From contig ADBE01000068.1 of NCBI GenBank assembly GCA_000176735.1, forward strand, positions 1 through 64,000: 64,000 nt of DNA, written 5' to 3'. Made by a program: the position numbers and the translations under genes. Below the pieces are notes generated by a model. The model saw only the letters and a program-made list of their open reading frames with translations. It was not told the origin of the DNA and did not search any database. Below, piece after piece: positions 1 to 64,000 of this stretch (positions are counted from its first letter, which is position 1; the number at the start of each line of letters is the position of its first letter). This stretch comes from Neisseria polysaccharea ATCC 43768 (GTDB lineage: Bacteria; Pseudomonadota; Gammaproteobacteria; Burkholderiales; Neisseriaceae).

Positions 1-261
1 GCATTGCCCGCCGCCTTCAGCCAATTGCTCGCCCGCCGCCGCCAAAGTCTGGCTGCCCAAGCCGCATTGCTCGAAGCCGTTTCGCCGCAGCACATTCTGG
101 AACGCGGCTTTTCCGTCGTCAAAAACACACGCGGACAAGTCATCCGCAACGCCGATGTTTTGAAGCAGGGGCAGAAGCTGCACATTACCTTTGCCGACGG
201 CGAAACCGACGTGCGCGTAAGCAAAGAACAAGGGCAGCAGGATTTGTTTGATTGTATTTAA
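1..261 (+). CDS. xseA: Exodeoxyribonuclease VII large subunit, C-terminal end (partial)
   Basis: The reading frame enters from the left edge and stops with TAA at 259-261; only about 86 C-terminal residues are present. The segment has the typical XseA tail: an alpha-helical stretch with LLARRR, followed by SPQHILERGFSVV and a small beta domain ending ITFADGETDVRV. XseA with XseB forms exonuclease VII, which degrades single-stranded DNA in repair. The nuclease and OB domains lie outside the window, so integrity of the gene cannot be judged. Confidence 0.9.
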   Translation, partial: ALPAAFSQLLARRRQSLAAQAALLEAVSPQHILERGFSVVKNTRGQVIRNADVLKQGQKLHITFADGETDVRVSKEQGQQDLFDCI

Positions 262-295
262 ACCCAATCGGAAAAACCGCTCCCCCGCCGCCGTC

Positions 296-596
296 ATTCC
301 CGCGAAAGCGGGAATCCAGTCCCTTGACCTTAAGATAATCTTTAATTCGTCATTCCCGCAAAAGCGGGAATCCGGAAGCGAAAAGTGGTGGGAATGTATT
401 AGAAATGACTGAAACTCAAAAAAACAGATTCCCGCCTACGTGGGAATGACGAGTCAGAAGTTACTCGAAACTTAAAAAACGAAATCGAACGAAGTGGATG
501 GATTCCCGCCTGCGCGGGAATGACGAGTCAGAAGTTACTCGAAACTTAAAAAAACGAAATCGAACGAAGTGGATGGATTCCCGCCTGCGCGGGAAT
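296..596. repeat. dRS3 (NIME) repeat array, five copies
   Basis: Five 20-bp dRS3 palindromes (ATTCCC, eight variable bases, GGGAAT) lie at 296-315, 352-371, 428-447, 502-521 and 577-596. They are separated by related spacers; the stretch from about 448 to 501 recurs almost exactly between 522 and 576. This is the neisserial intergenic mosaic element organisation, common in N. meningitidis. No gene is seen in the array. Confidence 0.9.
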
Positions 597-615
597 GACG
601 ATTGATACGTTTCGA

Positions 616-770
616 TATAGTGGATTAACAAAAATCAGGACAAGGCGACGAAGCCGCAGACAGTACAAATAGTACGGAACCGATTCACTTGGTGCTTCAG
701 CACCTTAGAGAATCGTTCTCTTTGAGCTAAGGCGAGGCAACGCCGTACTGGTTTTTGTTAATCCACTATA
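616..770. repeat. Correia element (CREE), full length 155 bp
   Basis: The element begins TATAGTGGATTAAC and ends in the inverted GTTAATCCACTATA. It is bounded by TA, as expected for this non-autonomous MITE-like element. Its interior matches the copies at 13041 and 18377. Full-length CREE of this type are known to carry an IHF-binding region and outward promoter activity, but no gene starts nearby. Confidence 0.93.
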
Positions 771-840
771 ATTTATTGAAGATGGCTGAAATTCAAAGTT
801 ACAGAAATTTATAAACAAAAAACAGCAACCCGCCGCCGTC

Positions 841-916
841 ATTCCCGCGAAAGCGGGAATCTAGTCCCTTGACCTTAAGATAATCTTTAATTCGTCATTC
901 CCGCAAAAGCGGGAAT
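841..916. repeat. dRS3 pair with conserved spacer
   Basis: Two dRS3 palindromes at 841-860 and 897-916 flank a spacer (861-896) that is almost the same as the spacer at 316-351, so this is a second copy of the unit at 296-371. The rest of 917-1097 holds only an AT-rich leader to the downstream transporter gene. Confidence 0.85.
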
Positions 917-1097
917 CCGGAAGCGAAAAGCCGCAGGAATTTGTCGGAAAAAACAGAAACCTCTCCGTACACCCGAAATGTTTCAGACGGCGCATCTTGG
1001 GGCGGATAAAAACCCGACCCGATATTTTTTATAATTTTCAATAAGTTTTCATTGAGCAAATGAAATTTTATTTTTCAACTGACAGAAAGAGGATGTT

Positions 1098-2639
1098 ATG
1101 AAGTTTTTAGACCGTGAGGCAAGCATTGCCAAGCCGGGTTTCAACCGTTGGCTCGTACCGCCCGCAGCATTGGCGGTGCACCTTGCCATTGGGCAGATTT
1201 ACGCCTATTCCGTATTCAACGCACCGCTGACCAAACTTATCGGCATAACCGAATCGGCGGCCGGAGATTGGAAGCTGACGACCGTAGGTTGGATTTTCAG
1301 TATCGCACTCGCGATGCTGGGCGCGTCGGCCGCCCTGTTCGGCACATGGATGGAACGGGTAGGGCCGCGCAAAGCCATATTTGCCGCCGCCTGCTGTTTC
1401 AGCCTGGGCTTCTTCGTATCCGCATTCGGCGTGAGTACGCACAACCTCTTCCTGCTTTATTTGGGCAACGGCGTCATCGGCGGCGTAGGCTTAGGCTTAG
1501 GCTACATCGGGCCGGTTTCCACACTGATGAAATGGTTTCCCGACAAGCCGGGTATGGCGACCGGTTTGGCGATTATGGGTTTCGGCGGCGGTGCAATGCT
1601 GGCCTCGCCGCTTTCCGTATCACTGATGAACGCCTTTTCAAACGCCGCTTCGGTCGGGGTTGCCGAAACCTTCGCCGTATTGGGTCTGCTTTACCTCGCA
1701 CTGATGATGTTCGGCGCGTTTACCATCCGCGTACCTGCCGACGGCTGGAAACCTGAAGGCTATACCGCGCCGAAAACGCAAAACAAGCTGGTCAGCAGCA
1801 ATCATGTCAACGTGTCCCAAGCCATGAAAACGCCGCAGTTTTGGCTGTTGTTCTGGGTATTGTGCCTGAACGTAACCGCCGGCATCGGCGTATTGGGTCA
1901 GGCATCTGTGATGATTCAGGAACTCTTTTCCGAAACCTCCGCAGGCAGGCATGCGGCAGTCGGCGCAGGTGCGGCGGCAGGCTTCGTCAGCCTCCTTAGC
2001 CTGTTTAACATGGGCGGACGCTTTTTGTGGTCGAGCGTTTCCGACAAAATCGGACGCAAAAACACCTACACCATCTTCTTCGTACTCGGTTCGCTGCTGT
2101 ATTTCGCCGTTCCCTCCATCGGCGAAGGCGGCAGCAAAGCCCTGTTCATCATCGGCTTTTGCGTGATTATTTCCATGTACGGCGGCGGATTTGCCGCCAT
2201 TCCCGCCTACCTGAAAGACCTGTTCGGCACCTATCAGGTCGGCGCGATTCACGGGCGCATCCTGCTGGCCTGGTCAACCGCCGCCGTCATCGGCCCGGTA
2301 CTGGTCAATTACATACGCCAAAGCCAAATCGACAGCGGCATACCGGCGGCACAGGCATACAGCGTAACCATGTACATCATGGCGGGTCTGCTGATTATCG
2401 GTTTGTTGTGCAACCTCGCCGTCAAATCCGTACACGAAAAACACCACGAAAAAGACATCAAAACCGCCGCACGCAGCGGCAACCCCGATGACGAAACCGC
2501 CATATCCGACGCTTACCTTGTGGGCGAAAAAGTTTCCGGCGGCGGCATATCGGTCTGGTGGCGTTGGGCATTGGCCGTCATACCACTCACCTACGGCGTG
2601 GTGATGGTCTTTGTCAAAGCACTCGACCTTTTCTCCTGA
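1098..2639 (+). CDS. MFS transporter, oxalate/formate antiporter (OFA)-like
   Basis: A 513-residue, very hydrophobic protein with about 12 predicted membrane helices in two halves. The N-terminal half has the MFS loop signature around GTWMERVGPRKA (residues 80-92), and the second half repeats it as SSVSDKIGRKN (residues 312-322). The pattern, including IYAYSVFNAPL near residue 35, fits the OFA family of the major facilitator superfamily, which exchanges or imports small carboxylates across the inner membrane. Substrate cannot be assigned from sequence. It is preceded by a good ribosome site (AGAGGA) 7 bases before ATG and followed by a DUS-pair terminator, so it is probably monocistronic. Confidence 0.85.
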   Translation: MKFLDREASIAKPGFNRWLVPPAALAVHLAIGQIYAYSVFNAPLTKLIGITESAAGDWKLTTVGWIFSIALAMLGASAALFGTWMERVGPRKAIFAAACCFSLGFFVSAFGVSTHNLFLLYLGNGVIGGVGLGLGYIGPVSTLMKWFPDKPGMATGLAIMGFGGGAMLASPLSVSLMNAFSNAASVGVAETFAVLGLLYLALMMFGAFTIRVPADGWKPEGYTAPKTQNKLVSSNHVNVSQAMKTPQFWLLFWVLCLNVTAGIGVLGQASVMIQELFSETSAGRHAAVGAGAAAGFVSLLSLFNMGGRFLWSSVSDKIGRKNTYTIFFVLGSLLYFAVPSIGEGGSKALFIIGFCVIISMYGGGFAAIPAYLKDLFGTYQVGAIHGRILLAWSTAAVIGPVLVNYIRQSQIDSGIPAAQAYSVTMYIMAGLLIIGLLCNLAVKSVHEKHHEKDIKTAARSGNPDDETAISDAYLVGEKVSGGGISVWWRWALAVIPLTYGVVMVFVKALDLFS

Positions 2640-2654
2640 AAACGCCCGAATAAA

Positions 2655-2694
2655 ATGCCGTCTGAAACAGCAGATGTTTCAGACGGCATTTTTG
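2655..2694. terminator. DUS inverted-pair terminator between converging genes
   Basis: ATGCCGTCTGAA at 2655-2666 pairs with TTCAGACGGCAT at 2678-2689, followed by a T run. It lies between the converging transporter and rluB and can serve both. Confidence 0.9.
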
Positions 2695-2707
2695 TGTTTT
2701 GGTGGGT

Positions 2708-3757
2708 TTAGGCTTTTTTGCGGCGGTATTCTCCCGGCAGCAGCATTTCCGCCCATTTGAGGATGTTGGCGACTTCGGCGGGGTTGAGTTCGTAGAACTG
2801 TCCGCGTTTGAGGCGGTTGGGCAGTCCGATGGGGCCGAAGCCGACGCGCACGAGGCGGCTGACGGTGAGGCCTTGGCTTTCGAATATGCGGCGCACTTCG
2901 CGGTTGCGGCCTTCTTTAATTACGACGTTGTACCATTTGTTCGCGCCTTCGCCGCCTTGTTCGTAGATGCGTTCGACTTTTGCCAAGCCGTCTTCGAGCA
3001 TCACGCCTTCTTCGGTGAGGCTGCGCATTTGTTCGGTGGTCAGTCCGCCCAGTACGCGCACGGCGTATTCGCGTTCAACTTCGAAGCTGGGGTGGGCGAA
3101 ACGTTGGACGAGTTCGCCGGAGGTGGTGAGGATCAGAAGGCCGCTGGTGTTGATGTCCAAGCGTCCGATGGCGACCCAGCGGCTGCTGGCGGCCTGCGGC
3201 AGGCGGTCGAAGATGCTGACCCTGCCTTGCGGGTCGTCGCGGGAAACGATTTCGCCTTCTTGTTTGTAATACAGGATGATGCGCGGCAGGCGGTCGGCCC
3301 ATTTGAGCTTGATGATGCTGCCTTTGACGGTAACGTGGTCGTCGGGGGTAACTTTGTCGCCCAGTTGCGCGGTTTTGCCGTTGACCGTTACCCAGCCGTT
3401 GTTAATCCATTCTTCCATTTCGCGGCGCGAGCCGACGCCGGACGCGGCGAGCACTTTTTGCAGGCGTTCGGGTTCCATGCGCGATAGGTCGCTGCGGCGT
3501 TCTTTCAAATCGCGTGCGTGTTCCATAATTTTTTGGTTGGGATTGCGGACGACGAGTTTTTTGGCTTTGGCGGCGCGCTGTTTGGGGGCGTTTTGCGGCT
3601 TGAGGCCGTCTGAAGCTTTTTGTCCGTAAGGTTGGGATGCGGTTTTGCCCGTTTCGTTTTTGGGACGGGCTTTGCTTTTGGAAGGTTTGGCGGTTTTCTT
3701 GGCAGACGGGGCTGCGCCGTCGCGCCATTGGCGTTTGCTGGTGGGCTGTTTGGACAT
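2708..3757 (-). CDS. rluB: 23S rRNA pseudouridine synthase RluB
   Basis: 349 residues. The first ~85 residues are a lysine- and alanine-rich, low-complexity extension, a common RluB/RsuA-group feature that probably contacts RNA. An S4 RNA-binding domain follows (LQKVLAASGVGSRREMEEWI, about residues 99-118), then the RsuA/RluB catalytic domain with GRLDINTSGLL (about residue 197), whose Asp is the catalytic residue. RluB converts U2605 (E. coli numbering) of 23S rRNA to pseudouridine. RsuA and RluE are close relatives; the S4 domain and the basic tail favour RluB. The gene appears intact. Confidence 0.88.
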   Translation of the reverse strand: MSKQPTSKRQWRDGAAPSAKKTAKPSKSKARPKNETGKTASQPYGQKASDGLKPQNAPKQRAAKAKKLVVRNPNQKIMEHARDLKERRSDLSRMEPERLQKVLAASGVGSRREMEEWINNGWVTVNGKTAQLGDKVTPDDHVTVKGSIIKLKWADRLPRIILYYKQEGEIVSRDDPQGRVSIFDRLPQAASSRWVAIGRLDINTSGLLILTTSGELVQRFAHPSFEVEREYAVRVLGGLTTEQMRSLTEEGVMLEDGLAKVERIYEQGGEGANKWYNVVIKEGRNREVRRIFESQGLTVSRLVRVGFGPIGLPNRLKRGQFYELNPAEVANILKWAEMLLPGEYRRKKA

Positions 3758-3962
3758 AATTTTTCCTAACTCGCCTGATAAGGCGGTTCTTCTGCGGCGT
3801 GTGCGGCAGGACGGGTTGATAAAATGCCGTCCTCAGTCGGACGGTTCGATATTGTACCTGATGCGGCGGTTTTGCGGATGAAATCGTCGCTGCGGCTTTT
3901 GGGACAAAGTTTGTGCAACGGTTGAAATCGGTTTGTGTGCGGGGGTAGAATCTTTCAAATGA

Positions 3963-4067
3963 TATAGTGGATTAACAAAAATCAGGACAAGGCGACGAAG
4001 CCGCAGACAGTACAGATAGTACGGCAAGGCGAGGCAACGCCGTATTGGTTTTTGTTAATCCACTATT
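3963..4067. repeat. Correia element, short form (~105 bp), abutting pdxH
   Basis: Starts TATAGTGGATTAAC at 3963 and ends GTTAATCCACTAT at 4066. It has the internal deletion of the short CREE class. The pdxH ribosome site (AAGAGGA) starts immediately after the element and the ATG is 14 bases downstream, so the pdxH message must begin in or before this element. The rest of 3758-3962 shows no gene. Confidence 0.93.
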
Positions 4068-4081
4068 AAGAGGAGCGGTAA

Positions 4082-4714
4082 ATGGATTTGCACAATATTC
4101 GGGAAGATTACAGCAAACGGGAATTGTCGGAAGGCGATTGCGCCGACAATCCGATCGAGCAGTTCGAGCGGTGGTTGGACGAGGCGGTACGCGCACAGGT
4201 CAACGAGCCGACGGCGGTCAATGTGGCGGCGGTCGACGGACGCGGCAGACCCAATAGCCGTATGGTGCTGCTGAAGGAAGTTAATTCTGAAGGTTTTGTT
4301 TTCTTTACGAATTATCACAGCCGCAAGGGGCGTTCGCTGGATGCTCATCCGTTTGCGGCGATGACGTTTTTTTGGCCGGAGCTGGAGCGTCAGGTGCGCG
4401 TGGAAGGGCGTGTTGAAAGGCTGGCTGAGAAGTTGTCGGACGAATATTTTGAGAGTCGCCCGTATCAGAGCCGTTTGGGTGCGTGGGCAAGTGCGCAGAG
4501 CGAGGTTATTCCGAACAAGGCGGTATTGGTGGCAAAGGCGGCTGCGGTCGGACTCAAACATCCTTTGCACGTGCCGCGTCCGCCGCATTGGGGCGGCTAT
4601 ATTGTGATTCCCGATTTGATTGAGTTTTGGCAGGGCAGGCCGAGCAGGCTGCACGACCGCATCCAATACCGTTTGCTGGATGGCGGCTGGATACGCGAGC
4701 GGCTGTCGCCTTGA
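4082..4714 (+). CDS. pdxH: Pyridoxamine 5'-phosphate oxidase
   Basis: 210 residues, the normal length for PdxH. This FMN-dependent enzyme oxidises pyridoxine or pyridoxamine phosphate to pyridoxal phosphate in vitamin B6 synthesis and salvage. Family landmarks: [13 protein letters not shown]-like N-terminal helix, [10 protein letters not shown] (FMN contact), [20 protein letters not shown], and the C-terminal substrate/FMN motif [15 protein letters not shown]. The short CREE just upstream may drive or modulate it. A DUS-pair terminator follows. Confidence 0.95.
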
Positions 4715-4728
4715 ACAGGAAAAAACAT

Positions 4729-4771
4729 ATGCCGTCTGAAAACAGGAATCGGGTTTCAGACGGCATTTTTC
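4729..4771. terminator. DUS inverted-pair terminator
   Basis: ATGCCGTCTGAA at 4729-4740 and TTCAGACGGCAT at 4755-4766, then a run of T. It lies between converging pdxH and the ferredoxin-type reductase gene. Confidence 0.9.
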
Positions 4772-4842
4772 ACGGGAAAACACGGACAGGAAGTTTTTTT
4801 GTGTTCCGAACGGAAAGCCCGAATCTTCTTTATACCGGGGAA

Positions 4843-5853
4843 TTATGATGAGGACGGCGTGAATGCGTCGGAGAAAAACAAGTTTTCCGGCAGCTTATGC
4901 TGTTGCACAAACAGATTTTTTGCTTGTTCGGTCATAGCCGGAGAGCCGCAGGCAAATACTTCGTATTCCGACAGGTCGGGATGGTCTTGTGCTGCGATGT
5001 CTTGTACGTGACCTTTTCTTCCTTGCCAGCCCTCTCCGGGGCGGGACAATACGGGGGTGAAGCAGGCGTTTTTCAGACGGCATGCCAACCCTTGTGCTTC
5101 TTCGAGGGCATACAAATCATCCTGATGACGCGCGCCCCAGTAGAAATGGACGGCGCGGCCGCTGTCTTGGCGGATAAGGTCGAGCAGGATGCTGCGGATG
5201 GGGGCGTAGCCTGTACCGGTTGCCAGCAGGATGACGGGCTTGCCGCTGTCTTCCTGCAAGGTAAACGAACCGAGCGGGCCTTTAACGCGGACGATGCCTT
5301 TTTCTTTGACTTTGGGTTCGCTGCCGAAAATCATTTCCGAGCAGACACCGTTTTCGCGCCTGCGGATGTGCAGTTCCAAAATGCCTTCTTGGTCGGGCGA
5401 ATTGGCGATGGAGTAGCTGCGGCTGACGTTGCCCGGCAGCAGTAAATCAATGTATTGCCCGGCATAGAAGGCAAACGGCGGGGCTTTGGGCAGGGCAAGT
5501 TTCAGGAGGGCGACATCGTGTTTGAAAACCATACTTTCGATGCGTGCTGGCAGGGTGCGGACGGGGAGGGCGTTGGGGTTGTAGCCGGGGATGTTGAGGC
5601 TGATGTCGCTTTGCGCGGTGGTGCGGCACATCAAAATCTTGCCTTGCGCTTTTTCTGCTTCGGATAAAGCCTGTTCCGAGTGTCCGCCCATTTGAATATC
5701 GCCGCTGACCAGTTCGGCTTTGCATTGCCCGCAGACACCGTTTTTGCAGGAATGGGGCAGATTAAGGTTTTGTCGGGCGGCGGCGGACAAAACGGTTTCA
5801 CCGTCGTTGGCGGCAAAGGTGGTTTGGTCGGGCAGGGTAACGGTGTGGTTCAT
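4843..5853 (-). CDS. 2Fe-2S ferredoxin-NAD(P)H reductase, CDP-6-deoxy-glucoseen reductase-like
   Basis: 336 residues in three modules. The N-terminal plant-type 2Fe-2S ferredoxin domain has the cluster ligands in SCKNGVCGQCKA (residues 35-46) and a fourth Cys in ILMCRTT (near 76). A FAD-binding barrel follows with RSYSIANSP (near 145), then an NAD(P)-binding domain with GTGYAPIRS (near 213), YWGAR and ACGSPAM. This layout is shared by AscD/RfbI-type reductases and oxygenase reductase components. The enzyme should pass electrons from NAD(P)H to a partner oxidase or dehydratase; no partner gene lies beside it, so the substrate is unknown. Annotation by the dideoxysugar name is by similarity only. 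Confidence 0.8.
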   Translation of the reverse strand: MNHTVTLPDQTTFAANDGETVLSAAARQNLNLPHSCKNGVCGQCKAELVSGDIQMGGHSEQALSEAEKAQGKILMCRTTAQSDISLNIPGYNPNALPVRTLPARIESMVFKHDVALLKLALPKAPPFAFYAGQYIDLLLPGNVSRSYSIANSPDQEGILELHIRRRENGVCSEMIFGSEPKVKEKGIVRVKGPLGSFTLQEDSGKPVILLATGTGYAPIRSILLDLIRQDSGRAVHFYWGARHQDDLYALEEAQGLACRLKNACFTPVLSRPGEGWQGRKGHVQDIAAQDHPDLSEYEVFACGSPAMTEQAKNLFVQQHKLPENLFFSDAFTPSSS

Positions 5854-5900
5854 GGAATATTGTTTTTTATGCTGTTTTAATGTGGTCAGACTGTGAAAAC

Positions 5901-5936
5901 GCCGTCTGAACGTCGGATCTGGGTTTCAGACGGCAT
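5901..5936. terminator. DUS inverted pair downstream of gatB
   Basis: GCCGTCTGAA at 5901-5910 pairs with TTCAGACGGC at 5925-5934. It sits between the end of gatB and the start of the reductase gene, both on the minus strand. Confidence 0.75.
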
Positions 5937-5944
5937 CTTGCTTA

Positions 5945-7375
5945 TCAGGCAAGTTTGGCTTTAATCAGTTCTTGAACTTGCGCGGGATTGGCTTTGCCTT
6001 TGCTGGCCTTCATCACTTGCCCCACAATCGCATTCAGGGCTTTTTCGTTGCCGGATTTGAATTGTTCCACGGCTTTGGCGTTGTTTGCCAGCACTTCGTC
6101 CACAATGGCTTCAACTGCGCCGGTATCGGTCATTTGCTGCAAGCCGTGTTTTTCAATGATTTCGGCAATGGTGGCTTCGGGTTCTGCCCACATGGCTTCA
6201 AAGGCTTTTTTCGCCAGTTTGCCGCTTAATGTGCCGTCGGCGATTTTGCCCACCAGCGCGGCGAGGCGCGGGGCGGTAATCGGGCTGTCGGCAAGTTCCA
6301 GACCGGCTTTGTTCAGTGCGGCGGCGAGTTCGCCGTTCATCCAGTTGGCAGTCGGCTTGCCTTGTCCGCTCTCTTTGGCGGCTTCTTCAAAATAGGCGGC
6401 CTGTGCGCGGCTTGCGGTGAGCAGGCGCGCGTCGTATTCGGACACGCCGTAATCCGCCACGAAACGCGCCGCCATTTCTTTCGGCAGCTCGGGCATTTCT
6501 GCTTTGGCTTTTTGCATTTGAGCGTCTGAAATGATGACGGGCAGCAAATCGGGGTCTGGGAAGTAGCGGTAGTCTTGCGCGTCTTCTTTCAGGCGCATCA
6601 CGCGGGTTTCGCCTTTTTCCGGGTCGAACAGCATGGTTGCCTGTTGCACTTTGCCGCCGTCTTCCAAAATCTCGATTTGCGCTTCCACTTCGTAATTAAT
6701 CGCCTGCTCCAAGAAGCGGAAAGAATTGAGGTTTTTAATCTCGCGGCGCGTGCCGAATTCTTTTTGACCTTTCGGGCGGACGGATACGTTGGCATCGACG
6801 CGGAACGAGCCTTCCGCCATATTGCCGTCGCAGATGTCCAGCCAGGTTACCAAGCTGTGTAAGGCTTTGGCGTAGGCAACGGCTTCGGCGGCGGAACGCA
6901 TTTCCGGTTCGGATACGACTTCCAACAACGGCGTGCCGGCGCGGTTCAAGTCGATACCGGTCGCGCCGTTCAAGCCCTCGTGCACGGATTTGCCCGCGTC
7001 TTCTTCCATATGGGCTCGGGTTACGTTGATGGTTTTCACTGTGTCGCCGACTACGATTTCCAGTTTGCCGCGTTCGACAATCGGCAAATCCAACTGGCTG
7101 ATTTGATAGCCTTTCGGCAAGTCGGGATAGAAGTAGTTTTTGCGGTCGAACACGTTTTTCCGGTTGATTTCCGCATCCAAAGCCAAGCCTAATTTAATCG
7201 CTTTTTCAACGACTTCGCGGTTCATTACCGGCAGTACGCCCGGCAGCGCGCATTCCACCACGCCGGCGTGCGCGTTGGGTTCTGCGCCGAATGCGGCAGA
7301 TGCGCCGCTGAAGATTTTGGATTTGGTGTTTAATTGGACGTGGATTTCCAAGCCGATTACGGTTTCCCAGGTCAT
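5945..7375 (-). CDS. gatB: Asp-tRNA(Asn)/Glu-tRNA(Gln) amidotransferase subunit B
   Basis: 476 residues from the ATG at 7375. This start ([14 protein letters not shown]) fits the family and has an AAAGAAAGAAG ribosome site about 6 bases upstream; a longer reading from 7396 adds only seven unsupported residues. GatB is the tRNA-binding kinase subunit that phosphorylates mischarged Glu-tRNA(Gln) or Asp-tRNA(Asn) before amidation. Visible landmarks: [47 protein letters not shown] and the helical tail domain. It lies downstream of gatC and gatA with the DUF535 gene between. Confidence 0.96.
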
Positions 7376-7397
7376 AAGAGCTTCTTTCTTTAACATA

Positions 7398-8335
7398 TCA
7401 ATTCGATGGACGGTTCGACGGGCCGGCTTCCTGTCCGGATGCCGTCTGAAGCGCGTCCTGCCCCTTGTTGAAACAGGCGGTCATTTCCGCAACCATCTCA
7501 TCCAGCATTTGGTAACGTTTGCGGTACATCGAGCGTTTTTTGCTTTCGATGTCGGCAAGGTCTTTGCGGGCGGGGGTTGGGGGGAGATGCCAGTAGCCGT
7601 CCCGTTCCAAACTTGCGCCGTATTCCTGCCAGAATGCGTCATAATTCATTTTGACGCGCTTTTTAAGTTTCCAGCGCAGTTTGACCTGATGTTTTTGTGC
7701 GATGCCTATCGCACCGTCTAATTTTAATGCGGCGGCGAAATATTGCAGTGCGGTTACCATCAGTTGTTGGGGACGCAGGCCGTGAAGTTGTTTGGTTATG
7801 CGGCGGACGGTGTCTTTGGCTTCTTCACCCGCAGGCCCTTGCACGGAGGCTGTCAGCAGGTGTGTGCCGACAAAGGCGAAAGTCGCCATATACAGCCGGC
7901 TGCCTGCTTCATCGCGCAAAGATAAAGACCACGCGCCTTCTTCGACGCAGTTGTCGTTGCGGTTGAGCCACAAGCTGATGCCGTCTGAAAGGTGCGCCAA
8001 GACCAGATGGAAGCGGTAGTCTTCCATTTGGTGCAGAATGTCTGTGCCGAACAGTTTTTCTGCCATGAGAAAATCTGCCGTCATCGCATCTAAACGGCGT
8101 TTGCAGTTAAAACGCCTGTCAACGAATTCGCGCAGCAGCGGATAGGCATTTTGCGGGCAGTGGAGGAACAGCCCCTGACGGACGGGGGAGGCGTTGACAA
8201 ACTGCTCGAAGGCGTAAATTTCTTTTTTCCGAAAAATTTCCGCAATGTGTATTTTAGATGTTGCAGCCGGTATAAAGGCGCATAGCTGTAAACGGTGCGA
8301 AAATCGGGGAAGGTAAAGGTGCGGTTCTGCTTCAT
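7398..8335 (-). pseudogene. DUF535 (VirK/YbjX family) protein, read in two frames
   Basis: The likely ATG at 8335 overlaps the gatA stop as ATGA, pointing to translational coupling. Reading from it gives [12 protein letters not shown] and LQHLKYTLRKFFGKK, the expected N-terminus, but this frame stops near 8090. The rest of the family sequence (EIYAFEQFVN to the end, about 275 residues) is in the -1 frame. The switch is at an A6 run near 8222-8227 in the codons GGA AAA AAG. One missing A explains it; so would -1 slippage, since A_AAA_AAG is an efficient bacterial slippery heptamer (as in dnaX). Joined, the product is about 312 residues. DUF535 proteins have no settled function; VirK homologues are linked to virulence and antimicrobial-peptide resistance. 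Confidence 0.75.
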
Positions 8336-9777
8336 TCGGGTCGTTTGCCGTGCCAATCGCTGTTGAGTTGGATTTGGTGCGCCGCACCGAGGATTTTGGC
8401 TTCGGAGAAATAGTTGCCGATAAGCTGAACGCCGACGGGCAGCCCGCCGCCGCTGAAACCTGCAGGCAGGGTCAATGCGGGCAGTCCGGCGAGGTTGACG
8501 GCGATGGTATAGATATCGCTCAAGTAGGTTTCAACCGGCGAAGAATCCGCTCCGATTTTTGGGGCGGCAGCGGGTGCGGTCGGCGCGAGGATGAGGTCGC
8601 ACCGTGCAAATGCCGTCTGAAAATCATCGGCAACGAGGCGGCGCAGTTTTTGGGCTTTGAGATAATAGGCATCGTAGTAGCCGTGCGACAGTACATAAGT
8701 GCCGATCATGATGCGGCGTTTGACTTCGCTGCCGAAACCTTCGGCGCGGGTTTTGCCGTACATTTCTTCCAAATCGCCGAATTGGGCGGCACGGTGTCCG
8801 TAACGAACGCCGTCGTAACGTGAAAGGTTGGTGCCGGCTTCTGCAGAGGCGAGGACGTAGTAGGCGGGAATGGACAGCTTGGTTTGCGGCAGGGAAACTT
8901 CGACCAATTCCGCGCCTTGCGCTTTCAGCAAATCAATGGTGTTTTGCAATGCCGTCCGAACATCGGTGCTGTTGCCTTCGCTGAAGTATTCTTTGGGCAG
9001 GCCGATTTTTACGCCTTTGAGCGGTTTGTCCAAATCGCGGGTGTAGTCTTCTTTTTCGCGCTCGAGGCTGGTGGAATCTTTGGGGTCGAAACCTGCCATC
9101 GCGTTTAACAGAATCGCGCAGTCTTCGGCAGTTTGCGCCATCGGGCCGGCCTGGTCGAAGCTGGAGGCGTAGGCGACCATACCGAAGCGGGAAACCGTGC
9201 CGTATGTGGGTTTGATGCCGGTAATGCCGCAGTGCGACGCGGGTTGGCGGATAGAGCCGCCGGTATCCGAACCGAGCGCGGCAGGGGCGAGGCGCGCGGC
9301 AACGACGGCGGCGGAACCGCCGGACGAACCGCCGGGTACGTGCTCAAGATTCCACGGATTTTTGGCCGCGCCGTAGAATGAGTTTTCATTGGTCGAACCC
9401 ATAGCGAACTCGTCCATATTGGTGCGGCCGAGCGTTACCATACCTTCGTCGAGTAGGTTTTGGACGACGGTGGCGGTGTAGGGGGAGATGAAGTTGTCGA
9501 GCATTTTGGAGCTGCACGCACTGCGCCAGCCGGTTTGGCAGAAAATATCCTTGTAGGCGACGGGTACGCCGGTAAGCACAGAGCCGTTGCCCTGAGCGAT
9601 GCGTTCGTCGGCGGCACGGGCTTCTGCGAGGGTTTTATCTTGGTCGATGGTGATGTAGCCGTTGAGGGTGGGATTTTTTTCAGTGATGGCGGCAAGGTAT
9701 GCGCTTGCCAGTTCGACGGCGGAAATCTGTTTGGACTGCAACAGGACGCTTGCCTGTTTCAATGTGTATTGTGTCAT
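8332..9777 (-). CDS. gatA: Asp-tRNA(Asn)/Glu-tRNA(Gln) amidotransferase subunit A
   Basis: 481 residues from ATG at 9777 ([13 protein letters not shown]); the longer open frame upstream overlaps gatC and is not coding. GatA is the amidase-signature subunit that releases ammonia from glutamine. Seen in the sequence: the catalytic Lys in VAYKDIF (near residue 77), the Ser-rich GGSSGGSAA, and the cis-Ser/nucleophile segment [12 protein letters not shown]. It is followed by the DUF535 gene with an ATGA overlap. Confidence 0.96.
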
Positions 9778-9799
9778 AAATCTTCCATCCCTAAAGGGT

Positions 9800-9828
9800 T
9801 TCAGGCGGTATTTCTGATGCCGTCTGAA
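9800..9828. other. Imperfect DUS inverted pair between gatC and gatA
   Basis: TTCAGGCGGTAT at 9800-9811 and ATGCCGTCTGAA at 9817-9828 form a hairpin with two imperfections. It lies inside the gatC-gatA operon, so it is at most an attenuator. Confidence 0.6.
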
Positions 9829-9839
9829 GCATATTCGGA

Positions 9840-10130
9840 TTATTCTTCGATAACTTGCGGTACGATGTACAGACGGTTGCGTACTTCCGGCGCGACCGCC
9901 TGATATTCGGCGGCGCGGTCGGTTTCGGTTACTTCGTCTTCGCGCAGGCGCAGGGCGGCCTCGTGCGGGTGCGCCATCGGTTCGATACCGTCTGTGTCGA
10001 TGTTTTGCATCTGTTCGACCATAGCGAAGATGTCGTTTAATTCTTGAAGCGATTTTTCTTTTTCTTCCGCAGTCAGGTGCAGTCGGGAGAGTCGGGCGAT
10101 TTTGTCTACGTCGGCAAGTGTCAGTGCCAT
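9840..10130 (-). CDS. gatC: Asp-tRNA(Asn)/Glu-tRNA(Gln) amidotransferase subunit C
   Basis: 96 residues starting at ATG 10130 ([17 protein letters not shown]). The AAGGA ribosome site 8 bases upstream supports this start over the ATG at 10139, which would overlap it. GatC is the small belt-like subunit that stabilises GatA on GatB. Landmarks: [16 protein letters not shown], then the central [19 protein letters not shown] and the tail [16 protein letters not shown]. First gene of the gatC-gatA-DUF535-gatB cluster. Confidence 0.95.
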
Positions 10131-10280
10131 GAAAAGCATCCTTGTCTGATGGTAAAGATACCGTCGTTCGGGTATGATGGGGCGTATTGCTTGAATTTTT
10201 AATTATAACGGAAAAATCCGTTGCGGCGGCAATTTGCAGCATCGGATGCCTGCCGCACGGGTTTGAAGGAGGGGGAAATA

Positions 10281-10934
10281 ATGGGATTGGGTATGGAAAT
10301 CGGCAAGTTGATTGTGGCTTTTTTGGTGCTGATTAATCCGTTTAGCGCGTTGTCGCTTTACCTTGACCTGACCAACGGGCACAGCACGAAGGAGCGCAGG
10401 AAGGTCGCGCGGACGGCTGCTGTCGCCGTGTTTGCCGTGATTGCGGTATTTGCGCTGATCGGCGGTGCGCTGTTGAAGGTTTTGGGCATCAGCGTCGGTT
10501 CGTTTCAGGTCGGCGGCGGGATTTTGGTGCTGCTGATCGCCATTTCGATGATGAACGGCAACGACAATCCCGCCAAGCAGAATCTCGGCGCGCAGCCGGA
10601 CACGGGGCAGGCGCGCCCCGCCCGCAATGCCGGAGCGATTGCCGTCGTGCCCATCGCCATACCGATCACCATCGGCCCGGGCGGTATTTCGACCGTGATT
10701 ATTTACGCTTCGGCAGCCAAAACGTACAGCGATATCGCGCTGATTATCGTGGCCGGTTTGGTGGTCAGTGCGATTTGTTATGCCATTTTAATCGTTGCCG
10801 GGAAGGTCAGCCGCCTGCTGGGCACGACGGGGCTGACGATTTTAAACCGCATTATGGGTATGATGCTGGCGGCGGTATCGGTGGAGATTATTGTGTCGGG
10901 ACTGAAAACGATATTCCCGCAACTGGCAGGTTGA
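10281..10934 (+). CDS. MarC family integral membrane protein
   Basis: 217 residues starting at ATG 10281, with a strong AAGGAGGGGG site 6-15 bases upstream. About six membrane helices. Family landmarks: [16 protein letters not shown] near the N-terminus and [17 protein letters not shown] near residue 130, the MarC/UPF0056 signature. Members are inner-membrane proteins of unknown function; the old link to multiple antibiotic resistance has been withdrawn. The next gene starts 5 bases after its stop, so the two are cotranscribed. Confidence 0.9.
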
Positions 10935-10938
10935 TTCG

Positions 10939-12282
10939 ATGTTTCACAGTGTCAATGTATTTACGGGCGAAACGCTTTACCGCCGCCCTGCTCAAGATTA
11001 TGCGGAGTTTGAACGGCAACTGGCGGATTTGAAAATGCACGGCGGGGCGTTCGCGCAACTGGGCGTAACCGAACGTGCCGCGCGTCTGCAAAAATTTGCC
11101 GGCCGTTTGGAGGCGGAGAAAGAGCGTTTTGCGGAAATGGTGTGCGAAGAAGTCGGACGCTGCCTGCACGAATGCCGTGCGGAAATCGGCAAGTCTATCG
11201 AGCTGATACGCTATTACGCCCGCCTCGCCCCCGAACTGCTTGCCCACAAAACCATTGCGACGCAGGCGAGTTTGAGTCAGGTAAGGTTTGAGCCTTTGGG
11301 CGTGGTGTTTGCCGTCATGCCTTGGAATTACCCCGTCTGGCAGGTATTACGCTTTGCCGTACCTGCCGTTTGCGCGGGCAACGCGTGCGCCGTCAAACCC
11401 GCGCCCAGCGTGGCGCGTGTTAGTCAGGCGTTGTTCGATTTGGTTTCAGACGGCATTCCTTTGGCAGGCGCGTGGCTGGATGAGGCGGACACACTCAAAG
11501 CCATCGAACACACCGATGCGATGGCGTTTACCGGTTCGACGCATACGGGGCGCATCCTTGCGGCACACGCGGGCGCAAACCTCAAGAAAACCGTGTTGGA
11601 GCTCGGCGGCAGCAACGCCTTTATCGTGATGCCCGATGCCGATTTGGAACGCGCCGCCGCAGAAGCCTGTTATTCCCGTTTCCGCGATGCGGGGCAATCG
11701 TGCAACGCCGCCAAACGCATCATCGTAACTGAAGCAGTAGCCGACCGCTTTATTCCGCTGTTTCTCGCCGAATGCTCCAAATTGAAAATGGGCGACCCCA
11801 AACATCCCGATACCACGCTTGCACCGCTGCACCGCGAAGATTTGCGGAACCGGGTTCACGAGCAGGTCGAAGACGCCGTTTCAAACGGCGCGGTGTGCCT
11901 GACCGGGGGCAAAGTTCCACAGGGGCCGGGATGGTTCTACCCCGCGACTGTTTTAGACAGGGTAAATCCTGCCTGTAGGGTTTGGCATGAAGAAGTATTC
12001 GGCCCCGTCGCCCTGATTTTGCGTGCGGCAAACGAAGATCATGCCATCGCCCTTGCCAATGATTCCCCATTCGGGCTCGGCGCCTGCATTTATACCGCCG
12101 ATACTGAACGCGCCTGGCGGTTTGCCGAAAAAATACAGGCGGGATCGGTATTCATCAACCGCCATACCAGCAGCGATTTGCGCCTACCTTTCGGAGGGGT
12201 TAAAGATTCCGGTTACGGGCGCGAATTGTCCGAATTCGGGCTGTACGAGTTCGTCAACGTCAAAACCTACTGGCAGAAATAA
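10939..12282 (+). CDS. NAD(P)-dependent aldehyde (succinate-semialdehyde type) dehydrogenase
   Basis: 447 residues, slightly shorter than typical ALDH proteins. It lacks part of the usual N-terminal arm, like YneI/Sad-type enzymes. Catalytic and cofactor motifs are present: MPWNYPVWQ (near residue 125), TGSTHTGR, the general-base Glu in VLELGGSNAF (near 223), and the nucleophilic Cys in DAGQSCNAAKR (near 255). The C-terminus has LPFGGVKDSGYGRE. The likely reaction is oxidation of succinate semialdehyde or a similar short aldehyde. It is coupled to the MarC gene by a 4-base gap, though no functional link is known. Confidence 0.88.
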   Translation: MFHSVNVFTGETLYRRPAQDYAEFERQLADLKMHGGAFAQLGVTERAARLQKFAGRLEAEKERFAEMVCEEVGRCLHECRAEIGKSIELIRYYARLAPELLAHKTIATQASLSQVRFEPLGVVFAVMPWNYPVWQVLRFAVPAVCAGNACAVKPAPSVARVSQALFDLVSDGIPLAGAWLDEADTLKAIEHTDAMAFTGSTHTGRILAAHAGANLKKTVLELGGSNAFIVMPDADLERAAAEACYSRFRDAGQSCNAAKRIIVTEAVADRFIPLFLAECSKLKMGDPKHPDTTLAPLHREDLRNRVHEQVEDAVSNGAVCLTGGKVPQGPGWFYPATVLDRVNPACRVWHEEVFGPVALILRAANEDHAIALANDSPFGLGACIYTADTERAWRFAEKIQAGSVFINRHTSSDLRLPFGGVKDSGYGRELSEFGLYEFVNVKTYWQK

Positions 12283-12285
12283 ACA

Positions 12286-12320
12286 AACCCCGTGCCGTTT
12301 CAGACGGCATGGGGTTTTCG
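12286..12320. terminator. Rho-independent terminator built on a partial DUS
   Basis: AACCCCGTGCCGT (12286-12298) pairs with ACGGCATGGGGTT (12304-12316), followed by Ts. It serves the aldehyde dehydrogenase gene and possibly the convergent DUF4124 gene. Confidence 0.85.
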
Positions 12321-12330
12321 ATGAGGCTGC

Positions 12331-12759
12331 TTAACGGCAGTATTTGTTCACATCGTTATTGTATTTCCGAATCAAATCATCCTTGTTTTTCGCATTTGAG
12401 TTTCCCACCGCCTTCAGGTTCATTTTTGAAATCCGGCAGTTTTCTTCTTTGTTCTGCTGTTCGGTTTCGGCAATTTTTTTCTTTTCTTCCTCAAGCTGCC
12501 CGTTTTTTTCGGCAATATCCTTTTCGTTTTCTTTCGCACTGTCCGCATTCTTATCGACGGCAGGTTTGGGCTTGACCGCCGGTTTGGTTTGGCGCGTCCG
12601 TAGGTTGAGGATTTGGCTCTGGTCGGGATGAAGCTGTTTCGGAACATCCGAATAGCTGTTGCCGCCGCCGTCTTTCCAAGTAAAGACGGCGGCTTCGGCA
12701 GGCGGGACGGGCAGGAAAGAGGCGAGGGTAAACATAATGACGGATAAAGAAAAGTTCAT
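12331..12759 (-). CDS. DUF4124-domain exported protein
   Basis: 142 residues. A hydrophobic N-terminal segment ending PPAEA|AVF reads as a signal peptide (residues 1-23). Then comes a short DUF4124 domain (VFTWKDGGGNSYSDVPKQL, residues 25-43), as found in many proteobacterial periplasmic proteins. The rest is a Lys/Glu-rich helical, probably coiled-coil region (residues 65-115) with two Cys near the end. The function is unknown. It converges with the aldehyde dehydrogenase gene. Confidence 0.75.
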   Translation of the reverse strand: MNFSLSVIMFTLASFLPVPPAEAAVFTWKDGGGNSYSDVPKQLHPDQSQILNLRTRQTKPAVKPKPAVDKNADSAKENEKDIAEKNGQLEEEKKKIAETEQQNKEENCRISKMNLKAVGNSNAKNKDDLIRKYNNDVNKYCR

Positions 12760-13040
12760 CGGGGTTTCCTTGATGGTTGACTGCCCGGGCAGAATCGGGA
12801 TTGGTTCGGGCGGTGTCTTTTCCGGGTTCGGGTCAAAGCAAAGAAGACACTCTGCCTTAATATGGTGCTTTATATATTGGGGTAAAACAGATTCCCAAAA
12901 ATATCATTGGAATATGCTTATGCTACCGTATATTTCGGCAAAGAAAAAGAAAATTGCAGCCTAGTGTGTATAAAATCCGATGGGCGCGTGCTTCTGCCTT
13001 TGGTGTTGAATCGGTTGAATCTGCGGTATTTTGATATTTT
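12760..13040. other. Intergenic region without a recognisable gene
   Basis: No convincing coding sequence or RNA gene is visible. It contains the upstream region of the DUF4124 gene and leads into the CREE at 13041. Confidence 0.5.
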
Positions 13041-13195
13041 TATAGTGGATTAACAAAAATCAGGACAAGGCGACGAAGCCGCAGACAGTACAAATAGTAC
13101 GGAACCGATTCACTTGGTGCTTCAGCACCTTAGAGAATCGTTCTCTTTGAGCTAAGGCGAGGCAACGCCGTACTGGTTTTTGTTAATCCACTATA
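13041..13195. repeat. Correia element (CREE), full length 155 bp
   Basis: Bounded by TATAGTGGATTAAC at 13041 and GTTAATCCACTATA ending at 13195, nearly identical to the copy at 616-770 and in the same orientation. Confidence 0.93.
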
Positions 13196-13204
13196 ATTGA
13201 TGAA

Positions 13205-13246
13205 ATGCCGTCTGAACGCTTTGAAAAGGGTTCAGACGGCATTTTG
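13205..13246. terminator. DUS inverted-pair terminator
   Basis: ATGCCGTCTGAA at 13205-13216 with TTCAGACGGCAT at 13231-13242 and a T run. It is just downstream of the methyltransferase gene on the minus strand. Confidence 0.88.
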
Positions 13247-13257
13247 TTTAAACAGGG

Positions 13258-14514
13258 TTATTTACGTTGCAATACGGCGGCGAAGAAGCCGTCGGTTTGG
13301 TGTTTTGCCGAATCGAGGCGCAGGTATTTGCCGGTATCCAAATCGACCTTCAGGCTTTGCAGCAGTTCGGCGCAGTTGACGAGTTCAAACTCGGGATGTT
13401 CGGACAGGAAACGTTCGACTTGCAGTTCGTTTTCTTCCGGCAACACGCTACAAGTGGCGTACACCAAGCGGCCTTGCGGTTTTACCAGTTTGGAGGCGGC
13501 ATAGAGGATGCTGTGCTGCTGTTCTAAAAGGTTGGCGACGGTCTCGGCGGATTGGCGGTATTTGAGGTCGGGATTGCGGCGCAGCGTGCCTAAACCGGAG
13601 CAGGGCGCGTCCACCAACACACGGTCGGCTTTGCCTGACAGTCGGGCGATACGGGTATCGTGTTCGCTGCTGATGCGTTCGGGGTGGATGTTGGTCAGTC
13701 CGGCGCGGGTCATACGCGGTTTGAGGTTGGCAAGGCGTTTTTCGGCGATGTCGAAGGCGTAGATTCTGCCTTTGTTCGCCATTTGCGCACCGACAGCCAA
13801 GGTTTTACCGCCGGCGCCGGCACAGAAATCGACAATGATTTCGCCGCGTTTTGCGCCCACCAATAAGGCAAGCAGCTGGCTGCCTTCGTCTTGGACTTCC
13901 AGTGTGCCGTCCAAAAACAGTTCGTGTTTGTTAAGCGCGATTTTGTTTTTCAGGCGGATGCCCCAAGGCGAATAAGGCGTTGCCTCTGCATCGCCACTTT
14001 CAGCTTGCAATAATGGCAGCACTTTATCTCGTTTGCCTTTCAAGGTATTGACGCGGATGTCGAGCGGGGCAGGTTGGTTGATGCTGCGACCGAAGGCGAG
14101 GATTTCTTCTTCGCGCCAATGCTGTTGCAGCTGTTCCACCAGCCATTGCGGCAATTCTGCGGCGGTATTCAGGCCGTCTGAAAATTCGGTTTTACGGGCT
14201 TTCAAATTGCCGAGGAACTCTGTTTCTTCTTCATCAAGCAGGTCTTTGATTTGGCTGATGTTGGTACTTCTGCCGAGAACCAGTGCGGCGAGTGCGGCTT
14301 TGCGCGGCTGCGCGTGCGGACGGCGCAGGGCGGTACTGATTTTTTGATAGTGGCGCAGCGCGGCAAAGGCGGTTTCGGCGATTTCGTGGCGGTCTTGGCG
14401 GCCGAGCTTTTTGTGTTCGCGGAAATAGGCGGAGAGGACGGCATCGGAAGGCTGTTTGAAAGTCAGCATTTCAGCCAAAACTTTGGCGGTATGGTCGAGT
14501 TGTGCGGCGTTCAT
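13258..14514 (-). CDS. RsmB/NOP-family rRNA (cytosine-C5) methyltransferase
   Basis: 418 residues. The N-terminal ~170 residues are helical and resemble the NusB-like RNA-binding region of this family. The Rossmann methyltransferase domain has the SAM motif VDFCAGAGGKTLAVG (near residue 232), YAFDIAEKRLANLK, the catalytic motif IV VDAPCSGLGTLRRNPD (near 300) and motif VI YATCSVLPEEN with the second Cys (near 355). It methylates a cytosine C5 in rRNA, probably 16S. RsmB (Sun/Fmu) is the nearest named family, but Neisseria may carry more than one member, so no symbol is given. Confidence 0.85.
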   Translation of the reverse strand: MNAAQLDHTAKVLAEMLTFKQPSDAVLSAYFREHKKLGRQDRHEIAETAFAALRHYQKISTALRRPHAQPRKAALAALVLGRSTNISQIKDLLDEEETEFLGNLKARKTEFSDGLNTAAELPQWLVEQLQQHWREEEILAFGRSINQPAPLDIRVNTLKGKRDKVLPLLQAESGDAEATPYSPWGIRLKNKIALNKHELFLDGTLEVQDEGSQLLALLVGAKRGEIIVDFCAGAGGKTLAVGAQMANKGRIYAFDIAEKRLANLKPRMTRAGLTNIHPERISSEHDTRIARLSGKADRVLVDAPCSGLGTLRRNPDLKYRQSAETVANLLEQQHSILYAASKLVKPQGRLVYATCSVLPEENELQVERFLSEHPEFELVNCAELLQSLKVDLDTGKYLRLDSAKHQTDGFFAAVLQRK

Positions 14515-14673
14515 AATGTAATGGGTTCTCTTACTGTGGGTTATTCATAATCAATCTAACGTCCTTAAAATAACAATAGCATCTTTATCATTACTTAGTA
14601 TTCTATCCGCAATAAGAAAGATGTGTTAAAAGTGCGCAATCGGGATTTGTCTAAATTTCTCCGTTAACTACAA

Positions 14674-14685
14674 AGGCAGCCTGAA
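14674..14685 (+). other. Kingella-dialect DNA uptake sequence (AGGCAGCCTGAA)
   Basis: The 12-mer AGGCAGCCTGAA matches the published AG-kingDUS dialect, not the local ATGCCGTCTGAA. It lies in an AT-rich intergenic stretch (14515-14860) with no visible gene, just downstream of the immunity-type gene. A weak inverted partner (TTCAGGTCGCTT) follows at about 14699. Confidence 0.7.
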
Positions 14686-14860
14686 AAAAGTTCTATTTTC
14701 AGGTCGCTTGAACAGCATCCGATATAATCACATCAGCGATTTCATTTTGTAATCACTCCCCAAAACATGAGGAAAAAACAAAATTTATTTTCTTCGTTCA
14801 GCATATCTATCCTAAATATGCCATCACTCCATTGAGTTTTTAATTTGTATTTCGCTCTTG

Positions 14861-15202
14861 TTAAATGTTTTTCTGTTTGCCGATTTCTTTTGCTAATGTA
14901 AAAAATACTCTACCACTCTCATTGGTTAAAGTTTTCAAGTATTCATCAACATCAGTAACATTAATAACAACTGTTTCATTTGTATGTTTATTAAATTCTA
15001 AATCAATAATAATATTCCCATTAACCAATATTTCATATATATCTACTTCTTCAGGCAGCATAGACAAACAATAAGCACTTGAAGCTGAAAACTCTTTTTT
15101 CAGATACTGAAGAAGAAAAGTATTTTTAATTAAAATATTATTAAATTTATCTAATGATTGCTTGACTTCTTTAGTTGTCCAATTTTTAACATTATTCTTC
15201 AT
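14861..15202 (-). CDS. Small AT-rich protein, candidate immunity protein
   Basis: 113 residues. Not recognised as a named family. It is acidic, with a helical N-terminal half and a beta-rich second half (IYEILVNGNIIIDLEF, then VVINVTDVDEYLKTL). Its base composition is far more AT-rich than the neighbours, indicating transfer. The ATG at 15202 overlaps the TGA of the preceding toxin-like remnant (ATGA), the arrangement of toxin-immunity pairs in MafB, Cdi and Rhs systems. That context, not homology, is the basis for the immunity call. Confidence 0.55.
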   Translation of the reverse strand: MKNNVKNWTTKEVKQSLDKFNNILIKNTFLLQYLKKEFSASSAYCLSMLPEEVDIYEILVNGNIIIDLEFNKHTNETVVINVTDVDEYLKTLTNESGRVFFTLAKEIGKQKNI

Positions 15203-15405
15203 TGTATTCTACCTGGGGTCGTAGTTATTAAATTACCATACTTATTTGTTTGGATCGTCATAATATTAGTTGGCATGTTGTTGTTATATTTATCATATCC
15301 AATATCCTTATTAACTCGGATGACTCTTTCATAAATTGTATGGGAAATGAGATTTCCATCACTAAGCCTCTCAATAGATATACGCGTTAATGTTGGGAAA
15401 GGGTT
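15199..15405 (-). pseudogene. C-terminal tail of a polymorphic toxin (orphan)
   Basis: An open frame of about 68 codons without a start. It reads TRISIERLSDGNLISH, YERVIRVNKDIGYDKYN and MPTNIMTIQTNKYGNL, ending TPGRIQ and TGA at 15199-15201. It looks like the end of a secreted nuclease-type toxin domain; the exact family is unknown. It continues in the same frame directly after the TGA stop of the DUF1853 gene, which is the TGA of a DUS core. The toxin body is missing, so it is not functional alone. Confidence 0.55.
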
Positions 15406-16263
15406 TCAGACGGCCTTCATAATGCGTTCGATTTCGTGCCAAAAGCCGTCCGGCCGGCATTCCAAAACGGCAATCATGCCTTGACCGATACGGCGGATTT
15501 CGGTTGCGTTTAATGTTTCGGTTTTGGCGACACGCGCAGGTGCAAGATAGGCCATGCGGTCGAGCAGGTGGTAGCGGACTTCTTTGCGTTCAAACCCGTA
15601 TTCCGCCCAATCTTGAATATAGACGCCGTGCCAGCCGTATGGATTAAGCGGCGGCTCAAAAGCATGGAAACCTTGTGGAAAAAATCCGATGCCGCGCACG
15701 ATGGAAACGGGTTTTACGTCAAGCGGCAAACCGTGCTGCCGCAAGGTCCGGATGCCGTCTGAAGTATGCGGCAGACCGAGTTGGGCGGTCAGTTTGGCGG
15801 ATTTTCCCAACAGCGTGTCTTTGGGGTCAAATCCGCGCATCCCTTCGGGACTGTCCGTGTCGCCGCCGTAATATTTGCAGGTCAGCTCGATATGGTAGGG
15901 TTTGCCGTTAAGCCTTGCCACAAAATCCGCCGCGCCTTGCGTATTGCCGTCCGAACCGGAAACCGTGAGGTTGTGCGCGAGCAGTTCGGCGTGCGGTGCA
16001 TTGGCAAACCAAAAAGCCAGCAGCTCTTCGGCATAAATGCCGAGACGGTGGCCGAACGGGGCGCGTTGGGCGAGGTAATCCGTCAGCCGCGTGGGATCGG
16101 CATCCAATGCCAAAAGGTAACGGAAACCGTGTTCTCCCAGTAGTTCTCGCACGTTCAATTCGCAGCCGCTTTGCCACAAAGGCGGCGCAGTCAGCAGCGA
16201 GGCAAGGTCGCGGACGGGTTGGCTGGTAAGTTTCCACCATAATGCGTCTAGGGCGTAATTCAT
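15406..16263 (-). CDS. DUF1853 family protein, probable PD-(D/E)XK fold
   Basis: 285 residues from the ATG at 16263 (MNYALDALWWKLTS). A start at 16284 is possible but lies inside a DUS. DUF1853 proteins have been related to PD-(D/E)XK nucleases; here AADFVARLNGKPYHIELTCKYY (residues ~129-150) has the Asp, Glu and Lys expected of such a site. The stop codon is the TGA of a GCCGTCTGAA DUS core (residues ...KAV*). Just beyond it the frame runs into the toxin-tail remnant. Function unknown. Confidence 0.8.
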   Translation of the reverse strand: MNYALDALWWKLTSQPVRDLASLLTAPPLWQSGCELNVRELLGEHGFRYLLALDADPTRLTDYLAQRAPFGHRLGIYAEELLAFWFANAPHAELLAHNLTVSGSDGNTQGAADFVARLNGKPYHIELTCKYYGGDTDSPEGMRGFDPKDTLLGKSAKLTAQLGLPHTSDGIRTLRQHGLPLDVKPVSIVRGIGFFPQGFHAFEPPLNPYGWHGVYIQDWAEYGFERKEVRYHLLDRMAYLAPARVAKTETLNATEIRRIGQGMIAVLECRPDGFWHEIERIMKAV

Positions 16264-16282
16264 GCTTATCCGAATATCAGTC

Positions 16283-16319
16283 ATGCCGTCTGAAAAAGCT
16301 TGTAATGTTTTCAGACGGC
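16283..16319. terminator. DUS inverted-pair terminator downstream of trmJ
   Basis: ATGCCGTCTGAA at 16283-16294 and TTCAGACGGC at 16310-16319 form a stem between the minus-strand genes trmJ and DUF1853. Confidence 0.8.
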
Positions 16320-16325
16320 CTTAAA

Positions 16326-17141
16326 TCAGTCTTTTTTATGGATGCGATGGCTGACGGTATTGAAAAAACCGCGCAGGATGTCGATGTCTTCGGTTTGCGT
16401 GTTGGCGCGGCCGAACAGGCTCTGCATACGGCGCATCAGACGCTCGCCGTTGCGGCGGTTGAAAAAGCCGATGTCGTTCATCACGCTTTCCATATGGGCG
16501 ACCATGCCTTTGATTTGCTCGTGGGTTGCGGCGTGGTCTTCCTGTTGAAGATGGGTCATGGGCGAACCGGTTTGACTGAAGATTTCATAACACACGACCT
16601 GCACGGCTTGGGCGAGGTTGAGCGAGAAATAGTCGGGATTGCCGTTGATGGTCATCAGCCGGTTGCAGGCTTGGACTTCTTCGATACTCAAGCCGAAAGT
16701 CTCGTTACCAAAAACCAGTGCCACTTTCTCGCCGCGGTTGGCGGTTTGTAGTAATTCGGGCACCAAATCGCGCGGCGTTTGCAGCGGCGCAGTGATTTCG
16801 CGGCGGCGGCTGGTCAGGGCGCAGGCGATGGCGGTGTCGGCGAGGGCTTCGTTCAGCGTAGCGACGATTTCGGCGTTGTGCAATACGTCTGCCGCGCCGG
16901 ATGCGAGGATGAAACTTTCTTCCGGCAATTCAAACGATTGCGGATGCTCCGGATCAAATACGGGCGGATTCTCCGTCATCGGCGTAGCCATCAGATTGGG
17001 GGCGACGATGGTCAGTTTGTGCAGGCCCATTGTTTTCATCGCGCGTGCGGCAGAGCCGATATTGGAAGGATGGCCGGTGCGCGTGAGGATGATGCGGATG
17101 TTGTCCAGATAAGCGGGCAGGGCGGGTTTTTCGGAAGCCAT
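16326..17141 (-). CDS. trmJ: tRNA (cytidine/uridine-2'-O-)-methyltransferase TrmJ
   Basis: 271 residues. The SPOUT methyltransferase domain covers roughly the first 165 residues: IRIILTRTGHPSNIGSAARAMKTMG (RNA-binding Arg/Asn), the VALVFGNETFGLS motif (near 135) and NPDYFSLNLAQAVQVVCYEI (near 160), the deep-trefoil knot that binds SAM. A C-terminal helical extension matches TrmJ, which modifies position 32 of tRNA anticodon loops. It is divergent from suhB, as in several proteobacteria. Confidence 0.88.
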   Translation of the reverse strand: MASEKPALPAYLDNIRIILTRTGHPSNIGSAARAMKTMGLHKLTIVAPNLMATPMTENPPVFDPEHPQSFELPEESFILASGAADVLHNAEIVATLNEALADTAIACALTSRRREITAPLQTPRDLVPELLQTANRGEKVALVFGNETFGLSIEEVQACNRLMTINGNPDYFSLNLAQAVQVVCYEIFSQTGSPMTHLQQEDHAATHEQIKGMVAHMESVMNDIGFFNRRNGERLMRRMQSLFGRANTQTEDIDILRGFFNTVSHRIHKKD

Positions 17142-17171
17142 ATTTTGTTTTCTGTTTGTAAGGGAATCAGG

Positions 17172-17177
17172 TATAAT
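17172..17177 (+). promoter_or_regulatory. Candidate -10 element for suhB
   Basis: TATAAT in the trmJ-suhB divergent region, about 140 bases before the suhB start. No good -35 box is seen at normal spacing. A DUS inverted pair (17194-17203 and 17212-17223) lies between it and the gene, in the untranslated leader. Confidence 0.4.
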
Positions 17178-17315
17178 GCGCCATCTTTTTGTTTTCAGAC
17201 GGCCTTTTCTTATGCCGTCTGAAATGTTCTTTAACAGCGTCGGAAACGATAAACTGCCTCTGTGTGCCTTGTTCGGCGCATTGGGGCGTATTTTACCCGA
17301 ATTAGGAAGAAAACC

Positions 17316-18101
17316 ATGAATCCGTTTTTAAATACCGCTTTCAAAGCCGCCCGTAAAGCAGGGCAAATGATGATACGCGCCGCCGGCAATCTGGATGCCG
17401 TCAAGGTGGACAGCAAAGCATTCAACGACTTCGTTTCCGATGTTGACCGCAGCTCCGAGATGATTTTGGTTGAAACGCTCAAAGAAGCCTATCCGCATCA
17501 CAAAATCACTTGCGAAGAAGGCGGCTCTTACGGTAAAGCCGCCGCCGAGTACGAATGGATTATCGACCCGCTCGACGGCACAACCAACTTCCTTCACGGC
17601 CATCCCCAATACGCCGTCTCTATGGCTCTTTTGCACAAAGGCGTGTTGCAAGAGGCTTTGGTGTACGCACCCGAGCGCAACGACGTATATATGGCATCCC
17701 GAGGCAAAGGCGCGTTGCTCAACGACCGCCGCATCCGCGTTTCCAACCGCATCGAATTGAACCGCTGCCTGATCGGTACCGGCTTCCCCGTTGTCGATCA
17801 AAGCATGATGGACAAGTATCTGGCGATTTTGAAAGACTTTTTGTCCAAAACCGCCGGCGGCCGCCGTGAAGGCGCGGCTTCTTTGGATTTGTGCGCCGTA
17901 GCGGCCGGCCGTTTGGACGGCTTTTTCGAGTTTAACCTCAAGCCTTGGGATATTGCCGCCGGCGCATTGATTGTCCAAGAAGCGGGCGGTATCGTTACCG
18001 ATATGTCGGGCGGCGAAGGCTGGTTGGAAAGCGGCGATATTGTGGCTGCCAATCCTAAAGTACTGGCGCAGATGCTGAAAATCATTTCCGCGCATGTTTA
18101 A
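17316..18101 (+). CDS. suhB: Inositol-1-monophosphatase SuhB
   Basis: 261 residues from ATG 17316, with AGGAAG upstream; the longer frame from 17262 has no ribosome site. Metal-binding and catalytic motifs of the inositol phosphatase superfamily are present: CEEGG (near residue 67), WIIDPLDGTTNFLHG (near 82) and KPWDIAAGALIVQEAGG (near 210). In bacteria SuhB also joins the rRNA antitermination complex; that role is known from E. coli and only inferred here. Followed by a DUS-type terminator. Confidence 0.92.
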   Translation: MNPFLNTAFKAARKAGQMMIRAAGNLDAVKVDSKAFNDFVSDVDRSSEMILVETLKEAYPHHKITCEEGGSYGKAAAEYEWIIDPLDGTTNFLHGHPQYAVSMALLHKGVLQEALVYAPERNDVYMASRGKGALLNDRRIRVSNRIELNRCLIGTGFPVVDQSMMDKYLAILKDFLSKTAGGRREGAASLDLCAVAAGRLDGFFEFNLKPWDIAAGALIVQEAGGIVTDMSGGEGWLESGDIVAANPKVLAQMLKIISAHV

Positions 18102-18141
18102 ATTTCAGCCCGCCCCCGGAAATACGGGAAAACGGGCAGGT

Positions 18142-18184
18142 ATGCCATCTGAAGTATCGGGCCGATATTTCAGACGGCATTTTT
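18142..18184. terminator. DUS-type terminator after suhB
   Basis: ATGCCATCTGAA (one mismatch, 18142-18153) pairs with TTCAGACGGCAT (18169-18180) followed by Ts. Confidence 0.85.
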
Positions 18185-18376
18185 ATTGGCAGCTGGGCAA
18201 GGCGGCGGAAACGGTCAAATGCCCGAAACTGCCGAAGATGGAAACCCATATCTGATTAAACGGAGAATCCCGTGCAATGTGTCTGTTTCCCTTTCAGTCG
18301 TTTAAATGCAGTTTGATGGAAGCCAAATCGACTGTGGCAGAAAACAGACAACGGAGTATAAAAATAAACCAAGTTT

Positions 18377-18531
18377 TATAGTGGATTAACAAAAACCAGT
18401 ACGGCGTTGCCTCGCCTTAGCTCAAAGAGAACGATTCTCTAAGGTGCTGAAGCACCAAGTGAATCGGTTCCGTACTATTTGTACTGTCTGCGGCTTCGCC
18501 GCCTTGTCCTGATTTTTGTTAATCCACTATA
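18377..18531. repeat. Correia element (CREE), full length, inverted orientation
   Basis: Bounded by TATAGTGGATTAAC (18377) and GTTAATCCACTATA (to 18531). The internal sequence runs opposite to the copies at 616 and 13041. It ends about 30 bases before the receptor promoter. The stretch 18185-18376 holds nothing recognisable. Confidence 0.93.
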
Positions 18532-18563
18532 ACAGTCAGATAACTTTGCCCCCCAAAATTTTT

Positions 18564-18592
18564 TTGGAATAGTTTTGATTATCAAATATAAT
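18564..18592 (+). promoter_or_regulatory. Receptor promoter with Fur-box-like operator
   Basis: TTGGAA at 18564-18569 and TATAAT at 18587-18592 are separated by 17 bases. The AT-rich TTGATTATCAAATATAAT (about 18574-18592) overlaps the -10 box and resembles part of the GATAATGATAATCATTATC Fur consensus. This fits iron-repressed expression of the TonB-dependent receptor. It is inferred from pattern only. Confidence 0.5.
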
Positions 18593-18665
18593 TTCCACAC
18601 AAATATCTGACCAATTTGTTTATTTTTAAATTTATTCCTTAAATACTTAAAAAGAGAGCGTTTTC

Positions 18666-20912
18666 ATGAACAAAAAACTTGCCTTAATGCCACTGTTGAT
18701 TTTGAGCGCGTTTTCGTCTGCCGCCGACAATGTTCCGCAGCAGGGCGAACTCGGACAGGTTCATGTCCGCGCCGACGCCAAACGCGTCAAAGCCGCCCGT
18801 TCTTATTCCATCGCCAGCGACGGCGACTTGCGCGACCGCGTGAACTTGGGCGTATTGGGCAAAGCCAACGCCTTTACCGCGCCGATTACCGTCGTCAACT
18901 ACGACGAACAAGCCCTCAACAACACCGAGGCGCGTACTTTGGTGGATGCCGTAGCGAAAAAAGACGCTTCCGTTTGGCAGTTTGGCGGCGAAAGCAACAC
19001 GCTGACCGGCCTGTATTTCCGAGGTTATCAGCTTGACTCGCGCCAATTCAGCGTCAACGGTTTGGTAGGTATGTACGGCACGCAAGGCACGGCGAGCGTG
19101 CATGTCGGTTCCGCGCAACTGATTAAAGGCGCGTCCACCGCCGTAAACGGCATGGACCCTGAAGGCGCGGTATCCGGTTCCGTCAATATTGAAACCAAAA
19201 AAGCCGCCGACGAAGGCAACCGCAAAATCGGTTTGGGCTGGTTTAGCAACAACCGTGCCCAAGGTACGTTCGACTTGGGGCAACGCTTCGGCGAAAACAA
19301 AGCATTCGGCGTGCGCGCCAACGGCAAACTGCGCCACGGCGACACCCCGCGCCACGGTTACAGCGAGGACAACAAAGAATTTGCCTTGAATGCTGATTAT
19401 CGCGGCGAAAAAGTGCGCGTGGCGTTTGATTCCATCTACGCAAAACGCAAAACCAACGGCGGCCGCGCGCGTATGCAGGATATTCAAAACGCCAACGGAC
19501 GCTTGTTTGACGCGCCCGATGGTAAAACCAACCTGCTGCCTTCTTGGAACTGGCAAAACACCGTCGGCGAAACCAATATGCTGACGTTTGAATGGGATGC
19601 GTTTGATAATGCACAGATTACAGGCGGTATCGGCTACAACAAAGCGCGTTATTACGGCACGCTGATTTCCCCGACCGTTTGCGGTACAGGCGGTGCGAGC
19701 GACCAAACCGCAACCTGCACGACTGCCAACCAATACCATACCGGCACGGCGAAACTGACCGACCAATATTTCCGCACATTGAGTATGAACCTGACCGCAC
19801 GCGGCGAATTTGAAACCGGCCCGGTAACACACAACTGGAGTACGGCTTTCGACCGCATCATCCGTCAACGTGCAACGATCGATGGTAGTAAAGCCGGAAC
19901 AAACAAGGCAGAAGTGAAGGCAAACGAAAATATTGAGCATCAATTGGCATCGTTTACAGCCGACTATCCCAATTCTTGGAAGAACTCCGCCACCAAGGAT
20001 GCCAATATCAAAGTCAACAGCCTTGCCTTGTCCGATACCTTGGGTTTTGCCGACAACAAATACCGCCTGACTTTGGGCGGACGTTTCCAAGCAGTTGAAT
20101 ACACTAATAAAAAAGAAGATCAAAGCGGCGATGCCAAACGTTTCAGCCCTATGCTGATGGCGGCGTGGGTGCCGCAACCTGATTTGGTCGTGTATGGCAA
20201 CTACATGGAAGACCTTGAGCCTGCCGATATCAAAACCGATGATTCCGGCGAAACGACAATGGCGAAACCGCGTGTCAGCCGTCAGTTTGAAGTGGGCGTT
20301 CGTAAAAACTGGGGCGATTTCGTGACGACCCTGAACGCGTTTCAAATCAAACGCCCGGGCTACTGGCGCGGAAATACCAAAACAGGTACTGATTTTGCAG
20401 CATATAAAGCAGCAGGAGGCGCAGACGGAGATGAACAAGGCATGGAACGCAGCCGTGGTATCGAATTCAATGCCTATGCCAACCTGTTAAACAAAACCCT
20501 GCGCCCGACTTTCGGCCTGATGTACTTGCAATCGACCGTGAAAAATTATCCGAACGCAGCTGACAATCTTGTTAACGGCGTACAAGTCGCCAATCCGCGC
20601 GTAATTGCCAAAGCAGGCGTGGAATGGGATACGCCGTTTGTCAAAGGTTTGACCTTGAACGGCAACGTTTCGTATTTCGGCAAGTCTTACCAAAAAACGC
20701 AAAAACAATATGCTTTCCCGTCTTACACTTTGGTTGACGTAGGCGCGCGCTACAAAACCAAGCTGGGCAAAAATACCCTGACCGTCAGCAGTTCGGTGGA
20801 AAACCTGTTCAACAAAAACTACTGGCAGGTACAGCGCGGACAATTTGACCGCAGCTTCGCCGTCGTCGGTATGCCGCGCACTTACTGGTTGAAGGCGGAA
20901 TTGGATTTCTAA
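18666..20912 (+). CDS. TonB-dependent outer-membrane receptor, siderophore type
   Basis: 748 residues. A signal peptide (residues 1-20, cleaved near SSAA|DN) and a possible TonB box region (GELGQVHVRA) precede the plug domain. In the plug are NTEARTLVDAV, TLTGLYFRGYQLDSRQFSVNGL and STAVNGMDPEGAVSGSVNIETKKA (residues ~80-180). The remainder is a 22-strand barrel ending in the typical terminal Phe (KAELDF). The pattern matches the FpvA/FhuE-like ferric siderophore receptor family, so the ligand is likely a xenosiderophore. Which named neisserial Tdf receptor it is cannot be decided here. Fur-type control is suggested by the promoter. Confidence 0.88.
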   Translation: MNKKLALMPLLILSAFSSAADNVPQQGELGQVHVRADAKRVKAARSYSIASDGDLRDRVNLGVLGKANAFTAPITVVNYDEQALNNTEARTLVDAVAKKDASVWQFGGESNTLTGLYFRGYQLDSRQFSVNGLVGMYGTQGTASVHVGSAQLIKGASTAVNGMDPEGAVSGSVNIETKKAADEGNRKIGLGWFSNNRAQGTFDLGQRFGENKAFGVRANGKLRHGDTPRHGYSEDNKEFALNADYRGEKVRVAFDSIYAKRKTNGGRARMQDIQNANGRLFDAPDGKTNLLPSWNWQNTVGETNMLTFEWDAFDNAQITGGIGYNKARYYGTLISPTVCGTGGASDQTATCTTANQYHTGTAKLTDQYFRTLSMNLTARGEFETGPVTHNWSTAFDRIIRQRATIDGSKAGTNKAEVKANENIEHQLASFTADYPNSWKNSATKDANIKVNSLALSDTLGFADNKYRLTLGGRFQAVEYTNKKEDQSGDAKRFSPMLMAAWVPQPDLVVYGNYMEDLEPADIKTDDSGETTMAKPRVSRQFEVGVRKNWGDFVTTLNAFQIKRPGYWRGNTKTGTDFAAYKAAGGADGDEQGMERSRGIEFNAYANLLNKTLRPTFGLMYLQSTVKNYPNAADNLVNGVQVANPRVIAKAGVEWDTPFVKGLTLNGNVSYFGKSYQKTQKQYAFPSYTLVDVGARYKTKLGKNTLTVSSSVENLFNKNYWQVQRGQFDRSFAVVGMPRTYWLKAELDF

Positions 20913-20930
20913 TTTCCCCACATCCGGAAA

Positions 20931-20964
20931 ATGCCGTCCGAACAGGTTTCAGACGGCATTTCTT
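20931..20964. terminator. DUS-type terminator after the receptor gene
   Basis: ATGCCGTCCGAA (one mismatch, 20931-20942) pairs with TTCAGACGGCAT (20948-20959), then a T-rich stretch. Confidence 0.85.
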
Positions 20965-21035
20965 TTAAAGAAATATGGCGGGATACGCTTAAATAATGCT
21001 ATTCTAGTACCTTTGAAACCTGCTTGTTTGAAGTG

Positions 21036-22587
21036 ATGAAAAAACCTTTGATTTCGGTTGCGGCAGTATTGCTCGGCGCGGCGTTGGGTACGCCTTATTA
21101 TCTGGGTGTCAAAGCCGAAGAAAGCCTGACGCAGCAGCAAAAAATATTGCAGAAAACGGGCTTCTTGACCGTCGAATCGCACCAATATGACCGCGGCTGG
21201 TTTACCTCTACGGAAACGACGGTCATCCGTCTGAAACCCGAGTTGCTGAATAATGCGCGGAAATATCTGCCGGATAACCTGAAAACAGTGTTGGAACAGC
21301 CGGTTACGCTGGTAAACCATATCACGCACGGTCCTTTTGCCGGCGGATTCGGCACGCAGGCGCACATTGAAACCGAGTTCAAATATACGCCTGAAACGGA
21401 AAAAGTTTTGGAACGCTTTTTTGGAAAACAAGCCCCTGTTTCCCTTGCCAATACTGTTTATTTCAACGGCAGCGGCAAGATGGAAGTCAGTGTTCCCGCA
21501 TTCGATTATGAAGAACTGTCGGGCATCAGGCTGCACTGGGAAGGCCTGACGGGGAAAACGGTTTATCAAAAAGGTTTCAAAAGCTACCGCAACGGCTATG
21601 ATGCCCCTTTGTTTAAAATCAAGCTGGCAGACAAAGGCGATGCCGCGTTTGAAAAAGTGCATTTCGATTCGGAAACTTCAGACGGCATCAATCCGCTTGC
21701 TTTGGGCAGCAGCAATCTGACCTTGGAAAAATTTTCCTTAGAATGGAAAGAGGGGGTCGATTACAACGTCAAGTTAAACGAGCTGGTCAATCTCGTTACC
21801 GATTTGCAGATTGGCGCGTTTATCAATCCCAACGGCAGCATCGCACCTTCTAAAATCGAAGTCGGCAAGCTAGCTTTTTCAACCAAGACCGGGGAATCAG
21901 GATCATTTATCAACAGTGAAGGGCAGTTCCGTTTCGATACGCTGGTTTACGGCGATGAAAAATATGGCCCGCTGGATATCCATATCGCCGCCGAACATCT
22001 CGATGCTTCTGCCTTAACCGTATTGAAACGCAAGTTTGCACAAATTTCTGCCAAAAAAATGACTGAAGAACAAATCCGAAATGATTTGATTGCGGCAGTC
22101 AAAGGCGAAGCTTCCGGATTATTTACCCATGACCCGGTACTAAACATTAAAACGTTCCGTTTCACCCTGCCTCAGGGAAGAATTGATGTGGGCGGAAAAA
22201 ATCATGTTTAAAGACATGAAGAAGGAAGATTTGAACCAATTGGGACTGATGTTGAAGAAAACCGAGGCAGACATCAGAATGAGTATTCCTCAAAAAATGT
22301 TGGAAGATTTGGCGGTAAGTCAGGCAGGCAATATTTTCAGCGTCAATGCCGAAGATGAGGCGGAAGGTAGGGCAAGTCTTGACGACATCAACGAGACCTT
22401 GCGCCTGATGGTGGACAGTACGGTTCAGAGTATGGCAAGGGAAAAATATCTGACTTTGAACGGCGACCAGATTGATACTGCCATTTCTCTGAAAAACAAT
22501 CAGTTGAAATTGAACGGTAAAACGCTGCAAAACGAACCGGAGCCGGATTTTGATGAAGGCGGTATGGTTTCAGAGCCGCAGCATTAA
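21036..22587 (+). pseudogene. DUF945 (YdgA-like) protein, split by a frameshift
   Basis: The first frame (from ATG 21036) gives 391 residues with an N-terminal signal-anchor (MKKPLISVAAVLLGAALG) and the DUF945 body. It stops after GRIDVGG at 22211. The family's C-terminal part, including LNGDQIDTAISLKNNQLKLNGK, continues in another frame from about 22200 to 22587. The frames join at an A6 run (22196-22201): with five As the product would be one chain of about 516 residues, close to E. coli YdgA (about 500). YdgA-type proteins are inner-membrane-anchored periplasmic proteins of unclear role. Either a real frameshift or a sequencing error. Confidence 0.75.
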
Positions 22588-22595
22588 TGGTTCAA

Positions 22596-22626
22596 ATGCC
22601 GTCTGAAATGTTCAGGCGGCATTTTG
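22596..22626. terminator. DUS inverted-pair terminator
   Basis: ATGCCGTCTGAA (22596-22607) pairs with TTCAGGCGGCAT (22611-22622), followed by Ts. It ends the DUF945 gene. Confidence 0.85.
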
Positions 22627-22686
22627 TTGTATTGGAAACTGCCGTTTTCAACCATTCCTTCAGATAAGCCGTGTCGGATTCGTTTT

Positions 22687-22793
22687 TATAGTGGATTAAA
22701 TTTAAACCAGTACGGCGTTGCCTCGCCTTGCCGTACTATTTGTACTGTCTGCGGCTTCGTCGCCTTGTCCTGATTTAAATTTAATCCACTATA
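22687..22793. repeat. Correia element, short form (107 bp), variant ends
   Basis: Bounded by TATAGTGGATTAAATTTAAA and the inverted TTTAAATTTAATCCACTATA. The terminal repeat differs from the other four copies, which read GGATTAACAAAAA, so it belongs to a different CREE end subtype. It lies between the converging DUF945 and lpdA genes. Confidence 0.9.
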
Positions 22794-22831
22794 GGCCGGA
22801 GGAAATATTTTAATCCGCTGTAAAATAGAAA

Positions 22832-22862
22832 ATGCCGTCTGAACATTTCAGACGGCATTTTC
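22832..22862. terminator. DUS inverted-pair terminator after lpdA
   Basis: ATGCCGTCTGAA (22832-22843) and TTCAGACGGCAT (22847-22858) form a tight hairpin just downstream of the minus-strand lpdA gene. Confidence 0.88.
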
Positions 22863-22888
22863 TCAAATAAACCTTATCGGCTGTTTAT

Positions 22889-24682
22889 TCAGTCGGATTT
22901 ATTTTTCTTTTGCGGAGGCAGGTCGGTACAAGTACCCAATGCCACTTCCGCAGCCATACCGATGGATTCGCCCAAGGTCGGGTGCGGGTGGATGGTTTTG
23001 CCGATGTCTGCCGCGTCGCAGCCCATTTCGATGGCAAGGCAGACTTCGCCGATCATATCGCCACCGTTCGGACCGACAATGCCGCCGCCGATGATGCGGC
23101 CGGTTTCGGCATCAAAAATCAGCTTGGTAAAGCCGTTGTCGCAACCGTTGGCAATCGCACGGCCGGAAGCCGCCCACGGGAAGTTGGCTTTGGTGATTTT
23201 GCGGCCGGAGGCCTTGGCGGACAATTCGGTTTCGCCCACCCACGCCACTTCGGGAGAAGTGTAGGCAACGCCCGGAATGACGCGCGCGTCGAAGTAGGCT
23301 TTGTGGCCGGCGCAGTTTTCGGCGGCAACGTGGCCTTCGTGAACGGCTTTGTGCGCCAACATCGGCTGACCGACGATATCGCCGATGGCGTAGATGTGCG
23401 GCACATTGGTACGCATTTGTTTGTCCACTTCGATGAAGCCGCGATCGGTTACGGCAACGCCTGCTTTTTCCGCGCTGATGAGTTTGCCGTTGGGCGCGCG
23501 GCCGGCGGCAACCAATACGGCATCGTAGCGTTGCGGCTCTTTCGGTGCGTTCGCGCCTTCAAAGGTAACGTAAACGCCGTCTTCTTTCGGCTCGACGGCA
23601 ACGGTTTTGGTGTTGACCATAATGTTGTCAAAACGGTATTCGTTTTGTTTTTGCCATACTTTCACCAAGTCGCGGTCCGCACCTTGCATCAGGCCGTCCA
23701 TCATTTCAACCACATCCAGACGCGAACCCAGCGTGCTGTAAACCGTACCCATCTCGAGGCCGATAATGCCGCCGCCGATAATCAGCAGTTTGCCCGGTAC
23801 TTCTTTCAGAGCCAATGCGCCGCTGGAATCGATGATGCGCGGATCTTCAGGGATAAACGGCAGTTTGGTTACGCGGCTGCCTGCTGCAATGATACAGTTT
23901 TTGAAGGCAACGATTTTTTTCTCGCCGGTAGGCGTTGCTTGTTCGTACACGTCGCCGGCAGTCAGCGATACCTCCAAGTGGTGCGGATCTAAGAATTGGC
24001 CGTCGCCTTGGATAACGTCCACTTTGCGGCCTTTCGCCATACCTGCCAAACCGCCGGTGAGGCGGGAAACCACGCCGTTTTTGTAGGCGCGCAGCATATC
24101 GATGTCGAGTTCAGGCTCGGGGTATTTGATGCCGTTTGCAGCCAAGTGGCGCACTTCGTCGATAACGGCGGCATTGTGCAACAGGGCTTTGGAAGGGATA
24201 CAGCCGACGTTCAGGCAAACGCCGCCCAAGGTTTTATAACGTTCGACGATGGCGACTTTCAAGCCTTCGTCGGCAGCGGCGAATGCGGCAGAATAACCGC
24301 CGGGGCCGCCGCCCAATACGACTACGTCGTATTCGGCATCGGCAGAGCCGCCGAATTGCGCGGTTTGCGGTGCAGGAGCGGCGGCTTTGGGTGCTTCTTG
24401 TGCCGGGGCGGCAGCCGCTTCGGCTTTAGGAGCGGCAGCCGCGCCTTCGGCTTCAACGACGACAATCAAGCCGCCTTCGGAGATTTTGTCACCGACTTTG
24501 ACTTTCACTTCTTTGACCACGCCAGCAACTTCGGCAGGTACGTCCATAGTCGCTTTATCGGTTTCCAAAGTAATCAGGGTATCGTCAACGGCGATGGTGT
24601 CGCCCACGTTTACTTCAACCGCGATAATATCTACATTTTCGTGTCCGCCAATGTCGGGCACTTTTAATTCAACTAAGCTCAT
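22889..24682 (-). CDS. lpdA: Dihydrolipoamide dehydrogenase (E3) with N-terminal lipoyl domain, P64k type
   Basis: 597 residues. Residues 1-78 form a lipoyl domain with the lipoylated Lys in [11 protein letters not shown] linker rich in Ala, Pro and Glu (about 80-110) leads to the flavoprotein: FAD motif [17 protein letters not shown], redox disulfide in [16 protein letters not shown] motif [12 protein letters not shown] and the C-terminal HPHPTLGES with the catalytic His-Glu. It reoxidises dihydrolipoate in pyruvate dehydrogenase. The fused lipoyl domain is typical of the neisserial P64k antigen. Last gene after aceE and aceF. Confidence 0.96.
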
Positions 24683-24717
24683 GTCTCATCTTTCTGAATG
24701 ATGTTCAAACTTCCTTT

Positions 24718-24748
24718 TCAGACGGCACAGGCCGCTATGCCGTCTGAA
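24718..24748. other. DUS inverted pair between aceF and lpdA
   Basis: TTCAGACGGC (24718-24727) and ATGCCGTCTGAA (24737-24748) form a hairpin inside the pdh gene cluster. It could attenuate transcription into lpdA. Confidence 0.65.
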
Positions 24749-24758
24749 GCCGATCGGG

Positions 24759-26366
24759 TTACAGGGTAATGCGGCGGAAGTCTTTCAACAGCTTCGCCAA
24801 GAATACGGTGAAGCGCATACCGGCCGCACCGTCGATGACGCGGTGGTCGAAGGACAGGCTCAACGGGCACATCAGGCGCGGGGCAAACTCTTTGCCGTTC
24901 CAAACCGGTTTGATTTGGGATTTGCACACGCCCAAGATGGCGACTTCGGGAGCATTCACAATCGGCGTGAAGCCTGTACCGCCGATACCGCCCAAGCTGG
25001 AAATGGTAAAGCACGCGCCTTGCATTTCTTGCGGTTTGAGCTTGCCTTCGCGGGCTTTTTTGGACAATTCGGTCAATTCTTGGCTGATTTGTTTCAAACC
25101 TTTTTGATCCACGTCTTTGATGACGGGAACAACCAAGCCGTTCGGCGTATCGGCTGCGAAACCGATGTTGAAGTAGTTTTTCAGCACCAGGTTGTCGCCG
25201 TCCAGTGAGGCGTTGAATTCGGGGAAGGCTTTCAGCGCGGAAACAGAGGCTTTGATGATGAACGCCAACGGGGACAGTTTCACGCCTTCGCGTTCCCATT
25301 CTTTGTTCAGCTGTTTGCGGAATTCTTCCAGCTCGGTCATATCCGCTTCTTCGTGTACGGTAACGTGCGGAATCACAACCCAGTTGCGGGACAGGTTTTG
25401 ACCGGAGATTTTCTTAATGCGGGACAGTTCTTTAACTTCGACATTGCCGAATTTGGAGAAGTCCACTTTAGGCCACGGCAGCAAGTCCAGACCGCCGCCC
25501 AAAGACGCGCCGGCTGCGGCAGGTTTCGCCGCACCGCCCTGCATTACGGATTTCACAAAGGCTTTAATGTCGTCGCCCATGATACGGCCTTTCAAGCCGG
25601 TGCCTTTGACTTGGCCCAAATCCACGCCCAATTCGCGCGCCAGTTTGCGTGCGGAAGGGCCGGCGTGTGCTTTGGCGAAAGCGGCTTCGTCGATTTTGGC
25701 GGCGGCAGGAGCAACCGGTGCAGGTGCGGCGGCCGGAGTGGTAGGAGCTGGAGCGGCAGCCGGTGCAGGTGCGGCAGCTTGAGCGGCAGGCGCAGGGGCT
25801 GCTGCGGCAGAGCCGGCGGTTTCTACTTCGATAATGGCAGAGCCTTCGGACACTTTGTCGCCGACTTTTAAGAATACGGCTTTAACGACACCGGCAGCGG
25901 TACAAGGTACGTCCATTGTCGCTTTGTCGGTTTCCAAAGTAATCAGCGTGTCGTCTTCGGCAACGGTGTCGCCCACTTTGATTTCAACGGCGATTACATC
26001 CACATCGGTATGGCCGCCGATATCGGGGACGGCTACTTGAACGGTTGCACCGCCTGCGGCAACGGGTGTGGCGGCAGGTGCAGGTTGTGTTTCAGCGGCA
26101 GCAGCTGGGGCGGCTTCGGCAGCGGCGGTACCGGTTTCAACGGTCAGAATTACGCCGCCTTCGGAGATTTTGTCGCCAACTTTGACTTTAACTTCTTTCA
26201 CGACACCAGCCGCATCGGCAGGTACATCCATCGTGGCTTTGTCGGTTTCCAAAGTAATCAGGGTGTCGTCAACGGCGATGGTGTCGCCCGCTTTAACTTC
26301 TACGGCGATGATGTCGACGTTTTCGTGACCGCCGATATCGGGGACTTTGATTTCTACGATACTCAT
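24759..26366 (-). CDS. aceF: Pyruvate dehydrogenase E2, dihydrolipoamide acetyltransferase
   Basis: 535 residues from ATG 26366 (MSIVEIKVPDIGG), with AAAGGAAC upstream. It has two lipoyl domains, each with [10 protein letters not shown] (Lys near residues 44 and 161), joined by Ala/Pro-rich linkers. A peripheral-subunit-binding domain follows (HAGPSARKLARELGVDLGQV, near 257). The catalytic acetyltransferase domain carries the active-site His/Asp in FDHRVIDGAAG near the end. The lipoyl domain sequence is close to that fused to LpdA, suggesting duplication within the cluster. Confidence 0.96.
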   Translation of the reverse strand: MSIVEIKVPDIGGHENVDIIAVEVKAGDTIAVDDTLITLETDKATMDVPADAAGVVKEVKVKVGDKISEGGVILTVETGTAAAEAAPAAAAETQPAPAATPVAAGGATVQVAVPDIGGHTDVDVIAVEIKVGDTVAEDDTLITLETDKATMDVPCTAAGVVKAVFLKVGDKVSEGSAIIEVETAGSAAAAPAPAAQAAAPAPAAAPAPTTPAAAPAPVAPAAAKIDEAAFAKAHAGPSARKLARELGVDLGQVKGTGLKGRIMGDDIKAFVKSVMQGGAAKPAAAGASLGGGLDLLPWPKVDFSKFGNVEVKELSRIKKISGQNLSRNWVVIPHVTVHEEADMTELEEFRKQLNKEWEREGVKLSPLAFIIKASVSALKAFPEFNASLDGDNLVLKNYFNIGFAADTPNGLVVPVIKDVDQKGLKQISQELTELSKKAREGKLKPQEMQGACFTISSLGGIGGTGFTPIVNAPEVAILGVCKSQIKPVWNGKEFAPRLMCPLSLSFDHRVIDGAAGMRFTVFLAKLLKDFRRITL

Positions 26367-26462
26367 TTGAGTTCCTTTAATCTTTTTCAGTTGGATGCCG
26401 TCTGAAAACTGCTTCACGCGGCATCGGTACGGTTTGTCTGTTCAAACCATTCGGGCATTCGG

Positions 26463-26509
26463 TTTTCAGACGGCCTGATGTCTGAATGGGGCAAACAGAC
26501 CGTCTGAAA
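26463..26509. other. DUS-type inverted pair between aceE and aceF
   Basis: TTTTCAGACGGC (from 26463) and GACCGTCTGAAA (to about 26509) can pair. A further single DUS lies at about 26396-26407. Confidence 0.6.
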
Positions 26510-26515
26510 CATCAA

Positions 26516-29179
26516 TCAGCGTTTCCAGCTAGGGGCTGAATCGGCTTTGATGCCGTATTTCTCAATGGTTTGTTGAACGGTTTCTTTGCTGACTTTGCCT
26601 TGTTCCGCCAATGCGGCCAATGCTGCCACGGCAACGTTGTAGCGATCCACTTCAAAGAAGCGGCGCAGGTTGGCGCGGCTGTCGGAACGGCCGAAACCGT
26701 CAGTGCCCAAGACATGGTAGTCGTTCGGGATGTAGGCGCGGATACGGTCGGCATAGCTGCGGATATAGTCGGTAGCGGCGATAACCGGACCGTCATGACC
26801 TTGCAGTTGAGAGGTAACGAAAGGCACTTTTTCAGCTTCCAGCGGATGCAGGCGGTTGAAGCGTTCGGTTTCGATGGCGTCGCGGTGCAGCAGGTTGAAG
26901 GACGGGCAAGACCAGATGTCTGCTTCCACGCCGAAGTCGGCTTTCAGCAGCTCGGCACCGGCAATCACTTCTTGCAGAATCGTACCGGAACCCATCAGTT
27001 GGACTTTCTTGTCGCCTTTGCCGCCGGCTTTCAGCAGGTACATACCTTTCAAGATGTCTTGTTCCGCACCTTCGGGCATATCCGGATGGGTGTAGTTCTC
27101 GTTCATCAGGGTAATGTAGTAGAACACGTCTTCATTATTGGCATACATACGGCGCAGACCGTCTTGTACGATGACGGCCACTTCGTATTGGAAGGTCGGA
27201 TCGTAAGTGACGCAGTTCGGAATCAGATCCGCTTGAACATGGCTGTGGCCGTCTTCGTGTTGCAGGCCTTCGCCGTTCAGAGTCGTACGGCCGGCAGTGC
27301 CGCCCAACAGGAAGCCGCGCGCGTGCATATCGCCAGCCGCCCAAGCCAAGTCGCCGATACGTTGGAAACCGAACATAGAATAGTAAATGTAGAACGGAAT
27401 CATCGCGAAGTCGCTGTTGGCGTAGCTGGTCGCAGCCGCAATCCAGTCGGCCATCGCGCCCGGTTCGTTAATACCTTCTTGCAAGATTTGACCGTCAACG
27501 GATTCTTTGTAGAACATCAGTTGGTCTTTATCTTGAGGGGTATATTGCTGACCTTTCGGATTCCAAATGCCGTATTGGCGGAACATACCTTCCATACCGA
27601 AAGTACGGCTTTCGTCGGGAACGATAGGTACGACACGTTTGCCGATTTTTTTGTCTTTCAGCAAAGTGGATAGGATGCGGACGAATGCCATCGTGGTCGA
27701 GAACTCGCGTTCACCGCTGGATTTGAGTTGTGCGTCGAATGCCGACAGCTCGGGCACTTCCAATACTTCCTGCGTCGGTTTGCGTTGCGGCAGGTAGCCG
27801 CCCAAAGCATCGCGGCGTGCGTGCAGGTATTTGTATTCTTCCGTATCAGGGGCAAAAGACAGGTAAGGCAAATCGCCGCTTTCGATTTGCTCGTCGGTAA
27901 CGGGAATGTCGAAACGGTCGCGGAATTGTTTCAGGGACGCTTTGTCCATTTTTTTGGCTTGGTGGGCAACGTTCTGACCTTCGCCGGATGCGCCCATACC
28001 GTAACCTTTAATGGTTTTCGCCAAGATGACGGTAGGTTTACCGTCGGCATGGTTCGCTGCGCGGTCGTAGGCGTTGTACACTTTTTGAGGATCGTGGCCG
28101 CCGCGGTTCAATGCCCAAATTTCGTCATCGGTCATATCGGCAACCAATGCTTTCAGTTCGGGCGTATTGAAGAAGTGTTCGCGCACATACGCTCCGTCTT
28201 TGGATTTGTAAGTTTGGTAGTCGCCGTCCAAGCATTCTTCCATGCGTTGGCGCAGGATACCGTCTTTGTCTTTTGCCAAGAGGCGATCCCAGCGGCGTCC
28301 CCAAATGACTTTGACGACATTCCAGCCGGCGCCGGCAAAGTTGCCTTCCAATTCTTGGATGATTTTGCCGTTACCGCGTACTGGACCGTCCAAGCGTTGC
28401 AGGTTGCAGTTGATGACGAAAATCAGGTTGTCCAAGCCTTCGCGTGCAGCCAGCGCGATTGCACCTTGGGATTCGGGTTCGTCCATTTCGCCGTCGCCGC
28501 AGAAACACCATACTTTACGGCCTTTGGTTTTTGCCAAGCCGCGTGATTCCAAGTATTTCAGGAAACGCGCCTGATAAATCGCCATGATGGGACCCAAGCC
28601 CATGGATACGGTCGGGAACTGCCAGAAGTCGGGCAAGAGGTGGGGGTGTGGATAGGAAGGCAGACCGTGTCCGTCCACTTCTTGGCGGAAGTTGTTCAGT
28701 TGATCTTCGGTCAGACGGCCTTCGACGAATGCGCGTGCATAGATGCCCGGGGCAACGTGACCTTGGAAGAAGACCAAATCGCCTTCTTCACCTTCACCTT
28801 TGGCTTTCCAGAAGTGGTTGAAACCGACTTCGTACATGGTGGCGGCAGATTGGAAAGATGCGATGTGCCCACCCAGTTCCAAATCTTTCTTGCCGGCGCG
28901 CAATACGATGGCGGCGGCGTTCCAGCGCACGAATGCGCGGATGCGGTGTTCGATGTTTTGGTCGCCCGGAATGCCTTTTTCGTTTTCAACCGAAACGGTA
29001 TTCAAATACGGGGTGGTCGTGCCGTGTGGCATACGTACGCCTTTGTCGCGGCAGTATTTGACCAGGTTTTCCAAGAGGTATTGCGCGCGTTCGCCGCCTT
29101 CATATTCGAGGACGGAGCTTAACGCGTCCAGCCACTCTTGGGTTTCGATAGGGTCAACATCGTGTAATTGGGTGGACAT
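26516..29179 (-). CDS. aceE: Pyruvate dehydrogenase E1 component
   Basis: 887 residues, the usual length of homodimeric E1p. It decarboxylates pyruvate with thiamine diphosphate and reductively acetylates the E2 lipoyl groups. Seen in the sequence: N-terminal IETQEWLDALSSVL, PHPHLLPDFWQFPTVSMGLGP, the thiamine diphosphate motif CFCGDGEMDEPES followed by NCNLQRLDGPVRGNGK, and the C-terminal GTDGFGRSDSRANLRRFFEVD. First gene of the aceE-aceF-lpdA cluster; its promoter lies in the 29180-29874 region. Confidence 0.97.
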   Translation of the reverse strand: MSTQLHDVDPIETQEWLDALSSVLEYEGGERAQYLLENLVKYCRDKGVRMPHGTTTPYLNTVSVENEKGIPGDQNIEHRIRAFVRWNAAAIVLRAGKKDLELGGHIASFQSAATMYEVGFNHFWKAKGEGEEGDLVFFQGHVAPGIYARAFVEGRLTEDQLNNFRQEVDGHGLPSYPHPHLLPDFWQFPTVSMGLGPIMAIYQARFLKYLESRGLAKTKGRKVWCFCGDGEMDEPESQGAIALAAREGLDNLIFVINCNLQRLDGPVRGNGKIIQELEGNFAGAGWNVVKVIWGRRWDRLLAKDKDGILRQRMEECLDGDYQTYKSKDGAYVREHFFNTPELKALVADMTDDEIWALNRGGHDPQKVYNAYDRAANHADGKPTVILAKTIKGYGMGASGEGQNVAHQAKKMDKASLKQFRDRFDIPVTDEQIESGDLPYLSFAPDTEEYKYLHARRDALGGYLPQRKPTQEVLEVPELSAFDAQLKSSGEREFSTTMAFVRILSTLLKDKKIGKRVVPIVPDESRTFGMEGMFRQYGIWNPKGQQYTPQDKDQLMFYKESVDGQILQEGINEPGAMADWIAAATSYANSDFAMIPFYIYYSMFGFQRIGDLAWAAGDMHARGFLLGGTAGRTTLNGEGLQHEDGHSHVQADLIPNCVTYDPTFQYEVAVIVQDGLRRMYANNEDVFYYITLMNENYTHPDMPEGAEQDILKGMYLLKAGGKGDKKVQLMGSGTILQEVIAGAELLKADFGVEADIWSCPSFNLLHRDAIETERFNRLHPLEAEKVPFVTSQLQGHDGPVIAATDYIRSYADRIRAYIPNDYHVLGTDGFGRSDSRANLRRFFEVDRYNVAVAALAALAEQGKVSKETVQQTIEKYGIKADSAPSWKR

Positions 29180-29874
29180 AGTATCTATCCTTTATGTTGA
29201 GTGTTTAATCGGCAGGGAGGGTGTAGCCAACCCCTTTATTTTCGTTTGTGAAAAATAATAAGCAAAAACGAAAATTTCTAAATCAAACCGAAACAAAACA
29301 ATTTAAGTCCAATGTTTTCAAAAAATTATAAAAGTCTTGGAAACAAGGGAAAACTTGAAAAAAATGTTCGGTCTGCTCCACACGAAATCCTATCAGCAAT
29401 CGGGTCTGCTGGCAAATAACCATGCTTTTAAAAGCAGGTTTTATACTGAAGTTGGCGTTTGGTAAGGCCAAGTCTTTTTGATTTTGAAATATTCTGTTTG
29501 ATTTTGGCGATATTTTTTCGGAATTGTGGGATATCGAATCATTATGTCTCTGCCGGCAATTTTCCTATTACAGAAAATCTATACACAAGCTTTGTGGATA
29601 ACCGTGTTGATAAGCCACGGCTTGTGTTAAAAAAGTCTTACGCAACAAATGTACGCTTATTTTGATTAAAAAAATAGGCACATTTAAATCTATAAAAATC
29701 ATGTGATTATGTTCAATATGATGTTTCTGGTCATGTTTTTGTCGTCTGTTATGGGATTTGTCCCGCGCTTGGGGCAGGGGGTGAATTTTGGAGGTTGGTG
29801 CAAAACCTGCTTTTTTCGCGTTACAATCTGCACCCGATTTACTTTTGAATCTGCCTGTTTGGAAAAATACTTTT
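29180..29874. other. AT-rich divergent region between aceE and proS
   Basis: About 695 bases without a credible gene. On the minus strand TATAAT (29330 to 29325) is a possible aceE -10 box, with no good -35. On the plus strand TACAAT at 29822-29827 is a possible proS -10 box, about 50 bases before the gene. DnaA-box-like sequences cluster near 29593. Confidence 0.5.
29593..29612. promoter_or_regulatory. DnaA-box-like pair
   Basis: TGTGGATAA at 29593-29601 is a perfect inverse of the DnaA box TTATCCACA. TGTTGATAA at 29604-29612 differs by one base. AT-rich sequence follows. It could be a DnaA-titration or regulatory site; there is no dnaA or dnaN nearby. Confidence 0.4.
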
Positions 29875-31587
29875 ATGAAAGCCAGCCAATTCTTTATCTC
29901 TACTTTAAAAGAAGCCCCTGCTGAAGCCGCGCTTGCCAGCCACAAGCTGATGATTCGCGCCGGCCTGATTAAAGCCAACGCGTCCGGCCTTTATACTTGG
30001 ATGCCGATGGGGCTGCGCGTGTTGCGCAAAGTTGAAAATGTCGTGCGCGAAGAAATGGCGCGCGCGGGCAGCGTGGAGTTGCTGATGCCGGTGGTGCAGC
30101 CTGCCGAGCTGTGGCAGGAATCCGGCCGCTGGGAATTTTACGGTAAAGAACTGCTGCGCCTGAAAGACCGCCACGACCGCGATTTCTGCATGGGCCCGAC
30201 CTGTGAGGAAGTCATCGCCGACATCGTGCGCAAAGAAATCAACAGCTACAAACAACTGCCGAAAAACTTTTACCATATCCAAACCAAATTCCGCGACGAA
30301 GTGCGCCCGCGCTTCGGCGTGATGCGCGCGCGCGAGTTTGTGATGAAAGATGCTTATTCCTTTCACGCCGACTACGCCTCGCTTCAGACGGCCTATCAAG
30401 ATATGTACGATGCTTACTGCCGCATCTTTACCCGTCTGGGTTTGGCGTTCCGCCCCGTTGCCGCAGACACCGGCAGCATCGGCGGTACCGGCTCTCACGA
30501 GTTTCAAGTGTTGGCGGAAAGCGGCGAAGATGTGATTGCATACAGCGACACTTCCGATTACGCCGCCAATGTCGAGCTGGCGCCGACCTTGCCGCTCAAA
30601 GGCGAACGCGCGACCGCTCATGCCGAGTTGACCAAAGTACATACGCCAAACGTCAAAACTATTGAGTCTTTGCTTGAATTCCTGAATATTCCGGTTGAAC
30701 AAACCCTCAAATCCATCGTGGTTGAAGGCGAAAACGAAGGCGAACTCGTCCTGCTGCTGTTGCGTGGCGACCATGAGTTTAACGATATCAAGGCAGAAAA
30801 ACTGGCGGGCGTAAAATCGCCACTGACCATGGCAGATCCTGCCGCCATCCGCGCGCAGTTCGGTGCAAACGGCGGCTCGCTCGGCCCTGTCGGCTTCACA
30901 GGCAAAGTCTATGCCGATTTCGCCACCGAAAAAGGCGCGGACTGGGTTATTGGCGCAAACGAAGACGACTACCACTATACCGGCTTCAACTTCGGCCGCG
31001 ATGCCGCCGAGCCTGAATTTGTCGATTTACGCAATGTCATCGAAGGCGACATCAGTCCTGACGAACAAGGCCGTCTGAAACTGGCACGCGGTATTGAAGT
31101 CGGCCACGTTTTCCAATTACGCGACAAATATACCAAAGCCATGAACGTCAGCTTCTTGGATAACAACGGCAAATCCCAAATCATGGAAATGGGCTGCTAC
31201 GGTATCGGTATTACCCGCGTTGTGGCCGCCGCCATCGAGCAAAACAACGACGAAAAAGGCATTATCTGGACCAAAACAATGGCACCGTTTGAAGTTGTGA
31301 TCGTGCCGATGAACTACAAAAAATCAGATGCCGTACGCGAAGCCACCGATAAAATCTACGCCGAACTGCTGGCCGCAGGCGCGGATGTATTGTTGGATGA
31401 CCGCGACGAACGTGCAGGCGTCTTGCTGAATGACTCCGAGCTGTTGGGTATTCCTCACCGTATCGTGATCGGTGATCGCGCCTTAAAAGAAGGTAATGTC
31501 GAATATGCCGAGCGCCGTGACAACGAAGTGCAGGCAGTTGCAATCGGAGAAATTGTTGCGCGTGTAACAGCTTCATTAAATGGGTAA
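29875..31587 (+). CDS. proS: Prolyl-tRNA synthetase
   Basis: 570 residues from ATG 29875 ([18 protein letters not shown]); the open frame extends upstream to 29788 without support. It is a class II synthetase of the bacterial long form: motif 2 region around [25 protein letters not shown], an editing INS domain in the middle (about residues 225-405), then motif 3 [19 protein letters not shown] and a C-terminal anticodon-binding domain. It charges tRNA-Pro and edits Ala-tRNA-Pro. Divergent from aceE and followed by a DUS-pair terminator. Confidence 0.97.
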
Positions 31588-31597
31588 GCTTGGTCAA

Positions 31598-31631
31598 ATG
31601 CCGTCTGAAAATAATTTCAGACGGCATTTTT
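31598..31631. terminator. DUS inverted-pair terminator after proS
   Basis: ATGCCGTCTGAA (31598-31609) and TTCAGACGGCAT (31616-31627) with T run. It lies just before the next gene's ribosome site. Confidence 0.88.
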
Positions 31632-31649
31632 ATTTGGGGAGAAAGTGAA

Positions 31650-32306
31650 GTGGCTTCAGTATTTTTAGAAGGAGAAGCAGTCGAGGTCGGCAATATTTTC
31701 TGCATCGGCAGGAATTATGCCGCCCATATCGAAGAGTTAAAAAACGAAATACCTTCCGAACCTGTGGTGTTTATGAAGCCGTCAGGCAGCATTTTGAACA
31801 GCGGCGGTACAATCTTGCTGCCCGAGTTCAGTAGGGATGTGCAGTTTGAGTGCGAGCTTGTGTTGCTGGTCGGTAAGGATTCAGACGGCATGGGCGAGGG
31901 TGAAGATATTTTGGGATGTGTCGCAGGATATGGTGTAGGGTTGGACCTTACGGCACGGGATATCCAATGCCGTCTGAAGGAAAAAGGGCTGCCTTGGTTG
32001 AAGGCAAAGGGATTTAGGCATTCTGCATGTGTTTCGGACTTCGTGGCGGCGAGCAAGGTTTCCTGCCAACCCTTCTTTTTTTCATTGAGGCAGAACGGTA
32101 TATTGAGGCAGCGGGGCAACACGGAAATGATGATTTACCCGCTCAGGATGGTTTTATGCGAGCTGGTTTTGTCCTATGGCTTGAAAAAAGGTGATCTGGT
32201 ATTTACCGGAACACCTTCAGGTGTAGGGAAAATCAGCGAGGGGGACAGATTGGAACTGGAATTGGACGGGCTTGCAGAAGCTTTTTTTACGGTAGCCCGA
32301 AAATAA
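31650..32306 (+). CDS. Fumarylacetoacetate hydrolase (FAH) family protein
   Basis: 218 residues from a GTG start at 31650, chosen because GGGGAG lies 8 bases upstream and the product then begins at the family N-terminus. Landmarks: IFCIGRNYAAHIEEL (near residue 18), PVVFMKPSGSIL, metal-binding Glu residues around FECELVLLVGK, DLTARDIQ, and the C-terminal DLVFTGTPSGVGKI. This is the YcgM/FAHD1 group, which hydrolyses acylpyruvates or decarboxylates oxaloacetate. The actual substrate cannot be read from sequence. Confidence 0.85.
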   Translation: MASVFLEGEAVEVGNIFCIGRNYAAHIEELKNEIPSEPVVFMKPSGSILNSGGTILLPEFSRDVQFECELVLLVGKDSDGMGEGEDILGCVAGYGVGLDLTARDIQCRLKEKGLPWLKAKGFRHSACVSDFVAASKVSCQPFFFSLRQNGILRQRGNTEMMIYPLRMVLCELVLSYGLKKGDLVFTGTPSGVGKISEGDRLELELDGLAEAFFTVARK

Positions 32307-32313
32307 GGCAGAC

Positions 32314-32769
32314 TTATTCGTTGCGTCCGTTGAAAAATTCTTCCGAACCACCTTCGAAGAAACTTTGCAGGATTGCCTGTGCGGCTACTTGGTCGAGAAC
32401 GGATTTCCTTTTTTTGCCAAAAACTTGTGCTTCTGAAAGCAAGCCTTCCGCGTAGACGGACGAGAGGCGTTCGTCCACCCAATAGACAGGAAGCCCGAAT
32501 CTGCCGTGCAGCCTGCGTCCGAACTTGCGCGACAGGTGCGTCATTTCGTGTTCCGTGCCGTCGGTATGCACGGGCAGTCCGACGACAAAATAACGCGGCT
32601 GCCATTCTTGAACCAGCTTGGCGATTGCCGCGAATTTTTCATCGTTGCTGCTGCCGGTAACGGTGGCCAGCGGATGGGACAGCCCCAATTCCGCATCGCC
32701 CTGTGCCACGCCGATGCGCGCTTCGCCGAAGTCGAATGCCAGTGCCGTTCCTTTTGGAATTTTATGCAT
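32314..32769 (-). CDS. ruvX: YqgF/RuvX family putative pre-16S rRNA nuclease
   Basis: 151 residues. RNase H-like fold with [11 protein letters not shown] at the start (first catalytic Asp), [12 protein letters not shown] in the middle, and DERLSS and [12 protein letters not shown] providing the remaining acidic residues. The family was first named for Holliday junction resolution, but current evidence favours 5' processing of pre-16S rRNA. Its start overlaps the end of yqgE by 8 bases, so the two are translationally coupled, as in many proteobacteria. Confidence 0.92.
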
Positions 32770-33310
32770 GACCGGCTCCCGAAGACAGGGCGAGCGGGTC
32801 GATGCCGAGTTTGGCGAATGCGGCGGCGTAACGGTGTTCGTAGGGGATGTCGAACAGGATATGTTCGTCGGCGGGAACGGTCAGCCACGCATTGTCGGCA
32901 AGTTCGCGTTCGAGCTGGCCTTTTCCCCAGCTTGAATAGCCGATACTGATTAATATTTTGTCAACCGCGCCTTCGCGTGAAATATTTTCAATCACGTCTC
33001 GGGAAGAAGTCAGCGCGATATTGTCCGAAACGCCGATACTGCTTTGCCAGTTGCCGATCGGGGTATGCACGACATAACCTCGCTCGACTTGCACCGGGCC
33101 GCCCATCATCACGCTGTCGTGCTGCATTCGGAAAGGGATGTTTTTGCCGGTGGCGGAAAAAATCATGTCCATCGTAATCGGAGAGGGTTTGTTGATGGCG
33201 ATGCCGAGTGCGCCGTCTTCATCGTGTTTGCAGATATAGACGACCGATTGTGCAAAAAACGCGTCTTCCATATCGGGCATGGCGACGAGAAAGTGGTTGG
33301 ACAGGTTCAT
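32762..33310 (-). CDS. yqgE: YqgE/AlgH family protein (UPF0301)
   Basis: 182 residues starting [19 protein letters not shown], the classic YqgE N-terminus. [12 protein letters not shown] follows near residue 34, [13 protein letters not shown] in the middle and [18 protein letters not shown] toward the end. The structure of the family is known but the function is not. It is placed between creA and ruvX; the ruvX gene overlaps its end. Confidence 0.92.
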
Positions 33311-33311
33311 A

Positions 33312-33653
33312 TCAGCGTTTGTCGGGATTTTCTATCGGGTTGGAAATAATGCAGGCGCCAGCAAGCATTTTGCCGGAAGTGCCCGCTTGAGGCATATTGG
33401 TTTGCAGGTTGCTGCCGAAACAGGAAACCGCGCTTAAGGAATTTTTCGGCGAGCCTTGGACGATTTTATCGCTGTAAACCAAATAAGCGAAAGTTTTACG
33501 TTTCGGATTATAATAACGGATAATCTGCCGACTCTTGAACGCGAAGCTCGTACCGTGCTTGAAAACTTCTTTCGGTTTGCGCACGGCGGTTTCATCAAAA
33601 GAAATCGAAGATGCCGTCTGAACGCACGAAACCGATGCGTCGGACGCGTCTTC
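33312..33653 (-). pseudogene. creA: creA, 3' fragment
   Basis: In the creA frame this segment reads EDASDASVSCVQTASSISFD, then EVFKHGTSFAFKSRQIIRYY and YSDKIVQGSPKNSLSAV, matching the C-terminal half of CreA. A continuous frame covers it but no start belongs to it; the 5' half is at 34595-34810. The two halves are separated by about 940 bases of foreign DNA (33654-34594). The fragment ends one base before yqgE and may still be transcribed. CreA is a conserved periplasmic protein of unknown function. Confidence 0.85.
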
Positions 33654-33867
33654 TCCCGCCTGTCATGCTCCACTCATGCAGAAGCACGTTGCCGTCCCAG
33701 GCATAGCGATGGCATGTGTCGTGCGTCTCTTTAAGGATACGCCTGCCCAAGGCATCGTACTCAAACCTTATGGTGGCACCTTCGGGTGTGCGTACGCTCC
33801 TGAGCATGCCGTTGCCGTACCACTCGTAGGCGGTATCTCCCTCCTGCCAGCCATAATGAGCCTGCAA
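33654..33867 (-). pseudogene. Rhs/YD-repeat protein fragment
   Basis: The frame contains YEWYGNGMLRSVRTPEGA, RFEYDALGRRILKE and YAWDGNVLLHEW, the YD-repeat signature of Rhs core proteins, without start or end of its own. It runs out of frame into the creA 3' half at about 33653. This is about 70 residues of a core that normally exceeds 1000. Such core fragments are found beside displaced Rhs toxin-tip/immunity cassettes. Confidence 0.75.
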
Positions 33868-33927
33868 TTACTTGTCATTGAGGGAACTAAGACATTGCGA
33901 GTACTCTTGATTTTGCCGAAAAGGTCA

Positions 33928-34542
33928 TTATTCCGGTGGCAAAGCCCCAAAACAACTATTGTGACCATCAATTGCTTCTTTTAATACTGGCAATTTTTCA
34001 TATCCAATTCTTTTAATTCCTGATTTTTTTATTTGTTTTAAAATTTCGTCATTCACAATAATACCTGTTAAAGCGCTTGGAAAGAAAGTGAGATTTGGGA
34101 TAGATTTATCCACAATATACCAACTATTTAATGGCAAAGGAAAATATAAAACGACTCCGCACTTTTCACATATACTACAAGTTGATTCTTTCCCTCCCCT
34201 TATATAAATTCTAAATTTTGGAACAACTGAAATGTATTCTTTGGATACAGTTTTGTTTACATCATAAACCTTTCCTACAAAATATACATTCTCAATATTT
34301 TGAATGCCCAGTAATGAAACAATATCTTTATGTAACATTCCAATAAATGTACCTCTTGCGTAGGTAATTGGAGCAAAACTTTTTTTTATTTTTTCATTTA
34401 GAAAGACATCAATTGCTGTATGTTTAATGATATTTCCACAATCGCACATTATATTCTCTTGTTTCAATTGATCTATCCAACTGTCATCTCCTTCGGGAAC
34501 ATTTTGTGTGGGGTCGCTAATTTGATAAAATATTTTTTCCAT
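33928..34542 (-). CDS. Probable immunity protein in a displaced toxin cassette, CxxCG-type
   Basis: 204 residues, strongly AT-rich compared with flanking genes. It has two short cysteine motifs: CDCG near residue 34 and CSICEKCG near residue 121, suggestive of the double-CxxCG immunity group, though the first is shortened. The ATG at 34542 overlaps the TAA of a toxin-tail remnant (TAATG). It lies inside creA with an Rhs fragment on the other side. The immunity role is inferred from context and motifs. Confidence 0.6.
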   Translation of the reverse strand: MEKIFYQISDPTQNVPEGDDSWIDQLKQENIMCDCGNIIKHTAIDVFLNEKIKKSFAPITYARGTFIGMLHKDIVSLLGIQNIENVYFVGKVYDVNKTVSKEYISVVPKFRIYIRGGKESTCSICEKCGVVLYFPLPLNSWYIVDKSIPNLTFFPSALTGIIVNDEILKQIKKSGIKRIGYEKLPVLKEAIDGHNSCFGALPPE

Positions 34543-34594
34543 TATGGGTGTACTTTAAAATTTCCTTTATAGATATTTTGCCAAAATTTACTTG
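34540..34594 (-). pseudogene. Last codons of a toxin C-terminus
   Basis: Reading one frame off from creA, the DNA just inside the insertion encodes TSKFWQNIYKGNFKVHP and a TAA that overlaps the immunity start codon. Only about 17 codons remain. The overlap suggests it is the end of the cognate toxin. Confidence 0.5.
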
Positions 34595-34810
34595 TTCCAA
34601 ATTGACCGTTTCCTTCAAGCCGCCTTTTTTTGCATACGAAATATAACAGGCAACCCCTTGAACGTCGGGATCGTCGAATCCTTCCACTTCGATACGGTCG
34701 TTTTTTCCCAACATGTTGAAAACGGTGCTTGCTCGTCCGATTTTATCGGTTTCACCGCTGCCGCAGGCAGTCAGCAGGACGGCGGCAGACAGCAGTAGCA
34801 GTCTGTTCAT
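34595..34810 (-). pseudogene. creA: creA, 5' fragment (lipoprotein N-terminus)
   Basis: From ATG 34810 (ribosome site AAGGAAA) the frame reads a signal peptide with lipobox LLTAC|G (residues 12-17). The CreA N-terminal half follows: GRASTVFNMLGKNDRIEV, then EGFDDPDVQGVACYISYAKKGG to NLE. At 34595 it passes into foreign DNA; translation would add about 25 unrelated residues and stop at 34517. The truncated lipoprotein could still be exported but lacks the C-terminal half. Confidence 0.85.
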
Positions 34811-35136
34811 CAAAATTTCCTTATCGGTTGAATCCCCGTTTTCCGTGAAGGCGGCAGAGCTTGCTTTGTTTGGAGGGGCGCACGCTCCCAAATCGGGCAA
34901 CATACGGTATGCGGCTTAATGTGCTACCCTGTGTGTCGGAACACAATATCTGTTGCAGCATTGAAAATATGCCGCACAATATAAGGCTGTTTGAGCCGAT
35001 TGCAAGTATCCGCGCAAAGAAGGTGCAAGATTGGGCAAACGGCATTTTCAGACGGCATAACTGACAGTATAATCCAAACGTCCGGCTGCTTTCGTGCAGC
35101 CTTCAGTATTATCCAACTTTTTCCGAAGGTCGAACC
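34811..35136. other. Divergent region between creA and the envC-like gene
   Basis: No gene seen. It contains a TTCAGACGGCAT (35047-35058) and TATAAT at 35068-35073, a possible -10 box for the envC-like gene 63 bases downstream. Confidence 0.5.
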
Positions 35137-36932
35137 ATGCGCTATAAACCCCTTCTGCTTGCCCTGATGCTCGTTTTTTCCACGCCCGCTGTTGCCGCCC
35201 ACGACGCGGCACACAACCGTTCCGCCGAAGTGAAAAAACAGGCGAAGAACAAAAAAGAACAGCCCGAAGCGGCGGAAGGCAAAAAAGAAAAAGGCAAAAA
35301 TGCCGCAGTGAAAGATAAAAAAACAGGCAGCAAAGAGGAGGCAAAAGAGGGCAAAGAGTCCAAAAAAACCGCCAAAAACCGTAAAGAAGCAGAGAAGGAG
35401 GCAACATCCAAGCAGTCTGCGCGCAAAGGACGCGAAGAGGATAAGGAATCGAAGGCGGAACACAAAAAGGCATATGGCAAGCCTGTGTCCGAATCCAAAG
35501 AAAAAAACGCAAAAACACAGCCTGAAAACAAACAAGGCAAAAAAGAGGCAAAAGGACAGGACAATCCGCGTAAGGGCGGCAAGTCGGACAAAGACACTGT
35601 TTCTGCAAATAAAAAAGTCCGTTCCGACAAGGACGGAAAAGCAGTGAAACAGGACAAAAAACACACGGAAGAGAAAAATGCCAAAACCGATTCCGACGAA
35701 TTGAAGGCCGCCGTTGCCGCTGCCACCAATGATGTCGAAAACAAAAAATCCCTGCTCAAACAAAGCGAAGGAATGCTGCTTCATGTCAGCAATTCCCTCA
35801 AACAGCTTCAGGAAGAGCGTATCCGCCAAGAGCGTATCCGTCAGGCGCGCGGCAACCTTGCTTCTGTCAACCGCAAACAGCGCGAGGCTTGGGACAAGTT
35901 CCAAAAACTCAATACCGAGCTGAACCGTTTGAAAACGGAAGTTGCCGGTACGAAAGCGCAGATTTCCCGTTTCGTATCGGGGAACTATAAAAACAGCCAG
36001 CCGAATGCGGTTGCCCTGTTCCTGAAAAACGCCGAACCGGGTCAGAAAAACCGCTTTTTGCGTTATACGCGTTATGTAAACGCTTCCAATCGGGAAGTCG
36101 TCAAGGATTTGGAAAAACAGCAGAAGGCTTTGGCGGTACAAGAGCAGAAAATCAACAATGAGCTTGCCCGTTTGAAGAAAATTCAGGCAAACGTCCAATC
36201 ACTCCTGAAAAAACAGGGTGTAACCGATGCTGCGGAACAGACTGAGAGCCGCAGGCAAAACGCCAAAATCGCCAAAGATGCTCAAAAAATGGTGGAGCAG
36301 AAAGAAAACGAGCAGCAGCTGAATAATCTTTTGAGCAACTTGGAAAAGAAAAAAGCTGCTAACCGTATTCAAGACGCCGAAGCAAAAAGAAAACTGGCGG
36401 AAGCCAGACTGGCGGCAGCTGAAAAGGCCAGAAAAGAAAAGAAGCGGTACAGCAGAAGACTGAAGCGCGGCGTGCGGCAATGTCTAATCTGACTGCCGAA
36501 GATAAGAACATCCAAGCACCTGCAGTCATGGGTATCGGCAGTGCCAACGGTTTCGGCCGTATGCAGGGGCGATTGAAAAAACCGGTTGCCGGCGTGCCGA
36601 CGGGGCTGTTCGGGAAAAACCGCAACGGCGGCGATGTTTGGAAAGGCGTGTTCTATTCCACTGCACCGGCAACGGTTGAAAGCATTGCGGCAGGAACAGT
36701 AAGCTATGCGGACGAGTTGGACGGCTACGGCAAAGTGGTCGTAGTCGATCACGGCGAGAACTACATCAGCATTTATGCCGGTTTGAGCGAAATTTCCGTC
36801 AGCAAGGGTTATACGGTCGCGGCAGGAAGCAAAATCGGGACGAGCGGATTGTTGCCGGACGGAGAAGAGGGGCTTTACCTGCAAATACGTTATGAAGGGC
36901 AGGTATTGAACCCTTCGAGCTGGATACGTTGA
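35137..36932 (+). pseudogene. EnvC-like LytM (M23) divisome factor, split by a frameshift
   Basis: A signal peptide (1-20), then about 170 residues extremely rich in Lys/Glu, then long coiled coils (about 185-420) as in EnvC. The first frame ends at 36492 after an out-of-frame tail. The LytM domain continues in the next frame from about 36437 to 36932. One missing A in GAAAAGAAGCG near 36437 explains the break; the intact product would be about 598 residues. The LytM domain lacks metal ligands: the usual Y-x-H-L is YAGL and the H-L-H-F motif is LYLQI, so it should activate an amidase rather than cut peptidoglycan. It is followed by ctpA, the usual neighbour of envC. Confidence 0.78.
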
Positions 36933-37058
36933 TTGGATCGCCGAAACGGTAGGCTTTATGCGAATCGTGTCGATATGGTGCGCTGTTCCGTGAAGTCTGC
37001 CGTTTGCCGTACCTGTGTTTTCCGGTTTTTGGAAATCAAGAGAGAAAGTTAAAGAAGA

Positions 37059-38530
37059 ATGTCGAAACCTGTTTTTAAGAAAATCGCACTTTATACTCTG
37101 GGCGCAATCAGCGGCGTGGCCGTCAGTCTGGCGGTGCAGGGTTTTGCCGCCGATAAGGACGGGCGGGATAACGAAGTCCTGCCGGTCCAATCCATCCGCA
37201 CGATGGCGGAGGTTTACGGTCAGATTAAGGCAAACTACTATCAGGACAAACCCGATGCCGATTTGTTTGAAGGTGCGATGAAGGGTATGGTGGCCGGTTT
37301 GGATCCGCATTCCGAATATATGGATAAAAAAGGTTATGCGGAAATGAAGGAATCGACCAGCGGCGAATTTGGCGGCTTGGGGATGGAAATCGGGCAGGAA
37401 GACGGTTTTGTCAAAGTGGTTTCGCCGATTGAGGATACGCCTGCGGAACGGGCAGGGGTGAAAAGCGGCGACTTCATTGTGAAAATCGATAATGTTTCGA
37501 CGCGGGGGATGACGGTCAGCGAAGCGGTGAAGAAAATGCGGGGCAAGCCGGGTACGAAGATTACTTTGACGCTGTCGCGTAAAAATGCCGACAAGCCGAT
37601 AGTCGTCAACCTGACGCGTGCCATCATTAAAGTGAAAAGCGTCCGCCATCACCTGATCGAACCCGATTACGGCTATATCCGCGTGTCGCAGTTCCAAGAG
37701 AAGACGGTCGAAAGCGTCAATACCGCCGCAAAAGAGCTGGTAAAGGAAAATAAAGGAAAACCGCTCAAAGGGCTGGTGTTGGATTTGCGCGACGACCCCG
37801 GCGGGCTTTTGACCGGCGCGGTCGGCGTGTCGGCGGCATTTCTGCCGTCTGAATCGGTCGTCGTCAGCACCAAGGGACGCGACGGCAAAGACGGCATGGT
37901 ACTGAAAGCCGTTCCTGAAGATTATGTGTACGGTATGGGCGGCGATCCTTTGGCGGGCATTCCTGTCGAGTTGAAAACGATTCCGATGACGGTATTGGTC
38001 AATTCCGGTTCGGCTTCCGCGTCGGAAATTGTCGCAGGTGCATTGCAGGATCACAAACGCGCGGTCATCGTCGGTACGCAGAGCTTCGGCAAAGGTTCGG
38101 TTCAGACTTTGATTCCCTTGTCCAACGGCAGCGCGGTCAAGCTGACAACGGCGCTGTATTATACGCCGAACGACCGCTCCATTCAGGCGCAGGGGATTGT
38201 TCCCGATGTCGAGGTGAAGGATAAGGAACGCACTTTTGAAAGCCGCGAGGCGGATTTGGTCGGACACATCGGTAATCCTTTGGGCGGCGAGGATGTGAAC
38301 AGTGAAACCCTTGCTGTGCCGCTTGAAAAAGATGCGGATAAGCTCGCTGCAAAAGAAAAGGTAAAAGAAAAGGACGAGGATTTGTCTTCAAGGCGGATTC
38401 CCAACCTGCCAAAGACGAGCAGTTGCGTAAGGCTTTGGATTTAGTCAAGTCGCCAGAACAGTGGCAGAAGTCTTTGGGGCTGGCGGCGAAAAAGCCGGTT
38501 TCAAATAAAGATAAGAAAGATAAGAAGTAG
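37059..38530 (+). CDS. ctpA: Carboxy-terminal processing protease CtpA (altered C-terminal tail)
   Basis: Signal-anchor at residues 8-28, DPHSEYMDKK region, PDZ domain (GLGMEIGQEDGFVKVVSPI, about 106-180) and S41 protease domain with the catalytic Ser in NSGSASASEIVAGAL (near 320) and Lys in GTQSFGKGSVQT (near 348). The open frame stops at 38444 (461 residues). A one-base loss near 38391 (CTTCAAGG) moves it out of the frame that encodes QLRKALDLVKSPEQWQK and a Lys-rich tail ending TAG at 38530. The protease domain is intact, so the truncated form may work. Partner of the upstream envC-like gene. Confidence 0.88.
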
Positions 38531-38539
38531 GTTTTGACG

Positions 38540-38568
38540 ATGCCGTCTGAAAGGGTTTCAGACGGCAT
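38540..38568. terminator. DUS inverted-pair terminator after ctpA
   Basis: ATGCCGTCTGAA (38540-38551) and TTCAGACGGCAT (38557-38568) form a hairpin between ctpA and the DUF1963 gene. Confidence 0.85.
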
Positions 38569-38590
38569 ATTATGTTTGAAAGGACAGGTT

Positions 38591-39412
38591 ATGAGCGATT
38601 TTTTACCAGAATTCGAACCGTTTGCAGAGAAAATTGCAGCCACGGCAAAACCCGTCGTGCGTTTTTCTTTGAAGAAAGAGACAGTAGAACTGTGGGACAG
38701 CAAGGTCGGTGGCAGACCTTATCTGCCGGAGGGTATGGAATATCCTCAAAATGCCCAAGGACAACCGCTTTCCCTGCTGGCGCAAATCAACTTTGCCCAA
38801 ATGCCGCATCTGCCGGACTATCCGACCGAAGGCATCGTCCAGTTCTTTGTCGACGGTTACGACGATTTGTCGGGCATGGATTTCGACGACTTGCGCGTCC
38901 AAAAGGGATTCCGTGTTTTGTACCATCGCGAAGTGCGGCAGGAAGGTTTGCGTTCGGATGTTCCGGCATATTCCGATTTTGGGGATTTCGGAGTCGGTCT
39001 GCCGTTTGATGCAGAGGAAGAATTCCGCATGGTTTTTTCCGAACCGGAGACGCAATATCTGTCTTTCGACGATTACCGTTTCGATCGGACTTTTCCGGAA
39101 ATGCGCAAGCTGATTCTCGAAAGGGTTACGGATACGGGTAACAACGATTGGCGGCTTTACGAGAACTATCGGGAAGCCTCCAATCAGGCGGGACACTGTA
39201 TCGGCGGTTATCCCTGCTTTGCCCAATACGATCCGCGCGACGGCAGTTTGGAAGGCTATGAACTGCTGTTCCAATTGGAAAGCCAATATGATGAGAACGA
39301 AGGAATAGACATCATGTGGGGCGATATGGGTGTCGGCAATTTCTTTATCGCGCCCGAAGATTTGGAAAAATGCGATTTTTCCAAAACGGCATTCACTTGG
39401 GATTGCGGTTGA
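38591..39412 (+). CDS. DUF1963 (YwqG family) protein
   Basis: 273 residues from ATG 38591 with AAAGGAC upstream; the longer frame begins inside the DUS hairpin. YwqG-family features: SKVGGRPYLPEGMEYP (near residue 40), LSLLAQINFAQMPHLPDYP, GIVQFFVDG, then GGYPCFAQYDPR and LLFQLESQYDENEGIDIMWGD near the C-terminus. These cytoplasmic proteins have no firm function; some are found among immunity-type genes. Confidence 0.85.
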   Translation: MSDFLPEFEPFAEKIAATAKPVVRFSLKKETVELWDSKVGGRPYLPEGMEYPQNAQGQPLSLLAQINFAQMPHLPDYPTEGIVQFFVDGYDDLSGMDFDDLRVQKGFRVLYHREVRQEGLRSDVPAYSDFGDFGVGLPFDAEEEFRMVFSEPETQYLSFDDYRFDRTFPEMRKLILERVTDTGNNDWRLYENYREASNQAGHCIGGYPCFAQYDPRDGSLEGYELLFQLESQYDENEGIDIMWGDMGVGNFFIAPEDLEKCDFSKTAFTWDCG

Positions 39413-39413
39413 G

Positions 39414-39461
39414 TTCAGACGGCATACGGTCGGGAATGTCTTTTATTTCAGGCCGTCTGAA
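39414..39461. terminator. DUS-type inverted pair after the DUF1963 gene
   Basis: TTCAGACGGCAT (39414-39425) and AGGCCGTCTGAA (39450-39461) can pair with a 24-base loop. Confidence 0.65.
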
Positions 39462-39521
39462 AGACGTTTCTGACCAATCCCTACTACACGCTTTGTCCGC
39501 AAACGCATCACAGGCAAGATT

Positions 39522-41549
39522 ATGGAAGTTATCAAATATCCCGATTCCCCCTTCAAACTTCACCAGCCCTTCCCGCCCGCCGGCGACCAGCCCACCGCCA
39601 TTGCCGGCCTGCTCGAAGGGCTTTCAGACGGCCTTGCCTACCAAACCCTGCTCGGCGTAACCGGTTCGGGTAAAACCTACACCATGGCGAACGTCATCGC
39701 CCAAAGCGGCCGACCCGCCATCATCATGGCGCACAACAAAACCCTTGCCGCCCAGCTCTATGCCGAAATGCGCGAGTTTTTCCCCGAAAACGCGGTGGAA
39801 TATTTCGTCTCCTACTACGACTATTACCAGCCCGAAGCCTATGTGCCCAGCCGCGATTTGTTCATCGAAAAAGACAGCGCGATTAACGAACACATCGAGC
39901 AAATGCGTCTTTCCGCCACCAAAAACCTGATGACGCGCGACGATGTAATTATCGTCGCCACCGTGTCCGCCATTTACGGTATCGGCGACCCGACCGAGTA
40001 TCAACAAATGGTGTTGTCCGTCAAAGAAGGCGACACCATAGCCCAGCGCGACATCATCGCCACGCTCGTTTCCATGCAGTACGAACGCGGTGATTTGGAC
40101 TTCAAACGCGGCAGCTTCCGCGTGCGTGGCGACGTGATTGACGTGTACCCCGCCGAAAGCTCCGAAAACGCCTTGCGCATCAGCCTGTTTGACGACGAAA
40201 TCGACCGCCTCGATATGTTCGACCCACTTTCAGGCAGCCTGCACCAGCGCGTCGGCCGCTACACCGTCTTCCCGTCCAGCCACTATGTTACCCCGCGCGA
40301 CACCGTATTGCGTGCCTGCGAGTCCATCAAAGAAGAATTGCGCGAACGCATTGATTTCTTTACCAAAGAAAACCGCCCCGTCGAACAACAACGCATCGAA
40401 CAGCGCACCCGCTTCGACCTCGAAATGCTCTACGAAATGGGCTTCTGCAAAGGCATTGAAAACTACTCCCGCCACTTCTCCGGCAAAAAAGAAGGCGAAC
40501 CGCCGCCCACGCTGATGGACTACCTGCCCGACAACGCCATCATGTTCATCGACGAAAGCCACGTTACCGTTACCCAAATCGGCGGCATGTACAAAGGCGA
40601 CGCATCGCGCAAGCAAAACCTCGTGGACTACGGCTTCCGCCTCCCTTCCGCCCGCGACAACCGCCCGCTCAAATTCCACGAATTTGAAAAAGTCATGCCG
40701 CAAACTGTCTTCGTTTCCGCCACTCCAGCCAAATACGAAGAAGAATACGCCGGACAAGTGGTCGAACAAGTCGTCCGTCCCACAGGGCTGGTTGATCCCC
40801 AAATCATCATCCGCCCCGTCGCCACACAAGTCGACGACTTAATGAGCGAAATCAACGACCGTATCCAAAAAGGCGAACGCGTCCTCGTTACCACCCTTAC
40901 CAAACGCATGGCAGAGCAACTCACCGACTATTACAGCGAACTCGGCATCAAAGTGCGCTACCTGCACAGCGACATCGACACCGTAGAGCGCGTTGAAATT
41001 ATTAGAGATTTACGGCTCGGCCTGTTTGACGTACTCGTCGGCATCAACCTCTTGCGCGAAGGCCTCGACATCCCCGAAGTCTCCCTCGTCGCCATCCTCG
41101 ACGCCGACAAAGAAGGCTTCCTGCGCTCCCACCGCAGCCTGATTCAAACCATAGGCCGCGCCGCGCGCAACGTGAACGGCGTCGCCATCCTGTACGCCGA
41201 CAAAATCACCGATTCCATGAAAGCCGCCATCGACGAAACCGAACGCCGCCGCGAAAAACAGATTAAATTCAACGAAGAACACGGCATCGTGCCGCAGCAG
41301 ATTAAAAAACAGGTCAAAGACATCATCGACGGCGTGTACCACGAAGAAGACGGCGGCAAAAGCCGTCTGAAAGGCAAAAACAAGGTTAAAGTCGGCGAAA
41401 TCCACAATGAAGAAGATGCGATTAAAGAAATCGCCAAACTGGAAAAAGCCATGCAGCAGGCGGCTCGGGATTTGCAGTTTGAAGAAGCGGCGGTTATTCG
41501 TGATAGAATACGGAGTATTAAGGAAAGCCTGTTGTTTGGGGCGGAGTAG
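39522..41549 (+). CDS. uvrB: Excinuclease ABC subunit B
   Basis: 675 residues, normal for UvrB. It is the DNA helicase-like damage-verification subunit of nucleotide excision repair. Visible: Walker A GVTGSGKT (near residue 42), the beta-hairpin region [13 protein letters not shown] (near 92), DEXX-type IDESHVT, helicase motif [13 protein letters not shown], and the C-terminal UVR motif ([21 protein letters not shown]) that contacts UvrC. Intact. Its stop marks the left edge of an AT-rich accessory island. Confidence 0.97.
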
Positions 41550-41685
41550 AAATTAAAAATTTTAAATTGCTTCGGGATAAGTTAATCCCACTAGAAACAA
41601 CATGGGTTTACATCAATTTAATCCATTTAAACCTTGAATAAAGTATTAAATATTTGTTATTTTTAAGTAAGATTAAGAGGGTTTT

Positions 41686-43277
41686 ATGAAATTTATTAAT
41701 GAACTAAGTTTTGGTTTTCCTGATGCTGAAAATTACAAGCGAAAAGAAAATAAGGGTCTATTTAATAAAATATTTATTAAAGATGATTATTTACAAAAAA
41801 TTTTAAATCCTTCAACTTCTTTTCTTATTGGGGAAAAAGGTACTGGAAAAACAGCCTATGCCGTTTTTTTATCAAATAACCACTACAAAGATCATTTTTC
41901 CAGCTTAAAATACATACGAGAAACAGAATACAATAAATTCTTAATTTTAAAAAAAGAAAACATTTAAACTTATCAAATTATGCTAGCATATGGAAAGTAA
42001 TTTTATATTTATTAATCTCTGGCGAAATTCTAGAAAAGGAACAAACTTTATTATCTAATATTCTACAATATAGAAAGTTTTCTGCCTTAAAAGAAGCAAT
42101 AACTGACTACAATAATGGAGCATTTAATCCAGAAATAATACAAGGATTAGAATTTGTTGAGGAGGATAAAATCTCTTCTGAATTAATATTTAAACATTTA
42201 AAAGCAAAAGGTGAACTTAAAGAAGTTCAAAAATTCACAAGTACCACATTTCAGAATAATCTAAGATTTATACAGAAAAGTTTTGAAGACTCCTTAAAAC
42301 AAATTAAGCTATTCAATAATCATATATTATTTATTGATGGTATTGATATTCGCCCAGCAGATATTCCATATGAGGATTATTTACAATGTATTAAAGGATT
42401 AGCTAATGCAGTATGGGAGATAAATAATGACTTTTTTCCAAATATAAAAGGGACAAAAGGACATATGCGTATAGTTTTATTATTAAGACCAGATATTTTT
42501 GCTTCACTAGGATTGCAAAATCAAAATAATAAAATTCGTTCTAATTCAGTACTTTTAAATTGGCAAACTGACTATATTTCTCATAGAGATTCTTCTTTGT
42601 TTAAGTTATTAGATCACATGTTAAGTATCCAACAGAACACTTCAATTTCTTTTGGAGAATCTTGGGATTATTATTTTCCATGGAATGCACCAAGTACTAG
42701 TGATTACCCATATCCAACAACATCGTTTATTAGTTTTTTAAGATGGTCATATCACAGACCCCGTGATATTCTAACTTTCTTAGATATATTAAAAGAAAAT
42801 AATAAATTAACACAGAAAGAATTTTTCTCTATTAAAGATTTTGAAGATCCTAGCACAATAAGAGAATATTCTATTTATTTATTAGGCGAAATAAAAGATC
42901 AATTATCTTTCTATTTTAGCGATAAAGATTATGAAATATTCTTAAAATTTTTTGAATATTTAAATGGAAATAATAGGTTTGACTATAAGGATTTTCAGAT
43001 TGCATTTAAAAAATATGAGCAATATGTTGAAACCATTACTCCCAACAAACCCTCTTTTATGGAAGCAGAAAATGTTTTTTTACAATTTTTATTTGAACTT
43101 AATGTAATATGCTATAAAGAGTATATAGAAAATAGCAATAAACCTCATATTCATTTTTGTTTTAAAGACAGGAATTATGCAAATATATCTCCTAAAATCA
43201 AAACTAACTGTAATTATGAAATTTTTTATGGCTTAGCCAAGGCGTTAAACATAGGAGCTAAATTTGAATCCCCATAA
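41686..43277 (+). pseudogene. P-loop ATPase, Sll1717-like, frameshifted at an A7 run
   Basis: ATG 41686 has AAGAGGG upstream. The first frame gives 93 residues with Walker A LIGEKGTGKTAYA (residues 46-58) and stops at 41967. The remaining ~440 residues run in the -1 frame from about 41950 to 43277: HILFIDGIDIRPADI (Walker B-like), GLANAVWEIN and RIVLLLRPDIFASLGLQNQNNK, matching the Sll1717 group of P-loop ATPases. The switch is at A7 (41949-41955): eight As would restore one ~530-residue chain, and A_AAA_AAA in the reading frame is also slippery. The gene is very AT-rich, has an N. mucosa-type DUS hairpin downstream and looks imported. A defence role is possible but not shown. Confidence 0.7.
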
Positions 43278-43307
43278 GCAAGCGTAACCTGCGTAGAGCA
43301 AGCAAGC

Positions 43308-43375
43308 GTAGGTTGAGTCAAGACCCAACAAAACTGTTAAATTTCACAAAATGTTGGGTTTGCAACCCAACCTAC
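43308..43375. repeat. GTAG-headed palindrome pair (REPIN-like)
   Basis: GTAGGTTGAGTCAAGACCCAAC (43308-43329) and the inverted GTTGGGTTTGCAACCCAACCTAC (43353-43375) are two hairpins headed by GTAG and facing each other. This is the layout of REPINs, doublets of REP sequences mobilised by RAYT transposases. Confidence 0.6.
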
Positions 43376-43401
43376 ATTTTGCTCAAGTAGCACATAATAA
43401 A

Positions 43402-43443
43402 AAGGTCGTCTGAAAACTGTGAATCCGTTTTCAGATGACCTTT
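43402..43443. terminator. N. mucosa-dialect DUS hairpin
   Basis: AGGTCGTCTGAA (43403-43414) is the published AG-mucDUS. It pairs with TTCAGATGACCT (43430-43441, one mismatch) and is followed by T-rich sequence, forming a terminator downstream of the ATPase gene. The dialect differs from the host's. Confidence 0.7.
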
Positions 43444-43883
43444 GTTTCATTCCAAACAACAAATATAGTAAATTAAAATCAAAATAGCAAGCCGTAGCCT
43501 GAGACCTTTGCAAAATTCCCCAAAATCCCCTAAATTCTCACCAAGACATTTAGGGGATTTCTCATGAGCACCTTCTTCCGGCAAACCGCACAAGCCATGA
43601 TTGCCAAACACATCGACCGCTTCCCACTATTGAAGTTGGACCAGGTGATTGATTGGCAGCCGATCGAACAATACCTGAATCGTCAAAAAAACCGTTACCT
43701 TCGAGACCACCGCAGCCGTCTCGCCTATCCCCTGTTGTCCATGTTCAAAGCCGTCCTGCTCGGACAATGGCACAGCCTCTCCGATCCCGAACTCGAACAC
43801 AGCCTCATCACCCGCATCGATTTCAACCTGTTTTGCCGTTTTGACGAACTGAGACCTTTGTTTCATTCCAAGCAACGAATATA
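43437..43883. mobile_element. IS5-type insertion sequence remnant with flanking 31-bp direct repeats
   Basis: GAGACCTTTGCAAAATTCCC at 43501 is the terminal-repeat type of the neisserial IS1106-like IS5 group. The transposase starts at ATG 43564 and reads about 96 residues (MSTFFRQTAQAMIAKHID to FCRFDEL) before breaking at about 43851, where another GAGACCTTTG begins. The C-terminal two thirds, with most catalytic residues, are gone. The remnant is flanked by imperfect direct repeats at 43437-43467 and 43853-43883 (29 of 31 identical), the second joined at the break. Confidence 0.75.
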
Positions 43884-43956
43884 ATCGCTCAAAGACTGGT
43901 TTCTTCCTGTTGGTTCAAGATCCAACAAAATCCATTTTAAAAAGAACCTTCCCATC

Positions 43957-44505
43957 ATGACCTATCTGCAAGCCTTGCAACAACTTCAATACTGGCTGAC
44001 AAACAACCAAGTATCTCACGCAAACCATCTGAATTTTAATATACATCCCCTTTCAACCGATGAATTGCAGGCGATACGTGAATATACGCAAAACAGGTTG
44101 CCTGAAAGCTATTATTTATTTTTACAGCAATGCGGCACGGGGGATTTTTTCTATTCGTGGTACACCAGCGTGATAGATCAAACGGCATCGCAAACGCCCA
44201 AAATAGAAATCTACAACCTCGCCCAACTGAAAGAACAAAATCGCTATTACCAACAACTATTGCGCGAAGAACTTGACGACCTACCGCCTGACGAACACCC
44301 CGATATAGGCGAAATCTTTATCATTGGCGCGCATCACAGCATGGGGGATTGGTTCGGCTTCGACCTATCTCGTACTGAACCCAATTTCGACATTTTTATC
44401 CACGATGCCGCTAATCCCGCCACCTATGCCGAAGAAGCCGAATGGCGGCGTTTTGAAGACTGGATCATTCGTTGCGTGGAAAGCGAGGGAGAAGATACGC
44501 TTTAA
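43957..44505 (+). CDS. SMI1/KNR4 (SUKH) family immunity-type protein
   Basis: 182 residues. Features of the SUKH superfamily: LSTDELQAIREYTQNRLPESYYLFLQQCGTGDFF (residues ~30-62), then IYNLAQLKEQNRYY, a Pro/Asp-rich segment, GEIFIIGAHHSMGDWFGFDLSRT and a tail DEWRRFEDWIIRCVE-like. SUKH proteins commonly neutralise toxins of polymorphic toxin systems. No toxin is adjacent, so it would be an orphan immunity gene. It has a plausible ribosome site (AAAAAGAACC) upstream. Confidence 0.75.
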   Translation: MTYLQALQQLQYWLTNNQVSHANHLNFNIHPLSTDELQAIREYTQNRLPESYYLFLQQCGTGDFFYSWYTSVIDQTASQTPKIEIYNLAQLKEQNRYYQQLLREELDDLPPDEHPDIGEIFIIGAHHSMGDWFGFDLSRTEPNFDIFIHDAANPATYAEEAEWRRFEDWIIRCVESEGEDTL

Positions 44506-44521
44506 ATAAGCCGTAGCAAGC

Positions 44522-44620
44522 GTAGGTCGGATACTTGTATCCGACAAAATCTTTAATACTTCCGTAATTGCAATCCATTGCAGCAATGCCCAAAATGTCA
44601 GATTCGAGAGTCCGACCTAC
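44522..44620. repeat. GTAG-headed palindrome doublet (REPIN-like)
   Basis: GTAGGTCGGATACTTGTATCCGAC (44522-44545; stem GTCGGATAC/GTATCCGAC) faces the inverted GTCAGATTCGAGAGTCCGACCTAC (44597-44620). Outer arms TAAGCCGTAGC (about 44508-44518) and GCTACGGCTTA (about 44643-44653) extend the symmetry, making a REPIN-like unit of about 145 bp. Confidence 0.7.
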
Positions 44621-44734
44621 GGAAAATTAAAGATTTTATACGGGCTACGGCTTACTTGTTGAATTTAGATTTCATACGAGCTATGGCTTGCTTCTTAATC
44701 GTCTCTGAAGAAATTTTGAGCCTACCTACGTAAT

Positions 44735-45199
44735 TTATTTATTATCTAATATTTTTATAGGTATTAATGGATTATTTTCCTCCCATGGAACTTCATAATC
44801 TGAAAAAATAGATTCTAGCGCTAGAATGAACGAATGATTAAGCTCAAATGGCAAATCTTCGCATTCGAATAGTTCGGGAATATAAAATTTAACTAAATCC
44901 AAACCTTTTTTTGTTAATGTAATTTCCCCAGAATACCATAATTCATTATTTTCCATACCAAAAGGATTTTGTTTTGCAAATTCTTGGCAAAACATGAATA
45001 TCTCTTGTATTTTATCAAATGTAAAAGGCCATAAAATAGCCAATTCACATACTAATAGTCGATATATAAATTCAACTGCAAATTGCCATTGCCATGTTTG
45101 CGGTTCGCGCTCTAGTGGTGCAAAAGATATCGGAGTAAGATCATCAAAGGCCAAATATTCAAATCCGCATTGTATTTCTTCTGCTGTTTCTTTATTCAT
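44735..45199 (-). CDS. Uncharacterised small acidic protein, possible immunity protein
   Basis: 154 residues, acidic, not recognised as a named family. It begins MNKETAEEIQCGFEYLAFDD and has an aromatic-rich centre (TWQWQFAVEFIYRLL, LWPFTF), then FCQEFAKQNPFG, IPELFECEDLPFEL and a tail with several Asp/Glu. AT-rich. It lies on the opposite strand between two GTAG palindrome units and near a SUKH gene, so an orphan immunity role is plausible, but nothing in the sequence proves it. Confidence 0.5.
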   Translation of the reverse strand: MNKETAEEIQCGFEYLAFDDLTPISFAPLEREPQTWQWQFAVEFIYRLLVCELAILWPFTFDKIQEIFMFCQEFAKQNPFGMENNELWYSGEITLTKKGLDLVKFYIPELFECEDLPFELNHSFILALESIFSDYEVPWEENNPLIPIKILDNK

Positions 45200-45274
45200 A
45201 GTAAAACCTCTTTAGCTGGGAATTTAAATTTTAAACTTGTGGGCTTTCCTTTTTTACCAATATTTAATCGGCGG

Positions 45275-45485
45275 CAATCTCAGGCTTTGGCAAAACGCTT
45301 TGGGGAACATACTATCCGCGATGAGGTCGATTTTGCCTGCCATTTTGTTCAATCCGGTCAAACATGGCTATGTAGGACAAATTTCCGATTGGCGGTTTTC
45401 TACGTTTTACCGTTATGTCAAACAGGGTATTTATCCGCATAATTGGGGTGGTGGCAATGCGGACTTTTCTATTGAATACGATTAA
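45275..45485 (+). pseudogene. RAYT (Y1 Tnp) transposase fragment
   Basis: Two frames must be joined to see it: KRFGEHTIRDEVDFA in one, then FNPVKHGYVGQISDWRFSTFYRYVKQGIYPHNWGG in the other. This matches the C-terminal end of REP-associated tyrosine transposases (the HYNPVKHG-type motif). At least one indel and the loss of the N-terminal HUH region make it inactive. It sits among GTAG-headed palindromes, the elements RAYTs mobilise. Confidence 0.7.
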
Positions 45486-45491
45486 AGTAAT

Positions 45492-45514
45492 GTCGGATTC
45501 GAGAATCCGACCTA
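45492..45514. repeat. GTAG-headed palindrome (single REP)
   Basis: GTCGGATTCGAGAATCCGACCTAC type hairpin, in inverse orientation, immediately after the RAYT fragment. It matches the arm of the doublet at 44597-44620. A TACGGGCTACGGCTTGTTG tail follows, similar to 44640. Confidence 0.65.
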
Positions 45515-45574
45515 CGGGAAACTAAAGATTTTATACGGGCTACGGCTTGTTGAGTTATCAAAGGAGCGAAAATA

Positions 45575-46108
45575 ATGAATCAGAACAGGGATCTTCGTTT
45601 TGCAAAGCAGTTTGGAGATTTTGCTGAGTCTTTAGTAATGTATGTTTTAGGTCTAAATAATTGGTCAGTTGCGCTAATTGATCATGTTGGTGCTGATGTT
45701 TTGGCGATAAGCAGAGAAAAACCATGTAAGAGGATAGTTATATCGGTAAAAGGAAGAAATTTCCCAGAGACAGAAAGCAAATCATTTGATTTTGATAGGA
45801 ATAATATAAATAAATTAAAAGACACAGCCGAGCTTTTAGATATGGCTCCCGCAGTTTCTTTTGTATTTGTTGATACTTCAGAAAAATTAAGGAAAATCAG
45901 ATTGATAATGACTGAGTTATCAGAGTTGGAACGTCTGGCTGAAGATAAGGCTATTGATTTTATAAACTATAATAGTAAGCAAGGTATTCAAATAAAATTT
46001 ACTCAAACTAAAAGAGTAAATCATTTGTGTGCAATAAAAGAAACTCCTAGTATTTTTTATACGGAACTAACATTTAATGTTGAGGGCGTGTTTTCTCAAA
46101 AGACATAA
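45575..46108 (+). CDS. Uncharacterised protein with possible PD-(D/E)XK motif
   Basis: 177 residues, AT-rich, not assigned to a named family. After a short helix (FAKQFGDFAESLVMYVLGL) there is HVGADVLAISREKPCKRIVISVKGRNF (residues ~37-63), with an Asp and a VxVK strand that resemble a PD-(D/E)XK nuclease core. The second acidic residue is ambiguous. The C-terminal part is helix then strand. A ribosome site AAAGGAGC lies upstream. It could be a restriction-type or mobile-element nuclease; this is a guess from fold features. Confidence 0.5.
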   Translation: MNQNRDLRFAKQFGDFAESLVMYVLGLNNWSVALIDHVGADVLAISREKPCKRIVISVKGRNFPETESKSFDFDRNNINKLKDTAELLDMAPAVSFVFVDTSEKLRKIRLIMTELSELERLAEDKAIDFINYNSKQGIQIKFTQTKRVNHLCAIKETPSIFYTELTFNVEGVFSQKT

Positions 46109-46288
46109 TCTATACTCCAATAAACTTTGAGTAGAGCAGTGCCATATACTTTACCTACGAGCGGGACAAATTTAAAACCGATATACATAAAACCTACAAG
46201 GATGCGTGCGGTATACACGCGTTTTTTCGTTCAAACCATTGTTTTAAAACTTGTATCGAAATATCACTCGCTGCTTTATCTTGAAAAA
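46109..46288. other. Short intergenic stretch at the island edge
   Basis: No gene or repeat recognised. It marks the right edge of the AT-rich island that began after uvrB. Confidence 0.4.
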
Positions 46289-46326
46289 ATGCCGTCTGTA
46301 AGCAAACGTGCTTCAGACGGCATTTT
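46289..46326. terminator. Extended DUS-type hairpin terminator after trmB
   Basis: ATGCCGTCTGTAAGC (46289-46303) pairs with GCTTCAGACGGCAT (46310-46323), giving a stem longer than the usual DUS pair. It lies just downstream of the minus-strand trmB gene. Confidence 0.8.
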
Positions 46327-46340
46327 CAAACGGCGGTTTG

Positions 46341-47057
46341 TTATCTGATCCGTTTGAATACCAAGTCCCAAACGCCGTGTCCAAGGCGTTTGCCGCGCGC
46401 TTCGAATTTGGTTTCGGGGCGGTAGTCCGGGGTGGGGGCGTAGTCTGCCGCTGTATTTTGCAGGCTATCGAAGCTGCTGAGGACTTCAAGCATCTGCTGC
46501 GCATATTCTTCCCAGTCTGTCGCCAGGTGAATATAGCCGCCGGTTTTGAGTTTGGGCAGCAGTTTGGCGATGAAGGGGGCTTGTATCAGACGGCGTTTGT
46601 GGTGGCGTTTTTTGTGCCACGGGTCGGGGAAGAAAATGTGGATGCCGTCGAGCGAGCCGTCTTGCAGCATATTTTCGACAACTTCTACGGCATCGTGCCG
46701 CATCACGCGGATATTTTCCAAATGGTTTTCGTCTATGAGTTTGAGCAGGTTGCCTACGCCGGGACCGTGTACGTCGATGGCGAGAAAGTCAGTTTCGGGC
46801 AGCCTGCGGGCGATTTCTGCGGTTGCCGTCCCCATGCCGAAGCCTATTTCGAGGATTTTGGGACGGCTGCTTCCAAAACGGGCATCGAGATCGGCTGGTG
46901 TTGCTTGGTAGTCAATGCCGAAGCTGTCCCATAAGGTATCGATGGCGCGTTGCTGCGCGGCGGTCATGTGGCTTTGGCGGAGGACGAAACTGCGGATGCT
47001 GCGGGGATGTTCGGCTTGCCAGTTGTTTTGTGTTTGGTTTTCGGCGGTGTCTGTCAT
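46341..47057 (-). CDS. trmB: tRNA (guanine-N7-)-methyltransferase
   Basis: 238 residues. The SAM-binding motif KILEIGFGMGTATAEIARR (near residue 70) is followed by FLAIDVHGPGVGNLL. The TrmB signature FPDPWHKKRHHKRRLIQ (near 146) and the C-terminal TKFEARGKRLGHGVWDL complete it. It methylates G46 of tRNAs. Intact. Confidence 0.95.
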   Translation of the reverse strand: MTDTAENQTQNNWQAEHPRSIRSFVLRQSHMTAAQQRAIDTLWDSFGIDYQATPADLDARFGSSRPKILEIGFGMGTATAEIARRLPETDFLAIDVHGPGVGNLLKLIDENHLENIRVMRHDAVEVVENMLQDGSLDGIHIFFPDPWHKKRHHKRRLIQAPFIAKLLPKLKTGGYIHLATDWEEYAQQMLEVLSSFDSLQNTAADYAPTPDYRPETKFEARGKRLGHGVWDLVFKRIR

Positions 47058-47178
47058 AATGCTTTTGTGTGGTTGTGCAATCAGGATGCCGTCTGAATGT
47101 GAAATGTCTGTTCGGACGGCGGGAAGGGAAAGGGGCGATTATACCTGTTTCGTTTTTGCGGGGTAAATGTACCGGTGT

Positions 47179-48582
47179 TCAGACGGCATTTTGCCACTGT
47201 TGCAACAGTTCTTGCAGAAAGCTTTTTTGTTCGTGTCCGCTGTTTATGGCTTCTTGCAGGTAGCGGCAGGCTTTTTCGTTGTCCGGCTCGACGCCGTGTC
47301 CGTTGTAATGGATGCAGGCGAGATTATAGAGTGCCATGCTGTCTTTTTGTGCGGCGGCTTTTTCAAACCATTTGCGTGCTTTGCCGTAGTCGGCGGTCAT
47401 ACCCTGTCCGAAGTAATACATGCTGCCCAGATTGGTTTGGGCTTTGCTGTGTCCGAGTTCTGCGGCTTCTGTGTAGAGTTTGAGCGCGGCTGCGTATTCG
47501 GGTGTGCATTGTAATCCGTAATGCAGGGCTTGGGCTTTTTGATAAAGCCGTTCTGCCCTTTGCCGCCTGATGGCGGAATCTTTGATGCTGCCATATTGCT
47601 CGGGATGGTTTAACGCGCTGTCGGATATGAGTTTCTGATACGCGGCAAGGCTGCCTGCTTCGGCTGCCTGCCGGTAATAATGCCGGGCTTTTTCCGTATC
47701 GGGGGCTATACCCAAACCGTAGCGGCAGATGTCGCCCAGTATCCGCAAGCCTTCGGGATGGCGTTCGGCGACGGCTGCTTCGGCATGATGCAGGGCAAGT
47801 TCGTGGTTTCTTTCCAAATATTTGCCTTGCAGGTAGATGTCGGCCAGTGCGGTATGGGCATCGGGGTCGTTTTCCTGTGCCGCCTGTCGGAAGCGGTAAA
47901 CGGCCTCATCGGGGGCGGTAGGCAGGATGAGTTCGGCAAGCGGAGTGCAGGCGGGAATGTATCCTTGTTGCGCGGCGGCACGCAAATGATTGACGGCCTG
48001 TGCCGTGTCGGCTTTCGTCCCTTGCCCGAAACGATATTGCAGCCCGAGCTGCCAGTGTGCCGCCGCCAAGCCTTGTGCCGCCGCTTTGCGGTAGAGCAGG
48101 TGCGCCGTTTCAAAATCCGGCGGTGTGCCGTACCGGCAGTATTGGGCGAGCAGGTATTGTCCGTGGGGGTTGTTGTTTTTTGCGGTCGTTTTTGCCCATT
48201 TCAGGGCTTCTTCAAAATGCCGGGACGCATACAGCAGGTACATCAGGCGGACTTGTGCTTCAGGCAGTCCTTCCTCTGCCAACGGTCTGTAAAGCGATTT
48301 CAGGGTTTCAGGGGGTGCGCCTTCCAATTCTTGGATATATGCCAGATTGTAACGCGCATAGGGATGCCCCTGTTCGGCGGCGATGCGGAGCATTTCCATA
48401 CCTTGTTCGCGGTCTTGGTGCGGGCTGTTTGTATCAAGCAGGTGTTTTGCCAACTCGAATGCGGCGGCGGGATGGCCTGCCGAGGCCGCTTCTGTCAGCA
48501 GGCGGCGGACTTCGCTAAAGTCAAATTGTTCTTGAGACAGGCGTTCTAAGGCTTGATGATAGAGTAAGTCGGGATTGTTCAT
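47179..48582 (-). CDS. Sel1-like repeat (SLR) protein
   Basis: 467 residues from ATG 48582 (MNNPDLLYHQALERL). The start at 48612 has no ribosome site. About ten Sel1-type repeats are visible, with cores such as GHPYARYNLAYI, GLAAAHWQLGLQYRFGQG, GHSKAQTNLGSMYYFGQG and KDSMALYNLACIHYNGHG. Sel1 repeats form alpha/alpha solenoids for protein-protein contact. No signal peptide is seen. The stop codon is the TGA of a DUS (…WQNAV*), as in the DUF1853 gene. Partner unknown. Confidence 0.85.
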   Translation of the reverse strand: MNNPDLLYHQALERLSQEQFDFSEVRRLLTEAASAGHPAAAFELAKHLLDTNSPHQDREQGMEMLRIAAEQGHPYARYNLAYIQELEGAPPETLKSLYRPLAEEGLPEAQVRLMYLLYASRHFEEALKWAKTTAKNNNPHGQYLLAQYCRYGTPPDFETAHLLYRKAAAQGLAAAHWQLGLQYRFGQGTKADTAQAVNHLRAAAQQGYIPACTPLAELILPTAPDEAVYRFRQAAQENDPDAHTALADIYLQGKYLERNHELALHHAEAAVAERHPEGLRILGDICRYGLGIAPDTEKARHYYRQAAEAGSLAAYQKLISDSALNHPEQYGSIKDSAIRRQRAERLYQKAQALHYGLQCTPEYAAALKLYTEAAELGHSKAQTNLGSMYYFGQGMTADYGKARKWFEKAAAQKDSMALYNLACIHYNGHGVEPDNEKACRYLQEAINSGHEQKSFLQELLQQWQNAV

Positions 48583-48699
48583 ATCAGATCGTTTTCCGTT
48601 TTGTCGAATCATTGTTATTTGTTATGAAGTTAGGTTTATATCGGCACGCCGACCTACTGTATCATATTTTTACAGACGGATTTTGTCTTTGACAGCATG

Positions 48700-50553
48700 C
48701 TAATGCAGATGCTCGTAAATGGTTTCCGCCAATGCCTTGCTGATGCCTTCGACTTGTTCCAAATCTTCTTTGCTGGCGGCAACGACGCCGCGCAGGCCGC
48801 CGAAGCGGGTGAGTAGGGCCTGGCGGCGTTTGCTGCCTACACCGGGGATGTCGCTGAGGGACGAGGTAACGCGTGCTTTGTCGCGTTTTTTGCGGTGGCC
48901 TGTGATGGCAAAGCGGTGTGATTCGTCGCGCACGGTTTGCAGAAGGTGCAGGGCGGGGCTGTGTGGGTGCAGGCGGAAGACTTCGCTGGTGAACGGGAGA
49001 ATGAGTTCTTCCATACCGGCTTTGCGTTCGGGGCCTTTGGCGATACCGACCAAAGGAATGTGCAGCCCGAGTTCTTCCCATACCGATACGGCTACGCCGA
49101 TTTGCCCTTTGCCGCCGTCAATTAACACCACATTCGGCCATTTGACGGTCTCGCCGTTGGCTTCGGCTTCCTGCATTTTGCCGTAACGGCGCGTCAACAC
49201 TTCGCGCATGGCAGCGTAGTCGTCGCCCGGTTTGGCGGTGGTGATGTTGTAGCGGCGGTATTGCGAAGGCTGGATGTTTTGCTCATCGTACACAACGCAG
49301 GACGCAATAGTGGCTTCGCCTTGGGTGTGGCTGATATCGAAACATTCGAGGCGGTTGAGGCCGTCTGAATCCATACCGAGGATTTTGGCGAGTTCGTCGA
49401 TGCGGTGTTGTTGGCTGCTTTGTTGCAGGCGGCGTTGGGCAATCGCCATTTGTGCGTTTTGCTCCGCCATTTTCAACCAGACTTTGCGTTCGCCTATGGT
49501 TTTGGTAACGAACTGCATTTGTTTGCCGTGTTCGCTCTCTAGGGCTTCTTTCAATGCGTCGGGCATGGGAAAGTTGCTAATAATGATGTCGGGTTTGCTT
49601 TTGCCCAGATAGTGTTGGGCGACGAAGGCTTCGGCATAGTCTTGCCCGTTTGGTTCGGGATCGTTTTGGGTGTCGGGGAAGAAACTTTTGTCGCCGACGT
49701 GCCGTCCGCCGCGTATGCTGACCCAGTGTACGCAGACGATGCCGTCTGAAACCGCCAGCGCGAGCAGGTCGATATCGTTGGGGTTGTTCGGGTTTTTGCT
49801 GTCGATGAACTGGTTGCTCTGCATGATGCCGAGTGCTTGGATTTGGTCGCGGTAGCGAGCGGCTTCTTCAAATTGCAGATTCGCGGCGGCAGTTTGCATT
49901 TTGTGTTGCAAGGTACGCGTCAGTTCGTCGGTTTTGCCATTGAGGAAAGTCACGGCTTCACGCACGCTGTCACGATAATCTTCTTCACTGATGTGTCCGA
50001 CGCAGGGCGCGGTACAGCGTTTGATTTGGTACAGCAGGCAAGGGCGGTCGCGGTGTTCGAACACGCTGTCTTCGCAGGTACGCAGCATAAAGACTTTTTG
50101 CAGGACTTGGATGCTGTCGCGCACGGCGTTGCTGTTGGGATACGGGCCGAAATATTGGTTGGGCTTTTTCAGCGTGCCCCGGTAATACGCCATTTGCGGA
50201 TATTGATGGCCGCTGAGCATCAGATAAGGATAGCTTTTGTCATCGCGGAAAAGGATATTGTATTTCGGCGACAAGGCTTTGATGAAGTTGTTTTCGAGAA
50301 TCAGTGCTTCGGCTTCGGAGCGGGTGATGGTGGTTTCAATGTGGTGAACCTGTTTCACCATCAACGCGATGCGCGGGGAATGATCGTTTTTCTGGAAATA
50401 ACCGGACACGCGCCGCTTGAGGTTGACCGCTTTGCCGACGTATAAGACCTTGCCGCCTTCGTCGAAAAAACGGTACACGCCCGGCAGCTTGGGCAGGTTT
50501 TTGAGGAAGAGCGGGATGTCGAATTGTTCCGGAGAACGGGTTTCTGTATTCAT
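48700..50553 (-). CDS. uvrC: Excinuclease ABC subunit C
   Basis: 617 residues from ATG 50553 (MNTETRSPEQFDIPLFL); upstream codons to 50586 read through a DUS and are not coding. UvrC makes both incisions in nucleotide excision repair. N-terminal GIY-YIG nuclease: GVYRFFDEGGKVLYVGKA (near residue 24). A UVR motif lies around LQFEEAARYRDQI (near 215). The C-terminal RNase H-like endonuclease has ECFDISHTQGE and VLIDGGKGQIG, followed by helix-hairpin-helix motifs at the end (SDIPGVGSKRRQALL). Confidence 0.96.
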   Translation of the reverse strand: MNTETRSPEQFDIPLFLKNLPKLPGVYRFFDEGGKVLYVGKAVNLKRRVSGYFQKNDHSPRIALMVKQVHHIETTITRSEAEALILENNFIKALSPKYNILFRDDKSYPYLMLSGHQYPQMAYYRGTLKKPNQYFGPYPNSNAVRDSIQVLQKVFMLRTCEDSVFEHRDRPCLLYQIKRCTAPCVGHISEEDYRDSVREAVTFLNGKTDELTRTLQHKMQTAAANLQFEEAARYRDQIQALGIMQSNQFIDSKNPNNPNDIDLLALAVSDGIVCVHWVSIRGGRHVGDKSFFPDTQNDPEPNGQDYAEAFVAQHYLGKSKPDIIISNFPMPDALKEALESEHGKQMQFVTKTIGERKVWLKMAEQNAQMAIAQRRLQQSSQQHRIDELAKILGMDSDGLNRLECFDISHTQGEATIASCVVYDEQNIQPSQYRRYNITTAKPGDDYAAMREVLTRRYGKMQEAEANGETVKWPNVVLIDGGKGQIGVAVSVWEELGLHIPLVGIAKGPERKAGMEELILPFTSEVFRLHPHSPALHLLQTVRDESHRFAITGHRKKRDKARVTSSLSDIPGVGSKRRQALLTRFGGLRGVVAASKEDLEQVEGISKALAETIYEHLH

Positions 50554-50649
50554 ATCAATTATTTGAAAAACGGCTTCAGACGGCATATTACCATATCGCT
50601 GGAGGCAGCCTTATCCGTTCGGACAAGGCTGCAGGGCGGTTACATGCTG

Positions 50650-52812
50650 CTAATCGATTTTTACCCGTTTCAGGCGCAAGGCATTACTCAACACGGAAAC
50701 CGAGCTTGCCGCCATGGCCGCGCCTGCGATGACGGGATTTAAAAAGCCAAGCGCGGCAAGCGGAATGCCCAAAATATTGTAGAAGAAGGCGAAAAACAGG
50801 TTTTGCTTGATGTTTTTCAACGTCGCCCGCGATACCAGCAGGGCATCGGCGAGCTGGTTGACCGAATGTTGCATCAGCGTGGCGGATGCGGTATGTTCGG
50901 CAACGTCCGCACCGCCTTTCATCGCGAAGCTGACGTTGGCGGCGGCGAGTGCGGGCGCGTCGTTGATGCCGTCGCCGACCATCGCTACGGTTTTGCCGGC
51001 GGCTTTGAGTTTCTGCACTTCGGCGGCTTTATCGCGCGGACTCATGTTGCCGAAGGCGTGTGCGATGCCCAGTTGTTTGGCAACGTATTCGACCGTGCCT
51101 TGGTTGTCGCCGCTCATGATGTAAACATCGATATTGTGTTTTTTCAGACGGCCTATGGCTTCGGCGGTATCGGCTTTCAATGCGTCGGCAAGTGCGAATG
51201 CGCCGATGGGTTTGTTATCGACCGAGACTGCAACAATGCTTGCAATGTCCCAAACGCCGTCTGAAAACTTCGGCAAGGTCAGTTCGGCAAATTCGGCTTT
51301 GCCTGCTTTCACCAAACCCACACCTTCCACTTCGGCGGTAATGCCTGCGCCGACAACGGTTTGCGCGTTTTGTGCGGCAGGAATGTCCAAGCCACGCGCT
51401 TGGGCGGCGGAAACAATGGCTCGGGCAAGCGGATGAGCAGCGTTTTGTTCGACGGTGGCGGCGATGCGGTACAAAGCGTCTTCGTCAAAGCCGCTGTCGG
51501 GAACGCAATAAACGGCGGCAACCTGCGGCCTGCCTTCGGTCAGCGTGCCGGTTTTGTCCAACACGACGGCATCAACGTGGGCAGCTTCTTCCATTGCCGC
51601 CGCATCTTTAAACCAAATGCCGTGTTTCACCGCTTTGCCCATGCCCACCATAATTGCAGCAGGGGTTGCCAAACCGAGCGCGCACGGGCAGGCAATCACC
51701 AAAACGGCAACGGCGTGCATCAACGCAACCGTCCAATCGCCCTTAATCAGCCAAGTGGCGATAAAAGTCAATAACGCAATGCCCACAACAGTCGGCACAA
51801 ATACCGCCGCCGCCTTGTCTGCCACACGTGCAATCGGTGCCTTGCTGCCTTGCGCTTCGGAGAGCGCGTTCATCATGTCGCCGAGCAGGGTTTGACTGCC
51901 GAGCTGCGCGGCGCGGTACACCACGCTGCCTTCAGTCATCAGCGCGCCCGCCAACACTTTGCCGCCTGCTTTTTTCTCTTCGGGATTGGATTCGCCGGTG
52001 AGGTGGCTCTCGTCCGCCCAGCCGCTGCCGCTTTCGATAATGCCGTCGGCGGCAATACGTTCGCCGTGGTTGGCGCGGATAAGGTCGCCGATTTGTACTT
52101 GGTCGATGGGCACTTGTTTCCATTCGCCGTTGCGTTGTACATTGACTTGGGTCGGCGTGAGTTTCAGCAGCAGGCACAAGCTGTTCAGGCTGGATTTTTT
52201 GGTGCGGTGTTCCAAAAATTTGCCCAGCGACACAAAACCGATCACCATCACGCCTACTTCAAAATACACATGCGCCATACCGTGCGCCGCGTGCGGGCTG
52301 AAAAACAGCATATAGACGGAATACAGGTAAATCGACACCGTACCGATGGTAACCAACACGTCCATATTCGCCAGTCCGCCCTTAATGCTCGCCCACGCGC
52401 TTTTGTAAAACTGAATGGCCAGCCAAAGCTGCACCACACTCGCCAATGCGAACTGCCACAACGGCGGAATCATCCAATCGTGTCTGCCGATCATCATCCC
52501 CGTCATACCGATAAGGAAGGGGATATTGATGACCAGCAAAAGCCACAACCTCCAGCCGATATGGTGTTCTGCTTCGGGTTGCGGCAATGTATCTTCCGTT
52601 TTTTCCTTCGCGCCGTAACCGGTTTTCTCAATGATTTTGGCAATGTCGGCTACCGACGTTTTGCTGTCGTCAAACGTAATCTGCGCCTCCTCGCTGGCGA
52701 AGTTCACCCCTGCCGATTCGACAAAATCTTTCTTGTTCAACACTTTTTCAATACGCGAAGCGCAGGCCTGACAGGTCATGCCTTCGATTTGGAAACGGAT
52801 TTTTTGTTGCAT
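50650..52812 (-). CDS. copA: Copper-translocating P1B-type ATPase
   Basis: 720 residues from ATG 52812, with AAGGAA 8 bases upstream. One N-terminal heavy-metal-associated domain (GMTCQACASRIEKV, near residue 11), about eight membrane helices with the transmembrane metal site CPCALGLATP, the phosphorylation motif DKTGTLTEG, and the hinge MVGDGINDAPALA. The CPC site points to Cu(I) export. It is divergent from trxB; a link with redox stress is plausible but not shown. Confidence 0.95.
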   Translation of the reverse strand: MQQKIRFQIEGMTCQACASRIEKVLNKKDFVESAGVNFASEEAQITFDDSKTSVADIAKIIEKTGYGAKEKTEDTLPQPEAEHHIGWRLWLLLVINIPFLIGMTGMMIGRHDWMIPPLWQFALASVVQLWLAIQFYKSAWASIKGGLANMDVLVTIGTVSIYLYSVYMLFFSPHAAHGMAHVYFEVGVMVIGFVSLGKFLEHRTKKSSLNSLCLLLKLTPTQVNVQRNGEWKQVPIDQVQIGDLIRANHGERIAADGIIESGSGWADESHLTGESNPEEKKAGGKVLAGALMTEGSVVYRAAQLGSQTLLGDMMNALSEAQGSKAPIARVADKAAAVFVPTVVGIALLTFIATWLIKGDWTVALMHAVAVLVIACPCALGLATPAAIMVGMGKAVKHGIWFKDAAAMEEAAHVDAVVLDKTGTLTEGRPQVAAVYCVPDSGFDEDALYRIAATVEQNAAHPLARAIVSAAQARGLDIPAAQNAQTVVGAGITAEVEGVGLVKAGKAEFAELTLPKFSDGVWDIASIVAVSVDNKPIGAFALADALKADTAEAIGRLKKHNIDVYIMSGDNQGTVEYVAKQLGIAHAFGNMSPRDKAAEVQKLKAAGKTVAMVGDGINDAPALAAANVSFAMKGGADVAEHTASATLMQHSVNQLADALLVSRATLKNIKQNLFFAFFYNILGIPLAALGFLNPVIAGAAMAASSVSVLSNALRLKRVKID

Positions 52813-52932
52813 AAGTTTGATTCCTTCTTTGATGTTCAGACGGCGGTCAAGGCTGCGGGATGCCGTCTGAACGCCGGTATGGTCGAAATTTCTCAAACGC
52901 GCCGATAATTCGAGTAGAATCCGAAAACTTGA

Positions 52933-53901
<969 letters not shown>

Positions 53902-53955
53902 ATGCCGTCTGAAACCGAAATTTTCGGCGGAATGCAAGTTTTTCGCACCAAATCC

Positions 53956-53984
53956 TTGATTCCGTCGGCAAACCCCAATATAAT
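53956..53984 (+). promoter_or_regulatory. Sigma-70 type promoter for the rpsF operon
   Basis: TTGATT (53956-53961) and TATAAT (53979-53984) with a 17-base spacer, about 72 bases before the rpsF start and after trxB. It is the best promoter pattern in this part of the window. Confidence 0.65.
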
Positions 53985-54056
53985 GCCTGTTCTTTGAACC
54001 TTGCCTTCTGCTTTCGCATGGCGGAAGGCTGTTTTTACCATCCATAAGGAGATAAC

Positions 54057-54425
54057 ATGCGTCATTACGAGATCGTGTTTATCGTTCATCCTGATCAAAG
54101 CGAGCAAGTGCCCGCTATGGTTGAACGTTACAAAACCATGATTACCGAGGCAAACGGTAAGATTCACCGTCTGGAAGATTGGGGTCGCCGCCAACTGGCT
54201 TACCCGATTAACAAAATCCATAAAGCACATTATGTTTTGATGAATATTGAAACCACTCCCGAAGTGGTCGAAGAGTTGGAAACCGCGTTCCGTTTCAATG
54301 ATGCGGTATTGCGTCATCTGACCATCAAAACCAAACACGCCGTTACCGAAGCCTCCCCTATGTTGGGTGGCGAAAAGGCTAAGAACCTGCTGAGCGGTGC
54401 GTCTGAAGAAGCGGTTGCCCAATAA
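54057..54425 (+). CDS. rpsF: 30S ribosomal protein S6
   Basis: 122 residues. The typical S6 start [17 protein letters not shown], central [28 protein letters not shown] and a low-complexity C-terminus. Ribosome site AAGGAGA. First gene of the rpsF-priB-rpsR-rplI operon. Confidence 0.97.
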
Positions 54426-54728
54426 TTGGGATTCAATAATCTTGTTTCGCTTGCCGCGTTAATTGAAAAGGTTTTCCCTATTCGATATACGCCTGCCGGA
54501 ATCCCTGTTTTAGATATTGTTTTAAAGCACGAATCTTCGCAGGAGGAAAACGGGCAGCAATGCCTTGTCCAATTGGAAATTCCGGCACGGATTTTAGGCA
54601 GGCAGGCGGAAGAGTGGCAGTATCGGCAAGGTGTATATGTTCACGTCGAAGGTTTTTTAGCTCAAAAAAGCAGACGTTCTCTTATGCCGATGCTCAGAAT
54701 ACAAAATATTCAAGAATATAAAGGTTAA
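54426..54728 (+). CDS. priB: Primosomal replication protein PriB
   Basis: 100 residues, starting with TTG at 54426 directly after the rpsF stop (zero gap), so it is translationally coupled. OB-fold single-stranded DNA-binding protein: [48 protein letters not shown] and [21 protein letters not shown]. It helps PriA reload the replisome. The gene order is the standard proteobacterial one. Confidence 0.95.
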
Positions 54729-54734
54729 ACGACA

Positions 54735-54965
54735 ATGGCTCGTCAATCATTCAAACGTAGAAAATTCTGCCGTTTTACGGCTGAAAAAATCCAAGAAGTC
54801 GATTACAAACAAGTTGATTTGCTGAAAGACTTTATCTCTGAAAACGGTAAAATCATTCCTGCACGCATCACAGGAACGAAGGCATTCTACCAACGCCAAT
54901 TGGCTGTTGCCGTAAAACGCGCGCGCTTCTTGGCTCTGCTGCCTTACACCGACCAACACAAATAA
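54735..54965 (+). CDS. rpsR: 30S ribosomal protein S18
   Basis: 76 residues: [42 protein letters not shown] and [16 protein letters not shown]. Standard S18 length and sequence. Six bases after priB. Confidence 0.97.
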
Positions 54966-54981
54966 TTTTGGAGATTAAATC

Positions 54982-55434
54982 ATGCAAATTATTCTGTTAG
55001 AAAAAATCGGCGGTCTGGGCAACTTGGGCGACATCGTAACCGTTAAAAACGGTTATGCCCGCAACTTCTTGATTCCCGCAGGTAAGGCAAAACGTGCTAC
55101 TGAAGCGAACATGAAAGAGTTTGAAGCACGCCGTGCCGAATTGGAAGCCAAACAGGCCGAAATTTTGGCAGATGCCCGAGCCCGTCAGGAAAAATTGGAC
55201 GGTCAAACCGTTACCGTTGCACAAAAAGCCGGTGTGGACGGCCGCCTGTTCGGTTCCGTTACCAATGCCGACATTGCTGCTGCAATCGTTGCTGCCGGCA
55301 TCGAAGCCGTGAAAGCAAATGTACGTCTGCCGAACGGTCCTCTGAAAGCCGTTGGCGAGTACGAAGTGGAAGTGGCTTTGCACACTGATGCCGTTGCTAA
55401 AATTACCGTTGCCGTCGTTGCCGCAGCCGAGTAA
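54982..55434 (+). CDS. rplI: 50S ribosomal protein L9
   Basis: 150 residues. Begins [19 protein letters not shown] and [16 protein letters not shown], with the long connecting helix ([19 protein letters not shown]) and the C-terminal domain ending [11 protein letters not shown]. Followed by a DUS-pair terminator that ends the operon. Confidence 0.97.
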
Positions 55435-55448
55435 TTGAAATTATCAGA

Positions 55449-55500
55449 ATGCCGTCTGAAACCCTGCCGATTATCGGAATGTGGTTTCAGACGGCATTTG
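55449..55500. terminator. DUS inverted-pair terminator after rplI
   Basis: ATGCCGTCTGAA (55449-55460) and TTCAGACGGCAT (55486-55497), with a 25-base loop that may form its own hairpin. Confidence 0.85.
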
Positions 55501-55605
55501 TTTTGTTTTCTGTATATTCTGCAAAGGTTTCGGTCAGGTTGTCTGTCCTTTTGTCGGAACAGAAGGCTGAGCAGCTAATTGCTTGTGCAAACGGTAAGAA
55601 GGTTT

Positions 55606-56412
55606 TTAAAGCAGGTTGTACAGCATTTTTCCGGCAATCAAAAGCAACATAATGCCGAAGGATTTTTTGAGTTTGGCAGAAGAAAGTTTGTGGGCGGTTT
55701 TGACACCGAGCGGGGCAAAGGCACTGGTTGCCGCGCTGAGGACGGCGACGGCGGGCAGGTAAAGGAAGCCCAGCGACCCTTCGGGCAATCCTGCAATATT
55801 CAGGCCGTTGAGCAGATACGATATTGCGCCAGAGAGTGCAATCGGCCAGGCAAGGCCGGATGATGTGCCGATGGCTTTATGGGCGGGGAAGCCGCAGTGG
55901 ATTAAGAAGGGGACGGAAAGTGAACCGCCGCCTATGCCGACCCAGCTCGACATTGCGCCGAACAGTGTGGAAACCGCAGTCAGTCCGGGCAGCTTGGGCA
56001 GCGGGCGGGATGCCGTCTGAGGGCCGGTATGCAGTGTTTTGAATGCGACGGCAGTTAAAAACAGGATGAAGAAAATTTGAAGCCCGAATGCGGGGATATA
56101 TTTTGCGGAGAGTGCGCCCGCGAATACGCCGAATATCATACCCGGCATCATCGCAAATACGGTTTTCCAGTCGACCGCCTGTTTTTTGTGCTGCCCCAAC
56201 ATACTGGAAAAGGCGGTGAAGACCATGACGGCGAAGGATGTGCCGACGGCGAGGTGTTGCGCGTAAGGATGTTGTGCCAAACCCTGCAAATCAAGTACCC
56301 ATAAAACGACAGGGACAATCAGCGTGCCGCCGCCTACGCCGAACAGGCCGGCGACAAAACCTGCCGCACTGCCTACGGCAAGCAGGATTAAGATAATGTC
56401 CCAATGCCACAT
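55606..56412 (-). CDS. TauE/SafE (TSUP) family membrane protein
   Basis: 268 residues with about eight membrane helices and the repeated TSUP signatures GFVAGLFGVGGGTLIVPVVL (near residue 18) and LFGAMSSWVGIGGGSLSVPFLI (near 155). The family exports or imports sulfur-containing organic anions such as sulfite or sulfoacetate. Substrate unknown. The ATG directly follows the pssA stop (TAAATG), so it is translated after pssA. Confidence 0.88.
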   Translation of the reverse strand: MWHWDIILILLAVGSAAGFVAGLFGVGGGTLIVPVVLWVLDLQGLAQHPYAQHLAVGTSFAVMVFTAFSSMLGQHKKQAVDWKTVFAMMPGMIFGVFAGALSAKYIPAFGLQIFFILFLTAVAFKTLHTGPQTASRPLPKLPGLTAVSTLFGAMSSWVGIGGGSLSVPFLIHCGFPAHKAIGTSSGLAWPIALSGAISYLLNGLNIAGLPEGSLGFLYLPAVAVLSAATSAFAPLGVKTAHKLSSAKLKKSFGIMLLLIAGKMLYNLL

Positions 56413-57159
56413 TTAATCCGCCTTTCTGTATTTTTTCCAGAATCGGTGTGCCGCCATAATGTAGCCGGACAGGCTGTATCCGAGAAAGAACAGGAAGAGG
56501 ACGAGCGACGGTTCCCAAGTGACCAGAAGCAGCAGTAAGACGGCAAGCAGCATTCCGACAAAGGGGACTTGTCTGCGGATGTTGATTTCTTTAAAACTCC
56601 AAAAAGGGATTTGGACAATCATCGACAGGCCGGCAAACAGTGTGATGCCCAATGCCCACCAGTGGACGGCGGGGAATTTTTCGACGCTGTGGTTGACCCA
56701 AATCAGCCCGACAATCAGCGCGGCGGCGGTCGGACTGGGCACGCCGATAAACCAGCGTTTGTCCACCTTGCCGATGAGCGTGTTGAACAGGGCGAGGCGC
56801 AGGGCGGCGCAGGCGCAGTAGATGAAGGCGACGGAATAACCGATTTTGCCGAACTGCCAAAGCTGCCATTTGTAGGCAATAAGTGCGGGGGCAACGCCGA
56901 AGCTGACCATGTCGGCAAGGCTGTCGAGCTGCTCCCCGAACGCGCTTTGGCTGTTGGTCAGCCGCGCCACGCGCCCGTCCATACCGTCCAAAAGCATGGA
57001 AATGAATACGGCAATAGCGGCGGTTTCATAACGTCCGTGCATGGATTGGGTGATTGCGTAAAACGCGGAAAACAGCGCGGCGATGGTAAAGGAATTGGGC
57101 AGCAGGTAGATACTGTTTTGACGCAGGGAGCGTTGCGGGGTGTTTGGCGGGATTTCCAT
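56413..57159 (-). CDS. pssA: CDP-diacylglycerol-serine O-phosphatidyltransferase
   Basis: 248 residues with several membrane helices. The CDP-alcohol phosphatidyltransferase motif DGMDGRVARLTNSQSAFGEQLDSLAD (near residue 58) has all required Asp, Gly and Arg residues. The enzyme makes phosphatidylserine, the precursor of phosphatidylethanolamine. The LPNSFTIAALFSAFYAI start fits the bacterial type II enzyme. Confidence 0.9.
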   Translation of the reverse strand: MEIPPNTPQRSLRQNSIYLLPNSFTIAALFSAFYAITQSMHGRYETAAIAVFISMLLDGMDGRVARLTNSQSAFGEQLDSLADMVSFGVAPALIAYKWQLWQFGKIGYSVAFIYCACAALRLALFNTLIGKVDKRWFIGVPSPTAAALIVGLIWVNHSVEKFPAVHWWALGITLFAGLSMIVQIPFWSFKEINIRRQVPFVGMLLAVLLLLLVTWEPSLVLFLFFLGYSLSGYIMAAHRFWKKYRKAD

Positions 57160-57265
57160 AGCTGAAGTGTCTCACGGACGTGGAGAATTGATGTTCGGAT
57201 TATAACGCAAACGCTTATCGAACAATACGCCCTGCTGGTTTAAGCCTCTGATAAGATGTTTGCAT

Positions 57266-58700
57266 GAAAGGCGGAAACAGAAGCCACGGGCGGCTTTGCC
57301 ATTGCTATCGGTAATGTCAGCAAGTCCAACTTGATTAGAAGTACGGTATTGGCTCCGAACTCAACCATTGATGATAAATCTGACAGCAGCCTTTTGTTGG
57401 GTAATAGTGCGACCATTACAAAAAGTACAAATTCGGTTGCATTCGGTCTGCTCTCTAAAATCGAAAATTCACAAAATGCCATTGCGTTTGGTCGAAGCAC
57501 AAATGCAACAAATGCCAACAGAGGGATGGCAATCGGTTCAACGTCGACGGTTTTATCTGAAAACGGCGTTGCAGTAGGTGCGTTCTCCGAAGTAAAAAAC
57601 TCGGAAAGTGCCGTCGTATTGGGTAAAAGTGCCAATGCAAAAGATGCTAACAATGCGATGGCATTGGGTGCTGATGCCACTGTTTCGGCTGAAAACGCCG
57701 TAGCACTCGGTAACGGTGCCAATACCAGCGGCAAAAATGCCGCTGCTGTCGGTAAAAATTCTAAGGCAAGCGGTAAAGATGCGGTTGCCATCGGTCATCA
57801 GGCAACAGCAGGCAAACACTCCGGATTCGGTGTGTCGATCGGTACGCATTCGTACATCAGTGAACAAAATACGAAACTGACACCGGAACGCTCAGGCTCA
57901 TCCACACCGGAAGTTTTTGTAACCAGCGTGGTGAAAGAAATCGCGAAAAACCAGGCCAATGAAGGCAAATATTTCTGGTCGATAGTTGTCGGTACGGACT
58001 CCCGTTCCTATGGCTATCAAAAACACCGGGATTGGTGCTGGGGCTGGAGCCTATGCGGCCAACGGCGTTGCCATCGGTTTATCCGCCCGTACAAAGGAGA
58101 TTTTGCTAGTGCAATCGGTTACAGATTACGTGCAAGCGGCAAACACGCCAGTGCTTTCGGCACAGGCAGCACCGCTACCGCAGAAGGCGGCTTGGCATTG
58201 GGTAACTTTGCCGTTGTGACAGAAAAAGGCGGCGTAGTGTTAGGTTCACATTCCAAAACCTCGGTTGCCGGTAATGTTTGGGGATACAATCTGCTGAAAA
58301 GTGCGGCTCAAACCCAAGACGATTTGATCGGCGGCAATAACGTTACTGCCTATGATACTGCCGTTTAAGAATTGGCAACGTTGAAATCCGGCGGCAGCGA
58401 AGTGGTAACGGAAAACAACTTTAAAACCATCTTCAACAAGTTTTATGAGTTTAAAGACGGCTTGAAAACCGAAGCCGATACAACGGATACCGACAAAACC
58501 ATCGTTACCCTCGGTAAAAACGGCCTGAAAAATAATCCTGATTTTAAAGGGGATAAGGGCGATAAAGGTGAATCTGGTCAGGGCGTTTCACCCGGAAAAT
58601 CGGTTAAAGTGGCTTCAGACGGCAGCGGCAACATCCGTGTCGAAGAGAAGGCAGACCATATCGAAATTTCGCTGAATCCGAAACTTGGCAATCTTGAGAT
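57266..58700 (+). pseudogene. Trimeric autotransporter adhesin (YadA-like head) remnant
   Basis: The reading frame opens after a TGA without a start. It shows many left-handed beta-roll repeats of the YadA/Hia head (SVAFG, AIAFG, GMAIGS, GVAVGA, AVVLGK, AMALGA, AVALGN, AAAVGK), then a neck and start of a stalk (LKSGGSEVVTENNF). There is no signal peptide and no C-terminal membrane anchor. Disruptions: an A inserted near 58022 and an A lost near 58095, with compensating frames (NTGIGAGAGAYAANGVAIG is read only in the second frame), plus an in-frame TAA at 58366. The gene is dead as an adhesin. It abuts the pirin remnant at about 58700. Confidence 0.8.
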
Positions 58701-59291
58701 AGGTTGTGCGTTTCGGGGACGGCTAAAGCGGTTTCCTTATCTGCATGAATGGCGATGTCCCAAACGTTCATTTCCGTAAAGGTTTTGGCTGTTCCTTTTC
58801 TTCCCCGTATTTTCCGGCGATCAGCCGCAAACTTCCTGCACCTTCGGGAATCGCCGCAACGGGAATGGCGGCTTTGGCAAGGTGTAGGTAGCGGGGCGGA
58901 GTGTTCTTGTATCGGGGGGCAGATTGACCCCAAGCTGTACCATTTCAAAAAGCCCGCCTGTTTTGTTGAAGCGTTTGGAATGGAATTCTTCATGGATGAT
59001 GCCCGAATCGGCAGTCATCCATTGCACGCCGCCTCCGCCGCTTGAGTCACGGTGTACGGCTTCGCCGCGATAGGCGATGGTTACGGTTTCAAAATCTTTG
59101 TGGGGGGGGGAGACACCTCGGGAGGTGCGGTTCGGATTGGGTGCAAATTCATAAGGTACGGCATAGTCGAGCATTAAAAACGGATTCGTTCCCTTGTCGT
59201 CGCCCATGTAGGAAAACAGAGACCGGACAGGGAAGCCGTCGCCTACCCGGTGTTGCCTGTCGGTACGGTAGATTTGTCTGACATTTCTCAT
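58700..59291 (-). pseudogene. Pirin family protein, disrupted
   Basis: The first frame gives MRNVRQIYRTDRQHRVGDGF, FLMLDYAVPYEFAPN and VQWMTADSGIIHEEFHS, the pirin N-terminal cupin. A C9 run (plus-strand G9 at 59102-59110) lies where most pirins have GVSEHPHRGFETV. Beyond SKRF..GLFEMVQLGVNL the frame is lost. NTPPRY, AIPVAAIPEGAGSL and then GTAKTFTEMNVWDIAIHADK are read in other frames, needing at least two further indels. The chain ends at LAVPETHN against the adhesin remnant. Pirins are cupin-type metal-binding proteins with regulatory or oxygenase roles. Confidence 0.75.
59102..59110 (-). repeat. Poly-C (C9) tract inside the pirin gene
   Basis: Nine Gs on the plus strand equal nine Cs in the coding strand, in frame here (Ser-Pro-Pro-His). 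Poly-C tracts of this length in neisserial coding regions are the usual substrate of slipped-strand phase variation. Confidence 0.7.
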
Positions 59292-59313
59292 GATGTATTC
59301 CTTTTTTAGTGTT

Positions 59314-59347
59314 ATGCCGTCTTGAACGCTTTTTCAGACGGCATTTG
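59314..59347. terminator. DUS-type hairpin
   Basis: ATGCCGTCTTGAA (one extra T, 59314-59326) pairs with TTCAGACGGCAT (59333-59344). It lies between the divergent pirin and DUF4189 genes, so its role is unclear. Confidence 0.6.
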
Positions 59348-59502
59348 AAGTGTTATTATGGGGTATACATGGGGCGTGCAGTATGCGGATGCCTGCCGGA
59401 AACGGCAATCCGTTTTGGAAGGCTAAACCGGCAAAGCAGGGATGTATTCTGTCTTTTTGTTTATAATGCAACAGAATTTGGACGAACCGTCGGGAATTTA
59501 TC

Positions 59503-59985
59503 ATGATGAAAAAGATACTGGCAGTATCGGCACTATGCCTGATGACTGCGGCAGCACAGGCTGCCGATACTTACGGCTATCTCGCCGTTTGGCAGAATCC
59601 GCAGAATGCGGACGATGTTTTGCAGGTTAAAACCACAAAAGAAGATTCGACGAAAAGCGAAGCGTTTGCCGAGTTGGAAGCCTTTTGCAAAGGTCAGGAC
59701 ACGCTTGCGGGCATTGCTGAAGACGAGCCGACCGGATGCCGGTCGGTCGTGTCGCTGAACAATACCTGTGTCGCGCTGGCATACCCGAAAGCCTTGGGCG
59801 CAATGCGCGTTGAAAACGCCGTTGTGATTACTTCTCCGCGTTTTACGAGCGTTCATCAGGTCGCACTCAACCAGTGCATCAAAAAATACGGCGCACAGGG
59901 ACAATGCGGTTTGGAAACAGTGTATTGCACATCTTCTTCTTATTACGGCGGAACTGTGCGCTCTTTGATTCAAAATCTCAAATAA
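59503..59985 (+). CDS. DUF4189-type exported small protein
   Basis: 160 residues. A signal peptide (residues 1-21, ending AAQAADTYG) is followed by a domain with six Cys (CKGQ, CRSV, CVAL, CIKK, CGLE, CTSS) that could form disulfides in the periplasm or outside. The spacing and the CVALAYPKALGA core suggest DUF4189. Function unknown. A ribosome site GGGAA lies upstream; the second ATG at 59506 is equally possible. Confidence 0.75.
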   Translation: MMKKILAVSALCLMTAAAQAADTYGYLAVWQNPQNADDVLQVKTTKEDSTKSEAFAELEAFCKGQDTLAGIAEDEPTGCRSVVSLNNTCVALAYPKALGAMRVENAVVITSPRFTSVHQVALNQCIKKYGAQGQCGLETVYCTSSSYYGGTVRSLIQNLK

Positions 59986-59993
59986 AACGGAAA

Positions 59994-60025
59994 ATGCCGT
60001 CTGAAAGATGTTCAGACGGCATTTC
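59994..60025. terminator. DUS inverted-pair terminator
   Basis: ATGCCGTCTGAA (59994-60005) and TTCAGACGGCAT (60011-60022), between converging DUF4189 and uraA genes. Confidence 0.88.
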
Positions 60026-60036
60026 CATATCAGCGG

Positions 60037-61248
60037 TCAGGATTCTTTCGGATCGGGCAGCAGGCTGTTCAACACAATGGCAAGTACGGCGCACAAGCCC
60101 ACGCCGGCAAAGCTGAAGCTGCCCAATTTGAGCGTCATGCCGCCGATGCCCGTGGTCAGTACCGAGCTGACGATGACCAGGTTTTTCGGCAGCATCAAAT
60201 CGACTTTGGCATCAATCAGCGTTTTCACGCCCAAAGAAGCAATCGTGCCGAACAGCAGCAGCATAATGCCGCCCATTACTGGCATCGGAATGGAAGCCAA
60301 AAACGCATTGAATTTGCCGAAAAACGCCATGCAGACGGCAAAAACCGCCGCCCAAGTCATGATGACGGGGTTGCTGTTTTTGGTAATCATCACCGCACCC
60401 GTTACTTCGCCGTAGGTCGTAACCGGCGGGCCGCCGATCAGACCCGCAACGCATACGCCCAAACCGTCGCCTGCAAGGGTTTTGTCCAAGCCCGGGTCTT
60501 TCGTATAGTCTTTCCCCGTCACATTGCCGATTGCCATGATGCCGCCGATGTGTTCGATGGCGGGGGCGACGGCAACGGGCAGCATAAACAGTGCAGCCTG
60601 CCAGTTGATCTGAGGCGTTTCAAAATGGGGAACGGCGAACCAGGGCGCGTGTGCAATGCTTGCCGTGTCCACCAGTCCCATCAGCAGTGCCAAAACATAA
60701 CCCGAAGCGACACCGATCAAGATGGGAATCAGCTTCATCATCCTGCTGCCGAAAACCGATACGATGGCGGTAACGGCAAAGGTAAAGCCGGAAAGAATCA
60801 GCGAATCGGTATAGTCGATGACCTGTTTGCCGTCCGCCTGACCCATTGCCATGCTGCTTGCCGCCACGGCAACAGACAGACCGATGACCATAATGACCGG
60901 ACCGATGACGACCGGCGGCAGCAGCCTATGAACGGCAGCAAGTCCACGCCAGCGGATTAGTGCGGCAAATACAAAATACATAAATCCCGCAGCAAACAAT
61001 CCGAACATGGTGGAGGGCAGACCCCATTCGCCGATAGCGTAGATAATCGGCGCGATAAACGCAAAAGAAGAGCCTAGAAAAATAGGCACTTTACGTTTGG
61101 TGGTAATTTGGAACAATAAGGTTCCTATGCCTGCCCCTAAAAGAGCAAGTGCCGGGTTCAGTCCCGTCAGCAGGGGAACCAGCACCATTGCGCCGAATGC
61201 AACGAATAAAATCTGAGCACCGGAAACGGCAAGTTTCAGTTGGTTCAT
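60037..61248 (-). CDS. uraA: Uracil permease (NCS2/UraA family)
   Basis: 403 residues from ATG 61248 (MNQLKLAVSGAQILFVAFGAMVLVPLL). About 14 membrane helices in the UraA fold. Family landmarks: FGAMVLVPLLTGLNPALAL at the start and TGKDYTKDPGLDKTLAGDGLGVCVAGLIGGPPVTTYGEVTG near residue 280, which carries the substrate-site Glu and the NAT signature. It imports uracil with protons. Divergent from ftsK. Confidence 0.93.
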   Translation of the reverse strand: MNQLKLAVSGAQILFVAFGAMVLVPLLTGLNPALALLGAGIGTLLFQITTKRKVPIFLGSSFAFIAPIIYAIGEWGLPSTMFGLFAAGFMYFVFAALIRWRGLAAVHRLLPPVVIGPVIMVIGLSVAVAASSMAMGQADGKQVIDYTDSLILSGFTFAVTAIVSVFGSRMMKLIPILIGVASGYVLALLMGLVDTASIAHAPWFAVPHFETPQINWQAALFMLPVAVAPAIEHIGGIMAIGNVTGKDYTKDPGLDKTLAGDGLGVCVAGLIGGPPVTTYGEVTGAVMITKNSNPVIMTWAAVFAVCMAFFGKFNAFLASIPMPVMGGIMLLLFGTIASLGVKTLIDAKVDLMLPKNLVIVSSVLTTGIGGMTLKLGSFSFAGVGLCAVLAIVLNSLLPDPKES

Positions 61249-61391
61249 ACCATCTTCTTTCAATCGGTTCAAACGGCACGGATTATACTGGTTTGCCGAG
61301 GGTCTGCGTAAAAATACATATGGCGGGCAACAGATATGCCGTCTGAAAGGCAATGTCTGTCTGTTGCAGGATGAAAGCAGGAGAAATGGAG

Positions 61392-61397
61392 TATAAT
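61392..61397 (+). promoter_or_regulatory. Candidate -10 element for ftsK
   Basis: TATAAT about 75 bases before ftsK, with no good -35 box at normal spacing. DUS copies at 61336-61347 and (inverted) 61443-61454 flank it in the uraA-ftsK divergent region. Confidence 0.4.
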
Positions 61398-61470
61398 CCG
61401 ACACTTTCCATATTCAATCCGCAAGCCGTCCGGCTTCCTTATTTCAGACGGCATTTTCCGGTAATACGGC

Positions 61471-63909
61471 ATGACAGAAAAATCCCATAAAAAAACAGCA
61501 AAAGGCAGGGCGGGAAGCCCGTCCCCAACGTCCGCACGCAACAAGAAAGCCGACAACGGCGCACGGGGCAATAAAGTTTCCGAGCGGCTCAAGGCGGTCA
61601 AAGAGTTGCAGAAAACCGAAACCAAAAAGGCGCGTCCCGAACATGTCGTCAACCTTATCGGCGACGCACTGTGGCTGATGGGTTTGGCGGCAACCTTGTA
61701 TTTGGCGATTTCCCTGATTAGTTTCGATATGGGCGATCCGTCTTGGTCGCACAGTTCGCCGGTTGTGGAAGATGTCGCCAATTGGGGCGGACTGTTCGGC
61801 GCGTATGTTGCCGATGTCGGCTATTATCTTTTCGGCTGGTCGTTCTGGTGGTGGATAGCGGCTGCCTGCGTCATGCTGTATAAAAATTTTCGTCTGCACG
61901 CAAAACGGACGGAAAACGAGGCATACAACCACAAAATCGCTGCCGCCGCGCTGTTTGTCCTGACGGTCTTCAGCCCTGTTTTGGAATATTTTGTGCTGGG
62001 CGGAAAATACAGTGAATCCTTGCCGGTCGGTGCGGGCGGTATGGTAGGTATACGTGTCGGCGCTATATTTGCATGGTTATTGGGAAAATCGGGCAGCCTT
62101 TTGATTATTTTGGTTGTTTTGTTGTTATCAGTGTCTTTGCTGGTACAGGTTTCATGGTTGGAAGTGTTGAACGGTACAAGTAGGACGATTCAAAATTGTC
62201 TGGCCGTATCGGGTAGAAAAATATCATCACTGGGAAAACGCCGTCCTCATACCAAAAAAGACAGTGTCGATACCCTAAACACCCGCCGTATGGTAAAAGA
62301 GGCTAAAAATATTACCGCCAAGCCCGTTGTTTCACTCGAAGGCAGTACCAGCAACCGCAAATCTGTAGCAGTCTCTGTTGCGCCGCTGCCTAAAATCCAA
62401 GCTTCGCTGTTTGAAGATAACGAAGTCCAGAGTAATGGAGAATATCACAAGCCTGCGTTGAATCTGTTGCGCCTTCCCGACAACGAGCCGGTCAGCATCA
62501 ATCCTGCCGAATTGGAGCGCACTGCCGAACTGATTGAATCCAAGTTGGCAGAATTCGGCATCGGCGTGCAAGTCGTTTCTGCCACTTCCGGCCCTGTAAT
62601 TACGCGTTATGAAATTGAACCCGCGCAAGGCATAAAAGGCAGCCAAATCGTTGCTTTATCTAAAGATTTGGCGCGTTCCATGTCGCTGCAATCCGTACGT
62701 ATCGTAGAAACCATCGCAGGCAAAAACACGATGGGCATCGAGTTGCCCAACGATAAACGCCAAGACGTGATGTTGAGCGAAATCTTGTCTTCGCCCGTGT
62801 TTACCGAAGCCAAATCCAAACTGACCGTTGCATTGGGCAAAGACATCGCCGGTACGCCCGTCGTCGGCGACTTGGCGAAAATGCCGCACCTTTTGGTCGC
62901 CGGTATGACCGGTTCGGGCAAATCCGTCGGCGTGAACGGCATGATTATGTCCATGCTTTTCAAAGCTACGCCGGAAGAAGTCCGCTTCATCATGATTGAT
63001 CCGAAAATGCTCGAATTGAGCATTTACGACGGTATTCCGCACCTGCTTTGCCCGGTCGTTACCGATATGCGCGAAGCAGGGCAGGCGTTGAACTGGTGCG
63101 TTGCCGAAATGGAAAAACGTTACCGCCTGCTCTCGCATGCAGGTGTGCGCAACTTGGAGGGCTTCAATCAAAAAGTCGAGGCTGCCAAAGCGGCCGGTAA
63201 GCCGCTGTTGAATCCTTTCAGCCTGTCTCCGGATAATCCGGAACCCTTGGAAAAATTACCATTGATTGTGGTCGTTATCGACGAGTTGGCAGATCTGATG
63301 ATGACCGAACGCAAATCTGTTGAGCAGCAAATCGCACGCCTTGCCCAAAAAGCGCGCGCGGCAGGTATTCACATGATTGTCGCGACCCAACGTCCGAGCG
63401 TCGATGTCGTTACCGGCTTGATTAAGGCGAACATTCCGACGCGTATGGCGTTTACCGTACAAAGCAAAATCGACAGCCGCACCATTCTTGACCAGATGGG
63501 TGCGGACGAGCTGTTGAAATACGGCGACTCACTGTTCCTACAGCCGGGCAGCGCCGAGCCAACCCGACTGCAAGGCGCGTTTGTTTCAGATGACGAAGTT
63601 CATCAAGTCGTCAACTATGTCAAGTCGCAAGCCCACGCCGACTATATCGAAGGCTTGCTCACCGGCGAAGCTGCACTGGAAACCACCAATATCGTCAATC
63701 CGAATGCGGGAAGCGACGAATTGTTCGACCAAGCCGTTGCCTACATTTTGGAAAGCAAAAAAACTTCCATCTCTTCCCTGCAACGTCAGTTGCGCATCGG
63801 CTATAACCGCGCAGCAAACCTGATGGAAGCACTCGAAAATGCAGGTGTCGTTTCCCCTGCCGATATGAATGGCAGCCGTAAGATTTTGGCGCACAAGGAC
63901 CATTTATAG
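61471..63909 (+). CDS. ftsK: DNA translocase FtsK
   Basis: 812 residues. A short basic N-terminus leads to four membrane helices (about residues 62-235), then a fairly short linker and the motor. Alpha/beta motor domains: Walker [15 protein letters not shown] (near residue 476), Walker [13 protein letters not shown] (near 600). The gamma winged-helix domain at the end ([36 protein letters not shown]) reads KOPS-type polarity signals. FtsK couples division to chromosome dimer resolution at dif. Intact. Confidence 0.96.
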
Positions 63910-63922
63910 CCCATATCGCAAA

Positions 63923-63961
63923 ATGCCGTCTGAACGGCGGAATTGGCGTTTCAGACGGCAT
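63923..63961. terminator. DUS inverted-pair terminator after ftsK
   Basis: ATGCCGTCTGAA (63923-63934) and TTCAGACGGCAT (63950-63961), just after the ftsK stop and before the right edge. Confidence 0.85.
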
Positions 63962-64000
63962 ATTATGTTTCAGGCGGAACATTGTGATATACTTGCCAGC

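What the first reader, a model, noticed from the sequence alone, without database searches (positions are those of the whole stretch)
41686..43277. Sll1717-type P-loop ATPase interrupted at an A7 run: phase switch, frameshifting or decay
Everything outside one base is intact: Walker A in the first 93 residues and about 440 further residues in the -1 frame with no other stop. The break is at A7, inside A_AAA_AAA in the reading frame. That is compatible with slipped-strand phase variation (A8 = on) or with -1 slippage making both a short and a long product. A switchable ATPase in an island with immunity-type genes is a candidate defence gene.
Basis: partly seen in the sequence, partly recalled or inferred. 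Interest (0 to 1): 0.65.

Follow-up and report, generated by a model that had tools for sequence, protein, structure and literature searches.

The report
Broken-looking phage-exclusion ATPase in Neisseria
What seems to be a harmless throat Neisseria carries a relative of the phage P2 gene that blocks phage T5; the gene looks broken at one base, but that break is more likely a reading error in an old draft genome, or simple decay, than an on/off switch.

Summary
The break is in the sequence: ORF1 (41686-41967, 93 aa, Walker A) and a second frame (439 aa from 41958) match consecutive parts of NCBIfam's Sll1717 ATPase model. Both halves are 58-59% identical, colinear, to phage P2 Fun(Z), whose record says the cloned gene blocks T5. 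The switch reading is not supported. Relatives put the frame change between residues 91 and 92, just 3' of A7. A7 is what the codon composition predicts; P2 fun carries an A8, and the 13 full-length E. coli records (4 distinct proteins) are intact. No frameshift-stimulating hairpin was predicted. The same window has private one-base homopolymer indels in four core genes (DUF945, lipoamide dehydrogenase, EnvC-like, S41 peptidase), each in frame in the five relatives compared. The genome is probably Neisseria polysaccharea (amylosucrase 623/624 identical to the solved enzyme), whose ATCC strain was sequenced with 454 plus Illumina. Best reading: a Fun-type gene in a variable slot after uvrB, probably intact in the organism and mis-sequenced. 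A real recent lesion is the main rival; phase variation is unlikely but not excluded.

The parts
41686..41967 (+). 5' part of the Fun/Sll1717-type ATPase gene (93 aa ORF; Walker A at 41830-41853)
   Evidence: 58% identical to P2 Fun(Z) 4-91
41956..41960 (+). place where the two reading frames meet (E91 codon in frame 1, residue 92 codon in frame 2); single net frame change
41949..41955 (+).
41958..43277 (+). 3' part of the ATPase gene (439 aa and stop; Walker B FIDGID)
39522..41549 (+). uvrB, conserved 5' flank of the variable slot
   Evidence: named by recognition
41550..43296 (.). slot content (26% GC gene), not found in the other 45 genus genomes; in G022 (L057) only 27 bases lie between the uvrB match and the repeat that follows
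43297..43467 (.). repeat stretch shared, whole or in part, with the same slot in L053, L055, L057, L062, L063
43957..44505 (+). SUKH (SMI1/KNR4) immunity-type gene, neighbour
   Evidence: PF09346 E 1.2e-8; the same DNA also follows the slot in L053, L059, L062
22200..22206 (+). private one-base indel in an A run inside a DUF945 gene (control for assembly quality)
   Evidence: (halves match DUF945 222-356 and 362-458)
22906..22911 (-). private one-base indel at the 3' end of a lipoamide dehydrogenase gene (stop lost, last residues altered)
36426..36441 (+). private one-base indel splitting an EnvC-like M23 peptidase gene
38405..38407 (+). private one-base indel in a C run near the end of an S41 C-terminal processing peptidase gene

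Best explanation
This is a horizontally acquired, stand-alone phage-exclusion ATPase of the P2 Fun(Z) / Sll1717 kind, sitting in a variable slot behind uvrB, probably in Neisseria polysaccharea. The apparent interruption is one net base, most probably a homopolymer error of a 454-based draft assembly, so the cell probably has the intact ~530-residue protein. How it works: shown - a P-loop ATPase with Walker A and B, and an AAA+-type fold in the predicted model of a relative (L004) that is 94% identical to P2 Fun; recorded by others - P2 fun blocks T5 and causes FUdR sensitivity; inferred - an ATP-driven sensor that acts during infection by a foreign phage and stops its DNA replication or the cell, without a partner gene.
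For: Family and colinearity with P2 Fun; 75 of 78 residues invariant in 18 relatives are kept across the two halves. Stand-alone: in the part that was shown, no neighbour recurs among the chromosomal loci except an ABC-type ATPase match between L006 and L013; some viral loci share phage neighbours. Slot: uvrB matches in 45 of 46 genus genomes (own included), the gene in 1 of 46, the own one; among 20 fetched loci the contents vary, some with AbiLi-like, DUF4917/PDC-S21 or HEPN genes. Error: four core genes of the same window carry private one-base homopolymer indels, while 5 of 5 relatives compared keep the frame at each site. Amylosucrase 623/624 identical to solved entries 3ueq/1g5a (that these are the N. 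polysaccharea enzyme is recalled); the enzyme's gene was cloned from ATCC 43768 (passage), a strain sequenced with Roche 454 Titanium plus Illumina, assembled with Newbler and Velvet (passages). G000 has 139 contigs, and 4 of 5 other contigs sampled are 557-1731 bases long.
Against: No reads were seen. The raw count of private non-triplet indels, intergenic ones included, is not highest here (window 6, one of them 11 bases long; G009 14, G020 5, G039 2, G015 2, G005 1). In two other compared stretches of this genome (window 1 to about 21900, 16.7 kb covered; contig C10, 13.8 kb covered) the private indels listed (3 and 2) were not placed in core genes, but I examined only one of the five closely (C10 1072). 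By the table, taking events with 3 or more reference ORFs beyond the first tenth of the ORF, there are 2 here, 1 in G015, 0 in the other four; four more in G009 lie mainly near ORF starts and were set aside; the DUF945 and lipoamide dehydrogenase cases were added by hand, so like cases in relatives may be uncounted. That the assembly is ATCC 43768 is inferred, and Illumina data may have corrected 454 errors. 3 of 13 relatives are also broken, so real decay may happen in this family.
Confidence: 0.55

Rival explanations
1. A real, recent inactivating indel: the acquired Fun-type gene is decaying in this strain. The 93-residue product has Walker A but neither Walker B nor the C-terminal part, and the second frame has no ATG/GTG/TTG before 42465, so the gene is off.
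For: One lesion only, the rest conserved; 3 of 13 relatives carry other lesions: L005 after the start codon, L007 and L014 in-frame stops; the gene is a low-GC newcomer found in 1 of 46 genus genomes.
Against: Four core genes of the window have the same kind of lesion, which fits sequencing error better; 11 of 11 viral copies and 13 of 13 full-length E. coli records (12 strains, 4 distinct proteins) are intact.
Confidence: 0.32
2. Slipped-strand phase variation at the A-rich tract.
For: A run of seven adjoins the break; Neisseria uses simple repeats for phase variation (general knowledge; opa repeats in a passage of PMC2911385); another NF047389 gene in the genus (G004, L019) is split at an A9 run in a one-contig genome.
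Against: Relatives place the break 3' of A7; A7 is expected from codon content, and the gene's two T7 runs are not broken; P2 fun has an A8, and the 13 full-length E. coli records keep 528 aa.
Confidence: 0.08
3. Programmed -1 ribosomal frameshifting or transcriptional slippage at A_AAA_AAA makes a long product.
For: The heptamer is in the right register in ORF1.
Against: No unusually stable downstream hairpin (z -0.06; pseudoknots not covered); the product would lack the acidic residue found in 16 of 18 relatives; 10 of 13 genome relatives, 11 of 11 viral and 13 of 13 E. coli copies are read in one frame.
Confidence: 0.05

Closest known systems
Phage P2 Fun(Z) (AF063097, 528 aa)
   Same: 58% identity over residues 4-91 and 59% over 92-523, colinear; its 94% relative L004 falls in the same NCBIfam family; stand-alone, low GC
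   Different: P2 fun lies among tail genes of the phage; here a chromosomal slot behind uvrB and one frame break; no phage phenotype tested
NCBIfam NF047389, P-loop ATPase Sll1717 family
   Same: both halves match consecutive model parts, half 2 above the cut-off
   Different: the frame break; the other five Neisseria members above cut-off are too distant to match the halves at blastp E 1e-3
Neisserial minimal mobile elements (exchange of gene cassettes; concept from passages of PMC2649163)
   Same: varying genes behind a conserved uvrB in 20 loci; a version without the ATPase in G022
   Different: the 3' flank is itself variable; whether this slot is in the published list was not established (one paper looked for was not held)

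Membership tests
Sll1717 P-loop ATPase (NF047389) | score above curated cut-off of 75 bits | tested here: met
   half 2 156.6 bits; half 1 50.9 bits (alone below); consecutive model positions
Sll1717 P-loop ATPase (NF047389) | Walker A and Walker B | tested here: met
   GEKGTGKT in ORF1, FIDGID in frame 2; motif names recalled
P2 Fun(Z) homologues | full-length colinear similarity to Fun(Z) | tested here: met
P2 Fun(Z) homologues | blocks T5 growth / FUdR sensitivity | not testable with these tools
   known here only from the P2 record note; T5 immunity also in a PMC8987985 passage
P2 Fun(Z) homologues | open reading frame | tested here: not met
   in this assembly one net frame change at 41956-41960
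Phase-variable (contingency) gene | repeat tract longer than composition predicts | tested here: not met
Phase-variable (contingency) gene | tract length varies between reads or strains | not testable with these tools
   only one of 46 genus genomes has a DNA match
Programmed -1 frameshift gene | in-register slippery heptamer | tested here: met
   A_AAA_AAA at 41949-41955
Programmed -1 frameshift gene | stimulatory downstream structure | tested here: not met
   100 nt from 41957: -9.3 kcal/mol, z -0.06; pseudoknots not covered
Programmed -1 frameshift gene | frameshift conserved in relatives | tested here: not met
   10 of 13, 11 of 11 and 13 of 13 relatives in one frame
AAA+ ATPase of the Orc/Cdc6 - TnsC - STAND type | fold | tested here: inconclusive
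   AF2 model of L004 (pLDDT 81.4): Z 12.5 SSO1545, 11.9 Orc1/Cdc6, 11.8 TnsC, 10.0 RdrA, but p97 (10.3) and proteasome ATPases (10.2) score nearly as high; best Foldseek E about 1e-3
Neisserial minimal mobile element | different cassettes between the same conserved flanking genes | tested here: inconclusive
   5' flank in 45 of 46 genomes; the trmB side follows in 5 of the 20 loci fetched (L049, L051, L056, L058, L061)

The most novel reading that the evidence does not exclude
Fun/Sll1717-type phage-exclusion ATPases in Neisseria are switched on and off by slippage in A-rich tracts: of six genus members above the family cut-off, two (the window gene and the distant G004 copy with A9) are frame-broken in or beside such tracts, so defence would be a contingency trait.
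Probability: 0.07. Interest if true: 0.55.

Novelty: new member of a known kind. Interest (0 to 1): 0.2.

Why it matters
It ties an uncharacterised neisserial gene to P2 Fun(Z), a T5-exclusion gene whose mechanism I found no account of in the passages read, and points to the place behind uvrB as a slot where Neisseria carry varying, partly defence-type genes. It is also a caution: single-base breaks in 454-era drafts should be checked against core genes of the same contig before being called switches.

Tried and rejected
Other strains: a DNA search of 46 Neisseria genomes found no second copy, so tract length could not be compared within the species. The NF047389 search of 83 Neisseriaceae gave 20 genomes with a match at E 0.001, 6 of them above cut-off; the five others above cut-off do not match the window halves. 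A protein search of 369 genomes of the class at E 1e-20 found only the window's own genome. Plasmids: 7 records, best 41% identity (Lactococcus). Three further E. coli genomes match 8% of L004 at 73% and were not followed. PDB by sequence: no match for A2 up to E 1. PADLOC: no good model for the gene halves or for L004. The DS41/DS8 anti-phage models of NCBIfam hit ORF1 only, far below cut-off; a paper search for DS41 gave one paper, on CRISPR in Lacticaseibacillus, not read. A search for Sll1717 listed 20 of 186 papers, none of the 20 holding that word. PMC8987985, PMC9519451, PMC9122126, PMC2911385, PMC3541776, PMC6949346, PMC2649163 and PMC12373910 were seen only as the passages returned by find; the last had nothing on fun. 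Other papers were seen as search listings only.

I first thought that the alignment excluded A7; the wider set (R and K each once among 18 relatives) shows that it only makes A7 less likely.

Full report
What is there. ORF1 (41686-41967) encodes 93 residues with a Walker A motif; a second frame runs on for 439 residues from 41958 to 43277 with no other stop. The halves match positions 1-70 and 84-454 of one NCBIfam model, the Sll1717 P-loop ATPases. The gene is 26% GC, against about 53-57% in the 500-base windows within uvrB.

What it is related to. Thirteen relatives were found in one scan of species genomes (43-60% identity) and eleven in viral contigs. The Atlantibacter relative (L004) is 94% identical to Fun(Z) of phage P2, whose record states 'cloned gene blocks growth of T5; nonessential; lysogenic conversion; confers sensitivity to FUdR'. 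The window halves are 58% and 59% identical to Fun(Z) over residues 4-91 and 92-523. [quoted passage not shown] another passage puts fun in a second defence-enriched locus of P2-like phages (PMC9519451). In E. coli, 16 of 5426 genomes match L004 DNA, 13 of them over the full length. All 13 records (12 strains, one of them assembled twice; 4 distinct protein accessions) are annotated as unbroken genes of 1587 bases.

Where the break is. Most relatives read L-K-x-E-K-H-L here. Frame 1 matches them through E91 and frame 2 takes over at residue 92, so the frames meet just 3' of A7. Position 91 is E in 13, D in 3, R in 1 and K in 1 of 18 full-length relatives, so a shift inside A7 would need an unusual ancestor but cannot be ruled out.

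Is A7 special? No. The gene has three A/T runs of seven; codon shuffles give a mean of 4.0, and a second set that ignored the frame change 2.3. P2 fun has an A8. The RNA downstream folds no better than its shuffles (z -0.06).

Is the assembly sound? The window was compared with five Neisseria genomes. Four core genes carry private one-base homopolymer indels: DUF945 at 22200 (its halves match DUF945 222-356 and 362-458), lipoamide dehydrogenase at 22906 (stop lost), an EnvC-like M23 peptidase at about 36434, and an S41 peptidase at 38405. At three of the sites a frame is open across the place in 5 of 5 relatives and none in the window; at the fourth the 5 relatives share one C-terminus and the window has another. 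Two relatives have a 6-base-shorter form at the EnvC site. Against this: raw private non-triplet indels, intergenic included, number 6 for the window (one of 11 bases) and 14, 5, 2, 2 and 1 for G009, G020, G039, G015 and G005. From the table, with 3 or more reference ORFs and beyond the first tenth of the ORF, I count 2 for the window, 1 for G015 and 0 for the rest, four start-proximal G009 events set aside. Two further stretches of this genome gave 3 and 2 private indels that I did not place in core genes and mostly did not examine. The excess is thus in coding homopolymers and rests on few events.

Which organism. The ATGCCGTCTGAA uptake sequence dominates the window (50 copies). The genome's amylosucrase matches solved entries 3ueq/1g5a at 623 of 624 aligned residues, counted from the printed alignment; that these are the N. 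polysaccharea enzyme is recalled. That enzyme's gene was cloned from N. polysaccharea ATCC 43768 (PMC6949346 passage), and ATCC 43768 was among strains sequenced with Roche 454 Titanium and Illumina and assembled with Newbler and Velvet (PMC2911385 passages). That G000 is this assembly is an inference.

Setting. uvrB DNA is found in 45 of 46 Neisseria genomes, own included, the ATPase gene in one, the own one. In 20 fetched loci (one only 1524 bases long) the DNA behind uvrB varies, though some pairs share a gene, such as L049/L051 and L054/L055. In G022 the ATPase is absent and 27 bases separate the uvrB match from the repeat. Of 41 slot or near-slot proteins listed I scanned ten with Pfam and nine of these with PADLOC. 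Hits include an AbiLi-like ATPase (E 3.5e-29) with a weak AbiLii-like partner (E 4e-4) in G002, a DUF4917/PDC-S21 protein in G041, a RiboL-PSP-HEPN protein in G036 (Pfam only) and KilA-N in G020 (Pfam only). Pfam gave nothing for three of the ten, and PADLOC nothing for six of the nine. So the slot takes defence-type cargo among other things.

How it may work. The model of L004 (pLDDT 81.4) resembles AAA+ ATPases: SSO1545 (Z 12.5), Orc1/Cdc6 (11.9), TnsC (11.8), plant and animal STAND proteins (9.9-10.8) and RdrA (10.0), with p97 (10.3) and proteasome ATPases (10.2) close behind, so the branch within AAA+ is not settled; Foldseek E-values are only about 1e-3 at best. A single-protein ATP-driven sensor or switch is the inference; what it senses is unknown. 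The FUdR effect of P2 fun hints at a link to thymidylate starvation or DNA synthesis, which is a guess.

Verdict. A Fun(Z)-type phage-exclusion gene, new only as a neisserial member. The interruption is most likely a draft-assembly error (0.55), next a real lesion (0.32), with phase variation (0.08) and recoding (0.05) as outsiders.

Noticed in passing
L019 (G004:C1:1951203-1952593): A distant Sll1717-family gene in another Neisseria (one-contig genome) is split at an A9 run; a better phase-variation candidate than the window gene, though an A9 is not rare for its codons (P 0.36).
   Followed up: partly
L005 5727-5740; L007 6049-6051; L014 near 6641: Three of 13 fun homologues are broken differently: frame lost in an A8 just after ATG, in-frame TAA, in-frame stop.
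   Followed up: partly
window 59102-59110: G9 tract inside an apparently open minus-strand frame that resembles a pirin (recognised by eye, not searched); possible phase-variable tract.
   Followed up: no
window 22687-22794: About 107-base repeat with many near-identical copies in each of six Neisseria genomes searched, probably a Correia element (recalled).
   Followed up: no
L013 5728-9584: In a Nitrospinales MAG a fun homologue lies directly upstream of a uvrB-like gene (by eye); in the window it lies directly downstream of uvrB.
   Followed up: no
window 45575-46108: 177-residue ORF with only a sub-threshold Pfam hit, also present between uvrB and trmB in L051; looks like a nuclease-fold protein by eye only.
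   Followed up: no
L067 (G002) 8174-9948: AbiLi-like ATPase with a weak AbiLii-like partner directly behind uvrB.
   Followed up: partly
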